Positions 1-44,651 of a stretch of 44,651 nucleotides of DNA are shown one piece after another. Origin of the DNA: an uncultured Eubacteriales bacterium (GTDB taxonomy: Bacteria > Bacillota > Clostridia > Oscillospirales > Oscillospiraceae); contig ONPF01000023.1 in the NCBI GenBank assembly GCA_900319635.1, positions 1-44,651 on the forward strand, read 5' to 3'. The translations under genes were made by a program, and so were the position numbers. The notes under the pieces were generated by a model, which saw nothing but the letters and a program-made list of their open reading frames with translations, did not search any database and was not told the origin of the DNA. Numbering within the stretch: the stretch's first letter is position 1; the number at the start of each line of letters is the position of its first letter.

Positions 1-1
1 C

Positions 2-235
2 CAGCTCAAATGCGTCATTGACCGCTTCTATGCAGCCCTCTATCCCAAGGCGCCGGAGCGGCTCAAAAAGGTTGCCATGTTCCTGGCCTCCGGTGATGCA
101 GATATGGATACTGGCGCACGTTTTTCCTTCGAGGGGGATTTCCTCGGCTATCTGGGACTGGAGAACATGGGCCTCTTTACCAATCATGACGTGGACTGCT
201 TTGGGGCTATCCGTAGAATGGCGGAAGCATTGTAA
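2..235 (+). CDS. Flavodoxin-family / NADPH-dependent FMN reductase-like protein, C-terminal part
   Basis: Only the last 77 codons lie in the window; the start is beyond the left edge. The reading frame opens with QLKCVIDRFYA, the K-x-x-I-D-R motif that follows the third flavin-binding loop in flavodoxin-like NAD(P)H:FMN reductases and iron-sulfur flavoproteins. It continues with a predicted beta strand (KKVAMFLASG) and a closing helix (FGAIRRMAEAL). Members of this family bind FMN in the cytoplasm and transfer electrons to diverse acceptors. The stop codon is 51 bases upstream of the next gene on the same strand, so co-transcription is likely. The exact subfamily cannot be decided from the fragment. 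Confidence 0.7.
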   Translation, partial: QLKCVIDRFYAALYPKAPERLKKVAMFLASGDADMDTGARFSFEGDFLGYLGLENMGLFTNHDVDCFGAIRRMAEAL

Positions 236-286
236 GCGTGACGCAATGATTTTTCGGATCAATCGGATCCTTGGAGGTGTAGCCAC

Positions 287-760
287 ATGAGATTTGAACA
301 TACCCGCCGCCCTGGCTTCCTGCTGGGCTTTGTCGACTTTCTCACGGCAGGGCTCTTTTTCCTGGTGTATATGCAGCGCGGCCTGCAGGATGAGCTGGAC
401 GAGATCCTGGGACATCGAACCCAGCGCTACTGGGTGGCATACCTGCTGGGCGTGCCGACGCTGTTTCTCTACACACTGGTCTGGATGGCGAAGATCGCAG
501 AGGAGCTGAAAGCCAAGGCCATCGAGCTGGGGATCGGGGGAAAGCTGACCTCCTACCGGCATATGTTCGACTGGAATGTGTTCGGGCTTCTGCTTTTCGG
601 CCCCGCGGTGGCCACGGGACGCTTCTTCAACACCCTGAATCGGATCCTGATTCGACGGAATCGTGTTCCTGCTTTTCGGGCAACTTATCCCATTGGGAAA
701 TATATAGAGACCGGGTGGAGAAGCGCGCAAAAACTGCGGATCACTGCCAACGGCTGGTAA
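287..760 (+). CDS. Small DUF4234-like membrane protein
   Basis: A 157-residue protein starting 10 bases after a GGAGG site. It has three hydrophobic segments (about residues 10-28, 50-68 and 96-112). The blocks FLTAGLFFLVYMQRGLQDEL and FFNTLNRI resemble the DUF4234 family of small polytopic proteins, whose function is unknown. The final ~40 residues are basic and unlike the usual short Asn/Glu-rich DUF4234 tail, so a frameshift near position 640 or a diverged end is possible. It follows the flavodoxin-like gene closely and is followed by a terminator, so the two probably end one operon. The family assignment is by pattern only. Confidence 0.6.
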   Translation: MRFEHTRRPGFLLGFVDFLTAGLFFLVYMQRGLQDELDEILGHRTQRYWVAYLLGVPTLFLYTLVWMAKIAEELKAKAIELGIGGKLTSYRHMFDWNVFGLLLFGPAVATGRFFNTLNRILIRRNRVPAFRATYPIGKYIETGWRSAQKLRITANGW

Positions 761-764
761 ACTC

Positions 765-804
765 AAAAAATCGTCTTGAAATGTGCAGTTTCAAGGCGAT
801 TTTT
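765..804 (+). terminator. Rho-independent terminator after the DUF4234-like gene
   Basis: A 15-base stem (767-781 with 789-803, one G-T pair) encloses a 7-base loop and is flanked by A and T runs. It lies 6 bases after the stop codon and closes the upstream operon. Confidence 0.8.
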
Positions 805-840
805 GTCGTTTGGGTGTTTCCCATTTGAGATGATTCGTGT

Positions 841-846
841 TATAAT
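841..846 (+). promoter_or_regulatory. Probable -10 element of the MMPL transporter gene
   Basis: A perfect TATAAT lies 45 bases upstream of the ATG at 891, in an AT-rich stretch just after the preceding terminator. The -35 region (TTCCCA at 818-823, 17-base spacer) is poor, so the promoter may be weak or activator-dependent. Confidence 0.55.
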
Positions 847-890
847 ATTTTAATTAGAGAGAATTGCTTCGACCGCGGAGGCCAAACGAT

Positions 891-3800
891 ATGAAGACAG
901 AGAAAAACAGCTTTATGACAAAGCTTGCGAGCTTTGTGGTGGATCACAGAAGGTGGTTTCTTGCCCTTTTTGCGGCAATGATCGTCTTCACCGTCTTCTC
1001 GGTGCGGTGGATCCAGGTGGAGGAGGACATCACCTACTACCTGCCTGACGACGCGGAGGCCAAGCGGGGGCTTTTCATCATGGAGGAGGAATTCACCACC
1101 TTCGGCACCGCCAAGGTGATGGTGAAGGACCTAAGCCCGGAGGAGGCACAGCAGCTCTCCGAAGAGCTCTCCGCGGTGGAGGATGTGGTGCTTGTCCAGT
1201 ATGACGAGAGCGAGTCCCACTACAAGGACGGAAACGCCCTTTTTGACCTGACTTTTGCGGACACCGCGAACTCCGAGCGCAGCGAAGCGGCTCTGGAGCG
1301 GGTAAAAGAGCTGCTGGAGGACAGGGACACCACCATCTATTCCGAGGTGGGCTTCAGCCTCTCCAAGCTCTTGGCCGAGCAAATGTCAACGGTGCTGATT
1401 TTTGTGGTGCTCGTTGTGCTGGCCGTCCTGGTTTTCACCTCCAGCACCTATGCCGAGATTCCGGTGATGGTGCTGACCTTTGTGGCGGCGGCCATCGTGA
1501 ACATCGGCACTCATTTCATGATGGGCACCATCTCCTTTGTATCGAACTCCGTCGGCATCGTGCTGCAGCTTGCCCTGTCGGTGGATTACGCCATTATCTT
1601 CTGCAACCGTTATAAGGAGGAGCATGAGCACCTGGACGTCCATGACGCGGTGGTGCGCGCCCTTGCCGCCTCCATTCCGGAAATTTCCGCCAGCAGCCTG
1701 ACCACCATCGCCGGCCTCACGGCCATGACCATGATGAAATTCAGCCTTGGCGCGGATCTTGGGCTGACGCTCATCAAGGCGATCATTTGCAGTTTGCTGA
1801 CGGTGTTCCTGTTCATGCCCGCGCTGCTGATGCTCTTCGGCAAGGCCATGGATAAGACCAGGCACCGCCGCTTTGTCCCAAAGATCTCCTTTATCGGCAA
1901 ATTTGCCTATGCTACCCGCTTCGTGGTGCCGGTGCTGTTTGTCGCCCTCGTCGCGGGGGGATATTATATGGTGAACAAGGTACAGTATGCCTATGGCATG
2001 GACATGGTCCCCGCCTTTCGGATGACGGAGATGGAGGAGGCCAAGGAGGAGATTCGGGAGCAGTTCGGCAGCAGCAATGTGGTGGCTGTGGTCGTGCCGT
2101 CCGGGGACTTTGCCGCGGAGGAGGCGCTGCTGCAGGAGCTCTCCGCCTGCCCGGAGGTAAAAAGCGCAACGGGACTGGCCTCCATCCAGGCTATGGACGG
2201 GTACAGCATCGGAAAGGAAGTGGATTACGCGGAGTTTGCGCGCCTTTCCGGGGTGGATGAGACCAGCGCCAAGGCGGTGTTTGCCTACTACGCCGCGGAG
2301 AACGGAGAGCACCGTGCGGTGCGGGAGGATCTGGCGGGCTACAAGGCGCCGCTGCTGGACATTTTCCTCTTCCTCCACGACCGGCTGGAGGCTGGGGAGC
2401 TGGAGCTGGAAGAGGAGCAGGCCGAGATGATCCGCCAGCTCTACGGCCAGCTGGATATGGTGCGCGACCAACTGATGGGCGAAAACTACAGCCGGATGCT
2501 CCTGGATCTGAATCTCCCCGTGCAGTCAGAGGAGACCTTCCTCTTCCTGGAGCGGATCCATCGGATCGCGGGGCAGTATTATAAGAGCGGCGTCGTGCTC
2601 ACGGGCGACTCGGTCAGCGCCATGGGTTTCCGGGACTCTTTTGCTTCCGATAACACCATCGTGGGGCTTATGAGCCTTGCGCTGGTGATGCTGATCCTGT
2701 TTTTCACCTTCAAGTCCTTTGGTATGCCTCTGCTGCTGATCCTGGTGATCCAGGGCAGCATCTGGATCAACTTTGCCATCGCCGCCGTGAAAGGGGACTA
2801 TGTCTTTTTCCTGTGCTACCTGATCGTGGGCGCAATCCAGATGGGCGCCAATATCGACTATGCCATCGTGGTCTCCTCCCGCTATCGGGAGCTGCGGGAG
2901 ACTATGGATCAGAAGGCGGCGATCATCGAAACGCTGAACCTGGCCTTCCCCACGGTGATCACCTCGGGACTCATGATGGTCTGCGCAGGACTCCTTGTGG
3001 GCTTTGGCGTGTCCCAGTGCATCATTGCGGGCATGGGCTACTATGTAGGCACCGGCACCAGCATATCCCTGGTGCTGATCCTCTTTGCCCTGCCCCAGGT
3101 GCTGCTGCTGGGAGAACACTTCGTCACCGTTACCAGAGTGAACCTGGGGAAATCCCGGCTGCTCCGTTTCCTGGTGCAGAACCGCCGACGCCTTGCCGGG
3201 CTTTTGCTGGCGGCTGCGAGCATCTTCGCGCTGGCTATTATCCCCACATCAAAACAGCGTGGAGAGCAGTTCCTTGCCGATTCACGCCTGCGTGTGGACG
3301 CACTCCTGGAGCAGACCGGAGAGCTTCGCGCGCTGGCAGAGAAGCTGGAGCGAGAGGGTAACGATCTCGACGCACTGAAATATGACTTTGCCCAGCAGCT
3401 TGTTACGGACGAGGTGGGCTCCGCCCAGCTGGCCGAGGGGGAACAGCTGCTGCAGGAGGGCGAGGAGCTGTATAACAGCGGTCTTGCCGAATACAATGAG
3501 GGCGCTGCCCGCCTGGAGGAGGCGGAGGCCCAGTATTACGCCGGCTCTGCTCAGCTGGCTGAGGCGCAGGCCAAGTACGACGCGGGCCTTGCAGCCTATA
3601 ACGAGGGCAAGGCGCAGCTGGAGACTGCCAAGCAGGAACTGGCGGAGGGGCAGGCTGCTTATGACGAGGGCCTTGCCGCTTATGAAGAGGGCCAGCGGCA
3701 GCTTGCCGAGGGCCAGGCTGCCTATGATGCCGGCCTTGCCCAGTACAACCAGGCGCAGGCCGTGCTGAACGCGGTGGAGCCGCTATACCGGGCAGCCATC

Positions 3801-4817
3801 GCCCTGCAGCAGCGGGTGGAAGAGCTGCAGCGAGAGTACGATGACGCCATCGCGAGAGAAGACTACGGGGAGGCGCTGGCCATCTCCGCGCGCCTCAACG
3901 CGGCGAAAGCCGCCCTGGAGCTGCAGCTTGGCGGCGTGAGCATTTCCAGTCTGATCGGCCAGTATGAGGATGCGCGGGCGCAGCTTGCCGAAGCGGAGCA
4001 GGAGCTTGCAGCCGGCAAGCAAGCGCTGGATGAGGGCTACGCCCAGGCAGCCGAGGCGGAACAGCAGCTTTCCGAGGGCAAGCAGAAGCTGGACGAGGGC
4101 TACGCCCAGGTGGCGGAGGCGGAACAGCAGTTGGCCGAGGCGGAACAGCAGCTTGCCGAAGGCAAGCAAGCTCTGGAAGAGGGCTATGCCCAGCTGGCCG
4201 CCGGCGGCTATCAGATCCGGGAAGGCCGGGAGCAGCTGGCCGAAGCCCAGGAACAGCTGGAAGCCGGCGGCAATGAGCTGGCCGAAAATCGCGCAAAGCT
4301 GGAGGAAGGACGCCAGATGCTGGCGGAAAACCTGGACGCGCTGAACGCCAGCCTCCGGGCGCTGGATCAATACGGCGACGAGCTGGAGCGTCTGCGGGAG
4401 GGCATCCGAATCCTGAAAGAGGAGCCGGGGGTCAAGGAACGGCTGCCGAAAAATCCCGGCGTTATGGAAGTGCTGGACACCGCAGAGGGCTATTTTCAGG
4501 ATCTCCTGGGGCAGCTGGAGCGGGAAGAGTCCACTGCCCGCTGGATCACCTGGATTGTCCTTGCCGCTGCGGTCTGTGCCCTTGGCGCGGTGATTTTGGG
4601 CCTTGCGCGGAAGAAATCGCCGCTGGCTGCCGCAGTGTTCGGCGCCGGCGCAAGCGTATTGAGCCTTGCAAGCCTCATCTTTTGGCGCAGCGAATGCGCC
4701 ATGCTGGACGGGCTGCTTCCCCTTGCAGCGCTGGCTTTGCTGATCACCGCCGCGCTGTATGCGGAGTTCCTGCTCCGAAAAAGCCGAACGGGTGTGGAGA
4801 GCGTATCTGTTTCCTGA
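891..4817 (+). CDS. MMPL/RND-superfamily exporter with long xxxLxxG coiled coil
   Basis: A 1308-residue membrane protein, probably a proton-driven exporter of lipids or hydrophobic compounds (HAE3/MMPL type). The order is TM1 (residues 21-40), first outer domain, TM2-6 (about 165-330), TM7 (342-362), second outer domain, TM8-12 (about 591-760), an extra TM (765-785), a ~300-residue Ala/Glu/Gln-rich helical region (about 844-1150) made of repeated LAEGxxxxxxG heptads, then three C-terminal TMs (about 1217-1297). The duplicated segments with VDYAII and IDYAIV carry the membrane Asp expected for proton coupling. The heptads match the xxxLxxG repeats also seen in YhgE/Pip proteins. The ATG at 891 is preferred over a TTG at 864 because GCGGAGG lies 10 bases upstream. 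It appears monocistronic. The substrate is unknown. Confidence 0.88.
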   Translation: MKTEKNSFMTKLASFVVDHRRWFLALFAAMIVFTVFSVRWIQVEEDITYYLPDDAEAKRGLFIMEEEFTTFGTAKVMVKDLSPEEAQQLSEELSAVEDVVLVQYDESESHYKDGNALFDLTFADTANSERSEAALERVKELLEDRDTTIYSEVGFSLSKLLAEQMSTVLIFVVLVVLAVLVFTSSTYAEIPVMVLTFVAAAIVNIGTHFMMGTISFVSNSVGIVLQLALSVDYAIIFCNRYKEEHEHLDVHDAVVRALAASIPEISASSLTTIAGLTAMTMMKFSLGADLGLTLIKAIICSLLTVFLFMPALLMLFGKAMDKTRHRRFVPKISFIGKFAYATRFVVPVLFVALVAGGYYMVNKVQYAYGMDMVPAFRMTEMEEAKEEIREQFGSSNVVAVVVPSGDFAAEEALLQELSACPEVKSATGLASIQAMDGYSIGKEVDYAEFARLSGVDETSAKAVFAYYAAENGEHRAVREDLAGYKAPLLDIFLFLHDRLEAGELELEEEQAEMIRQLYGQLDMVRDQLMGENYSRMLLDLNLPVQSEETFLFLERIHRIAGQYYKSGVVLTGDSVSAMGFRDSFASDNTIVGLMSLALVMLILFFTFKSFGMPLLLILVIQGSIWINFAIAAVKGDYVFFLCYLIVGAIQMGANIDYAIVVSSRYRELRETMDQKAAIIETLNLAFPTVITSGLMMVCAGLLVGFGVSQCIIAGMGYYVGTGTSISLVLILFALPQVLLLGEHFVTVTRVNLGKSRLLRFLVQNRRRLAGLLLAAASIFALAIIPTSKQRGEQFLADSRLRVDALLEQTGELRALAEKLEREGNDLDALKYDFAQQLVTDEVGSAQLAEGEQLLQEGEELYNSGLAEYNEGAARLEEAEAQYYAGSAQLAEAQAKYDAGLAAYNEGKAQLETAKQELAEGQAAYDEGLAAYEEGQRQLAEGQAAYDAGLAQYNQAQAVLNAVEPLYRAAIALQQRVEELQREYDDAIAREDYGEALAISARLNAAKAALELQLGGVSISSLIGQYEDARAQLAEAEQELAAGKQALDEGYAQAAEAEQQLSEGKQKLDEGYAQVAEAEQQLAEAEQQLAEGKQALEEGYAQLAAGGYQIREGREQLAEAQEQLEAGGNELAENRAKLEEGRQMLAENLDALNASLRALDQYGDELERLREGIRILKEEPGVKERLPKNPGVMEVLDTAEGYFQDLLGQLEREESTARWITWIVLAAAVCALGAVILGLARKKSPLAAAVFGAGASVLSLASLIFWRSECAMLDGLLPLAALALLITAALYAEFLLRKSRTGVESVSVS

Positions 4818-4847
4818 TCGGGAACGTTCCGGATACGCAGAAAACCC

Positions 4848-4877
4848 TTGACGCGCCTTGAAAAACATGGGTACAAT
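4848..4877 (+). promoter_or_regulatory. Sigma-A promoter of the GH3 gene
   Basis: TTGACG (4848-4853) and TACAAT (4872-4877) are separated by 18 bases, about 60 bases upstream of the GH3 start codon. Confidence 0.7.
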
Positions 4878-4937
4878 ACTGAATAAAGATAAAAAGCCTT
4901 TTGCGCCGCATGAGCGGACAGATTTGCGGGAGGGATC

Positions 4938-7391
4938 ATGATGCAGCTGCAGGAATATGAACGGGAGCACGCCCAGACCCTGCGCCGCCTGGGGGCGGAG
5001 TGTGCGGTGCTGCTGAAGCGAAACGGGGATTTCCCGCTGAAAGAGGCGGGGGAGATCGCCCTGTTCGGCAGCGGCGCGCGCCTGACGGTCAAGGGCGGCA
5101 CCGGCTCCGGGGAGGTCAATTCCCACTATTTCGTGACGGTGGAGGATGGCCTGGAGCAGGCGGGCTTCACCGTGACCAGTAAGATCTGGCTGGAGACCTA
5201 TGCCTACATCCGGCAGGCGGCCAGGGAGGATTTCGGCAAAAAGCTCTGGGCGCAGGCCAAAAAGGAGCACAAGATCGCCGCGCTGGAGTATATGGGCGCG
5301 GTGATGCCGGAGCCGGAATACAACCTCCCCCTCTGCGGCGAGGGAGAGACGGCGATCTACGTCCTCGCCCGCATTTCCGGCGAGGGCTCGGATCGCAAGC
5401 CCGTCCCGGGAGACATCCTGCTGACCGAGACGGAGATCCGGGATATTTTGACTCTGCAGAAGAAGTACAAGCGCTTTCTGCTGGTGCTGAACGTGGGCGG
5501 CGTTGTGGATCTGAGCCCGGTGCAGGAGGTGGAAAACATTCTGCTTTTAAGTCAGCTCGGCATGGAGACCGGGAATATTCTGGCGGATCTGCTGTTGGGC
5601 AAAGCCTATCCCTCCGGCAAGCTGACTACGACCTGGGCTGCCTGGGAAGACTATCCGACGCTCGGCGATTTCGGCGGCAGGGACGAGACGCGCTATAAGG
5701 AAGGCGTCTTCGTCGGCTATCGCTATTTTGACATTGCGGGGAAAAAGCCCCTCTATCCCTTCGGCTTCGGCCTGGGTTACACAGATTTTTCTGTGAAGCC
5801 CGGCACGATCCGCCGGGAGGGGGAGCAGATCCGCGTGACGGCGAAGGTTCGCAACACCGGGACATTTCCCGGGAAGGAGACGGTGCAGCTCTATGTCTCC
5901 CAACCGGGGGAGATCGTGGATCAGCCCCTGCAGGTGCTGGCGGCTTTTGCCAAGACGCCGGAGCTGCAGCCCGGGGAGAGCTGCGAGGTCACGCTGCGCT
6001 TCTCCCTGCGGGAGCTGGCCTACTACGACCAGGACGAGAGCGCCTGGACCCTGGAAAAAGGCAGCTATGTGCTGCGCCTGGGAACCTGCAGCGCGGAGAC
6101 AAAGAAGATAGGCGTTCTTCGCCTGAACAAGGACGCGGTGACGCTCCAGTGCAGAGCCTGCTGCGGCAAGCCGGATTTCAGCGACTGGAGCCCATCCACG
6201 CAGAAGAAGAAAAAAGAACGCTCGCTGCACAGCCTGCGCTTCTGCGCCAAGAAGCTCGAGACCGAGAAAGTGAGCTATAAGCGGCAGGAGGAGATCGACC
6301 CGCTGGTGGAGGAGCTCTCCGACGAGGAGCTGAGCCTGATGGGCATCGGAGACTTTGCGGGCGGTGGGATCCGGAGCGTGATCGGCAACGAGGGCAAATC
6401 CGTCGCCGGCGCGGCGGGGGAGACCACCCGGGCCCTGCGGGAGAAGGGGATCCCCTCCCTGGTGATGGCGGACGGCCCGGCGGGGCTGCGCCTCAGTAAG
6501 CTCTACACGGTAGACGAAAAAGGCGTCCACCCCATCGGGGAGACCCTGCCCGAGAGTGTGGGAGAGCTGCTGCCCGCCCCATTGACCTGGATCATGCGCA
6601 AGCTGGGCGGTAAGACGCCGGAGGGAGAGCAGCACAGCCAGTATGCCTCTGCGATCCCCATCGGCACCGCCCTGGCGCAGAGCTGGAATGAGGAACTGTG
6701 TGAAGCATGCGGCGACATTGTGGGCGACGAAATGACCCGCTTCGGCGTGCACCTCTGGCTGGCACCGGCGCTGAATCTGCACCGGGACATCCGCTGCGGT
6801 CGGAACTTTGAGTATTTTTCCGAGGATCCGCTGATCTCCGGCAAGATGGCTGCCGCGCTGACCCGGGGGGTGCAGAAGCACCCGGGCTGCGGGGTGACCA
6901 TCAAGCACTTTGCGGCCAACAACCAGGAGTATAACCGCTACAACTCCAACAGCCAGGTCAGCGAGCGCGCCCTGCGGGAGCTGTATCTGCGGGGCTTCGG
7001 GATCTGCGTGCGGGAGAGTCAGCCCCTGGCGCTGATGACCTCCTACAACCTCATCAACGGTGTGCATACCGCGGAGCAGCGGGATCTGATCGAGCGGATT
7101 CTGCGCTGCGAATTCGGCTTTGAGGGCATCGTGATGACGGATTGGATCATCGGCGCGATGCAGGGCAAGTCCAAAAAGCACAAGGCGCCCAACGCCGGGC
7201 GGATCGCCGCTGCGGGGGGAGACCTGGTCATGCCCGGCGGCAAGGGCGACCAGAAGGCCATGCTGAAGGCGCTGAAGAAAAAGAAGCTCAGCCGCAGACA
7301 GCTGCAGCTGAACGCCAGCCGCGTGCTGCACATGGCGCAGAAGCTGACGGGGGAGCGGCAGGCTTGCAAGGAGACCGTGCAGGTGGTATAA
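4938..7391 (+). CDS. Glycoside hydrolase family 3 (beta-glucosidase type), permuted domain order
   Basis: An 817-residue protein without a signal peptide, so probably cytoplasmic. The usual GH3 order is reversed. The C-type alpha/beta sandwich comes first (about 20-240), then a fibronectin-III-like domain (about 285-390), a Lys-rich linker, and finally the TIM-barrel domain (about 470-790). Barrel motifs include MADGPAGLRL, GRNFEYFSEDP, KHFAANN and VMTDW; Asp735 of VMTDW is the expected nucleophile. This permuted layout is established for Ruminococcus albus and Butyrivibrio beta-glucosidases. It likely hydrolyses imported beta-glucosides or related oligosaccharides. Two ATGs (4938, 4941) follow GGGAGGG; the second has the better spacing. 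It is followed directly by rbfA, an unusual neighbour. Confidence 0.9.
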   Translation: MMQLQEYEREHAQTLRRLGAECAVLLKRNGDFPLKEAGEIALFGSGARLTVKGGTGSGEVNSHYFVTVEDGLEQAGFTVTSKIWLETYAYIRQAAREDFGKKLWAQAKKEHKIAALEYMGAVMPEPEYNLPLCGEGETAIYVLARISGEGSDRKPVPGDILLTETEIRDILTLQKKYKRFLLVLNVGGVVDLSPVQEVENILLLSQLGMETGNILADLLLGKAYPSGKLTTTWAAWEDYPTLGDFGGRDETRYKEGVFVGYRYFDIAGKKPLYPFGFGLGYTDFSVKPGTIRREGEQIRVTAKVRNTGTFPGKETVQLYVSQPGEIVDQPLQVLAAFAKTPELQPGESCEVTLRFSLRELAYYDQDESAWTLEKGSYVLRLGTCSAETKKIGVLRLNKDAVTLQCRACCGKPDFSDWSPSTQKKKKERSLHSLRFCAKKLETEKVSYKRQEEIDPLVEELSDEELSLMGIGDFAGGGIRSVIGNEGKSVAGAAGETTRALREKGIPSLVMADGPAGLRLSKLYTVDEKGVHPIGETLPESVGELLPAPLTWIMRKLGGKTPEGEQHSQYASAIPIGTALAQSWNEELCEACGDIVGDEMTRFGVHLWLAPALNLHRDIRCGRNFEYFSEDPLISGKMAAALTRGVQKHPGCGVTIKHFAANNQEYNRYNSNSQVSERALRELYLRGFGICVRESQPLALMTSYNLINGVHTAEQRDLIERILRCEFGFEGIVMTDWIIGAMQGKSKKHKAPNAGRIAAAGGDLVMPGGKGDQKAMLKALKKKKLSRRQLQLNASRVLHMAQKLTGERQACKETVQVV

Positions 7392-7470
7392 TGCCAAGCT
7401 GCGACCTGGTAAATGAACAATAAAAAGCGAACAGGCAGGCAAGCCCCTGCCATAGATGAAGGAGAATACC

Positions 7471-7842
7471 ATGGCATCCAATAAACTCGCAAGAACCAAC
7501 GACGACATCCAGTTTGTCCTGTCCAAGCTGATCCCCCAGGTTAAGGATCCCCGCGTCCAGCAGGGCATGATCAGCGTCACCCGGGTGGAGACCACCGGCG
7601 ATCTGCGTTACGCCAAGGTCTGGCTCTCGGTGCTGGGACTGGAGAATGAGAAGGAATTCAAGAAGGGGCTCAAATCCGCCGCCGGCTGGCTGCGGCACGA
7701 GCTGGGACAGGCCATGACCCTGCGCTACACGCCGGAGCTGGTGTTCGAGGTGGATCACAGCATCGAATACGGCGCCCACATCAGCCAGGTCATCAACTCC
7801 CTGGAAATTCAGCACGACGAGGATGGGAACGATGAAGCCTGA
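7471..7842 (+). CDS. rbfA: Ribosome-binding factor A
   Basis: A 123-residue KH-fold protein that binds the 30S subunit and helps mature the 5' end of 16S rRNA. Family features are the basic N-terminus with NDDIQFVLSKLI, the KDPRV segment followed by ISVTRVETTGDLRYAKVWLSV, and the RYTPELVFEVDHS strand. The start at 7471 is chosen because AAGGAG lies 6 bases upstream; an in-frame ATG at 7456 precedes the Shine-Dalgarno itself. It is the first gene of a compact operon with nrnA, truB and ribF. In most Firmicutes nusA-infB lies just upstream; here that half of the operon is absent and a GH3 gene takes its place. Confidence 0.95.
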   Translation: MASNKLARTNDDIQFVLSKLIPQVKDPRVQQGMISVTRVETTGDLRYAKVWLSVLGLENEKEFKKGLKSAAGWLRHELGQAMTLRYTPELVFEVDHSIEYGAHISQVINSLEIQHDEDGNDEA

Positions 7843-8767
7843 GGAAGTTGCCGCCTGGCTCGCCGGGAGAGACCGCTTTCTGCTCGTCACCCACCGGAAC
7901 CCGGACGGGGACACCATGGGCAGCGCCGCCGCCCTCTGCTCTGCCCTGCGGCGGGCGGGGAAAACCGCGTATCTGTTTCCTAACAAACAGGTGACCGAGA
8001 AGCTCCTGCCCTTTGTGCAGCCCTGCTACGCGTCGGCAGGGTATAGCCCCGAATACACCGTTTCCGTGGACGTGGCGACGGAAAAAATGTTTGCCGACGG
8101 CTTTTCCGGGAACGTGGATCTCAGCATCGACCACCACCCCAGCAACAGTCATTATGCTCCCGAGGCGTGCATTTGCGGCGAACGGGCCGCCTGCGGGGAG
8201 ATCGTGCTGCAGGTGATCACGGCGCTCTGCGGTGAGCTTACCAAGGAGGAGGCTGACCTTCTCTATATCGCCCTCTCCACCGACTGCGGCTGTTTTCAGT
8301 ACGCCAATACGGACGCGCATGCGCTGCTCAGCGCTGCCGCGCTGGTGACTGCCGGGGCGGACAACGCCAGGCTGAACCAGCTCTTCTTCCGCAAGGTCTC
8401 CATCCCCCGCATCAAGCTGGAGGGGCTGATCTACGCGAACATGAGCTTCCACCGGGACGGGAAGGTGGTCGTGGCCATCGTCACCGATGAGATGATCGCA
8501 GAGGCCGGCGCCACCGAGGACGACTGCGACGATCTGGCCGGGCTGGCCGGGCGGGCGGAGTGCGGCGAGGTGAGCATCACCATCCGGGATTATCCCGGGG
8601 GACACAGCAAGGTATCCGTCCGCTCGGGAGAGAGCTTTGACAGCTGCGCTCTCTGCGCCCGCTTCGGCGGCGGGGGACATAAAATGGCCGCGGGCTGCAA
8701 TCTCCCCGTTCCGCCGCTGCAGGCGCGGGAGCTGCTGCTGCAGGCCATTGACGAGGTTTGGGCATGA
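7832..8767 (+). CDS. nrnA: DHH-family phosphoesterase, NrnA-type nanoRNase / pAp phosphatase
   Basis: A 311-residue DHH-DHHA1 protein. NrnA enzymes degrade 2-5-nt RNA leftovers from the 3' or 5' end and dephosphorylate 3'-phosphoadenosine 5'-phosphate in the cytoplasm. Motifs seen are HRNPDGD (about 21-27), the SVDVA strand, IDHHPSN (about 98-104; the DHH signature), STDCGCF, and the DHHA1 substrate motif RFGGGGHKMAAG near residues 275-287. The start overlaps the end of rbfA by 11 bases; ATG 7823 is an alternative, but 7832 has the better-spaced GAGG. The stop overlaps the truB start (ATGA), which points to translational coupling. Confidence 0.93.
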   Translation: MKPEEVAAWLAGRDRFLLVTHRNPDGDTMGSAAALCSALRRAGKTAYLFPNKQVTEKLLPFVQPCYASAGYSPEYTVSVDVATEKMFADGFSGNVDLSIDHHPSNSHYAPEACICGERAACGEIVLQVITALCGELTKEEADLLYIALSTDCGCFQYANTDAHALLSAAALVTAGADNARLNQLFFRKVSIPRIKLEGLIYANMSFHRDGKVVVAIVTDEMIAEAGATEDDCDDLAGLAGRAECGEVSITIRDYPGGHSKVSVRSGESFDSCALCARFGGGGHKMAAGCNLPVPPLQARELLLQAIDEVWA

Positions 8768-9639
8768 ACGGCATCCTGCTGATCGACAAGCCTGCCGGCT
8801 GGACCAGCAGCGACGTGGTGGCAAAGCTCCGAGGCATTCTGCACGAGCGGCGCATCGGCCACTCCGGCACCCTGGATCCCATGGCGACGGGGCTGCTTGT
8901 CGTCTTTGTGGGACGGGCGACCCGCGCCGTGGAATTTGCGGAGAGCCATGAGAAGCGCTATCTGGCTTCCCTGCGCCCCGGCCTTATCACCGACACCCAG
9001 GACACCACCGGCACCCGCCTGGGCGGGATCGAGCGGCAGGTTTCCACGGAGGAGCTGGAGGCGATTTTGCCCAGCTTCCGCGGGGAGATCCGGCAGATCC
9101 CGCCCATGTACTCCGCCATCAAGGTGAAGGGGCAAAAGCTCTACGAGATCGCCCGCCGGGGCGGCCAGGTGGAGCGTGCACCCCGCAGCGTCACCATCCG
9201 GGAGCTGCGCCTGCTGGGGCGGGAGGGGCAGGATTTCCTGTTGGATGTGACTTGCTCCAAAGGTACTTATATCCGCACCCTCTGCCACGACATCGGCGCG
9301 GCGCTGGGCTGCGGCGCCTGCATGAGCGCCCTGCGCCGGGTGCGGGCGGGGGACTTTTCCCTGGAGGATGCCCATACCCTAGAGGAAGTGCAGAGAGCCG
9401 CGGACGAAAACCGCGCCGAGACGCTGCTGCTGCCGGTGGACGCGCTGTTTGACCGCTGCCCCGCCCTTGTGCTGAACGCGGCGGAGGAGCGACGGATCCG
9501 CGTAGGCGCCGCCATTCCAAGGCGGGAGGCGGAGGAAAACTATCGCGTTTACGGTGCAGATGGCGCCTTCCTCGCCCTCGGCAGCATTCAAAACGGAGAG
9601 CTGCGGAGCATCAAAAGCTTTTTTGAGGTTTCAACTTGA
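8764..9639 (+). CDS. truB: tRNA pseudouridine(55) synthase
   Basis: A 291-residue TruB that isomerises U55 in the T-loop of nearly all tRNAs. The N-terminus MNGILLIDKPAGWTS and the catalytic motif GTLDPMATG are diagnostic; Asp38 is the expected nucleophile. KGTYIRTL near residue 165 is also conserved, and the C-terminal end forms a small PUA-like region (VGAAIPRREAEENYRVYG). It overlaps nrnA by 4 bases and ribF by 1 base, so the operon is read as one message. The length is normal for the short Firmicutes class. Confidence 0.96.
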   Translation: MNGILLIDKPAGWTSSDVVAKLRGILHERRIGHSGTLDPMATGLLVVFVGRATRAVEFAESHEKRYLASLRPGLITDTQDTTGTRLGGIERQVSTEELEAILPSFRGEIRQIPPMYSAIKVKGQKLYEIARRGGQVERAPRSVTIRELRLLGREGQDFLLDVTCSKGTYIRTLCHDIGAALGCGACMSALRRVRAGDFSLEDAHTLEEVQRAADENRAETLLLPVDALFDRCPALVLNAAEERRIRVGAAIPRREAEENYRVYGADGAFLALGSIQNGELRSIKSFFEVST

Positions 9640-10541
9640 TGGAAGATACACAGAGAGTCATTGCGCTGGGCTTTTTTGACGGCGTGCATATCGGGCACGG
9701 GGAGCTGCTGAAGCGCACGAAGCAGCGGGCGGCGGAGCTGGGGGTCATGCCCTCGGTGCTGAGCTTTGACGTGCATCCGGATACCCTGGTTTTCGGCAAA
9801 GAGGTTCCCCTCATCAACAGCGCCATCGGCCGGGAGGAGATCATCCGCCGCTGCTACGGGATCGAAAATGTGGTGTTCATTCACTTCAGCCCCTATGTGA
9901 TGCGGATGGACTGGCGGGACTTCCTGGAGAGCCTGGTGCAGGATCTGCAGGTACGCCACATCGTGGTGGGGCATGACTTCTGCTTCGGCTACAAGGGACA
10001 GGGGAACGTGGAGCGGCTGCAGCAGTATTGCCAAGAGAAGGGTCTGGGCTGCGATGTGATCCCGCCGGTGATGCTGGACGGACAGATCGTCAGCTCCACC
10101 CGCATCCGGGAGCTGATCGCGGCGGGGGAGATGGAGGAAGCCAATCGCTGGCTGGGGCATCCGCACACCCTGGCGGACACGGTTCACTCCGGCTATCATC
10201 TCGGCCGCAAGCTGGGAACGCCGACGATCAACATGTTTTTCCCCCAGGGGGTCATCGTGCCGCGGCACGGCGTCTACGCCAGCAAGGTGTTCCTGGACGG
10301 CGGCGCTTCCTATATCGCCGTGACCAATGTGGGGGTGCGCCCCACCGTCAGCAACGACGATCGGGTCAGCGTGGAGAGCCATTTGCTGGATTACTCCGGC
10401 AATCTCTACGGCCGCCAGGCGCGGGTGGAGTTTTATTCCTTCCTGCGCGGCGAGGTGAAATTTGACAGCTTTGAGGCACTCTCGGAGCAGATCCACCGGG
10501 ACGCGGAGGCCGCAAGAGCCTATTTTGCCGCGAAAGCGTGA
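9639..10541 (+). CDS. ribF: Bifunctional riboflavin kinase / FAD synthetase
   Basis: A 300-residue enzyme that makes FMN from riboflavin and ATP, then FAD from FMN and ATP. The N-terminal nucleotidyltransferase domain carries GFFDGVHIGHGELL (nucleotide-binding loop), GHDFCFGYKGQG and SSTRIRE. The C-terminal flavokinase domain begins with LGRKLGTPTINM and contains HGVYASKV and LLDYSGNLYG. The ATG at 9639 overlaps the truB stop and has GAGG 10 bases upstream. It is the last gene of the rbfA operon, closed by a strong terminator. It would act on riboflavin imported by the RibU encoded at 21.9 kb. Confidence 0.96.
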   Translation: MEDTQRVIALGFFDGVHIGHGELLKRTKQRAAELGVMPSVLSFDVHPDTLVFGKEVPLINSAIGREEIIRRCYGIENVVFIHFSPYVMRMDWRDFLESLVQDLQVRHIVVGHDFCFGYKGQGNVERLQQYCQEKGLGCDVIPPVMLDGQIVSSTRIRELIAAGEMEEANRWLGHPHTLADTVHSGYHLGRKLGTPTINMFFPQGVIVPRHGVYASKVFLDGGASYIAVTNVGVRPTVSNDDRVSVESHLLDYSGNLYGRQARVEFYSFLRGEVKFDSFEALSEQIHRDAEAARAYFAAKA

Positions 10542-10568
10542 AAAAGCCCTCCCCGGCGGAGGGCTTTT
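10541..10568 (+). terminator. Terminator of the rbfA-ribF operon
   Basis: An 8-bp GC stem (10545-10552 with 10558-10565) sits in an A-run/T-run context immediately after the ribF stop. Confidence 0.9.
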
Positions 10569-10582
10569 CGCTGAAAAACGAC

Positions 10583-10597
10583 TCAACCAATGGTTGA
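10583..10597. promoter_or_regulatory. Perfect 15-bp palindrome, candidate operator
   Basis: TCAACCA-A-TGGTTGA has two perfect 7-base arms. It lies 26 bases upstream of the -35 element of the HTH gene, so it is a plausible binding site for that protein, which would bind as a dimer. The role is inferred. Confidence 0.4.
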
Positions 10598-10622
10598 AAT
10601 ACGCGATTCAACTTACAGGTTA

Positions 10623-10652
10623 TTGGCAAATCGACGCTTTTCCTGCTACGCT
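10623..10652 (+). promoter_or_regulatory. Probable promoter of the HTH regulator gene
   Basis: TTGGCA (10623-10628) and TACGCT (10647-10652) are 18 bases apart, 52 bases before the start codon. Confidence 0.45.
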
Positions 10653-10704
10653 TGCGGCGAACAGGGCGGCGCGCAGCCTGTAATTCAGACGGGAGGGTTT
10701 GACG

Positions 10705-11721
10705 ATGAACGAGATTCTTGGCAACAACATCATGATGCTCCGCAAGGAGAACGGCATGACCCAGGAGCAGCTGGCCACTGCGCTGGGGATTTCCTTCCAG
10801 GCGGTCAGCAAGTGGGAGACGGGCAACTCCTGCCCGGACATCTCCACGCTGCCCCTGCTGGCGGATCTCTTTTCCGTGAGCGTGGATCAGCTGATCGGCC
10901 GGGTGCCCCTTATGGCGGTGCCGGAGGAGCAGAGCCGGCCGACGCAGGAAGCGGAGCCGTCTGCGGAGAGCTATGAGGAGCCCGGCAACAGTTTTTCGCT
11001 CCCCTGGGAGGATGACGACGCATTCTACATGGTGCTCTTCCATGGACACACGCTGATCGGGAGCCAGGCCGAGGAACTGCAGAAAAAACAGACGCGCTTC
11101 TTGTTCCAGTACGAGGGGCCGGCGCAGAACATCTTCAGTGACGTTTCCGTCCAGGTGGACGGCGATGTGGAGGGCTCTGTAAAGGCCGGGACGACGGTCA
11201 GCTGCGGCGATGTGGGCGGTGACGTAAGCTCCGGCGGGGACACGAATTGCGGCGATGTGAGCGGCAGCCTGCGGGCAAGCGGCAGCGTGAGCTGCGGTGA
11301 TGTGGCCCGGGGACTGGAGGCCGGCGGCAATGTGAACTGCGGCGATGTGGGCGGCGGCGTGAACGCCGGCGGCAACGTGGACTGCGGGGACGTAGGCGGC
11401 GACGTGAGCGCCGGCGCCAGCGTAGACTGCAACGACGTGGGCAAAAACGTCTATGCCGGAACACGGGTCGACTGCGACAGCGTGAATGGGACGGTGATAG
11501 CAGGCGGTTCTTCGCCGCGGAAAAAAGGGGTGAATCGCCGGTATAACGAGGACGACTTTGACCTGGAGCTGGACGAGATAATCGACCGGCAGGTGGAGGA
11601 CAGCGTCCGCTTCGGACAGGATCTGGGGCAGCGCATTTCGGACGCGGTGCAGAAGGCCATCGACGGGAAGTTCCGCTTCCGCCGGCAGGAGAAAAACCCC
11701 CAGGTGCAGGACGAAGAATAA
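10705..11721 (+). CDS. XRE-family HTH regulator fused to a Cys-ladder 15-residue repeat domain
   Basis: A 338-residue protein starting 8 bases after GGGAGG. Residues 5-62 form a classic XRE/Cro helix-turn-helix (MTQEQLATALGIS, AVSKWETG, LADLFSVSVDQLIG). An acidic linker and a short FYMVLFHGHTL segment follow. Residues 153-257 consist of seven consecutive 15-residue repeats of the form G-D-V-x-G-x-V-x-A-G-x-x-V-x-C, each ending in Cys, plus a partial eighth. The Val/Gly spacing predicts a beta-solenoid, resembling bactofilin-type or adhesin-like repeats, with Cys stacked on one face. The C-terminus (about 270-338) is a charged helical region. It is presumably a DNA-binding regulator; ligand and targets are unknown. 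It is a single-gene unit flanked by terminators. Confidence 0.85.
   Translation: MNEILGNNIMMLRKENGMTQEQLATALGISFQAVSKWETGNSCPDISTLPLLADLFSVSVDQLIGRVPLMAVPEEQSRPTQEAEPSAESYEEPGNSFSLPWEDDDAFYMVLFHGHTLIGSQAEELQKKQTRFLFQYEGPAQNIFSDVSVQVDGDVEGSVKAGTTVSCGDVGGDVSSGGDTNCGDVSGSLRASGSVSCGDVARGLEAGGNVNCGDVGGGVNAGGNVDCGDVGGDVSAGASVDCNDVGKNVYAGTRVDCDSVNGTVIAGGSSPRKKGVNRRYNEDDFDLELDEIIDRQVEDSVRFGQDLGQRISDAVQKAIDGKFRFRRQEKNPQVQDEE
11161..11475 (+). repeat. Seven tandem 45-bp coding repeats in the HTH gene
   Basis: Each 45-base unit encodes 15 residues beginning GDV (NDV in the last) and ending Cys. Units begin at 11161, 11206, 11251, 11296, 11341, 11386 and 11431. Register is exact with no insertions. Nucleotide divergence between units indicates the repeat is old and maintained by protein selection. 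Confidence 0.9.
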
Positions 11722-11727
11722 TAAACG

Positions 11728-11760
11728 AAAACCGAGGGTGCGCGTGCACCCTCGGTTTTT
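11728..11760. terminator. Bidirectional terminator between the HTH and exonuclease genes
   Basis: A perfect 11-bp stem (11731-11741 with 11746-11756) has a 4-base loop, A-run on the left and T-run on the right. It serves the plus-strand HTH gene and the convergent minus-strand gene ending at 11770. Confidence 0.92.
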
Positions 11761-11769
11761 CATATGCAG

Positions 11770-12759
11770 TTACTGCTTGCTGGCCGGGCGGTTCTTGCGG
11801 GAGGAGTGGCCGCGGCCGCGGCGGCGGGACTGAGCGGATTTGGCCTTATAGAAGTCCTGCATATCCCCGTCGGCCTCATAGACCAGCTTGTTGGCCGTCC
11901 AGCTCCCGTTCACCGGATCCTTGCGGAAGCGGACGCGGGAGAGAAAAGCCCCGTCCTCCGGGCAGGTGAAGAGATTCATGTAGCGCTGGTCGCCCTGGTT
12001 GACCCAGCGGACGCCCTCCAGAGGCTTTCCGCAGACCGGGCAGACAAGACCCTCCAGCCGCTCGTCCGCGAAGGCGGCGGCTTTGCTCTCGAAGCCCTCG
12101 TAGCTCTCGTGCAGCAGCGCGTCCGGCCCGGTGCTCTCGGCGGCGGGCTTGTAGTTGGGCATCCGGGCGGCGAGGATCTTCCCGGCCTCCGGATAGAGGC
12201 GCAGCCCCTCCTTCATGTCCAGGTGGGTGCTGACCAGGGCCGTGTTATAGGCGTCGCCCAGAGCGTCGTGGGCAACCCGGGTCTGCTCGATCTCAAAATG
12301 CTCCATGGCGCTGGCCAGGGATTTCTGATTCTTGTCGCCGCCGGTCTGCAGATTGTAGATGAGCTGCAGATTGATCCAGCCGTCGATCCAGTCCCAGTCC
12401 AGGTCATGGATGATGATATTCTGCTCCAGAATGCCCTGGTCGTCGCAGCCCCAGGTCAGAAAGGTGACCCCGTCCCCGCACCAGGCGCGAAACTGCTCCA
12501 TAGCGTCCGGAAAGCTCAGCCCGCGGGCCAGACGCTCCTTGTCAAAGCCGGTGATTTTTTTGACCTTATAGTGCATCCGCCGGAAGTATACGGGCTTGAC
12601 GTCCACGGTAAACTCCTCGGTGGGTCTCATGTTTTCATCCAGCTTGACGGCGCCGATCTCAATGATCTCCCCCCGCAGATGGATGGGCAGCTTGTTGAAA
12701 ACGGAGGATTTGGAGCTCATGGCCTGATTCCACTCCAGATCCACCACCACATAGTTCAT
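11770..12759 (-). CDS. DEDDh 3'-5' exonuclease with C-terminal zinc ribbon
   Basis: A 329-residue protein of the RNase T/DnaQ-like superfamily (KapD/ERI-1-like branch). ExoI is VVVDLEWN (Asp7, Glu9) and ExoIII is AHDALGDA (His164, Asp169), the DEDDh signature; the GDKNQKSLASA region is the middle motif. These enzymes trim DNA or RNA 3' ends with two metal ions. About residues 233-285 carry CPVCGKPL and a later FTCPEDG, a likely zinc-binding knuckle, and the end is a basic Arg/Lys/Ser tail that could bind nucleic acid. ATG 12759 is chosen for its GAGGAAG site; a longer reading from 12804 lacks one. Substrate unknown. It is divergent from murF. Confidence 0.85.
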   Translation of the reverse strand: MNYVVVDLEWNQAMSSKSSVFNKLPIHLRGEIIEIGAVKLDENMRPTEEFTVDVKPVYFRRMHYKVKKITGFDKERLARGLSFPDAMEQFRAWCGDGVTFLTWGCDDQGILEQNIIIHDLDWDWIDGWINLQLIYNLQTGGDKNQKSLASAMEHFEIEQTRVAHDALGDAYNTALVSTHLDMKEGLRLYPEAGKILAARMPNYKPAAESTGPDALLHESYEGFESKAAAFADERLEGLVCPVCGKPLEGVRWVNQGDQRYMNLFTCPEDGAFLSRVRFRKDPVNGSWTANKLVYEADGDMQDFYKAKSAQSRRRGRGHSSRKNRPASKQ

Positions 12760-12794
12760 AGTGTCTTCCTCTTCGCTTCGTAAATTACCGAAAC

Positions 12795-12823
12795 AGTATA
12801 GCATATCCGAATCGGGATTGCAC
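12795..12823 (-). promoter_or_regulatory. Possible promoter of the exonuclease gene
   Basis: On the minus strand TATACT (12795-12800) is a good -10; the -35 region (GTGCAA at 12818-12823, 17-base spacer) is weak. It is divergent from the murF promoter. Confidence 0.4.
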
Positions 12824-12855
12824 TACTTTTTTTCAGAAAAGTACAAGTAATTCTT

Positions 12856-12884
12856 TTGCATCCCCGGCGCGCATATGGTATACT
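12856..12884 (+). promoter_or_regulatory. Sigma-A promoter of murF
   Basis: TTGCAT (12856-12861), 17-base spacer, TATACT (12879-12884), 20 bases before the start codon, so the leader is short. Confidence 0.75.
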
Positions 12885-12904
12885 CACGCAGGGGAGGGTG
12901 TGTT

Positions 12905-14251
12905 ATGAGAAAAATGACCTTAGCCCGCGCAGCGGCCGCCTGCGGCGGCCGGCTCTGCGGGGAGTTTCATGAGAATACAGCCCTGGGACGCATCATGATC
13001 GACAGCCGTGCCGTGGAGCCGGGCGACCTCTTTGCGGCGTATCGGGGCGAGCGTGTGGACGGACACAACTACATTGCCGCGGCTTTTGAGCGGGGCGCTG
13101 CCTGCTGCCTGGCGGAGCGGATCCCGGAAGGGGAGACGCGGCCGATCCTCCTGGTGGAGAATGTACAGCGCGCGGTGGAGCAGATCGCCGAGGCGTATCG
13201 GCAGATGCTGACCATCCCCGTGATCGGGATCACCGGCAGCGTGGGCAAGACTTCCGCCAAGGAGATGATCGCCGCAGTGCTGGAGCAGCGGCTTCACATT
13301 CTGAAAACGGATAAAAATCTGAATAACCAGATCGGCGTCCCGATGACCATCTCCCGCATCGAGGAGGAGCATCAGGCGGCGGTGGTGGAGATGGGCATCT
13401 CCGGCTTTGGGGAGATGCGTCTGCTCAGTCAAATCGCCCGGCCGACGGTGGCGGTGTTCACCATTATCGGTCATGCGCACCTGGAATTCCTGCACGACCG
13501 GCAGGGCGTCTTTCAGGCCAAGACCGAGATGCTGGAGAATATGGACGAGGACGGTATTGTTCTTGTGAACGGGGACGACGACCTGCTGCGCGGCCTCTCC
13601 TGCCGGCAGAAGCTGCTGCGCTTCGGCCTTGGGGAAGAGAATGAGGTGCGCGCTGCGGACGTCCGCCTGGATGAGAGGGGGCACATCTCCTGCACCATCC
13701 GCTATGGCGAGCGCGTGCTGCCGGTGCAGATCCCGGCCTTCGGACAGCACATGATCTACGCCGCCCTTGCCGGCGCGGCGGTGGGCTTCGTGCTGGGACT
13801 GACGGACGAGGAGATCATCTCCGGCATCGCCCGGTATGAGACGGTGGGACGGCGCTCAGCCGTCACCGAGACGGGAAAGATCACCCTCATTGACGATTGC
13901 TATAACGCCAATCCCGATTCCGTCAAGTGTGGTATCGACTCTTTGATGAAGCTCCCGGGGCGGCATGTTTGCATTCTGGGCGACATGCTGGAGTTGGGGG
14001 AGGAGGAAGAGGCCATGCACCGGGACGTTGGCGCTTATGCGGCGCAGGCGGGTGCGGCGTTGGTGCTCTGCAGCGGACGTCTTGGCAGCGCCATTGCGGA
14101 GGGGGCTGGCTCTGTGGGGAAGTGGTATCCCAGCGTTGACGCCCTGATCGGGGCGCTTCCGGAACTGATTCGACCCGGGGACCGGGTGCTGGTGAAGGCT
14201 TCCCGCGGCATGCGTTTCGATCCCATTGCGGAGGCTTTAAAGTGCCTGTGA
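12905..14251 (+). CDS. murF: UDP-N-acetylmuramoyl-tripeptide--D-alanyl-D-alanine ligase
   Basis: A 448-residue Mur ligase that adds the D-Ala-D-Ala dipeptide to the UDP-MurNAc-tripeptide in cytoplasmic peptidoglycan synthesis. The N-terminal UDP-binding domain contains IMIDSRAVEPGDLF. The central ATPase domain carries the P-loop GITGSVGKTS (Lys115) and NLNNQIGVP. The C-terminal domain includes IDDCYNANPDS and LGDMLELG. The start at 12905 follows GGGGAGGG. The D-Ala-D-Ala substrate is made by the ligase encoded at 16.3 kb. The stop overlaps the next gene by 10 bases. Confidence 0.95.
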   Translation: MRKMTLARAAAACGGRLCGEFHENTALGRIMIDSRAVEPGDLFAAYRGERVDGHNYIAAAFERGAACCLAERIPEGETRPILLVENVQRAVEQIAEAYRQMLTIPVIGITGSVGKTSAKEMIAAVLEQRLHILKTDKNLNNQIGVPMTISRIEEEHQAAVVEMGISGFGEMRLLSQIARPTVAVFTIIGHAHLEFLHDRQGVFQAKTEMLENMDEDGIVLVNGDDDLLRGLSCRQKLLRFGLGEENEVRAADVRLDERGHISCTIRYGERVLPVQIPAFGQHMIYAALAGAAVGFVLGLTDEEIISGIARYETVGRRSAVTETGKITLIDDCYNANPDSVKCGIDSLMKLPGRHVCILGDMLELGEEEEAMHRDVGAYAAQAGAALVLCSGRLGSAIAEGAGSVGKWYPSVDALIGALPELIRPGDRVLVKASRGMRFDPIAEALKCL

Positions 14252-14934
14252 AAAAGCCTTTTGTCTTTTTGGATCTGGATGACACGATCCTGGATTTTAC
14301 CTGGGCGGAGCGGCGCGCACTGAGCAATGTGTTTCAAGATGCAGGGCTTGAGCCAACGGCGGCGCTGCTTTCACGCTATCATGAGATCAACATTCAGCAG
14401 TGGGAGCTGCTGGAGGAGGGCGTTCTCACCCGGGAGGAGGTGCTGGTGACCCGCTTTGAGCGCCTCTTTGAAGAGCGCGGACTGGATTTGCCCGCGGCCC
14501 GGATCGGGGAACGCTATGAGCTGCTGCTGGCGGAGGGACATCAATTCATTCCCGGCGCGGAGGAACTGCTGCGTAAGCTGCAGGGGAAAGCCCATCTCTA
14601 TATCGCCTCCAACGGCTGCGCCGCCGTGCAGGATGCGCGGATCAAGAGCGCCGGCCTTGCGCCCTTCTTTGAGGGGATCTTTATTTCGGAACGGATCGGC
14701 GCCGACAAGCCCGCGAGAGAATACTTCCGGCGCTGCTTTGCCGTGATCCCGGACTTTGATCCCGCACAGGCCTGGATGGTGGGGGACAGTCTGACCTCGG
14801 ACATTCGGGGCGGCCGGGACGCGGGGCTCCATACCTGCTGGTTCAATCCCCGAAGGAGAGCGCCACGTGCGGACATCGTACCGGACTATGAGATCCATGA
14901 TCTCGCAGAGATGCCCGCACTTCTCGGGTTATAG
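14242..14934 (+). CDS. YjjG-family HAD nucleotidase
   Basis: A 230-residue HAD-superfamily hydrolase of the YjjG/YfnB type, which removes phosphate from noncanonical pyrimidine nucleoside monophosphates (house-cleaning). Motif I is FLDLDDTILDF (nucleophile and acid/base Asp), motif II the IASNGCA strand, motif III Lys in GADKPAREYF, and motif IV MVGDSLTSDIRGG. The four-helix cap after motif I is present. The start is GTG 14242, 7 bases after GGAGG within the end of murF, so the two genes are translationally coupled. The specific substrate is inferred from the family. Confidence 0.88.
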   Translation: MPVKKPFVFLDLDDTILDFTWAERRALSNVFQDAGLEPTAALLSRYHEINIQQWELLEEGVLTREEVLVTRFERLFEERGLDLPAARIGERYELLLAEGHQFIPGAEELLRKLQGKAHLYIASNGCAAVQDARIKSAGLAPFFEGIFISERIGADKPAREYFRRCFAVIPDFDPAQAWMVGDSLTSDIRGGRDAGLHTCWFNPRRRAPRADIVPDYEIHDLAEMPALLGL

Positions 14935-14969
14935 AAAAAAACACCCTGCCGAGGCAGGATGTTTTTTTA
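14935..14969. terminator. Bidirectional terminator between the murF-yjjG unit and bofA
   Basis: ACACCCTGCC / GGCAGGATGT stem with long A-run (left) and T-run (right). It ends the murF operon and also closes the convergent bofA gene, whose stop codon lies in its right flank. Confidence 0.9.
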
Positions 14970-15257
14970 TTGAAAATAGTATTGGTAGCCCAGCAGAAGC
15001 AGAACCCCAGGGATCCCGCCGACGCCTGCCACAATGCAGTTTGCCAGATTGATCTCCAGATGGAAAGCGTCAGATTTGATGAAATAATTCAACGCAAAGA
15101 GAAGGATGAAGCCAAATGCGGCGTGCAGCAGCAGCTTCACGAGCTTCCGGATGGGCTTGGCGAAGATCACGAGAAGGACAATAATCAGTACAATGCCGAT
15201 GCTGGAGACAGTAAAAACGGGAATGTGGTCTTTCAGGTAATTTAAAACGATATTCAT
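14967..15257 (-). CDS. bofA: Pro-sigma-K processing inhibitor BofA family protein
   Basis: A 96-residue membrane protein with two or three hydrophobic segments. The C-terminal block NLANCIVAGVGGIPGVLLLLGYQYYF is diagnostic of BofA, and the segment KLVKLLLHAAFGFILLFALN is also typical. In spore formers BofA holds the SpoIVFB protease inactive in the forespore outer membrane until sigma-K is needed. Its presence argues that the host belongs to a sporulating or formerly sporulating clostridial lineage. The start at 15257 follows AAGGAG by 7 bases. It is alone here, without its usual recR neighbour. Confidence 0.9.
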   Translation of the reverse strand: MNIVLNYLKDHIPVFTVSSIGIVLIIVLLVIFAKPIRKLVKLLLHAAFGFILLFALNYFIKSDAFHLEINLANCIVAGVGGIPGVLLLLGYQYYFQ

Positions 15258-15289
15258 AAGAACTCCTTTGAAAGGGAAATACTGCCTGG

Positions 15290-15461
15290 TTAAGGGACGG
15301 GAGAATGCACACACTATCCGTGGACAGATTTCGGAAAGAGAGAGAACCGAAGGCGCCGCATCAAGGCGGAAAGCCCGGTCGAAAGCCTGTCAAGCGGGAA
15401 GCGGCATTTCAAACGAAAATGCGAGATCCCGCGGGCGGGGCGCTGCGGCGCCCCGCTTTTT
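15290..15461 (+). ncRNA. Possible structured RNA ending in a strong terminator
   Basis: No convincing coding frame covers this stretch. It contains a paired element in which GCGGGA (15395-15400) pairs with TCCCGC and GCATTT pairs with AAATGC, separated by a symmetric internal loop and closed by a 7-base loop. Upstream is a smaller CCGC/GCGG hairpin. It ends in the terminator at 15435-15461. I do not recognise a known RNA family and see no good promoter, so this is only a candidate. It could instead be a remnant of a lost gene. Confidence 0.3.
15435..15461 (+). terminator. Strong orphan terminator
   Basis: A perfect 9-bp all-GC stem (15435-15443 with 15448-15456), TGCG loop and five T residues. 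No plus-strand gene precedes it, which is why an upstream RNA is suspected. Confidence 0.75.
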
Positions 15462-15490
15462 GCGCGTTACCAGCGGAATGGAGTAAGTTT

Positions 15491-15801
15491 CTTCTGACGT
15501 GGTGGCGCGGAGGAAACTAAATCCGAGTCGGTATCCAAATCGAAGCCCAACGGAGTGGGTTCGATTTGGAAAAGGAAGAAGGACTCAGCAGAAGTGTAGT
15601 TTTCGCGGCTCTTTCGCAAACCGCATAAACGGAACGGAGCTGAGTTCTTTGGACATGGTGTACCGGAAGGAAAAAGATAGAATCAGAATCCAAATTGAAG
15701 CCCAGCGAAGCGGGTTCGATTTGGGAAAGGAAGAAGGACTCAGCGGATGTGTAGTTTTCGCGGCTCTTTCGCAAACCGCGGAAACGGAACGGAGCTGCGT
15801 T
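15491..15801 (-). repeat. Two tandem ~155-bp imperfect repeats downstream of tRNA-Leu
   Basis: Two units, 15491-15646 and 15647-15801, align along their length (155-156-base period); part of a third flanks the left side and the same boundary recurs at 15802. Each holds a long hairpin (for example 15532-15571 with TCGAAGCCCA/TGGGTTCGA arms), a shared GAAGGACTCAGC block and a CGCGG/CCGCG hairpin. Read on the minus strand every unit begins right after CACCA. Short reading frames across these repeats look like translated repeat, not genes. Confidence 0.85.
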
Positions 15802-15813
15802 CTTCTGACGTGG

Positions 15814-15837
15814 TGGTGCGGGTAACAGGACTCGAAC
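15814..15837 (-). pseudogene. Duplicated 3' end of tRNA-Leu
   Basis: These 24 bases are identical to the last 24 bases of the tRNA-Leu gene (15961-15984): T-loop, T-stem 3' strand, acceptor 3' strand and CCA. The rest of a tRNA is absent. It marks the distal end of a 147-bp unit that begins at the real tRNA. Confidence 0.9.
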
Positions 15838-15960
15838 TCCCTAAAGGGACTAGGAAACGCTTTGCGTTTCCGTCGCTGCCGCTGCCCTTCGGGCAGGCAG
15901 AACCAAGTTACCCCTTCCCCGTATCAAGCAGAGCAACCGCCAAGGGGCGGCTGTTCTGCT
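15838..15960 (-). repeat. Body of a 147-bp unit between tRNA-Leu and its 3'-end copy
   Basis: Read from the tRNA (minus strand) it holds a hairpin abutting CCA (15927-15960), an inverted tRNA-3'-end-like segment (15901-15926), and three short hairpins: CTGCCC-ttc-GGGCAG (15882-15896), GGAAACGC-ttt-GCGTTTCC (15853-15871) and TCCC-taaa-GGGA (15838-15849). With the 24-base tRNA copy the period is 147. No protein is encoded. Confidence 0.75.
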
Positions 15961-16043
15961 TGGTGCGGGTAACAGGACTCGAACCTGCACGGTTTCCCAC
16001 TGGAACCTAAATCCAGCGTGTCTGCCAATTCCACCATACCCGC
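15961..16043 (-). tRNA. tRNA-Leu (anticodon TAG)
   Basis: Full cloverleaf on the minus strand with encoded CCA. The acceptor GCGGGTA pairs with TACCCGC. The anticodon stem CTGGA/TCCAG encloses a loop carrying TAG. There is a short variable arm for the class II type, and the T-loop is TTCGAGT. It is downstream of tRNA-Gly and probably co-transcribed, although a terminator-like hairpin separates them. Its 3' end is duplicated 147 bases downstream. Confidence 0.92.
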
Positions 16044-16048
16044 ATATG

Positions 16049-16079
16049 AAAAAAACCCATTGCGAAACGCAACGGGTTC
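16049..16079 (-). terminator. Terminator-like hairpin between tRNA-Gly and tRNA-Leu
   Basis: On the minus strand AACCCGTTGCG/GCAATGGGTT (one mismatch-tolerant pair) is followed by seven T residues. If fully active it would leave tRNA-Leu without a visible promoter, so it is probably leaky or a processing signal. Confidence 0.75.
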
Positions 16080-16083
16080 AAGA

Positions 16084-16159
16084 TGGAGCGGGCAACGAGG
16101 CTCGAACTCGCTACCTCCACCTTGGCAAGGTGGCGCTCTACCGGATGAGCTATGCCCGC
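16084..16159 (-). tRNA. tRNA-Gly (anticodon GCC)
   Basis: A 76-base cloverleaf on the minus strand with encoded CCA. The acceptor GCGGGCA pairs with TGCCCGC, the discriminator is T, the anticodon loop is TTGCCAA (GCC), and the T-loop is TTCGAGC. A strong promoter lies just upstream. Confidence 0.95.
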
Positions 16160-16172
16160 ATCAGCAAGGGAT

Positions 16173-16200
16173 ATATTACCACAAAATAAGCGAATGTCAA
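16173..16200 (-). promoter_or_regulatory. Promoter of tRNA-Gly (and probably tRNA-Leu)
   Basis: On the minus strand a consensus TTGACA (16195-16200) and TAATAT (16173-16178) are 16 bases apart, 14 bases from the tRNA 5' end. Confidence 0.85.
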
Positions 16201-16250
16201 GAACTTTTTTCTTATGCTTTTAAATCCGGAAGGAAAAGAATAAAAAATAC

Positions 16251-16279
16251 TTGTACGGGAGCGAGCCTGGTGGTATTCT
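16251..16279 (+). promoter_or_regulatory. Promoter of ddl
   Basis: TTGTAC (16251-16256), 17-base spacer, TATTCT (16274-16279), 40 bases before the ddl start codon. Confidence 0.65.
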
Positions 16280-16319
16280 ATACCAGTATGGAAAATCACC
16301 CGGAAAGAAGGATTTTTGC

Positions 16320-17393
16320 ATGAAGATCGTTGTTCTCGGCGGCGGCATCAGCACAGAACGTCAGGTCTCTCTGGTATCGGCGACCTCTGTCTGCCGCGCG
16401 CTGCGCAGTCTTGGCCATCGGGCCGTGTTTGTGGATCTGTACCTGGGAATTGAAGAGTCAGACGTCCCTCTTGAGCAGCTGTTTGACGCGCCGGATGGGC
16501 GCTGCGGGCAGGTGGGTATCGAAAAAACAGCGCCGGATCTGGCCGCGGTTCGCGCGTCCCGCAAGGATCAGAGCGACAGCCGGATCGGAAAAAACGTACT
16601 GGAGATCTGCAAGCTCGCCGACTGTGTGTATCTGGGCCTGCACGGGCAGGACGGAGAAGACGGAAAGATCCAGGCCACGCTTGATCTGCTGGGCGTGCCC
16701 TATACCGGCTCCGGCCCGCTGGGCAGCGGTATGGCCATGGACAAGGCTGTGGCCAAGCGCATCATGGAAAGCTGCGGCGTGCACACCCCGGCATGGCAGG
16801 AGCTCCGCTATACGGCGGAACAAATCCCCGCGCTGGCGGAGACGCTGCCGGTTCCCTGCGCGGTGAAGGTGGTGGGGGGCGGCTCCTCCATCGGCGTGGC
16901 GCTTCCGGAGACGCGGGAGGAGCTTCGCAGCGCGCTGGAGGAGATTCTTCGCTACGGCGACCGTGTCGTTGTGGAAGAGAAGATCCGCGGGCGCGAGCTC
17001 ACGGTGCCTGTGCTGGATGAGAAGGCGCTCAGCCCCATTGAGATCGTCCCGCCTCAGGGCAAGGACTTTGACTATGTCTCCAAGTACCAAAGCGGCGACG
17101 AGGGCGCAAGAGAGCTTTGCCCCGCCCCCATCAGCGAGGAGGAGCGGGCGCTGGTTTCCGAGGCTGCGCTGCGCATTCATGCTGCGCTGGGGCTTTCCGT
17201 CTATTCCCGGGCAGATTTCATCCTGGACGGGGAGGGGAGAGCCTGGTGCCTGGAGGTCAATACCCTGCCCGGCATGACGCCCAACAGCCTGATCCCCAAG
17301 GCGGCAAAGCTGGAAGGCCTGAGCTACGCCGCGCTTTGTGAGAAGATCGTGTTGCTGAGCCTGGCACAGCGCAGGAAAGAGCGCGCTTGTTAA
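16320..17393 (+). CDS. ddl: D-alanine--D-alanine ligase
   Basis: A 357-residue ATP-grasp ligase that joins two D-alanines for peptidoglycan precursor synthesis. Motifs are MKIVVLGGGISTERQVSLVS (N-terminal substrate loop), LHGQDGEDGKIQ, YTGSGPLGSGMAMDK, KVVGGGSSIGV (ATP-binding loop), the omega-loop ending LCPAPIS, and LEVNTLPGMTPNS (metal and substrate). The omega-loop has Glu where E. coli DdlB has Tyr216; as far as I recall this is common in clostridial Ddl and is not evidence of vancomycin resistance. The ATG at 16320 follows AAGGA. Its product feeds MurF encoded at 12.9 kb. Confidence 0.93.
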   Translation: MKIVVLGGGISTERQVSLVSATSVCRALRSLGHRAVFVDLYLGIEESDVPLEQLFDAPDGRCGQVGIEKTAPDLAAVRASRKDQSDSRIGKNVLEICKLADCVYLGLHGQDGEDGKIQATLDLLGVPYTGSGPLGSGMAMDKAVAKRIMESCGVHTPAWQELRYTAEQIPALAETLPVPCAVKVVGGGSSIGVALPETREELRSALEEILRYGDRVVVEEKIRGRELTVPVLDEKALSPIEIVPPQGKDFDYVSKYQSGDEGARELCPAPISEEERALVSEAALRIHAALGLSVYSRADFILDGEGRAWCLEVNTLPGMTPNSLIPKAAKLEGLSYAALCEKIVLLSLAQRRKERAC

Positions 17394-17427
17394 CAGATTC
17401 GTGATGTTTTGTCGTGGGAATCTGTTA
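17391..17427. repeat. 10-bp inverted repeat between ddl and the zinc-ribbon gene
   Basis: TAACAGATTC (17391-17400) and GAATCTGTTA (17418-17427) are perfect inverted arms around a 17-base loop. The right arm overlaps a TACAAT -10-like sequence (17426-17431), so the site could be an operator or a weak terminator of ddl. Its role is not clear. Confidence 0.5.
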
Positions 17428-17467
17428 CAATAAAGAATCAGAAATTCGCTTTGTTTCAGGTGATTCC

Positions 17468-17872
17468 ATGAGAGAAAGACTGATACAATTTATGGCTGGC
17501 AGGAACGGGAACGATGCGCTGAACCGTTTCCTGGTTGTCGTGGAGATTGTGCTGCTGGTGCTGTCGCTGCTGTTGGGCGGCAGGATCTCAGCCCTGTTGT
17601 ATCCCCTGTTTCTGATCCTTCTGGTGCTCACGTATTATCGGATGTTTTCCCGCAATCTATACAAGCGGCAGATAGAAAACGCCAAATACTGGGAACTGAG
17701 ATCCAGGGTGCTGGGCAATTTCCGCCTGCTGAAGGAGCGCTGGGTGCAGCGCAAGGACTATCGCTTTTTCTGCTGCCCCTCCTGCCATGCGGCGCTGCGC
17801 GTGCCCCGGGGGAGAGGGAAGATCAAGATCGTCTGCCGCAAGTGCGGCACCTCCTTCGTGAGGAAGTCCTGA
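17468..17872 (+). CDS. Membrane-anchored zinc-ribbon protein of unknown function
   Basis: A 134-residue protein with two adjacent hydrophobic segments (about residues 20-37 and 41-57), a basic linker, and a C-terminal zinc ribbon: CPSC, a ~16-residue basic hairpin, then CRKC (four Cys near residues 103-127). The ribbon would face the cytoplasm if the hairpin inserts normally. The start at 17468 has AGGTG upstream. Its stop is immediately followed by the ATG of the DUF5685 gene, so it leads a three-gene operon with that gene and a J-protein. I do not recognise a named family. Confidence 0.75.
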   Translation: MRERLIQFMAGRNGNDALNRFLVVVEIVLLVLSLLLGGRISALLYPLFLILLVLTYYRMFSRNLYKRQIENAKYWELRSRVLGNFRLLKERWVQRKDYRFFCCPSCHAALRVPRGRGKIKIVCRKCGTSFVRKS

Positions 17873-18721
17873 ATGTTCGGCTATCTCACGGCCAATACCG
17901 AGCTGCTGACGCCGGAGGAGCTGGAGCGCTATAAGGCCTGCTACTGCGGCCTCTGCCGCAGTCTGCAGAAGCGGCACGGCCAGGCCTCTCGCCTTACGCT
18001 CAATTATGACATGACCTTCCTGGTGCTGCTGCTCCAGTCTCTGTATGAGCCAGAGGAGACCCGGGGAGAGGATACCTGCCTGCCCCATCCCCTGCAGGCG
18101 AGAGCCTGGCAGCGCAGCGAGGCCAGCGACTACGGGGCGGATCTGAACGTGGCTCTTGCCTACCTCAAATGCCTGGACGACTGGGAGGATGAGGGCAGCC
18201 TGAAGGCCCTTGCCCAGGCGGAGACCCTGCGCGGCGCCTACGAGCGGGTCTGCAGGGACTATCCCAGACAGTGCGCCGCGATTTCCCGGGGAATGGAAGC
18301 CCTCCACGCTCTGGAGCGGGAGCGGAAAGAGGATCCCGACGCGGCCGCCGCCTGCTTCGGCGGCCTGCTGGGCGAGCTCTTCGTCTGGCGGGAGGATCGC
18401 TGGAGCGAGACGCTGCGCCGCATGGGGGACGCGCTGGGGCGCTGCCTCTATGTGATGGACGCCTGTATGGATCTGGACGGGGACGCCACCTGGAACCGCT
18501 ACAATCCGTTTCGCCGCTATTACGGCCTCAGCAACAACGAACAGCGCTTTCGCTCCATCATGAACATGCTGCTGAGCGATTGCCTCATGGCTTTTGACCG
18601 GCTCCCGCTGGTGCAGGACGCTTCGATTTTGAAGAACATCCTCTGCGTGGGGCTTTGGACACAGTTTGACCGGAAATATAAAGGGAAGAAGGAGACCGCG
18701 GATGGCTCAGGATCCGTATAA
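17873..18721 (+). CDS. DUF5685-family helical protein with Asp-rich motifs
   Basis: A 282-residue, mostly alpha-helical soluble protein. The N-terminus MFGYL and the [11 protein letters not shown] segment (Cys23, Cys25, Cys28) match the DUF5685 family, found in Firmicutes and of unknown function. Two Asp-rich stretches stand out: DDWED (102-106; DDxxD pattern) and DACMDLDGD (196-204; DxxxD), followed by NRYNPF. Their pattern and spacing recall the metal-binding motifs of all-alpha isoprenoid synthases; this is my inference and no activity is known. It starts at the base after the upstream stop, and its end overlaps the J-protein gene by 20 bases. Confidence 0.8.
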
Positions 18722-19379
18722 AGTCCTCGGCGTCTCGCCGGATGCCTCCGATGAGGAGATCAAAAAGGCGTACCGGGATCTGACAAAGAAATACCATCCG
18801 GATCTGAACCCCGGAGATGAGCGTGCGGCGCAGAAAATGCATGACATCAATGCCGCCTACGACGCCATCAAAAACGGCACTGCGCAGCAGCAGAGCTACG
18901 GCGGGGGAGCGGGAGCCCAGCAGGCCTATGGCACCTACAACTGGGCGGGCTTCGGCGGTTTCAATCCCTACACCTGGTATCAGGAGCAGGCGAGGCAGAC
19001 CCGGCCCACGGAGCGGAGCGAGTATACCGCGGCACGCAATTTCATCCGCAACCGCATGTATAACGAGGCGCTGACCGCGTTGAGCGGCGTTCCTGCCGTG
19101 GAGCGGGACGGACGCTGGTATTTCCTCAGCGGCGTTGCCAAAATGTATCAGGGCAATAAAATTGCCGCCATGGAGGACGCCCGACGCGCTGTGGAGCTGG
19201 ATCCGGACTGCGAGGAATACCAAAATCTGCTCCGGCAGCTGGAGAGCGGGGGAGACTTTTATACCAACTATTCCTCCAACTATCAGGGCGGGCTGAACAT
19301 GGATCGCCTTTGCATGACGCTCTGTGCGTCTCAGCTCTGCTGCGGCCCTGCTTGCGGCTGGCGCTTCATGTGCTGCTGA
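18702..19379 (+). CDS. J-domain protein with TPR-like region and Cys-rich tail
   Basis: A 225-residue DnaJ-like co-chaperone. Residues 4-65 form the J-domain with HPD at 32-34 ([10 protein letters not shown]), which stimulates an Hsp70 ATPase. A Gly/Ala/Gln/Tyr-rich linker follows, then about residues 119-190 form a TPR-like helical pair ([15 protein letters not shown] and [18 protein letters not shown]). The last ~23 residues contain seven Cys (pattern CxxxC, CC, C, CC). It lacks the DnaJ zinc-finger and C-terminal peptide-binding domains, so it is a specialised J-protein, not the general DnaJ. ATG 18702 has AAGGAG 8 bases upstream. Its neighbours suggest the DUF5685 protein as client or partner. 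Confidence 0.88.
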
Positions 19380-19382
19380 CCG

Positions 19383-19420
19383 CAAAAAAGGAAAACGCGT
19401 GACGGCGTTTTCCTTTTTGC
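19383..19420 (+). terminator. Terminator of the zinc-ribbon/DUF5685/J-protein operon
   Basis: A 14-bp perfect stem (19385-19398 with 19405-19418) with flanking A and T runs. It probably also serves the convergent ATPase gene ending at 19429. Confidence 0.9.
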
Positions 19421-19428
19421 GTATTTTG

Positions 19429-20346
19429 TCATTCTTTTGGGGGAAACAATTTTTCGAGCAGCTGCCCGGCGTAAGCGGATAAGCCTGGAAAATCCATGTG
19501 GGGACGGTACAGAGCTTCCAGCTCGTCGTGGAGCGCCTTGGCCTCCCGCAGCGCCTCCACGGCCTTCTCCAAATACGGCTGATCTGCTTGTTCCGAATCG
19601 GGTACGGCAGTAAACGCAAGCTTTTTCTCCGGCAGCAGGAGTGCCTCCGCCTCATCGGGAAACAACGGCGAGGGGCAGAGGATGACGTCCCAGCCCCGAC
19701 GCTGCACCTCCTCCGCGGCTGCCGGCAACGCGGCAGCGGGAGCGGGAGATACAGCGTAGTCTGCGGACGCCGGGGGAAGGCGAAGCAAGCCCTTGCAGGT
19801 GATCGCGCTGGCAAAGCGCCGGGCCATGCGGCCTTGCTTTTCCTGCGCAGGAAGAGCGGACAGCGTGTCGCGGAGCTGCTCATCTGAGCAGCAATGCGTG
19901 CGTTCGTTGTCCCGCGGACACGCGGCAAGAAGCGCGTAGGCGCGGCGATAACAGGCCTTGTATGCCGTCTGCAGCGTACGGAGCTCTTTTTTCTCGACAC
20001 TGGAAAATGGAGCAGAGAAGAACGCGCCGAGGTTTACATAATCTCCATTCGCCCCGAAAAGCTCGGGCTCGATTACATGGGGAGCCGTGCCGTCCACCCA
20101 GGCAAGGCCCAGGGCGGGCAGGTAGACCCCGTCCAGCGAATCCGGGTCGCCGGAGCAGAGCACCCGCTCTACCTCCATCCCGCGTCTGTCCGCCTCCCGG
20201 GCGATGGCGCGGAGGAGGGTGGATTTTCCGGTTCCCGGGCCGCCTTTGAGGATGTGCAGGAAGGCGTCCGCGCGATGCGGGAACCCGCCATAGAGGGAGT
20301 AGAAGCCCTCGGCGGTGTTCCCGCCAAGGAAGTAGTCCTGAAACAT
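19429..20346 (-). CDS. P-loop ATPase of the PRK06851-like family
   Basis: A 305-residue cytoplasmic protein with Walker A GGPGTGKST (Lys41) directly after HILK, followed by the family-specific blocks CSGDPDSLDGVYLP and DGTAPHVIEPE and by VNLG. These occur in a conserved but uncharacterised Firmicutes ATPase family (PRK06851-type). Members I recall are ~360 residues with a second P-loop; this one is shorter and I see no second Walker A, so it may be the single-site form. A possible GAGGTG Shine-Dalgarno precedes ATG 20346. The role is unknown. It is divergent from the HAD phosphatase gene. Confidence 0.75.
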   Translation of the reverse strand: MFQDYFLGGNTAEGFYSLYGGFPHRADAFLHILKGGPGTGKSTLLRAIAREADRRGMEVERVLCSGDPDSLDGVYLPALGLAWVDGTAPHVIEPELFGANGDYVNLGAFFSAPFSSVEKKELRTLQTAYKACYRRAYALLAACPRDNERTHCCSDEQLRDTLSALPAQEKQGRMARRFASAITCKGLLRLPPASADYAVSPAPAAALPAAAEEVQRRGWDVILCPSPLFPDEAEALLLPEKKLAFTAVPDSEQADQPYLEKAVEALREAKALHDELEALYRPHMDFPGLSAYAGQLLEKLFPPKE

Positions 20347-20405
20347 AGCAGCACCTCTTTTCCCTGTATTTTATGCGAAAACAATGATCCTATGATTGGG
20401 AGCTG

Positions 20406-21053
20406 ATGCTTTTGTATTCCTGTATTTTTTTCGATTTTGACGGAACGCTCTACGACACCGTGGAGGGGATCACAAAATCCGTCCGCTATGCGCTGCAAAA
20501 GCGCGGCATGGACGCGGAGCTCTCCGCACTTCGCTGCTTTGCCGGGCCGCCGCTGACGGATATGTTTATGGAGAAATTCGCGTTTACTCTCCCGGAGGCG
20601 GAGCAGGCGGTGCGGGATTTCAGAGAGCGCTATGTTCCCATCGGCCTGTACGAGAGCCGCGCCTTCCCGGGAATGCGCGCATTCCTGGAAGCCCTGCGGA
20701 TGGAAGGCAAGAAGCTGGCCGTGTCTACCTCCAAGCCCCAGCCGCTGGCACAGGAGCTGCTGCGCCGGGAGGGGCTGGACGGCCTCTTCGACTGCATCTG
20801 CGGCGCCGGTGACGAGGGGGAGGGCAACGCCAAGTGGCAGGTGCTGCAGCGGGCGATGACCACCCTGGGCGCGAAGCCTGAAAGCAGCGTCCTTGTGGGA
20901 GACACCAAGTATGACGTGGCCGGGGCGCTGCGCTGCGGGATCCCCTGTATCGGCGTGGGCTACGGCTACGCCGTCCCCGGGGAGCTGGAGCAGGCCGGTG
21001 CCCTCACCGTTGCGCAGGATCTGGAAGAACTGAAAGCGCTGCTTTTGACGTAA
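20406..21053 (+). CDS. HAD-family phosphatase, phosphoglycolate phosphatase-like
   Basis: A 215-residue HAD hydrolase. Motif I is FFDFDGTLYDT (Asp nucleophile), motif II AVSTSKP, motif III is near the GNAKWQVL lysine, and motif IV VGDTKYDVAGA. A small helical cap lies between motifs I and II. Such enzymes release phosphate from small metabolites such as 2-phosphoglycolate or sugar phosphates. The closest named relatives by pattern are Gph/PgmB-type proteins; the substrate is not predictable. GGGAG lies close to the start (3 bases), so translation may be weak or a nearby codon may be used. Confidence 0.85.
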   Translation: MLLYSCIFFDFDGTLYDTVEGITKSVRYALQKRGMDAELSALRCFAGPPLTDMFMEKFAFTLPEAEQAVRDFRERYVPIGLYESRAFPGMRAFLEALRMEGKKLAVSTSKPQPLAQELLRREGLDGLFDCICGAGDEGEGNAKWQVLQRAMTTLGAKPESSVLVGDTKYDVAGALRCGIPCIGVGYGYAVPGELEQAGALTVAQDLEELKALLLT

Positions 21054-21056
21054 GGC

Positions 21057-21101
21057 GCAAAGAACGGCCGACCGGGCCAAAGCCTCGGTCGGCCGTTCTT
21101 T
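21057..21101. terminator. Bidirectional terminator between HAD and SLOG genes
   Basis: A perfect 14-bp stem (21061-21074 with 21086-21099) with an 11-base loop, A-run before and T-run after. It closes both convergent genes. Confidence 0.93.
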
Positions 21102-21603
21102 ATGCTATTGGGAGGGTAATGATCTCCAGACCCTGCTCTCGGGCGTAGAGGATGGTGTTGCGGGTGCCGCCGGCCTCTCCGTTATAGCAGGCCAGCAGGA
21201 GGGAGGCGTGGTTCACGAGATAGCGGTTGCGCGCCATCATGCAGCCGGGACTGTAGGCCTCCTGCAGCACCTTTACGCTGTCGGCAGCGTCAAGAAGACG
21301 CTGATAGCGCCGCTTCTGCTCGCCCGTCCAGCGCGCCGCCTGGCCGCGGAAGGGCACCGCCGCCTCCAGCGTCACGTCGCTGTGCACCTGGCGCAGCATC
21401 AGCACGCTCTCCGCAAAGTAGAGGTCGCAGCCCTCTGCCATGCCGCAGAGAAAGTGCCGGTAGCCCCGTCCGTAGAGCTCCACCAGCGCCTGCACGATAT
21501 CCATTTTCAGATCCAGACACCTGAGATCGTCCTCCCGGTAGCCCCAGGGCAGCTTGGAGGGTCGGTGACCGGTGAAGCAGCAGCTCACGGCGAGAAAGTT
21601 CAT
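21100..21603 (-). CDS. SLOG-family protein (YpsA/DUF1273-like)
   Basis: A 167-residue Rossmann-like protein. CFTGHRPSKL at the N-terminus, FLCGMAEGCDLYFAE in the middle and NHASLLLACYNGEAGGTRNTILYA near the end are the three glycine-containing loops that form the nucleotide-binding pocket of SLOG/YpsA proteins. YpsA influences cell division in Bacillus and Staphylococcus; the ligand is uncertain. ATG 21603 is preferred over 21624 because GGAGG lies 6 bases upstream. It is transcribed divergently from the FMN riboswitch with overlapping -35 elements. Confidence 0.85.
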   Translation of the reverse strand: MNFLAVSCCFTGHRPSKLPWGYREDDLRCLDLKMDIVQALVELYGRGYRHFLCGMAEGCDLYFAESVLMLRQVHSDVTLEAAVPFRGQAARWTGEQKRRYQRLLDAADSVKVLQEAYSPGCMMARNRYLVNHASLLLACYNGEAGGTRNTILYAREQGLEIITLPIA

Positions 21604-21638
21604 GGCAGCCTCCGCATGGCTCAATGATACACGCCGCT

Positions 21639-21667
21639 ATTGTAGCGAATAAATAAGGACTTGTCAA
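21639..21667 (-). promoter_or_regulatory. Promoter of the SLOG gene
   Basis: On the minus strand consensus TTGACA (21662-21667) and TACAAT (21639-21644) are 17 bases apart. Its -35 overlaps the -35 of the divergent ribU promoter. Confidence 0.85.
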
Positions 21668-21689
21668 AGGAAAGCTGTTGTGCTATACT
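21661..21689 (+). promoter_or_regulatory. Promoter of the FMN riboswitch-ribU transcript
   Basis: TTGTCA (21661-21666), 17-base spacer, TATACT (21684-21689), just upstream of the riboswitch P1 stem. Confidence 0.85.
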
Positions 21690-21694
21690 CACAT

Positions 21695-21802
21695 CGTCTT
21701 CAGGGCAGGGTGAAATTCCCGACCGGCGGTACAGTCCGCGAGCCTTCGGGCCGATCCGGTGCGATTCCGGAACCGACAGTATAGTCTGGATGGAAGAAGA
21801 CG
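21695..21802 (+). ncRNA. FMN riboswitch (RFN element)
   Basis: The P1 stem is CGTCTTC (21695-21701) with GAAGACG (21796-21802). Between them are the conserved RFN blocks AGGGCAGGGTGAAATTCCC, GACCGGCGGTACAGTCCGCG, GATCCGGTGCGATTCCGG, and CCGACAGTATAGTCTGGATG. Binding of FMN normally stabilises the aptamer. A terminator follows it directly, so control is by premature termination of the riboflavin transporter message when FMN is plentiful. Confidence 0.97.
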
Positions 21803-21838
21803 GGAAAATCTGATATTCCTGTCCTCTCATTTGTTGTG

Positions 21839-21871
21839 CCTGAAGTCGAACGGACTTCAGGTTGTTTTTTT
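21839..21871 (+). terminator. Riboswitch-controlled terminator before ribU
   Basis: CCTGAAGTC (21839-21847) pairs with GACTTCAGG (21853-21861), followed by a T-rich run ending just before the AGGAGG site. It is the expression platform of the FMN riboswitch. Confidence 0.93.
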
Positions 21872-21884
21872 AGGAGGAATCGAC

Positions 21885-22823
21885 ATGAAAACCGGAAATC
21901 TGAAACACATTCTGGCACTGCTGCTTGCGCTGCTGCTCCTGTTTGCCATGCTGCCTACCGCTTTTGCGGAAGGGGAGGGCCAGGACGAGAGCACGGAGGA
22001 GCAGGCGGCCGCTCCCGCGGAGGGCGAAGCGGAGGAATCCGCCGGGGAACAGAGCCAAGAGGAAGCAAAGCCGACCGGACTGCAGAAGCTCTGGAAAGAC
22101 ATTCGGGAAAACGGAGGCTTCCTGCTGGTTTGCCTGGCTGTCTTTGCGGGACTGTTCATCCTCGCCTGGCTCTTCGAGCGGATGCTGGTCAAAAACCGGA
22201 AGAGCTTTTCCGACACGCACTACATCGCCTATACCGCCATCTTTGCCACCATGGCAGCGGTGCTGATGCTGCTGGAGATCCCGCTGTTCTTTGCCCCCTC
22301 TTTCTATAAGCTGGATCTGAGCGAGCTGCCCGTCATGATCTGCACCTTCTATCTCGGCCCGGTGTCCGGCGTGGTGGCGGAATTTATCAAAGTTCTGCTG
22401 AAGCTTTTGCTGAAAGGCACCAGCACAGCCTTTGTGGGCGATTTTGCCAATTTTGCCGTTGGCTGCACCTTCGTGCTTCCCGCCAGCGTGATCTATCACG
22501 CCAAGCCCAGCAAGAAAACCGCGCTTCTCGGCATGGCAGTCGGTACCCTGGTGATGACGGTATTCGGCAGCTCCTTTAACGCGCTGTATCTGATCCCCAA
22601 ATTCGCGCAGCTGTTCCACATGGATCTTGACAGCATCGTTTCCATGGGAACAAAGGTGAACGGCAGCATCACCAGCGTCTACACCCTGGTACTGTATGCG
22701 GTGGTTCCCTTCAATCTTCTCAAGGGTGTGATCATCACTGCGCTTACCTTCCTGCTCTATAAGCGCATTTCGCCCTTGATGCACAAGGGAGACGCCCGCA
22801 GGGCGCGGAAAAAGAAAGTATAA
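21885..22823 (+). CDS. ribU: Riboflavin ECF transporter S component with signal-peptide extension
   Basis: A 312-residue membrane protein. From about residue 108 it matches RibU-type S components: IAYTAIFATMAAVLMLLEIP, FYKLDLSELPVMIC, FYLGPVSGVVAEFIKVLLKLLLKGT and FVGDFANFAVG, with six hydrophobic segments. It binds riboflavin and would work with a shared EcfA-EcfA'-EcfT module encoded elsewhere. Unusually, an N-terminal signal-like segment ending TAFA (about 1-26), an acidic Ala/Glu-rich linker (27-70) and an extra TM (about 83-105) precede the core; most RibU proteins are ~190-210 residues. ATG 21885 follows AGGAGG by 6 bases. The FMN riboswitch supports the substrate. Confidence 0.92.
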   Translation: MKTGNLKHILALLLALLLLFAMLPTAFAEGEGQDESTEEQAAAPAEGEAEESAGEQSQEEAKPTGLQKLWKDIRENGGFLLVCLAVFAGLFILAWLFERMLVKNRKSFSDTHYIAYTAIFATMAAVLMLLEIPLFFAPSFYKLDLSELPVMICTFYLGPVSGVVAEFIKVLLKLLLKGTSTAFVGDFANFAVGCTFVLPASVIYHAKPSKKTALLGMAVGTLVMTVFGSSFNALYLIPKFAQLFHMDLDSIVSMGTKVNGSITSVYTLVLYAVVPFNLLKGVIITALTFLLYKRISPLMHKGDARRARKKKV

Positions 22824-22830
22824 AGTTTTC

Positions 22831-22868
22831 ACTTGCTCCCCGGTTTTTTTCCCGGGGAGCTTGTTTTT
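22831..22868 (+). terminator. Terminator of ribU
   Basis: GCTCCCCGG (22835-22843) pairs with CCGGGGAGC (22852-22860) and is followed by TTGTTTTTT. Confidence 0.9.
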
Positions 22869-22889
22869 TGCGGCGGGAATTGGTAAAAT
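22861..22889 (+). promoter_or_regulatory. Probable promoter of the cytidylate-kinase-like gene
   Basis: TTGTTT (22861-22866) and TAAAAT (22884-22889) with a 17-base spacer. The -35 overlaps the T-run of the ribU terminator. Confidence 0.5.
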
Positions 22890-22913
22890 AATCGCTGACA
22901 AGGAGGGATGGCT

Positions 22914-23510
22914 ATGATCATTACCATCGGAAGACAGCATGGAAGCAACGGGCATCTGATCGCCGGCGGCCTGGCGGAGCGGCTGGGCTATCGCTGCCTG
23001 GACAAGGAGATTGTGGACCGGGCGGCGGAGGACTCCAATTTCAACAAGGCCATCCTTGCTTCTTATGACGAAAAGCGCATTTCACCCTATTTTTCCGGTT
23101 CGCTCCAGTACATGGGGGGAATGGGAGAGGGCTTCCGCCTGAGCACCCAGATCGCTGCTGCGCAGTTTGACGCCATTCGCAGCCTTGCCAACGAGGGCAA
23201 CTGCATTTTTGTGGGCCGCTGTGCCGACTATGTGCTGCGCAATCGGAAGGATCTGCTGCGCGTGTTCATCATGGCGCCCCAGGATTATCGGATCAGGACG
23301 ATGATGGAGCGCCGCCAGCTGGACGAGGAGCAGGCCAGACGGCTCATCAAGCAGGTGGACAAGGATCGCTCCAGCTATTATAAGTACTACACAGACCAGA
23401 TCTGGAGCGAGATCAACAACTATGACCTCTGTATCAACAGCGCGGTGACAGGGGTGGAGGGCGCCGTTTCCGCCATCGAGGGCGTGGTGCGCGCGCTGGA
23501 AAAGAAGTAA
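22914..23510 (+). CDS. Cytidylate kinase-like family protein
   Basis: A 198-residue P-loop kinase-fold protein of the Cytidylate_kin2/AAA_26 type. The N-terminus IITIGRQHGSNGHLIAGGLAERLG is the family's modified phosphate-binding loop. CIFVGRCADYVL, the DxxxR-rich lid region (RIRTMMERRQLDEEQARRLIKQVDKDRSSYYKYYT) and the YDLCINS strand also fit. These proteins are distant from true Cmk and their substrate is unproven. ATG 22914 is chosen over 22908 because AAGGAGG needs the 7-base spacing. It is a single gene between two terminators. Confidence 0.85.
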   Translation: MIITIGRQHGSNGHLIAGGLAERLGYRCLDKEIVDRAAEDSNFNKAILASYDEKRISPYFSGSLQYMGGMGEGFRLSTQIAAAQFDAIRSLANEGNCIFVGRCADYVLRNRKDLLRVFIMAPQDYRIRTMMERRQLDEEQARRLIKQVDKDRSSYYKYYTDQIWSEINNYDLCINSAVTGVEGAVSAIEGVVRALEKK

Positions 23511-23527
23511 GTAGAGGAATATCAATC

Positions 23528-23567
23528 AGCTCCCCCTGCGGATGAATCTTCCGCAGAGGGAGCTTTT
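23528..23567 (+). terminator. Terminator of the cytidylate-kinase-like gene
   Basis: A 14-15-bp stem (AGCTCCC...TGCGGA with TCCGCA...GGGAGCT, one bulge) followed by TTTT. Confidence 0.88.
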
Positions 23568-23575
23568 CATATTTA

Positions 23576-23670
23576 TACTAACACCTAATAGAAATCTTTG
23601 ATTCTTTCCGGCCAGAATTGCGCCATGCTTCGTTGCTTCCCTTGACCATATATCTCCATTATGCTCTGCG
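23576..23670. repeat. 95-bp dispersed repeat, copy 1
   Basis: Identical to 44557-44651 except for two bases (T/A at about 23602, C/T at about 23612). It lies between convergent genes. It holds no conserved ORF: the longest minus-strand frame has TGG in this copy and TGA in the other. The right boundary cannot be set because copy 2 runs off the window. Confidence 0.9.
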
Positions 23671-23686
23671 GGAAGCGCCTCGCCTG

Positions 23687-25753
<2,067 letters not shown>

Positions 25754-25754
25754 A

Positions 25755-26819
25755 TCACTCGACGTACATTACCCGGTACTGGGAAGCGCTGGATGAGAGA
25801 CTGAACTCCTCCAGCAGACCTCTGGTGCAGACGATCCGGTCGTCGCTGGTGACGAGGATCATCTCAAAGCCGCCGTACTGCCGCCAGTAGTTCAAGGCCT
25901 TTGTCTCACCCAGCACGAACATGGCGGTGGACAGGCAGTCCGCCATGGTTCCGTCCTCGCAGATGATGGTGACGGAGCGCAGGGAGCTGCCGCTGGGGTG
26001 CCCGGTGGCGGGATTGAGAATGTGGTGATAGGTGACGCCCTTGATGACGAAGTTGCGCTGGTAGGGGCCGCTGGTGACAACGGCGGTCTCTCCGACGCTG
26101 ATCACACCCACATAGCCGTCCGGGTCATCGGGATCCTGGATGGCTACCTTCCAGAGACTGCCGTCCGGCTTCAAGCCCAGGGTCTGGACATTGCCGCCCA
26201 GGGAGATGATGCCGCTCTTGACGCCGGCCTGACGCATGGCGTCGATGGCGTTTTCCGCGGCACAGCCCTTGGCCGCGGCGCCGAAGGTAAACTGGCCATA
26301 CTCCGGGATCGTCAGCGAATAGGAGCCGGAGGCGGGGAAGCTGGTGAGGGTCATCTTGTCAAAGCAGAGCCGGGACAGATCCTCGGCAATTTCCGCCTCG
26401 GTGGGCTTATAGTATTTCTGGTCGATAAAGCCCCAGCGCTTGACCAGCGGATAGATGCTCAGATCCAGAGCGCCGCCGCTCTGGTCATAGACGGTTTTGG
26501 CGGTGGTCAGCATCTTGGCGATCTGGGCAGAGACGACCACGCTGCTGCCGTTGGCATGGTTGATGGCATAGACAGTGCTGGTGGGCAGCTCCGGATCCAG
26601 CATGGCGTCCATGGCCATGATGACGCTCTCCGCCGCGTCCAGTCCGGCCTCGGCATTGTCGCCGTAGGCGGTGAGGGTCATGACCGTGTCCATGGCGTAG
26701 ATCTCCCGGCTGACCTTGCGGTTTTCACCGCAGGCGGGCAGGGAGAGCGCCATGCAGAGGCAGAGCAGCAGCGCGGCACAGCGCTTTGCGCGGTCAGAGA
26801 AGATCCTTGTGTGTTTCAT
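25755..26819 (-). CDS. apbE: ApbE-family FAD:protein FMN transferase (lipoprotein)
   Basis: A 354-residue exported lipoprotein. A 29-residue signal peptide ends in the lipobox LPAC, with Cys30 as the lipidated residue. The flavin-transferase domain shows AMDTVMTLTAYG, GALDLSIYPLVKRWGF, FGAAAKGCAAENA, SLGGNVQTLG and HHILNPATGHPSG, and the metal-binding end DCLSTAMFVLG. ApbE attaches FMN to Ser/Thr of target proteins outside the membrane (for example Rnf or NQR subunits and extracellular flavoproteins). No such target is in this window. It overlaps the aldo/keto reductase by 26 bases and abuts recG. Confidence 0.93.
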   Translation of the reverse strand: MKHTRIFSDRAKRCAALLLCLCMALSLPACGENRKVSREIYAMDTVMTLTAYGDNAEAGLDAAESVIMAMDAMLDPELPTSTVYAINHANGSSVVVSAQIAKMLTTAKTVYDQSGGALDLSIYPLVKRWGFIDQKYYKPTEAEIAEDLSRLCFDKMTLTSFPASGSYSLTIPEYGQFTFGAAAKGCAAENAIDAMRQAGVKSGIISLGGNVQTLGLKPDGSLWKVAIQDPDDPDGYVGVISVGETAVVTSGPYQRNFVIKGVTYHHILNPATGHPSGSSLRSVTIICEDGTMADCLSTAMFVLGETKALNYWRQYGGFEMILVTSDDRIVCTRGLLEEFSLSSSASQYRVMYVE

Positions 26820-27822
26820 AGAATTCCCTATAATCCTTCAGCATGTATTTCAGCAGATTGGGCGTGTCCAGCTGGTAGGGGCAGCGGCTGGCGCAGCTGC
26901 GGCACTCCAGGCAGTCCTCGATCTTGTTCATCTTGGCCTGCCATTCCGGCGTCATGTACTGCTGCCAGGGGCTGCGGCGCAGGAGCATGTTCATCCGGGC
27001 GCAGTTGCGGATCTCGATCCCCACAGGGCAGGGCATGCAGTAGCCGCAGCTGCGGCAGAAGGAGCCGGAGAGCTCCTGCCGCTCCTTTTGGATAAAGGCG
27101 GCAAGCTCTTCGTCCAGATCGGGATCCTCCTCGGCCACCGTCAGCCACTGGTGCAGCTCCTCCATGGTCTGGATCCCCCAGATGGGAACCACGTTGGGGT
27201 ACTGCTTCATAAAGGCGTGGCAGGCGCGGACGTTTGTGAGCATGCCGCCGGCCAAGCCCTTCATGGCGATATAGCCCATTCCGGCCTCCCGGCACTTGTC
27301 CGCCAGAGCAAGGTCTCGCTCGGAGGAGATGTAGCTGAAGGGGAACTGCAGCGTTTCAAAGAGACCGGAGGCGATGCATTCCTCCGCCACCTTGACCCGG
27401 TGGGTGGTGACGCCGATGTGGCGGATCCAGCCCCGCTCCCTGGCCTCCAAGGCGCCTGCGTAGGCACCGTTGGGATCCTTCGGATCCGGCACCTCCGGCA
27501 CCTGGTGGAACTGAAAGAGGTCGATGTAGTCCGTTTTCAGCATCCGCAGGCTGTTCTCAATATGGGCGAGAACGCCCTCCCGATCCCTCGCCTGGCTCTT
27601 GGTGGAGAGGACGATCTTGTCCCGCACGTCGGAGAGGGCGAGACCGATTTTCATTTCGCTGTCGGTATAGGCGTTGGCGGTGTCGAAATAGTTGATGCCG
27701 CCCTCGTAGGCCGCCCGGAGCAGCTTCACGGCGTAATCCACATCGCAGCGCTGCACGGGGAGACAGCCCATAGCAGTTTTGGTCACCAGCAGACCGGTAT
27801 TGCCAAGGGGAATTTTGTACAT
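26794..27822 (-). CDS. Aldo/keto reductase with C-terminal 4Fe-4S ferredoxin domain
   Basis: A 342-residue protein. The N-terminal ~270 residues form an AKR barrel: YFDTANAYTDSE (catalytic Asp and Tyr), LSTKSQ (Lys), LFQFHQV (His), and an NADP-binding C-terminal part. About residues 270-330 add a ferredoxin-like module with CRSCGYCMPCPVG and CLECRSCASRCP, enough Cys for two iron-sulfur clusters. This fused family is common in clostridia; substrates are unknown. ATG 27822 follows GGGAGGG by 7 bases. It is the first gene of the AKR-apbE-recG operon, driven by the promoter at 27911-27939. Confidence 0.9.
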   Translation of the reverse strand: MYKIPLGNTGLLVTKTAMGCLPVQRCDVDYAVKLLRAAYEGGINYFDTANAYTDSEMKIGLALSDVRDKIVLSTKSQARDREGVLAHIENSLRMLKTDYIDLFQFHQVPEVPDPKDPNGAYAGALEARERGWIRHIGVTTHRVKVAEECIASGLFETLQFPFSYISSERDLALADKCREAGMGYIAMKGLAGGMLTNVRACHAFMKQYPNVVPIWGIQTMEELHQWLTVAEEDPDLDEELAAFIQKERQELSGSFCRSCGYCMPCPVGIEIRNCARMNMLLRRSPWQQYMTPEWQAKMNKIEDCLECRSCASRCPYQLDTPNLLKYMLKDYREFYETHKDLL

Positions 27823-27858
27823 AAAGAACCCTCCCTGGAAAAAAATTAAAAACAAGGC

Positions 27859-27887
27859 TTTACATTTGAAGCGGGATTTGGTATAAT
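27859..27887 (+). promoter_or_regulatory. Promoter of tRNA-Arg
   Basis: TTTACA (27859-27864), 17-base spacer, TATAAT (27882-27887), 72 bases before the tRNA. It faces the minus-strand promoter at 27911-27939. Confidence 0.85.
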
Positions 27888-27910
27888 ACCCCCTGCTTCG
27901 GAATAAGGCC

Positions 27911-27939
27911 ATTATACCAGAAGAATCGAGCCTTGTAAA
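27911..27939 (-). promoter_or_regulatory. Promoter of the AKR-apbE-recG operon
   Basis: On the minus strand TTTACA (27934-27939), 17-base spacer, TATAAT (27911-27916). It is nearly as strong as, and similar in sequence to, the opposing tRNA-Arg promoter. Confidence 0.85.
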
Positions 27940-27958
27940 GTTGAAGCGAAAAGAATAT

Positions 27959-28035
27959 GCGGCCGTAGCTCAGCTGGATAGAGTGCCAGACTCCGACTCT
28001 GGAGGTCGTGGGTTCGAATCCCGTCGGCCGTACCA
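27959..28035 (+). tRNA. tRNA-Arg (anticodon CCG)
   Basis: A 77-base cloverleaf with encoded CCA. The acceptor GCGGCCG pairs with CGGCCGT (first pair G-U). The anticodon stem CCAGA/TCTGG encloses CTCCGAC (CCG). The T-arm is GTGGG-TTCGAAT-CCCGT. Its last 18 bases and downstream terminator recur twice at 144-base intervals. Confidence 0.95.
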
Positions 28036-28353
28036 AAAAACCGTCGCCCCAACAGGGGCGGCGGCTTTTTTGGCGCGGGAAAAGGGATTCGAACCGAGCG
28101 GTAGTGAATGGCGTGCCGGTGGCACGCCAGAGCCGCGAGGCGGCCCGCCCGCAGGCGGGGGATCCCGTCGGCCGTACCAAAAAACCGTCGCCCCAACAGG
28201 GGCGGCGGCTTTTTTGGCGTGGGAAAAGGGATTCGAACCGAGCGGTAGTGAATGGCGTGCCGATGGCACGCCAGAGCCGCGAGGCGGCCCGCCCGCAGGC
28301 GGGGGATCCCGTCGGCCGTACCAAAAAACCGTCGCCCCAACAGGGGCGGCGGT
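28018..28353 (+). repeat. 144-bp tandem array seeded by the 3' end of tRNA-Arg
   Basis: Units begin at 28018 (inside the tRNA T-loop), 28162 and 28306 (partial). The two full units differ at only two positions. Each contains the tRNA 3' end through CCA, a terminator hairpin, an inverted T-arm copy (28084-28095 and 28228-28239; exact reverse complement of 28011-28022), and three short hairpins: GGCGTGCC-ggt-GGCACGCC, GCCGC-gag-GCGGC and CCCGCC-cgca-GGCGGG. Translated frames across it (GFEPSGSEWRA type) are artefacts. The array separates tRNA-Arg from the GPH transporter gene. Confidence 0.95.
28035..28071 (+). terminator. Terminator of tRNA-Arg (repeated in each array unit)
   Basis: CCGTCGCCCC (28041-28050) pairs with GGGGCGGCGG (28055-28064), A-run before and T-run after. 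Copies occur at +144; the +288 copy has lost its T-run (GGTTTCTTG). Confidence 0.9.
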
Positions 28354-28397
28354 TTCTTGCGCAGCGGCGGGATTCGCTGCATTCTTTGTGCCGAGGC

Positions 28398-28426
28398 TTG
28401 CATGTTTTTGGGCGTTGCGGTACAAT
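28398..28426 (+). promoter_or_regulatory. Promoter of the GPH symporter gene
   Basis: TTGCAT (28398-28403), 17-base spacer, TACAAT (28421-28426), 30 bases before the start codon. Confidence 0.75.
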
Positions 28427-28456
28427 AAAATAAATTGAAAAAGGAGATGTCCCGCC

Positions 28457-29935
28457 ATGAACGAAAGCTCCTATATCGCCCGCACCAGCGGACTGAAAAC
28501 AAAGGACTACGCCGGCTATGCCATGATCGACGCCGCCGGCTGCCTGGTTTTCAGCCTGGTCACCACCCTGCTGCAAATCTTCTACACCGACATCTTCCAC
28601 CTGAGCCCCCTGTTCATCATGCTGATGTTCATCGGCGCCCGGATCTGGGACGGCATCAACGACCCCATCATGGGCCGCATCTGCGACACGGTGAAGCCCT
28701 CCCGCCATGGGCGCTATCGCGTCTGGATCCTCTACGCAGCCTTCCCCCTGGCGCTCTCTGCGGTGCTGATGTTCCTGAAAATCGGCAAGATCGGGGAAGA
28801 GGGACATTATCTTGCCACCTGCATTTACGCCACGGTTACTTATGTCTTCTTCGGCATGGCCTATACCGTGCTGCAGATCCCTTACGGCTCCCTGGCCTCT
28901 GTGGTGACTACGGACGTGGGCGAGCGCAACAGACTGTCTGTCTGGCGCTCCATCGGCGCGGCGCTGGGCTCCGTCCCCGTGATGCTGATCGCAAGCTTTG
29001 CCTATGCGAATCGAATTGAGAACGGCAAAGAAGTGATCGGCGAAAACGGGAAGGTCATCCAGGATCTGCAGTACAAGCCCGTGATCCTCGGCGTTATCAT
29101 TATGGCGCTGTTCTCCTTTGTGATGCTGCTGATCGCCTTCCGCATGAACAAGGAACGGGTCAAGACCAAGCCCCAGATTCCGGAAAAGGGCGCCGCGAAA
29201 AAGACCATCAAGCTGCTCTTCCAAAACCGCGCCTTTGTCTCCATCAGCCTGATCTCCATGCTGCTGCTCTCCGGCCAGATGTTTACCCAGAGCTTCTATA
29301 CCTACCTCTTCAAGGACTATTTCAACGCCTCCTGGATGGTGCTGGCCTCCCAGGCCTGCACCTATTCGCCCATGCTGGTGATGATGTTCCTGCTGCCCGG
29401 GTGGGCGCGGAAGATCGGCAAGAAGGAAGTCTGCGCCTGGGGCGTGGCGGCTGCCGCGGCGGCCAATCTTATGATGTTCGTCCTGCGTGGCATGGAGCCG
29501 GGGCTTCTCAAGTGGGTTTTCCTGGCGCTCTGCTTTGTCAGCGGCATCGGTCTGACCACCCTGGTCATGCAGCTTTGGGCCATGGTGACAGATACCATCG
29601 ACGATATCGAGATCAAGACCGGCAGCCGGGACGACGGCACGGCCTACTCTGTCTTCAATTTCTTCCGCAAGCTGGGGCAGGTGCTCTCTGCAGTCTGCGT
29701 CAACGGCGCCCTGCTGGGCATGCACTATAAGGTGGAGAAGGGCGCGGTGCAGACCATGGAGAATTTGAAAACCATGTACGATCTGGCAACGCTGATCCCC
29801 GCGGTGCTCTTCGGGCTGATGGCGCTGATGCTCTTTGTGTATTATCCGCTCTCCCGCAAGAAGGTGGAGGAGCTGCAGGTGGAAAAAGAGCGGCACCTGA
29901 AGGAGTCCTATGAGAAAAACGACATCGACATTTGA
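28457..29935 (+). CDS. GPH-family sugar:cation symporter (MFS)
   Basis: A 492-residue, 12-TM transporter of the glycoside-pentoside-hexuronide:cation symporter family. GARIWDGINDPIMGRICDTVKPSRHGRYRVWIL (about residues 57-90) is the hallmark loop between TM2 and TM3, with conserved Asp/Arg. The DDIEIKTGSRDDGTAYSVFNFFRKLGQ segment near residue 375-400 is the second family signature. It would import a glycoside with sodium or protons. The adjacent convergent GH31 gene recalls the yicJ-yicI and yihO/P-yihQ pairings of E. coli, so the cargo is probably an alpha-glycoside. ATG 28457 follows AAGGAG by 10 bases. Confidence 0.92.
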   Translation: MNESSYIARTSGLKTKDYAGYAMIDAAGCLVFSLVTTLLQIFYTDIFHLSPLFIMLMFIGARIWDGINDPIMGRICDTVKPSRHGRYRVWILYAAFPLALSAVLMFLKIGKIGEEGHYLATCIYATVTYVFFGMAYTVLQIPYGSLASVVTTDVGERNRLSVWRSIGAALGSVPVMLIASFAYANRIENGKEVIGENGKVIQDLQYKPVILGVIIMALFSFVMLLIAFRMNKERVKTKPQIPEKGAAKKTIKLLFQNRAFVSISLISMLLLSGQMFTQSFYTYLFKDYFNASWMVLASQACTYSPMLVMMFLLPGWARKIGKKEVCAWGVAAAAAANLMMFVLRGMEPGLLKWVFLALCFVSGIGLTTLVMQLWAMVTDTIDDIEIKTGSRDDGTAYSVFNFFRKLGQVLSAVCVNGALLGMHYKVEKGAVQTMENLKTMYDLATLIPAVLFGLMALMLFVYYPLSRKKVEELQVEKERHLKESYEKNDIDI

Positions 29936-29949
29936 TCCCATCAACATAC

Positions 29950-29987
29950 AAGAATCCCTCTTCGGAAAACCGAAGAGGGATTCTTTC
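29950..29987. terminator. Bidirectional terminator between GPH and GH31 genes
   Basis: A perfect 16-bp stem (29950-29965 with 29970-29985) with an AAAA loop closes both convergent genes. Confidence 0.92.
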
Positions 29988-29991
29988 GTAT

Positions 29992-32019
29992 TCAGATTTG
30001 TTTGCCTGCGCGGAGGAACCAAACCGGCTCGTCTTCCGGCAGACAGGGTACCGTTAGCGAAAGTCCGCCGGGGAAAGGGTTGCCCTCGCCGCGCAAAAGC
30101 CAGCCTGTTTCCGCCTGCGGCAGCTTTACCGTCACCGAGACAGCGCCCCGGTCGAACACCGGGCAGGCCAGGATCGTGTCACCGCAGAAGAAGCAGTCGC
30201 TTTCACAGTCATAGCCGGGCTCGGCCAGAAAAACCGGATAGATCAGCGGCTCGTGCCGCTTGCGGCTGCGCGCGTACTCTGCCTGCAGATAGGGCAAAAG
30301 ACGCTCCCGCAGGGCGAAAATGCGGCGCACCGCGTTCATGCAGTCCGGGTAAAGCCAGGGCATGTTGCTCTGCTCGCCGGGCTTCCAGGAGTGGAGCACG
30401 AAGCGGGGGGTAAAGACGCCGTACTGCAGCCAGCGCAGGAAGAGCTCCCGGGAAGGCATTGGGCCGGCAAAGCCGCCGATGTCCGCTCCGAAGAAGGAAA
30501 AGCCGGTCAGCGCCATGGTCATGGCCTGGTAGTGGTTGTATCGAAGCTCCCGGAAGTCCGTCAGATTGTCGCCCGTCCAGGTGGTGGCGACCCGCTGCGT
30601 CCCCGCGACGGCACAGCGGGAGACGTTGAAGGGCGTGAAGCCGTCGCCCATCACCTCCATGCAGGCCTCCCGGCTGGCGCGGGCCATGAGATAGGAGAAG
30701 AGCGGACGGATCCGCCGCGCGGGAAGCTCCCGCCCGAAGAAACAGGCCAGCACGTCCCCATCCGGCACGTCGTACTCGTTGTTGTCATTCCAGATGTTTG
30801 GATAGCCCTTCTTCGCCAGCTGCTCCCGCACGCAGGCCTTCCAGAAGGCGTAGGCACCCGGATTGGTGAAATCCAGGTAGCTGGCCATGCCGCCCCAGAA
30901 GGGGAAGCGAGAGGGACTCCCGTCTGCGTAGTGCAGGAAGTAGCCCTTCTCCGCAAGCGGTTCATACAGGGGATGCTCGGTGAGAAACGCGGGCTTTACA
31001 TTGGGAAGCAGAGCCATGCCGTTTTGCCGGAAATGCTCCGCCAGCCCCTCCGACGAGGGGATCTTGTCCCGGTTCCAGTGGAAGACGCAGCGGCGCTCTC
31101 CGATCTGAGTATAGCCGCTGGAGAGATAGAAGCCGCCGGCACGGATGCCGTTCTCCCGGCACTTTTCCACAAAGCCGCGGAGCTGCCTGTCGGAGTCGGG
31201 GGCGTCGGTATACTCCATGGTGCTGCCGCAGTAGCGAAAAGCCCAGTCGGGCAGCGCGGGCAGCTCGCCGCAGAGGGCGGAAAAGCTCCGCAGGATCTCC
31301 AGCGGGCTTCCCAGGAAGAGGTAGAACACCAGATTCTCCTCCTCCAGGCGGATGGAGTTGAAGGGCTCAAAATAGTTGTCGTGCTCCTGGCCGAAGTTTA
31401 TGCGGCCGTTGGAGTAGCTGTCGTAATAAAGGCCGTAGGAGCCGACGCTGTTTTCGCAGATGTAGAAGGGGATCTGCTTATAGAGCGGGTCGCTATACTC
31501 GGCACGAAAACCCATGGAATCCGTGGCGGAAAGCGAAAAACTGCGCCCGGCCTTGTTTACCGGGCCGCCTTTGTCTCCCAGGCCGAAGATCCGCTCTCCC
31601 GGCTCCCGCCGGGTGTAGTGGAGCGATCCGTCCCCCAGCTCTCCGGCAAAGTTATAGGCGAGACCCGAGCGGTCGGCGTACAGAATGCCCTTTTCGTTTC
31701 GCGCCGTGATGCGGAAGTTCTTCTTCTCCACGGTGAAATCCACATCGGAGAGTGTGAAGCGGAGCGTTTCGTCGTCTTCCTCAATCTTTGGCGCGGCCAG
31801 GGCAAAGCCCTCGGTGGAGAGCTTGTCCCGTCCCTCCAGGGGACAGTCGCCCGGGAGCGGCCAGACGCTCCAGGTGGGTACAAGGGGAATATCCTCCCGC
31901 AGCAGCGCCACCCGCAGCATGTTCTCGCAAAAATCCAGCCGCATCCTCACCCCGTCCGCCTCGTAGAGACGCATGGAGGGCGCCGCCTCCCGCAGCGCAA
32001 AGCGGTGCTCGTATTTCAT
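29992..32019 (-). CDS. Glycoside hydrolase family 31 (alpha-glycosidase)
   Basis: A 675-residue cytoplasmic enzyme. The N-terminal beta-sandwich (about 1-210) contains GERIFGLGDKGGPVNKAGR. The (beta/alpha)8 barrel carries the nucleophile motif IWNDNNEYD (Asp412 expected) and the acid/base motif TWTGDN (Asp484). The C-terminal beta domains include MPWLYPDC and RERLLPYLQAEYARS. GH31 enzymes retain configuration and act on alpha-glucosides, alpha-xylosides or related linkages. The WNDNNE form fits alpha-glucosidases better than the FGE-type alpha-xylosidase YicI, but specificity is not certain. ATG 32019 is chosen over a longer reading; AAGGAG lies upstream. It overlaps the esterase gene by 4 bases. 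Confidence 0.92.
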   Translation of the reverse strand: MKYEHRFALREAAPSMRLYEADGVRMRLDFCENMLRVALLREDIPLVPTWSVWPLPGDCPLEGRDKLSTEGFALAAPKIEEDDETLRFTLSDVDFTVEKKNFRITARNEKGILYADRSGLAYNFAGELGDGSLHYTRREPGERIFGLGDKGGPVNKAGRSFSLSATDSMGFRAEYSDPLYKQIPFYICENSVGSYGLYYDSYSNGRINFGQEHDNYFEPFNSIRLEEENLVFYLFLGSPLEILRSFSALCGELPALPDWAFRYCGSTMEYTDAPDSDRQLRGFVEKCRENGIRAGGFYLSSGYTQIGERRCVFHWNRDKIPSSEGLAEHFRQNGMALLPNVKPAFLTEHPLYEPLAEKGYFLHYADGSPSRFPFWGGMASYLDFTNPGAYAFWKACVREQLAKKGYPNIWNDNNEYDVPDGDVLACFFGRELPARRIRPLFSYLMARASREACMEVMGDGFTPFNVSRCAVAGTQRVATTWTGDNLTDFRELRYNHYQAMTMALTGFSFFGADIGGFAGPMPSRELFLRWLQYGVFTPRFVLHSWKPGEQSNMPWLYPDCMNAVRRIFALRERLLPYLQAEYARSRKRHEPLIYPVFLAEPGYDCESDCFFCGDTILACPVFDRGAVSVTVKLPQAETGWLLRGEGNPFPGGLSLTVPCLPEDEPVWFLRAGKQI

Positions 32020-33374
32020 GCCTTCGGATCTCCTTTTGTCAGCATGTTGAACGTAAGTTTCAGGTAGTTCGCCCGCCCCATGGCGGTTTTGCCCGGCGCG
32101 AAGCGCAGCGCCCGGGCGGCGTGTTTTCCGGCCGGCGTCCATTCCGGCAGGCCGGGGCCGTTGGGATCCCCGCAGCGGGCGAAGTTTGCCAAATAGTCCG
32201 CCAGCTGGGCTGCCGCCTCGTAGTCCCGCGCAGCGAAGGGGCGCCAGCTTCCCGTAAGGGACTCAAACACATAGCGCAGGTCGCAGGAGTGGAAGGCCCG
32301 GTTGCCGTCCCCCGGGGCGTTCAGGTCAAAGTAATAGACATAGGCGCCGTTTGCCTTGGCATAGCGGTTGCCGATAAAGGCCATGACGGGGGCGTACATG
32401 TCGTTGTTGGTATAGCCGATCAGATAGTCCAGCGGCAGGGGATGGGCGATCAGCCTGTCCACCGGGGCGGGGATCAGCTTGCCGTCAATGACGGGCATGA
32501 TGTGGTAAATGCCGTCCTTGCGATTTTGTTTCATCGCCTCCACCGCGTCAAACAGACAGTCCAGCGAGGCGCTGCGCAGCTCCTCCAGCGTCCGGCAGCC
32601 CGCCGCCTCCAGGTACTCCTGCCAATAGGCGTGGGTATTCTCCGCCCGGCGGGGCAGAGCGAATTTGGGGAACATCCCGCCGCCGGACATCATGGCTGCC
32701 CGCTGGAAAAGCCCGGCGTTCTCGGGATTGAGGCACAGGTACTGGATGGAGATCGCCCCGGCGCTCTGCCCCAGAAGGGTGATATTTTCCCCGTCGCCGC
32801 CGAAGTCACCGATGTGCGCCTTGACCCAGCGAAGAGCGGTGAGCTGGTCGTCCAGACCGAAGTTGCCGTCCCGGCCGTACTGTTTTTGGATCTCCGCATG
32901 GGTCAGATAGCCCAGCGGCCCCACCCGGTAGTTTGCAAACACCGTCAAAATGCCCCGGGAGGCAAGGCCCGCGCCGTCAAAGGGATCCTCGCTGTTGATG
33001 CCGGAGTCGAAGCCGCCGCCGTGGAAGAAGAGGATCACAGGGCAGCCCCTGGCGTTCCTGGGCGTGAAGATGTTCAGGTTCAGACAGTCCTCGCTGTAGT
33101 GAAACGCGCTGCCCTCCCGGTACTCTTTTTTGTAAAATCGCCGGGTGGGATGTTCCAGGTGCTCGTGCCAGGCTCGGTTCTGGGGGCAGGCCGCCCCGGG
33201 CTTTGTGGCGTCCAGGGTGCCTTCCCAGCTCTCGGCAGGCTCCGCGTAAGCAAAGCGCGCAGCGTGGGCATAGGGAACGCCCAGAAACTCCAGGCAGCTC
33301 TCCCGCTCGTTGCCCGTCAGCTTGCCGCAGGCTGTGGAAAGCGTAATTTGTCCGAGGATCGTTTTCTTCAGCAT
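32016..33374 (-). CDS. Type-B carboxylesterase/lipase family protein
   Basis: A 452-residue alpha/beta hydrolase (pNB-esterase/cholinesterase family). Motifs are EFLGVPYA near the N-terminus, SEDCLNLNIFTP, the oxyanion loop FFHGGGFDSG, GLDDQLTALRWV, the nucleophile elbow GQSAGAISIQ (Ser204; usually GESAG), and AFHSCDLRYVF with the probable catalytic His362. No signal peptide is visible. Standing in front of the GH31 gene and overlapping it, it may remove acyl groups from the imported glycoside before hydrolysis; this is inference. ATG 33374 has an AGGGTGAG site. Confidence 0.9.
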   Translation of the reverse strand: MLKKTILGQITLSTACGKLTGNERESCLEFLGVPYAHAARFAYAEPAESWEGTLDATKPGAACPQNRAWHEHLEHPTRRFYKKEYREGSAFHYSEDCLNLNIFTPRNARGCPVILFFHGGGFDSGINSEDPFDGAGLASRGILTVFANYRVGPLGYLTHAEIQKQYGRDGNFGLDDQLTALRWVKAHIGDFGGDGENITLLGQSAGAISIQYLCLNPENAGLFQRAAMMSGGGMFPKFALPRRAENTHAYWQEYLEAAGCRTLEELRSASLDCLFDAVEAMKQNRKDGIYHIMPVIDGKLIPAPVDRLIAHPLPLDYLIGYTNNDMYAPVMAFIGNRYAKANGAYVYYFDLNAPGDGNRAFHSCDLRYVFESLTGSWRPFAARDYEAAAQLADYLANFARCGDPNGPGLPEWTPAGKHAARALRFAPGKTAMGRANYLKLTFNMLTKGDPKA

Positions 33375-33396
33375 CGCGCTCACCCTTCCTGCTCCG

Positions 33397-33425
33397 ATTA
33401 TAGCAGATGCAGCCGGGGATTGCCA
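33397..33425 (-). promoter_or_regulatory. Promoter of the esterase-GH31 operon
   Basis: On the minus strand TATAAT (33397-33402) is perfect; TGGCAA (33420-33425) is a moderate -35 with a 17-base spacer. Confidence 0.7.
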
Positions 33426-33480
33426 CAGCAAATCGCGTCATTACGCCATTTTTCACGCAGCGGAAAGCTGCGCGTTTATC

Positions 33481-33509
33481 TTGTGTTTTGTGCGCGGGCG
33501 TGGTACAAT
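33481..33509 (+). promoter_or_regulatory. Promoter of the uvrB operon
   Basis: TTGTGT (33481-33486), 17-base spacer, TACAAT (33504-33509), 29 bases before the uvrB start. I see no clear LexA box next to it. Confidence 0.7.
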
Positions 33510-33538
33510 ATCATGAAATAATCTGTGCGGAGAATACG

Positions 33539-35503
33539 ATGGATCATTTTAAGCTTGTTTCTGATTTCAAGGCCACCGGCGACCAGCCGGAGGCCATTGA
33601 CGACCTGGTTCTGGGGCTGGAAAACGGCCTGGAGGAGCAGGTGCTTCTGGGCGTCACCGGCTCGGGCAAAACCTTCACCATGGCCAACGTCATTGCGCGG
33701 ATGAACCGCCCCACTCTGGTGTTGGCGCACAACAAGACCCTGGCCGCCCAGCTCTGCAGCGAGTTCAAGGCCTTCTTCCCGGAGAACGCGGTGGAGTATT
33801 TCGTCAGTTACTACGACTACTACCAGCCGGAGGCCTATATTCCCCATACCGATACCTATATCGAGAAGGACGCCTCCATCAACGACGAGATCGAGCGCCT
33901 TCGACACAGCGCCACCTCCAGCCTCTTTGAGCGGCGGGACGTGATCGTGGTGGCCTCGGTGTCCTGCATCTACGGCCTGGGCGACCCCATCGACTACGCC
34001 AATATGGTGATCTCCCTGCGCCCGGGGCAGACCCGCAACTTTGACGAGCTGCTGCACAAGCTCATCGAGATCCGCTATGAGCGCAACGACATCGCCTTCG
34101 AGCGCAACAAGTTCCGGGTCCGGGGCGACACGCTGGAGATCTTTCCGGCCTACTCAAACGACCGGGCGATCCGCGTGGAGTTCTTCGGGGATGAGATCGA
34201 CCGCATCAGCGAGATCAACGTGGTCACCGGCGCCCCCACCCGGGTGCTGAACCATGTGGCCATCTACCCTGCCAGCCATTATGTGACCACGAAAGAGAAA
34301 ATGGCCGCCGCCATCGACCGCATCCGAGCCGAGTGCGACGAGCGGGTGGCCTGGTTCGAGGCGAACAACAAGCTGCTGGAGGCCCAGCGCATCCGCCAGC
34401 GGACGGATTATGACATTGAGATGATGCAGGAGCTGGGCTACTGCTCCGGCATCGAGAACTATTCCCGGGTCATCTCCAACCGGGCGCCGGGCAGCCCTCC
34501 CATGACCCTGCTGGACTATTTTCCCAAGGACTTCCTGCTCTTCGTGGACGAGAGCCATGTGACCCTGCCCCAGGTGCGCGCCATGTACCGGGGCGACCGG
34601 GCGCGGAAGGAGTCTCTGGTGAACTTCGGCTTCCGCCTGCCCTCCGCCTTTGATAACCGCCCCTTGAAGTTTGACGAGTTTACCCAGCGGATCCACCAGC
34701 GCATCTACGTCTCCGCCACTCCCGGCGATTACGAAAAGGAGCGGGCGGGGCAGGTGGTGGAGCAGATCATCCGCCCCACCGGCCTGCTGGATCCGGAGAT
34801 TTTTGTACGCCCCGTAGAGGGGCAGATCGATGATCTGATCGACGAGATCCAGGGCAAGATCGCCGCAAAACAGCGGGTGCTGGTGACCACCCTGACCAAG
34901 AAGATGGCGGAGGATCTCTCCGGCTATCTGCTGAACGCCGGGATCCGATGCCGCTATATGCACCACGACATCGGCACCATTGAGCGCATGGAGATCATTC
35001 GGGACCTGCGCATGGGCGAATTTGACGTGCTGGTGGGCATTAACCTCCTGCGGGAGGGATTGGATATTCCGGAGGTGGGCATGGTGGCCATCCTGGACGC
35101 GGACAAGGAGGGCTTCCTGCGCAGCGAGACCAGCCTGATCCAGACGGTGGGCCGCGCCGCCCGTAACGCGGAGAGCTATGTGATCATGTATGCCGATACT
35201 GTGACGCCCTCCATGCGCGCCTGTATCGACGAGACCAAGCGCCGCCGCGCCAAGCAGATGGCCTACAACGAGGCCCACGGCATCGTGCCGAAGACCATCA
35301 TCAAGAGTGTGCGGGAGCTGATCGAAATCTCCGCCTCTCCCTCTGCCGCGGCCAAGACCGGCGGCGTGAAGATGACCGAGCGGGAGCGCAGGGAGCTCAT
35401 CCAGGAGCTGGAGAGCAAGATGCGCAAGGCGGCGCAGATGCTGGAGTACGAGATCGCTGCCCAGCTGCGGGACGAGATCATTCGCCTGCGAGGCGAGAAT
35501 TGA
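33539..35503 (+). CDS. uvrB: Excinuclease ABC subunit B
   Basis: A 654-residue damage-recognition helicase of nucleotide excision repair that loads onto DNA with UvrA and positions UvrC. Walker A is GVTGSGKT (Lys44), the beta-hairpin is [12 protein letters not shown], motif II is [10 protein letters not shown], and QTVGRAARN is motif VI. The C-terminal UVR domain ([20 protein letters not shown]) binds UvrC. The length is typical. The true start is 33539 with GGAG upstream, not an earlier in-frame ATG. uvrA is not adjacent; polA follows 10 bases after the stop, so repair incision and gap filling are probably co-expressed. Confidence 0.98.
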
Positions 35504-35512
35504 GGATTTGCG

Positions 35513-38059
35513 ATGAAATTGATGATTTTGGACGGCAACAGCATCGTCAACCGGGCCTTCTTCGGCGTTCGGCCGCTGAACGCGCCGGATGGTACGCCCA
35601 CCAACGCCCTTTACGGCTTTCTTGCCATTCTCCAGCGCCTGCTGGAGGAGCAGAAGCCGGAGGCGGTGTGCGTCAGCTTTGACCTGAAAGCCCCCACCTT
35701 CCGGCACAAGGCCTATGAGGACTATAAGGCCAAGCGTGCGGGCATGCCGGAGGAGCTGGCGGTGCAGATGCCGCTCTTGAAGGAGCTGCTGGACGCCATG
35801 GGCATCCGGCGCTACGAAAAGGAGGGCTACGAGGCCGACGATATTCTGGGTACCGCCGCCCGGATCTGCGAAGAGCAGGGCTGGGACTGCGTCATCGTCA
35901 CCGGGGATAAGGACAGCCTGCAGCTCATCAGCGACCGTACCAGCGTCTGCAACGTGAAGACCCGCATGGGTCAGACCGAGACCATCCTCTATACGCCTCA
36001 GCGCTTTTTCGAGGAATACGGATTTGCGCCGGAGAAAATGGTGGATCTGAAGGCGCTGATGGGGGACAGCAGCGACAATATCCCCGGCGTCCCCGGCATC
36101 GGGGAGAAGACCGCCATGGAGCTGCTGCACCGCTACGGCAGTCTGGAGGAGATCTACCGGGATCTGGACGCCCTGGACGTGAAGGAGGGCGTGCGCAAAA
36201 AGCTGCGGGAGGGAGAGCAGAGCGCCAGAAGCTCCTTCTGGCTGGCAACCATCCTGCGAGAGGTGCCCCTGGCCTTTGAGCCTGCGGAAAACCGCTGGGA
36301 TCACGCTTACACCCCCGCCCTCTATCCGCTGATGCGCCGCCTGGGCTTTGCAAAGTTCATCGAGCGTTGGGGACTGGAGCCTGCCGCGGAAGAGAGAACA
36401 GAAGCCGCAGCCGAGACCCTTCCTGTTGCGGAGCTGGACGAAGCGGGCGCTTCCGCCCTGCTTGCCGCCGGGGGAGAGCTGGCGGTCTTTCCGCTGGAGG
36501 GGTTGGATTCGCTGGAGCTCTGCGACGGGAAGAGCGTCTATACCCTCTCCTGGGCGAATTGCGGCGAAGGCTATAACCGCCTGCTGCGGGAGCTGTTCTC
36601 CAACAAAATCTCCAAAATTGCCCACAATCTGAAGGATCTGATGAACCTGCTGCTGCGGGAGGGACTGTCTACCGAGGGCTTTATGTTTGATACGGCTCTG
36701 GCGGGCTACCTGCTGGACGCGACCAACGGCGATTATGCGCCGGAGCGGCTCTCCGTCCGCTATCTGGGGGAGGAGCTCCACGGCGCGGAGGCGCTCTGGA
36801 AGCTCCGCCGGCCGATGGAGGAGCGCCTTGAGGAAATGGGCGCGGACAAGCTCTATCGGGAAGCCGAATTACCCCTCTGCGCGGTGCTGGCGCGTATGGA
36901 GCAGATCGGCTTTCTGGTGGATCGCCGGGCGCTGAGTGAATTTGGCGACAGCCTCAATGCTGGGATCGCGGCCCTGCAGGAGAGCGTCTGGCAGCGGGCG
37001 GGACACGAGTTCAACATCAACTCCCCCAAGCAGCTGGGCACGGTCTTGTTTGAAGAGCTGATGCTCCCCTCCGGCAAAAAGACCAAGACCGGCTGGAGCA
37101 CCAACGCCGATGTGCTGGACAAGCTCCGAGGCAAGCACCCCATTGTGGACGAGGTGCTGGAGTACCGGGAGCTGACCAAGCTGAAATCCACCTATGCCGA
37201 GGGGCTATTGAAGGTCATCGGGGAGGACGGGCGCATCCACACCAGCTTCCAGATGACGGTGACGGACACCGGCCGCCTCTCCTCCCGGGAGCCGAACCTG
37301 CAGAATATCCCCATCCGTAAAAAGCTGGGCGCGCAGATCCGCCGCATGTTCGTGGCGGCGCCGGGCAAGGTGCTGGTGGATGCGGACTACAGCCAGATCG
37401 AGCTTCGTCTGCTGGCGCACATCTCCGGAGATGAGGCCATGCGGGAGGCCTTCCTCAGCGGGGAGGACTTCCACGCCGTCACCGCCTCCAAGGTCTTTAA
37501 CGTTCCTCTGGAGGAGGTGAGCGCCACCCTGCGCAGCCGGGCCAAGGCGGTGAATTTCGGCATTGTGTACGGCATCTCCGCTTTCTCGCTGAGTCAGGAC
37601 ATCGGCGTCTACCCCAACGAGGCCAAGGCCTATATGGACGCCTACCTGGAAAAGTACCACGGCGTGCGGGACTATATGAAGCGCGTGGTGGAGGAGGCCA
37701 AGGAAAAGGGCTACGTCTCCACCCTCTACGGACGCCGGCGGGAGCTGCCCGAGCTCAAGAGCAGCAACTTCAATCTCCGCTCCTTTGGCGAGCGGGTGGC
37801 GCTGAACATGCCCATCCAGGGCACCGCGGCGGACATCATCAAGCTTGCCATGGTGCATGTGGACCAGCGTTTGCGGCAGGAGAGGCTGGAGGCACGGCTG
37901 CTGCTGCAGGTGCACGACGAGCTCATCGTGGAGTGCCCGGAGGCGGAAACCGAGACGGTGAGCCGCATTTTGCGGGAGGAGATGGAGAACGCGGTTTCCC
38001 TCTCCGTACCCCTTACCGTTGAGGTGGAGAGCGGCCACAGCTGGGCGGAGGCGCACTGA
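35513..38059 (+). CDS. polA: DNA polymerase I
   Basis: An 848-residue family A polymerase. Residues 1-290 form the 5'-3' flap exonuclease (MILDGNSIVNRAFFG, GYEADDILGT, VTGDKDSLQLI, GDSSDNIPGVPGIGEKTA). Residues ~300-470 are a 3'-5' exonuclease-like domain without the DxE motif (LAVFPLEG in its place), so proofreading is probably lost, as in several Firmicutes. The polymerase domain has motif A DYSQIELRLLAHISGD (Asp625), motif B RSRAKAVNFGIVYG and motif C VHDE (Asp802). It removes RNA primers and fills repair gaps. It overlaps rimI by 1 base. Confidence 0.97.
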   Translation: MKLMILDGNSIVNRAFFGVRPLNAPDGTPTNALYGFLAILQRLLEEQKPEAVCVSFDLKAPTFRHKAYEDYKAKRAGMPEELAVQMPLLKELLDAMGIRRYEKEGYEADDILGTAARICEEQGWDCVIVTGDKDSLQLISDRTSVCNVKTRMGQTETILYTPQRFFEEYGFAPEKMVDLKALMGDSSDNIPGVPGIGEKTAMELLHRYGSLEEIYRDLDALDVKEGVRKKLREGEQSARSSFWLATILREVPLAFEPAENRWDHAYTPALYPLMRRLGFAKFIERWGLEPAAEERTEAAAETLPVAELDEAGASALLAAGGELAVFPLEGLDSLELCDGKSVYTLSWANCGEGYNRLLRELFSNKISKIAHNLKDLMNLLLREGLSTEGFMFDTALAGYLLDATNGDYAPERLSVRYLGEELHGAEALWKLRRPMEERLEEMGADKLYREAELPLCAVLARMEQIGFLVDRRALSEFGDSLNAGIAALQESVWQRAGHEFNINSPKQLGTVLFEELMLPSGKKTKTGWSTNADVLDKLRGKHPIVDEVLEYRELTKLKSTYAEGLLKVIGEDGRIHTSFQMTVTDTGRLSSREPNLQNIPIRKKLGAQIRRMFVAAPGKVLVDADYSQIELRLLAHISGDEAMREAFLSGEDFHAVTASKVFNVPLEEVSATLRSRAKAVNFGIVYGISAFSLSQDIGVYPNEAKAYMDAYLEKYHGVRDYMKRVVEEAKEKGYVSTLYGRRRELPELKSSNFNLRSFGERVALNMPIQGTAADIIKLAMVHVDQRLRQERLEARLLLQVHDELIVECPEAETETVSRILREEMENAVSLSVPLTVEVESGHSWAEAH

Positions 38060-38502
38060 TGGCGTTTGAGATCGTGAACGCGGCGCCCCGGCATCTGGAG
38101 GCGCTGGAGAAATTGGAGCAGAGCTGCTTTTCTCTGCCCTGGACGCGGGAGATGCTGTACAGCCAGCTCCCGGACGACAGCCATGAGTTTCTGGTGGCAG
38201 AGGAAAACGGCGAACTGCTGGGCTATGTGGGGATGATGACCGTACTGGACGAGGGCTATATCTCCAACGTAGCCGTGGCGCCGGAGCACCGGCGAAAGGG
38301 CTGTGCGGACGCGCTGATCACGGCGCTTTTAGGTCGGGCGGAGCTTCGAGAGCTGAGCTTTGTGACGCTGGAGGTGCGGGAGCACAACGAGCCCGCCATC
38401 GCCCTGTACCGCAAGCACGGCTTCGTCCCCGTGGGACTGCGGAAGAACTACTATGAGGCACCGGTGGAAAACGCTCTGCTGATGACCTGTTATTTGAAAT
38501 GA
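38059..38502 (+). CDS. rimI: Ribosomal-protein-S18-alanine N-acetyltransferase
   Basis: A 147-residue GNAT acetyltransferase. The acetyl-CoA loop is VAPEHRRKGCADALI; ISNVAV, LEVREHNEPAIALYRKHGF and RKNYYEAPVENALLM are typical of RimI, which acetylates the N-terminal Ala of S18 in E. coli. Its start overlaps the polA stop (TGATG) and the next gene is tsaD, a pairing common in bacteria. In many species tsaE and tsaB also sit here; they are absent from this window. Confidence 0.93.
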   Translation: MAFEIVNAAPRHLEALEKLEQSCFSLPWTREMLYSQLPDDSHEFLVAEENGELLGYVGMMTVLDEGYISNVAVAPEHRRKGCADALITALLGRAELRELSFVTLEVREHNEPAIALYRKHGFVPVGLRKNYYEAPVENALLMTCYLK

Positions 38503-38511
38503 GGTGCGGCA

Positions 38512-39513
38512 ATGAAAATTCTTGCCTTTGAGTCCACCTGCGACGAGACCGCGGTTGCGGTCGTGGAGGATGGACGGCATATTCTGACCGATCAGATCTT
38601 TTCCCAGGCGCAGCTGCACGCCGTCTACGGCGGCGTGGTGCCGGAGATCGCTTCCCGCTGCCATGTGGAGTCCATTTCGCTGCTGGCCCAGCGGGCCATC
38701 GAGGCCGCCGGCATCACCCGCGCCGAGATCGACGCGGTGGCGGTGTCCTATGCGCCGGGGCTCATCGGCGCGGTGCTGGTGGGGGTGAACTTCGCAAAGG
38801 CGGCGGCGCTCTCCCTGGGCGTGCCGCTGATCCCGGTGCACCATATCCGGGGGCATATCGCGGCAAACTACCTGGCCTACCCGGAGCTGGAGCCGCCCTT
38901 CCTCTGCCTGGCTATTTCCGGCGGCAACACCATCCTGGTGGATGTGCGGAGCTACACGGACATGAAGATCCTGGGCGCCACCCGGGACGACGCGGCAGGG
39001 GAGTGCTTTGACAAGACCGCACGGGTGTTGGGACTGCCCTATCCCGGCGGTAAGCCCATCGACGAGCTCTCCCGCGGCGGGGATGACAGCAAGTACGTCT
39101 TCCCCCTGGCCCATGTGGCGGGACATCCCTATGACATGAGCTTTTCCGGCCTGAAAACGGCGGTGATCAACCTGGTACACAACGCCGAACAGAAAGGGGA
39201 GGAGATCGACCGCGCCGCCCTGGCGGCCTCCTTTACCAAGGCTGTCAGCGACAGCCTGGTGCCCCGTACCGTGGCTGCGGCCAGGGAGCTGGGTTACGGC
39301 AAGGTGGTGGTGGCCGGCGGCGTGGCGGCCAATTCCCGCATCCGCGCCGATTTCCAGAAGGCTGCGGAGAAGGAGGGCTTTCAGCTCTATATCCCACCGC
39401 TGAAGCTCTGCGGCGACAACGGCGCCATGATCGGCGCACAGGGCTATTATGAGTTCCTGGCGGGACATACCGCAGGCAGCGATCTGAACGCCTACGCGAC
39501 CATGGAGCTATAA
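38512..39513 (+). CDS. tsaD: tRNA N6-adenosine threonylcarbamoyltransferase
   Basis: A 333-residue ASKHA-fold protein that, with TsaB and TsaE, transfers the threonylcarbamoyl group to A37 of ANN-decoding tRNAs. Diagnostic motifs are LAFESTCDETAVAVV, HVESISLLAQ, the metal site HHIRGHIAAN (His-x3-His), LAISGGNT, GECFDKTARVLGLPYPGG and GGVAANSRIR. GAGGTG lies just upstream of ATG 38512, at the end of rimI. Essential in most bacteria. Confidence 0.97.
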   Translation: MKILAFESTCDETAVAVVEDGRHILTDQIFSQAQLHAVYGGVVPEIASRCHVESISLLAQRAIEAAGITRAEIDAVAVSYAPGLIGAVLVGVNFAKAAALSLGVPLIPVHHIRGHIAANYLAYPELEPPFLCLAISGGNTILVDVRSYTDMKILGATRDDAAGECFDKTARVLGLPYPGGKPIDELSRGGDDSKYVFPLAHVAGHPYDMSFSGLKTAVINLVHNAEQKGEEIDRAALAASFTKAVSDSLVPRTVAAARELGYGKVVVAGGVAANSRIRADFQKAAEKEGFQLYIPPLKLCGDNGAMIGAQGYYEFLAGHTAGSDLNAYATMEL

Positions 39514-39537
39514 AGACAGAGAGGGAGGAAGAGACGG

Positions 39538-40227
39538 ATGGGGATCCACGACGGACACCGGGCGCGGCTGCGGGACTGCTTCCGCAAGGACGGTCTGGCG
39601 GGCTTTGACGGCATTCGTGCCCTGGAACTGCTGCTGCAGTATGCCATTCCCCGGAGGGATACCAATCCCATCGCCCATGCGCTGCTGGATCGTTTCGGCT
39701 CGCTTCAAGCGGTGTTTGACGCCTCTGAGCAGGAGCTCTGCGAGGTGGAGGGGATCGGCCCCGCTGCGGCGGTGCTGATCCGGCTGGTGCCTCAGCTTGC
39801 CCGCAAAAGCGCGGTGGATAAGGCTGCGGAGCTGCAATATATCCAGTCCACGGCGGACGCAAAAGATTACCTGAATCCCCGCTTCCTGTTTGAACAGGAC
39901 GAGATCGCTCTGCTTTTGTGCCTGGACAGTCAGAAGAGAGTGATCCAGTGCGTGGAGCTCTCCCGGGGCGTGGTCAACGCGGTAAACGTGAGCGTGCGCC
40001 GGATCCTGGAGATCGCACTGAAGGCACGGGCTTCCTCCGTGATCCTGGCGCACAACCATCCGGACGGTCAGATGCGGAGCTCCCGTGAGGACGACGCGGT
40101 CACGCGACAGGTCTATGATTCTCTGAGGGCTGTGGGGATCCGTCTGACGGATCATCTGATCTTTACCCGGGGCGGGGTCTTTTCTTATCAGGATTCCGGC
40201 GCGATGCAAATCCTCGGCTTTTATTGA
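39538..40227 (+). CDS. radC: RadC family protein (JAB/MPN domain)
   Basis: A 229-residue RadC. The N-terminal UPF0758 region contains a helix-hairpin-helix (CEVEGIGPAAAVLI). The C-terminal JAB domain holds the metal site HNHPDGQMRSSREDD (His172, His174, Asp185) with LSRGVVNAVNVSVRRI before it. The name RadC reflects a historical repair link; the biochemical role is unresolved and the domain resembles metalloproteases. GGGAGG precedes ATG 39538. It is the last gene of the uvrB-polA-rimI-tsaD-radC run. Confidence 0.93.
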   Translation: MGIHDGHRARLRDCFRKDGLAGFDGIRALELLLQYAIPRRDTNPIAHALLDRFGSLQAVFDASEQELCEVEGIGPAAAVLIRLVPQLARKSAVDKAAELQYIQSTADAKDYLNPRFLFEQDEIALLLCLDSQKRVIQCVELSRGVVNAVNVSVRRILEIALKARASSVILAHNHPDGQMRSSREDDAVTRQVYDSLRAVGIRLTDHLIFTRGGVFSYQDSGAMQILGFY

Positions 40228-40710
40228 ATTGCATTATGTAAACGAAAATCTGTCAGTTTTTTGTAACCAATCTGCATTTGCGGGCAAGACAGTTTTTTCC
40301 TGTTTTCGTCAAAAAGCCCGCAGCTTCGACAAAAACAGGATGTGGAAAAGCCTGTTGAAAATGTTGATAACTATTTGAAGAATTATTATTCTCCTCGGTT
40401 ATGTCACTCTTTTTATCGGAAACCACGGTTCTGTTTTTCGACTTCTTTCGGCTTTTTCTGCACATTTCGCTGCCGCTTTCTTCGCTAATTCTCCATGATA
40501 TTCCAAATTGAAATATGACGACCGCATTTTGTATACAGTTTGTTATATTTTGTAAGAAATGCCTGCAATTCCACGTGTTTGGGATCTCCTGCAGCGTCAG
40601 AGGCGCAACGCGGAGCCTCTGGGGATGCTGAAGGTCTTTCAGGGTGCTTACGAACTTTTTTGTTGACGAACGGGCTTTGCTGTGCTATACTCTCTCTCGC
40701 TGAATCCCAT
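40228..40710. other. AT-rich gene-free region with DnaA-box-like words
   Basis: About 480 bases without a convincing gene, markedly AT-rich compared with its neighbours. TGTGGAAAA (40341-40349), TGTTGAAAA (40353-40361) and TGTTGATAA (40362-40370) are one or two mismatches from the DnaA box TGTGGATAA and lie within 30 bases. Nested inverted repeats occur at 40279-40322 (TGCGGGC/GCCCGCA) and 40299-40339. A minus-strand 70-codon frame (40253-40465) is low-complexity and lacks a Shine-Dalgarno. A CAGAGGC/GCCTCTG hairpin sits near 40599-40620. Confidence 0.45.
40663..40691 (+). promoter_or_regulatory. Promoter of tRNA-Thr
   Basis: TTGACG (40663-40668), 17-base spacer, TATACT (40686-40691), 20 bases before the tRNA. 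Confidence 0.88.
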
Positions 40711-40786
40711 GCTGGTATAGCTCAGTCGGTAGAGCAGCTGATTCGTAATCAGCAGGTCGTGTGTTCGAGTCACATTACCAGCTCCA
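40711..40786 (+). tRNA. tRNA-Thr (anticodon CGT)
   Basis: A 76-base cloverleaf with encoded CCA. The acceptor GCTGGTA pairs with TACCAGC, the anticodon loop is TTCGTAA (CGT), and the T-arm is GTGTG-TTCGAGT-CACAT. Unlike tRNA-Leu and tRNA-Arg here, it has no duplicated 3' end. Confidence 0.95.
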
Positions 40787-40792
40787 TACAAA

Positions 40793-40837
40793 GACCCCGG
40801 AAGCGTTTGCGATGATGCGCTTCCGGGGCTTTTGTGT
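40793..40837 (+). terminator. Terminator of tRNA-Thr
   Basis: CCCCGGAAGCG pairs with CGCTTCCGGGG around a 12-base loop and is followed by CTTTTG. Confidence 0.88.
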
Positions 40838-40980
40838 ATTCTAGCGGCTGATTGCCGGTGCGGAAATCTGAATTCATCGGATTTCAGGTCTTTTCTTTTT
40901 CCGCAATCTCTGTTATACTAAGTTGTCATAGTTTATAAGCAACACGTTTGAGATGCGACCAAAAGGAAAGGAGAATTAGC

Positions 40981-41826
40981 ATGGGCCTGTTTGATAAGAA
41001 ATATTGCGATATCTGCCACAATAAGATCGGTCTTCTGGGCAATCGGAAGCTGGAAGACGGCAATCTCTGCAAGGAATGTGCGGCGAAGCTCTCTCCCTGG
41101 TTCAGCGAACGGCGCAAGAGCACGGTAGCGGATATTGCCGAGCAGCTTGCGTATCGGGAAAACAACCGTGCTGCCGTTGCGGACTTTCATGTTACCCGCA
41201 GCCTTGGACGTAATACCAAGGTGCTGCTGGATGAGGACGCAAGGAAATTCATGGTCACCTCCGCCAAGAATCTTGCCGAGGCAAATCCGGACGTGCTGGA
41301 GTATTCCCAGGTCACAGGCTGCGAGCTGGACGTGGACGAGCACAGAAACGAACTCAAGCACCCCGACAAGGACGGCCGCCAGGTCAGCTTTGTTCCCCCG
41401 CGCTATGAGTATTCCTACGATTTTTACGTGAATCTGTATGTCAATCATCCCTATTTTGACACCATGCGCTTCCGTCTGAATTCCTCCTCCGTCAAAGTCG
41501 GGCAGCAGCCGGTTTCCGGCCTGAACAGCCGCAACATCGGCAGAGCGCCGAGCTCGATCAAGGGGCAGCTGGTCAGCAATGCGCTTGGGATCCTGGCCGG
41601 CCAGGGGACAAGACCCATTGCCAGCATGAATACGGAGTATAACGAGTATTACAATTTGGGTCAGGAGATCGTGAGCGCGCTGACCCAGGTGCGGCAGGAG
41701 ATTCGGGACGAGGCAGCTGCCCAGAACGCGCCCAAGATGGCTGTTACCTGCCCCTGGTGCGGCGCTACCACCATTCCCGACGCGGCAGGCTGCTGCGAAT
41801 ACTGCGGAGGCTCCGTGAACGGCTGA
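40981..41826 (+). CDS. DUF4428-domain protein with N- and C-terminal zinc ribbons
   Basis: A 281-residue soluble protein. Residues 8-40 form a DUF4428-type zinc finger (CDICHNKIGLLGNRKLEDG, then CKEC). The middle contains an extended beta-rich region (NHPYFDTMRFRLNS). The end has a second four-Cys ribbon (CPWCGATTIP and CEYCGG). The function of the family is unknown; the double ribbon suggests binding to nucleic acid or protein partners. ATG 40981 is selected because AAGGAG lies 8 bases upstream; an earlier in-frame start lacks one. A TATACT -10 at 40914-40919 may drive it. Confidence 0.82.
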   Translation: MGLFDKKYCDICHNKIGLLGNRKLEDGNLCKECAAKLSPWFSERRKSTVADIAEQLAYRENNRAAVADFHVTRSLGRNTKVLLDEDARKFMVTSAKNLAEANPDVLEYSQVTGCELDVDEHRNELKHPDKDGRQVSFVPPRYEYSYDFYVNLYVNHPYFDTMRFRLNSSSVKVGQQPVSGLNSRNIGRAPSSIKGQLVSNALGILAGQGTRPIASMNTEYNEYYNLGQEIVSALTQVRQEIRDEAAAQNAPKMAVTCPWCGATTIPDAAGCCEYCGGSVNG

Positions 41827-41865
41827 GCGCCAGATTTCTATTTTTATCAGATACGAGGCTAACCT

Positions 41866-42771
41866 ATGTGTGCTGAGATGCTCCCCCTGGAAAAAAAGGC
41901 TCTGTTTATCCTCAATCCTGTAGCAGGCAGGAAGCTGATCCAAAGAAATGTGCATACCGTTGTGCGCTGCCTGATGGATCATGCCTATCTTGTGACCACC
42001 GCCGTCACCGCAAGCCGCGGGGAAGCCTGCGAGCTGGCTGCCCGCTATGGCGCATCCTTTGATCTGATCGTGTGCGCCGGAGGGGACGGTACCTTGAACG
42101 AGTGCGTCAACGGCATGGCGCGGGAAGGGATCAGCCGCCCAATCGGCTACATTCCCTGCGGCAGCACCAATGATTTTGCCTTGACCACCGATCTGCCGCT
42201 GGATATTCAAAAGGCAGCCGCCGCTGTGGGCTCCGGCAGGGTTCGGGAATATGACATCGGCTGCTTTGATGAGCGCTTTTTCCTGCACCATGCCCTGTTC
42301 GGCGCCTTTACCCGCATGGCCTACACCACGCAGCAGGTGCAGAAAAACCTGCTGGGCTACGGCGCTTATGTGCTGGACGGCTTGCGGGAGCTGCCGAATC
42401 TGAAACCGATTTCGCTGAGCGTCACGGTGAACGGAGAGCGACGGGAGGGGGAATACCTCTTTGGATCCTTCAGCACAAAGCGGCAGATCGCCGGGATCTA
42501 CGAACTCCCGGAAGATCTGATCGGCCCGAGGGACGGCAAACTTGCGGCGCTTTTCATCAAAGCCCCCAAGTCCGTTGCGGATTGGGAGCTCATTGCGCGC
42601 AGCCTGCTTTCGGGAGATCCGAACTGCCCGATGGTGGAGATCCTGGTGGGCAGCGATTTTCTCGTTCAGCCGCAGAAGGAGATAGAGTGGTCCCTGGATG
42701 GGGAGAGCTCCGGCCTCCGCGGGACGACGCGGATTTCGGTCAGACAGGCGTCTTTGAAATTACAGGGATAG
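41866..42771 (+). CDS. Diacylglycerol kinase-family lipid kinase
   Basis: A 301-residue cytoplasmic-face kinase of the DAGK catalytic family (DgkB/YegS-like). FILNPVAGRKLIQR and the nucleotide-binding motif CAGGDGTLNECVNG are diagnostic, followed by GYIPCGSTNDFA. Such enzymes phosphorylate diacylglycerol or related lipids, returning them to phospholipid synthesis. The pgsA gene follows 15 bases later, which supports a lipid role. Start 41866 has GAGG about 10 bases upstream; ATG 41878 is possible. Confidence 0.92.
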   Translation: MCAEMLPLEKKALFILNPVAGRKLIQRNVHTVVRCLMDHAYLVTTAVTASRGEACELAARYGASFDLIVCAGGDGTLNECVNGMAREGISRPIGYIPCGSTNDFALTTDLPLDIQKAAAAVGSGRVREYDIGCFDERFFLHHALFGAFTRMAYTTQQVQKNLLGYGAYVLDGLRELPNLKPISLSVTVNGERREGEYLFGSFSTKRQIAGIYELPEDLIGPRDGKLAALFIKAPKSVADWELIARSLLSGDPNCPMVEILVGSDFLVQPQKEIEWSLDGESSGLRGTTRISVRQASLKLQG

Positions 42772-42786
42772 GAGGGGATCAAGAAG

Positions 42787-43377
42787 ATGAAAGCACTGTT
42801 CAAGGGTAAAATATTGACGATCCCCAATCTCCTCTCCCTGATCCGCATCTTGCTGATCCCTCTCTTTGTGTGGCTGTATCTGGTAGAAGAGAATGTGCCT
42901 GCCACCGCGGTGGTGCTGGTGCTCTCGGGTCTCACCGATGCGCTGGACGGCTTCATCGCCCGTCATTACCACATGGTCAGCGATTTCGGAAAGGCCTTGG
43001 ATCCCTTTGCCGATAAGCTGACGCAGTTTGCGATGCTCTGCTGCCTGGTGGTCCGCTTCCCGAGAATGCTCTGGCTGATCATCGTTCTCTGTGTCAAGGA
43101 GGTTCTGGTGGCCAGCAGTCAGCTTCTGGTCATCCGCAAGACCGAGCTCGTGCTGGGCGCGGAATGGCACGGGAAGATCACAACGATCCTGCTTTACGCC
43201 GTGATGATCCTGCATCTGCTGTGGCTGGATATTCCCGCCACACTTTCCTGGAGCCTGGTGGGGCTCTGCATCGGGATGCTGCTGCTTTCCGGGGTGCTGT
43301 ACGGGATCCGGAACTACCGGGCGATCCGCGATAATCAGGCGAAAGCCAAGGAGGAAGGCGCTTCTTCCGAAGCTTGA
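42787..43377 (+). CDS. pgsA: CDP-diacylglycerol--glycerol-3-phosphate 3-phosphatidyltransferase
   Basis: A 196-residue membrane enzyme of the CDP-alcohol phosphatidyltransferase family. The signature DG-x2-AR-x8-G-x3-D-x3-D is complete in residues ~53-78 (LDGFIARHYHMVSDFGKALD then PFADK). The N-terminus TIPNLLSLIRILLIPLFVW is typical of PgsA; five or six TMs follow. It makes phosphatidylglycerol-phosphate. It is paired with the lipid kinase. The related ClsA/PssA types share the motif, but the N-terminal block favours PgsA. Confidence 0.88.
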   Translation: MKALFKGKILTIPNLLSLIRILLIPLFVWLYLVEENVPATAVVLVLSGLTDALDGFIARHYHMVSDFGKALDPFADKLTQFAMLCCLVVRFPRMLWLIIVLCVKEVLVASSQLLVIRKTELVLGAEWHGKITTILLYAVMILHLLWLDIPATLSWSLVGLCIGMLLLSGVLYGIRNYRAIRDNQAKAKEEGASSEA

Positions 43378-43392
43378 TAAAAAATGCATACA

Positions 43393-43437
43393 GAAACGCA
43401 CCCGCTGCCCTCGTTGAAGGGAAGCGGGTGCGTTCTT
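43393..43437. terminator. Terminator between pgsA and the convergent unknown gene
   Basis: A 12-bp stem (43395-43406 with 43423-43434) contains a second small hairpin (CCCTCGTTGAAGGG) in its loop and is followed by a weak T-run. Confidence 0.75.
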
Positions 43438-43445
43438 CGTTTTTT

Positions 43446-43844
43446 TCAGGAAAATTTGGGCCGTTCTTTTCCATCGGCGAGGGGAACATAGCCGTGCTGA
43501 ATATCCGGGTGGATCTCCTGCAGGCGAGCGTGAATGCGATCCACGTCTTCTTCTTTGTTGAAGATGAGGTTTGCAAATTCCTTTTCGCCGTGGACAAGGA
43601 TCAGCCGGTAGTAATAATACGCGGGGCTGTCGTCCGGCTGACACTCGCTGATGCGGGTGAAGGAGCGGTCAATGTATTCATAGGGGACGTAGTACTTCCG
43701 CCCAAGATCCTTATAGTAAAGGCAGAGCTTACCGAGCCGCACCCGGCCGATGGCCTCGGCGGACTGGTAATCCTGTACATGCTCCTCGTCGGAGATCTTT
43801 TTTTTGTCTACGCCGCGAAAGCTCAGCTTGCCGAATCCAAACAT
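43446..43844 (-). CDS. Conserved-looking protein of unknown function
   Basis: A 132-residue soluble protein that I cannot place in a family. It is rich in Tyr and charged residues (GKLCLYYKDLGRKYYVPYEYIDRSF, DDSPAYYYYRLILV) with a Lys-rich N-terminus and a predicted mix of beta strands and a helix (EEDVDRIHARLQEIHP). No catalytic motif is evident. Its ATG overlaps the stop of the PAP2 gene (TGATG), so the two are translationally coupled. Because it shares an operon with a membrane lipid phosphatase, a partner or regulatory role is possible but unproven. Confidence 0.7.
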   Translation of the reverse strand: MFGFGKLSFRGVDKKKISDEEHVQDYQSAEAIGRVRLGKLCLYYKDLGRKYYVPYEYIDRSFTRISECQPDDSPAYYYYRLILVHGEKEFANLIFNKEEDVDRIHARLQEIHPDIQHGYVPLADGKERPKFS

Positions 43845-44479
43845 CAGGCTTCCTCAGCTTTCTTTTTCAGCAGATCCCAGCGGTACCATACCTTGGGCAG
43901 GTAGAGCGAAACAAGCACACCGATCATGCCGGCGACAGTGCCGGTGATCATGCCGCCGATGACGTCCGTGGGATAGTGGACAACCAGATATACGCGGGAG
44001 ACCGCCATCAGCACGCCGAAGAGGAGCGCAAGCCAGCTCCAACGCTTTTTGCCCAGAATGAACACGGGCACCATGGCGGCAAAAGCGGCGTTGGTATGGC
44101 CGGAGGGGAAGCAGAAGTCGCTCTCCACGTTCTGACCCACAAGCGCCCAGAGTGCCGCGTATTCCTCGTGGGTATAGGGCCGGGGACGGGCGACGACGAC
44201 CTTCAGATAAATGTTGACAAAAAGGACGCCGACGGCCAGTCCAATAGCCATGGCGGTGCCGAAGCGCCGCGTCTTTTTGAAGAATATAAGCGTCAGCGAC
44301 AGCAGAATCAGGAATGCGCCCTTCCAGCCCAGAAGGGAGATCAGTTCCATGATCTTGGTCATGAAATCGCCGCCCCACTCGTAGAGCTTGTGGATCAACA
44401 GGGTTATGCTGTAGTCAAAAGCGGCGAAAACCGAGTTGAGCCAGGCGGCGATCGGGGTCAATACTTGTTCAACAGGCAT
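43844..44479 (-). CDS. PAP2-family membrane phosphatase
   Basis: A 211-residue, roughly six-TM protein. The three PAP2 motifs are complete: K-x6-RPRP (KVVVARPRPY), PSGH (FCFPSGHTNAAF) and SR-x5-H-x3-D (SRVYLVVHYPTDVIGG). Members dephosphorylate phosphatidic acid, PGP or undecaprenyl pyrophosphate at the outer face of the membrane. Given pgsA nearby, PGP or undecaprenyl-PP are plausible substrates. ATG 44479 is chosen because GGAG lies 7 bases upstream; ATG 44485 is too close to it. It leads a two-gene operon. Confidence 0.9.
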   Translation of the reverse strand: MPVEQVLTPIAAWLNSVFAAFDYSITLLIHKLYEWGGDFMTKIMELISLLGWKGAFLILLSLTLIFFKKTRRFGTAMAIGLAVGVLFVNIYLKVVVARPRPYTHEEYAALWALVGQNVESDFCFPSGHTNAAFAAMVPVFILGKKRWSWLALLFGVLMAVSRVYLVVHYPTDVIGGMITGTVAGMIGVLVSLYLPKVWYRWDLLKKKAEEA

Positions 44480-44509
44480 AAGCATACTCCTCTCTTATTC
44501 GTTAGCCAT

Positions 44510-44539
44510 ATTTTAACACAGCGGCACAGGGAAAGTCCA
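44510..44539 (-). promoter_or_regulatory. Possible promoter of the PAP2 operon
   Basis: On the minus strand TGGACT (44534-44539), 18-base spacer, TAAAAT (44510-44515), 31 bases before the start codon. Confidence 0.5.
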
Positions 44540-44556
44540 CCCTGAATTTCGTATAA

Positions 44557-44651
44557 TACTAACACCTAATAGAAATCTTTGAATCTTTCCGGTCAGAATT
44601 GCGCCATGCTTCGTTGCTTCCCTTGACCATATATCTCCATTATGCTCTGCG
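44557..44651. repeat. 95-bp dispersed repeat, copy 2 (cut by window edge)
   Basis: Matches 23576-23670 at 93 of 95 positions and runs to the last base of the window, so the full unit is longer than what is seen here. It lies upstream of the PAP2 operon, just beyond the proposed promoter, whereas copy 1 lies between convergent genes. Confidence 0.9.

Follow-up and report, generated by a model that had tools for sequence, protein, structure and literature searches.

What are the short non-coding units that follow a tRNA-Leu and a tRNA-Arg gene in the 44,651-nucleotide stretch of DNA analysed here (the window), which comes from a gut bacterium of the Oscillospiraceae, and how did each come to end in a second copy of the 3' end of the very tRNA beside it? 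In our judgement it is an even call that they are copies of a small, structured repeat, non-autonomous and anchored at tRNAs, which duplicates the tail of its host.

The two loci of the window

The initial annotation had described one unit at each of the two tRNAs (Table 1). The one at tRNA-Leu was confirmed as a single unit of 147 bp with a perfect tail copy at its end. That at tRNA-Arg is also real and had been understated, as two complete 144-bp units and a third trailer copy stand there, together forming 2.4 copies of a 144-bp repeat with 97% matches. Both tail copies outscore the tails of all other tRNAs in the genome (rank 0 of 22 at each locus). Of the inverted tRNA-end segments that had been claimed, the one at tRNA-Arg matches in its T-arm half but, by eye, not in its acceptor half, and 7 of 22 other tRNA tails match it equally well or better because T-arm halves are alike among tRNAs. 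Its counterpart at tRNA-Leu is present but weak (score 14, with 5 of 22 other tails equal or better), retaining by eye a 7-bp complement, GGGTAAC:GTTACCC. The hairpin abutting the CCA of tRNA-Leu is likewise there, but it has no T-run and is absent from the terminator list. As had been stated, the Arg and Leu bodies have little sequence in common.

Table 1. Positions of the tRNA genes and unit parts at the tRNA-Leu and tRNA-Arg loci of the window
Feature	Position	Strand	Support
tRNA-Leu(tag), host of the Leu unit	15961..16043	-	ARAGORN
Hairpin abutting the CCA of tRNA-Leu, without T-run	15926..15960	-	
Weak inverted tail segment; GGGTAAC complementary to GTTACCC of the tail copy	15903..15925	-	
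Three Leu hairpins (15876-15900, 15853-15871, 15838-15851)	15838..15900	-	
Perfect 24-nt copy of the tRNA-Leu 3' end	15814..15837	-	
tRNA-Arg(ccg), host of the array	27959..28035	+	ARAGORN, Rfam RF00005
Unit 1 trailer T1, terminator-like hairpin on both strands, abutting CCA	28036..28071	+	
Unit 1 inverted tRNA-tail segment; its T-arm half GGGATTCGAA is the 5' strand of closing helix P1	28071..28095	-	
Unit 1 folded core, P1[P2[P3]P4]	28083..28167	+	Model R1, 97.3 bits (sequence part of model)
Duplicated tRNA-Arg 3' end, copy 1, whose first bases form the 3' strand of P1	28160..28179	+	
Unit 2 trailer T1	28180..28215	+	
Unit 2 inverted tRNA-tail segment	28215..28239	-	
Unit 2 folded core	28227..28311	+	Model R1, 96.0 bits (sequence part of model)
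Duplicated tRNA-Arg 3' end, copy 2	28304..28323	+	
Third trailer-hairpin copy, end of array	28324..28358	+	

Recurrence, host specificity and fold

The same plan, namely tRNA 3' end, trailer, inverted T-arm half, hairpins and duplicated tRNA 3' end, in that order, recurs beyond these two sites, both elsewhere in the same genome and across its order. A survey of four genomes found a tail duplicate at 31 of 99 operon-terminal tRNA loci; all 31 copies score at least 27 and rank 0 against other tRNA tails, which rules out chance repeats, and the remaining 68 loci score at most 19. These figures leave out one four-tRNA cluster of genome G084 (contig C14) and include, as one row, a spurious tRNA-Arg call at locus L015 that also enters the occupied/empty comparisons below. 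The genome of the window accounts for 8 of 18 loci when its own Leu-GAG locus, which was found via the element, is counted, and for 7 of 17 when it is not. The view that the sequence is tailored to each tRNA holds strictly for the tail copy, but as a mere tendency for the inverted half, which fits its host better than average and has its own tRNA as the best match, alone or tied, at 16 of the 31 loci, another tRNA of the same genome fitting better at the other 15. The copy starts further upstream in the tRNA at Ala-GGC in the genome of the window and at Pro-GGG in G109 and G137. In G412 it spans about 12-14 nt and starts in the acceptor, and some of its loci have a P1 that looks weak or missing. 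At locus L314, a tRNA-Ser is represented by its 3' half alone.

The two T-arm halves, inverted and duplicated, are able to pair and so close the core as P1, and the units are predicted to fold into a conserved, covarying junction closed in this manner. All 31 units folded have z-scores of -2.8 or lower (median -4.5). The covariation score is 0.517, compared with 0.167 after shuffling (0/500) and at most 0.108 after sliding, and double changes occur in 30 of the 31 base pairs. The covariation of P1 is partly ascertained, as the inverted T-half was a requirement of the pattern or rule that selected the loci; P2 and P4 played no part in that choice, and P3 only via its tip motif. Three false unit matches were taken out before the fold, conserved-sequence and body/trailer comparisons. 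The host-specific tail copy and the conserved fold together bear out the earlier proposal of a small non-coding family at tRNA 3' ends.

A covariance model of the Arg body, R1, which within the window matches the two Arg units only, detects relatives of that body in 82 of 295 genomes from the order. It gave 56 matches in 8 genomes, 30 of them given as loci; upstream of 23 of these 30, ARAGORN places a tRNA on the same strand (4 of the 23 being later units of an array), so that the expected enrichment at tRNA genes is borne out. The core is not confined to tRNAs, as 16 short stretches with R1 matches, covering 13 of the 15 matches of G049 and 3 of the 8 of G162, two further genomes, contain no tRNA, and dispersed intergenic repeats lacking the tRNA-tail frame likewise hold the core or its hairpin modules. 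In an initial pattern scan, directly repeated tRNAs contaminated the matches, so that its count of 119 of 150 genomes is not a prevalence figure; tandem tRNAs mimicked the pattern because the second motif of the scan also matched a forward T-loop, and the motif was altered for later scans. Searches of the open text of PubMed Central listed no description of such Clostridial elements.

Insertion, possible spread and rival explanations

Units are present in some related species and absent from others, and occupancy is patchy at the same tRNA within one genus. Comparison of orthologous tRNA loci across related species yielded both states and, among 47 occupied/empty comparisons (2 of which take a spurious tRNA call as the empty site), three clear pairs with insertion between CCA and the native terminator. 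In these pairs, the trailer behind the last copy is homologous to the terminator of the empty ortholog, with scores of 96 for Pro-TGG, 76 for Ala-CGC and 54 for Leu-CAA, each at rank 0; homology of the far trailer is weaker at Ala-GGC (40 and 34), and the score of T1 against that terminator never exceeds 28 in the 47 comparisons. The Ala-CGC pair is the weaker for the fact that the same terminator type also lies behind the Ser-CGA unit of G109. The unit sits between the tRNA 3' end and the trailer that follows, and each one adds a trailer, an inverted T-arm half, a hairpin core and a duplicate of the 3' end of the host tRNA.

Within a single locus, the core can have a history other than that of the trailer. 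At a G004 locus with two units, the trailers are 98% alike and the bodies 72%, and these two bodies are nearest to different types elsewhere (0.91 and 0.85). Bodies resemble those at other tRNAs of the same genome (0.72) more than those of other genomes (0.62), a contrast that is small in family f1 (0.72 versus 0.68 and 0.66), whereas trailers have no within-genome excess (0.58 versus 0.57-0.63).

We favour, at the even weight given above, a repeat whose core may spread between tRNA genes via recombination or template switching, with the near-universal T-arm sequence serving as the homology and the event duplicating the tail of the host. The fold would be kept if the core had to fold, as single-stranded DNA or as RNA, in order to be copied. 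P1 might also conceal the inverted segment from the real tRNA, which would be a second reason for retaining the fold. Several results weigh against this reading: the far trailer is clearly homologous to an empty site in 3 of the 47 comparisons only, many inverted halves fit another tRNA better, most loci have no detectable homology between their two trailers, the body contrast in family f1 is small, some G412 loci have a short tail copy and a doubtful P1, and neither of the enzyme domains screened, RVT_1 and Y1_Tnp, follows the distribution of the elements.

Conserved loops and covarying stems are also compatible with a functional RNA. The units could be small RNAs released from tRNA transcripts, with a role in the stress response or in tRNA metabolism, a reading that we hold to be rather unlikely. 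It would account for the strong covariation and for the conservation of the tips and of the internal loop, which reads GTGAAT/CAGAG in one body type. Five units located inside tRNA operons have, by eye, no terminator-like trailer and must therefore be co-transcribed, and the passages of PMC4986893 on the RtT RNA report its release from tRNA transcripts in E. coli and Northern signals in Actinobacillus. However, at operon ends a terminator-like hairpin usually parts the tRNA from the core, and neither the patchy occupancy within a genus nor the dispersed copies away from tRNAs would be expected of such an RNA.

The units might instead be self-retargeting non-coding mobile elements, the core inserting at any tRNA or tmRNA 3' end via the T-arm and E. 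coli RtT being an independent or ancient branch; this too looks doubtful. Every insertion would template a tail copy from the new host gene, and the other strand of the closing helix would follow by co-adaptation or copying, so that the element comes to fit its host. If the element does take its ends from each new host tRNA, this would be an unfamiliar mode of target adaptation.

It is improbable that the units are a passive product of replication, in which template switching at palindromes (the terminator hairpin and the T-loop TTCGAA) turns the tail into a forward-inverted-forward zigzag, which unequal crossing-over then amplifies while quasi-palindrome correction keeps the hairpins perfect. 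The tail, trailer and inverted segment can indeed form one long palindrome, as at Thr-GGT in the genome of the window, and homology between the trailers flanking a unit (T1 and T2) is detectable at 27 of 78 loci, though not at the other 51. Hairpin covariation can also arise by templated correction. Against this reading, the same core, with conserved non-stem sequence, recurs from one tRNA to another and across several families of the order, which requires transfer of the core and not local rearrangement alone.

More improbable still is the reading of the units as mini integrative elements, moved in trans by tyrosine integrases with att sites at the T-loop-to-CCA segment of tRNAs. The direct repeat does approximate the T-loop-to-CCA segment in many loci, and the suggestion that this duplicate is an att-type boundary is borne out at one tRNA-Tyr of G137, where the same repeat, TTCGAATCCACCTTCCCCCACCA, bounds an island with a Phage_integrase gene; this island separates the tRNA from a two-unit Tyr array at a distance of 16.5 kb. 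A circle, however, would bring the tail and trailer of its donor tRNA; instead each tail copy is specific to its host, the loci of one genome do not have their trailers in common, and some copies begin at a point further upstream within the tRNA or, in G412, in the acceptor.

Other candidates were rejected. A Y1/RAYT transposase has no correlation with the elements, as Y1_Tnp (PF01797) is present in 7 of 15 genomes rich in elements and in 6 of 15 comparison genomes, the latter being genomes without a pattern match, of which one (G221) later gave one R1 match. Self-primed reverse transcription of tRNA transcripts from the terminator hairpin had some appeal, given that T54 is often the end point of the inverted half, but RVT_1 had no match in the genome of the window, G004 or G109 (drafts that are 92-95% complete), nor does it track the elements (3 of 15 element-rich versus 4 of 15 comparison genomes). 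A phage origin was discarded after one exact body pattern gave no matches in viral contigs, and a cassette array with cargo genes after genes were seen near units in a few cases and not generally. In their own right we record a glycosyltransferase gene between two Pro-CGG units in the genome of the window and, in G084, an ORF near the Pro array whose match to AAA_33 is sub-threshold, as well as a sigma-factor gene, accompanied by eye by ABC-like ORFs, between tRNA-Ala and its displaced unit.

Comparison with known systems

Like integron attC cassettes, the units are folded imperfect inverted repeats, with one case of a gene between two of them, but a gene in that position is exceptional. With tyrosine-integrase elements they share T-loop-to-CCA direct repeats at their boundaries, the tRNA end and trailer being supplied anew; unlike those elements, they measure 120-190 bp, lack an integrase gene (the window units, at 144 and 147 bp, are too short for one), carry tail copies for many different tRNAs and contain an internal inverted half. 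A partial likeness to dispersed palindromic repeats of the REP/BIME type lies in the core or hairpin modules found in intergenic repeats, although those dispersed forms have no tRNA-tail frame.

The closest relatives in plan are found in E. coli, whose tyrT repeats have long been a local curiosity. The initial annotation knew of no named family with this plan; that claim did not stand, as the RtT repeats of tyrT/tyrV (Rfam RF00391, gene rttR) and the argACG repeats share it. At tyrT/tyrV, a 19-nt tail copy lies downstream of the tRNA, together with an inverted T-half and a hairpin body, and the closing helix is built from the inverted and duplicated T-halves. The bodies are, by eye, related at two tRNA species and the tail copies are tRNA-specific. 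At the three argACG genes argQ, argZ and argV the plan is present with weak inverted halves (scores 11-18). The E. coli repeats differ in that a terminator-like trailer is, by eye, absent, and they occur at 5 of 21 annotated tRNA genes in selected regions of the genome, 5 of the 21 leaving no room for the test. The Clostridial units are located as RtT is, adjoining a tRNA and carrying a copy of its 3' end. The RF00391 covariance model matched none of 19 Clostridial loci at its gathering score, whereas the E. coli locus L132 gave 4 matches, and none of 13 Clostridial genomes at E<=1, whereas the E. coli positive control matched; R1 in turn scored at most 11 bits on E. coli. Our facts on RtT are drawn from passages of PMC4986893, PMC2965389 and PMC7657543, and according to that of PMC2965389 rtT resembles dispersed BIME repeats.

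The plan is hence not wholly new, since E. coli has it, though neither model recognises the other group, and the Clostridial units have the same plan at many more tRNAs. With empty sites, a separable core and trailer, dispersed relatives and a strongly covarying fold, origin and function become testable by comparison, now that the plan of E. coli tyrT is seen to extend to many tRNA species throughout a Clostridial order.

Units in the window and its genome

The plan that the initial annotation had read at both tRNA-Leu and tRNA-Arg, namely the tRNA 3' end, a trailer, an inverted T-arm half, a hairpin core and a duplicated tRNA 3' end (the tail copy), holds at tRNA-Arg(ccg), where tandem units form a repeat of period 144 (2.4 copies, 97% matches). 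At tRNA-Leu(tag) it holds in part: the tail copy is perfect over 24 nt, and three hairpins plus a further one adjoining the CCA are present, but the inverted segment is weak. At gathering scores, Rfam finds four tRNAs and one FMN riboswitch in the window. The 155-bp tandem repeat directly adjoining the Leu unit (1.8 copies, 89%) has a hairpin that by eye is like one between two Leu-CAA units of G135 (L110).

Coordinates of features in the window and in two fetched stretches (L054, L314)
Feature	Sequence	Position	Strand	Source
tRNA-Leu(tag)	window	15961-16043	minus	ARAGORN
tRNA-Gly(gcc)	window	16084-16159	minus	ARAGORN
tRNA-Arg(ccg)	window	27959-28035		ARAGORN
tRNA-Thr(cgt)	window	40711-40786		ARAGORN
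FMN riboswitch	window	21692-21805		Rfam, 124 bits
155-bp tandem repeat	window	15533-15815		
Family-2 glycosyltransferase gene	L054	2159-3262	minus	
tRNA-Ser 3' half before a unit	L314 (G004)	1-150		

The window is contig C31 of its genome, a 2.16-Mb draft with 23 matches to the Rfam tRNA model RF00005, 22 of them above cut-off. When its tRNAs were printed with their downstream sequence, the same plan was seen also at Thr-GGT, Pro-CGG, Arg-ACG and Gly-CCC (two units), together with a variant unit at Ala-GGC whose copy begins further upstream inside the tRNA. A composite of own-genome units, used as query, additionally found a Leu-GAG unit and one orphan without a tRNA just upstream. Units of this type also occur at Pro-CGG and Gly-CCC in two rumen/omasum MAGs. 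The glycosyltransferase gene of the table lies between two units of the genome's own Pro-CGG array and is possibly cargo. A hairpin from the own-genome bodies recurs in other intergenic repeats; several stretches (L035, L037, L038, L048-L051) carry dispersed repeats built as GGATTGCCAC-hairpin-TCGCAATGACA, in which the hairpin is exchangeable, some of them near contig ends.

Tail copies at occupied and empty tRNA loci

For four genomes (G000, which is the window's own, G084, G004 and G109), RF00005 matches were taken and their downstream regions fetched, except for four clustered tRNAs of G084; two Leu-GAG loci entered via element searches. From 140 distinct ARAGORN loci, 41 with another tRNA close behind were set aside. 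Among the 99 counted, 31 carry a copy of their own tail (8/18 in G000, 9/28 in G084, 9/24 in G004 and 5/29 in G109), with scores of at least 27 versus at most 19 at the remaining 68, and two further G004 loci have the inverted half only.

Each of the 31 copies outscores the tails of all other tRNAs in its genome, so that the proposed tailoring of units to each tRNA stands for the tail copy, but less so for the inverted half, which is less host-specific. Compared over the full 24-nt tail, the own tRNA ranks first for the inverted half at 11 of 31 loci; with the comparison confined to the 12-nt T-arm half, it is strictly best at 8, best or tied at 16 and beaten at 15. Mean mismatches over this half are 2.0 to the own tRNA versus 3.6 to others, and the own mismatch value lies below the mean of the other tRNAs at 27 of 31 loci; tRNAs resemble one another in their T-arm halves, so this fit in part needs no tailoring.

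The comparison of occupied with empty loci suggested in the initial annotation showed that occupancy differs between species, the same anticodon often having a unit in one species but none in a congener (Ala-CGC, Leu-CAA, Arg-ACG, Pro-CGG, Leu-TAG). In three of 47 comparisons with the same anticodon in both members, the far trailer, which follows the final tail copy, shares homology with the terminator found at the empty ortholog: Pro-TGG (score 96), Ala-CGC (76) and Leu-CAA (54), each ranked 0 against the other terminators. Weak homology of this kind is seen at Ala-GGC (40 and 34), and the flanks at most compared loci have diverged too far for it to be judged. Against empty terminators, the near trailer, adjoining the tRNA, scores at most 28 in the 47 comparisons. 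Pro-TGG is the cleanest pair because the match extends into the flank past the terminator; the terminator type of Ala-CGC recurs behind another G109 unit. As the far trailer in these pairs is homologous to the empty-site terminator, everything from the trailer through the inverted half and core to the tail copy was inserted between the CCA and the native terminator, and the insertion point may equally lie within the duplicated tail. Of 78 loci, tandem arrays counted, 27 have detectable homology between the trailers on either side of a unit.

Fold, position and modularity of the core

Folding z-scores of 31 units range from -7.0 to -2.8 (median -4.5), and most of these units fold as a junction of four helices, P1[P2[P3]P4], with the inverted and duplicated T-arm halves paired as P1 in the predicted folds. 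From a plain alignment of 30 units, RNAalifold recovered only P3, with double changes in 7 of 9 pairs, because the remaining stems differ in length. A covariance model of the core, R1, was built from 13 of the folded units with a structure supplied by us, and gave 43 matches over 66 sources, none of them in E. coli. In the R1 alignment, paired cells amount to 90.3% (shuffled 63.9%) and covariation scores 0.517 (shuffled 0.167), with slid structures all at or below 0.108. P2, at 78% paired, is the least regular helix. Since the alignment was fitted to R1 and P1 was used in choosing loci, P2 to P4 are the cleaner evidence. The fold may be selected as DNA or as RNA.

In eight genomes R1 gave 56 matches, and the anticipated enrichment beside tRNAs was borne out: of the 30 reported with a locus, 23 lie downstream of an ARAGORN tRNA in the same orientation, four of the 23 being later array units. 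Of the other seven, one follows a tRNA-Ser 3' half, one stands at a tmRNA-like end, and two adjoin a displaced Tyr tail; another two have tRNA-like tail copies but lack a nearby tRNA, and the last has neither feature. At L314, the tRNA-Ser is present only from its anticodon loop onwards, as if displaced. Dispersed cores in G049 and G162 count against an exclusive tRNA link; 16 fetched stretches around R1 matches (13/15 in G049, 3/8 in G162) contain no tRNA and have the core set in another repeated frame. The G049 core forms a dispersed repeat family (L349-L361), several copies of which lie near contig ends.

Bodies and trailers behave differently. The tmRNA-like locus of G004 has two tandem units whose trailers are 98% and bodies 72% alike, one body being nearest the window's Arg body (0.91) and the other a G084 Ser body (0.85). 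Among 34 units, body similarity averages 0.72 at different tRNAs of one genome (89 pairs) versus 0.62 between genomes (465 pairs), where it is low whether the amino acid is the same or not; trailers have no such within-genome pattern. Restricting the comparison to family f1 narrows the contrast (0.72 versus 0.68 and 0.66), and Arg-CCG, with nearly the same body in two genera, is a counter-example.

Units stand between tRNAs of one operon at five loci (L312, L320, L328, L332, L365), by eye with no terminator ahead. Transcription must run through these units; those at operon ends mostly have a terminator-like trailer ahead of them.

The units have an observed placement, host-specific tail copy, fold, turnover and separable core. 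The universal T-arm sequence would serve as homology for the moving core, and the tail would be duplicated from the new host tRNA. A resident reverse transcriptase and a resident Y1 transposase were rejected as copying enzymes, as the presence of neither tracks the elements.

Spread and relation to the E. coli repeats

A tRNA tail with an inverted T-arm half 45-75 bases on was found in 142 of 295 genomes of the order versus 3 for the control, the pattern read backwards. In the phylum sample it was found in 62 of 348 genomes versus 6, many matches there being by eye tandem tRNAs or chance and a few looking like real inverted tails. R1 matched in 82 of 295 genomes of the order and, under strict filters, in 1 of 249 of the phylum sample, the window's own; of the genomes listed there, only two others belong to the order. 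In 80 regions fetched from pattern matches, some of them without any unit, the host tRNAs are Ser, Gln, Arg, Leu, Pro, Glu, Val, Ala, Gly, Tyr, Thr and Met. Two units (L098, L112) by eye adjoin the 3' end of tmRNA-like sequence, where ARAGORN called no tmRNA.

In G137 (L338, G137:C5 40001-60000), about 16.5 kb lies behind tRNA-Tyr, with a Phage_integrase gene adjoining the tRNA, a TnpV gene and parts of lower G+C. A repeat of TTCGAATCCACCTTCCCCCACCA marks the far end of this island, beyond which lies a two-unit Tyr array. On the simplest reading, the island integrated at the same T-loop-to-CCA segment and came to separate tRNA-Tyr from the older array.

The E. coli tyrT/tyrV region gives four matches to RtT (RF00391), and its repeats are alike in plan: each combines an inverted T-half and hairpins with a tail copy of 19 nt, and helix P1 is formed. 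Among 21 annotated E. coli tRNA genes in fetched regions, five have a tail copy (two Tyr, argQ, argZ and argV), 11 have none and five leave no room to test. Tail-copy repeats stand at three of the four argACG genes of argV-argQ (L343); these have no RF00391 match at gathering score, and by eye the Arg bodies resemble the Tyr bodies. RF00391 does not recognise the Clostridial units, nor R1 the E. coli repeats. Given this and the shared plan, we class the Clostridial units with the E. coli kind, as a new variant rather than as members of RtT.
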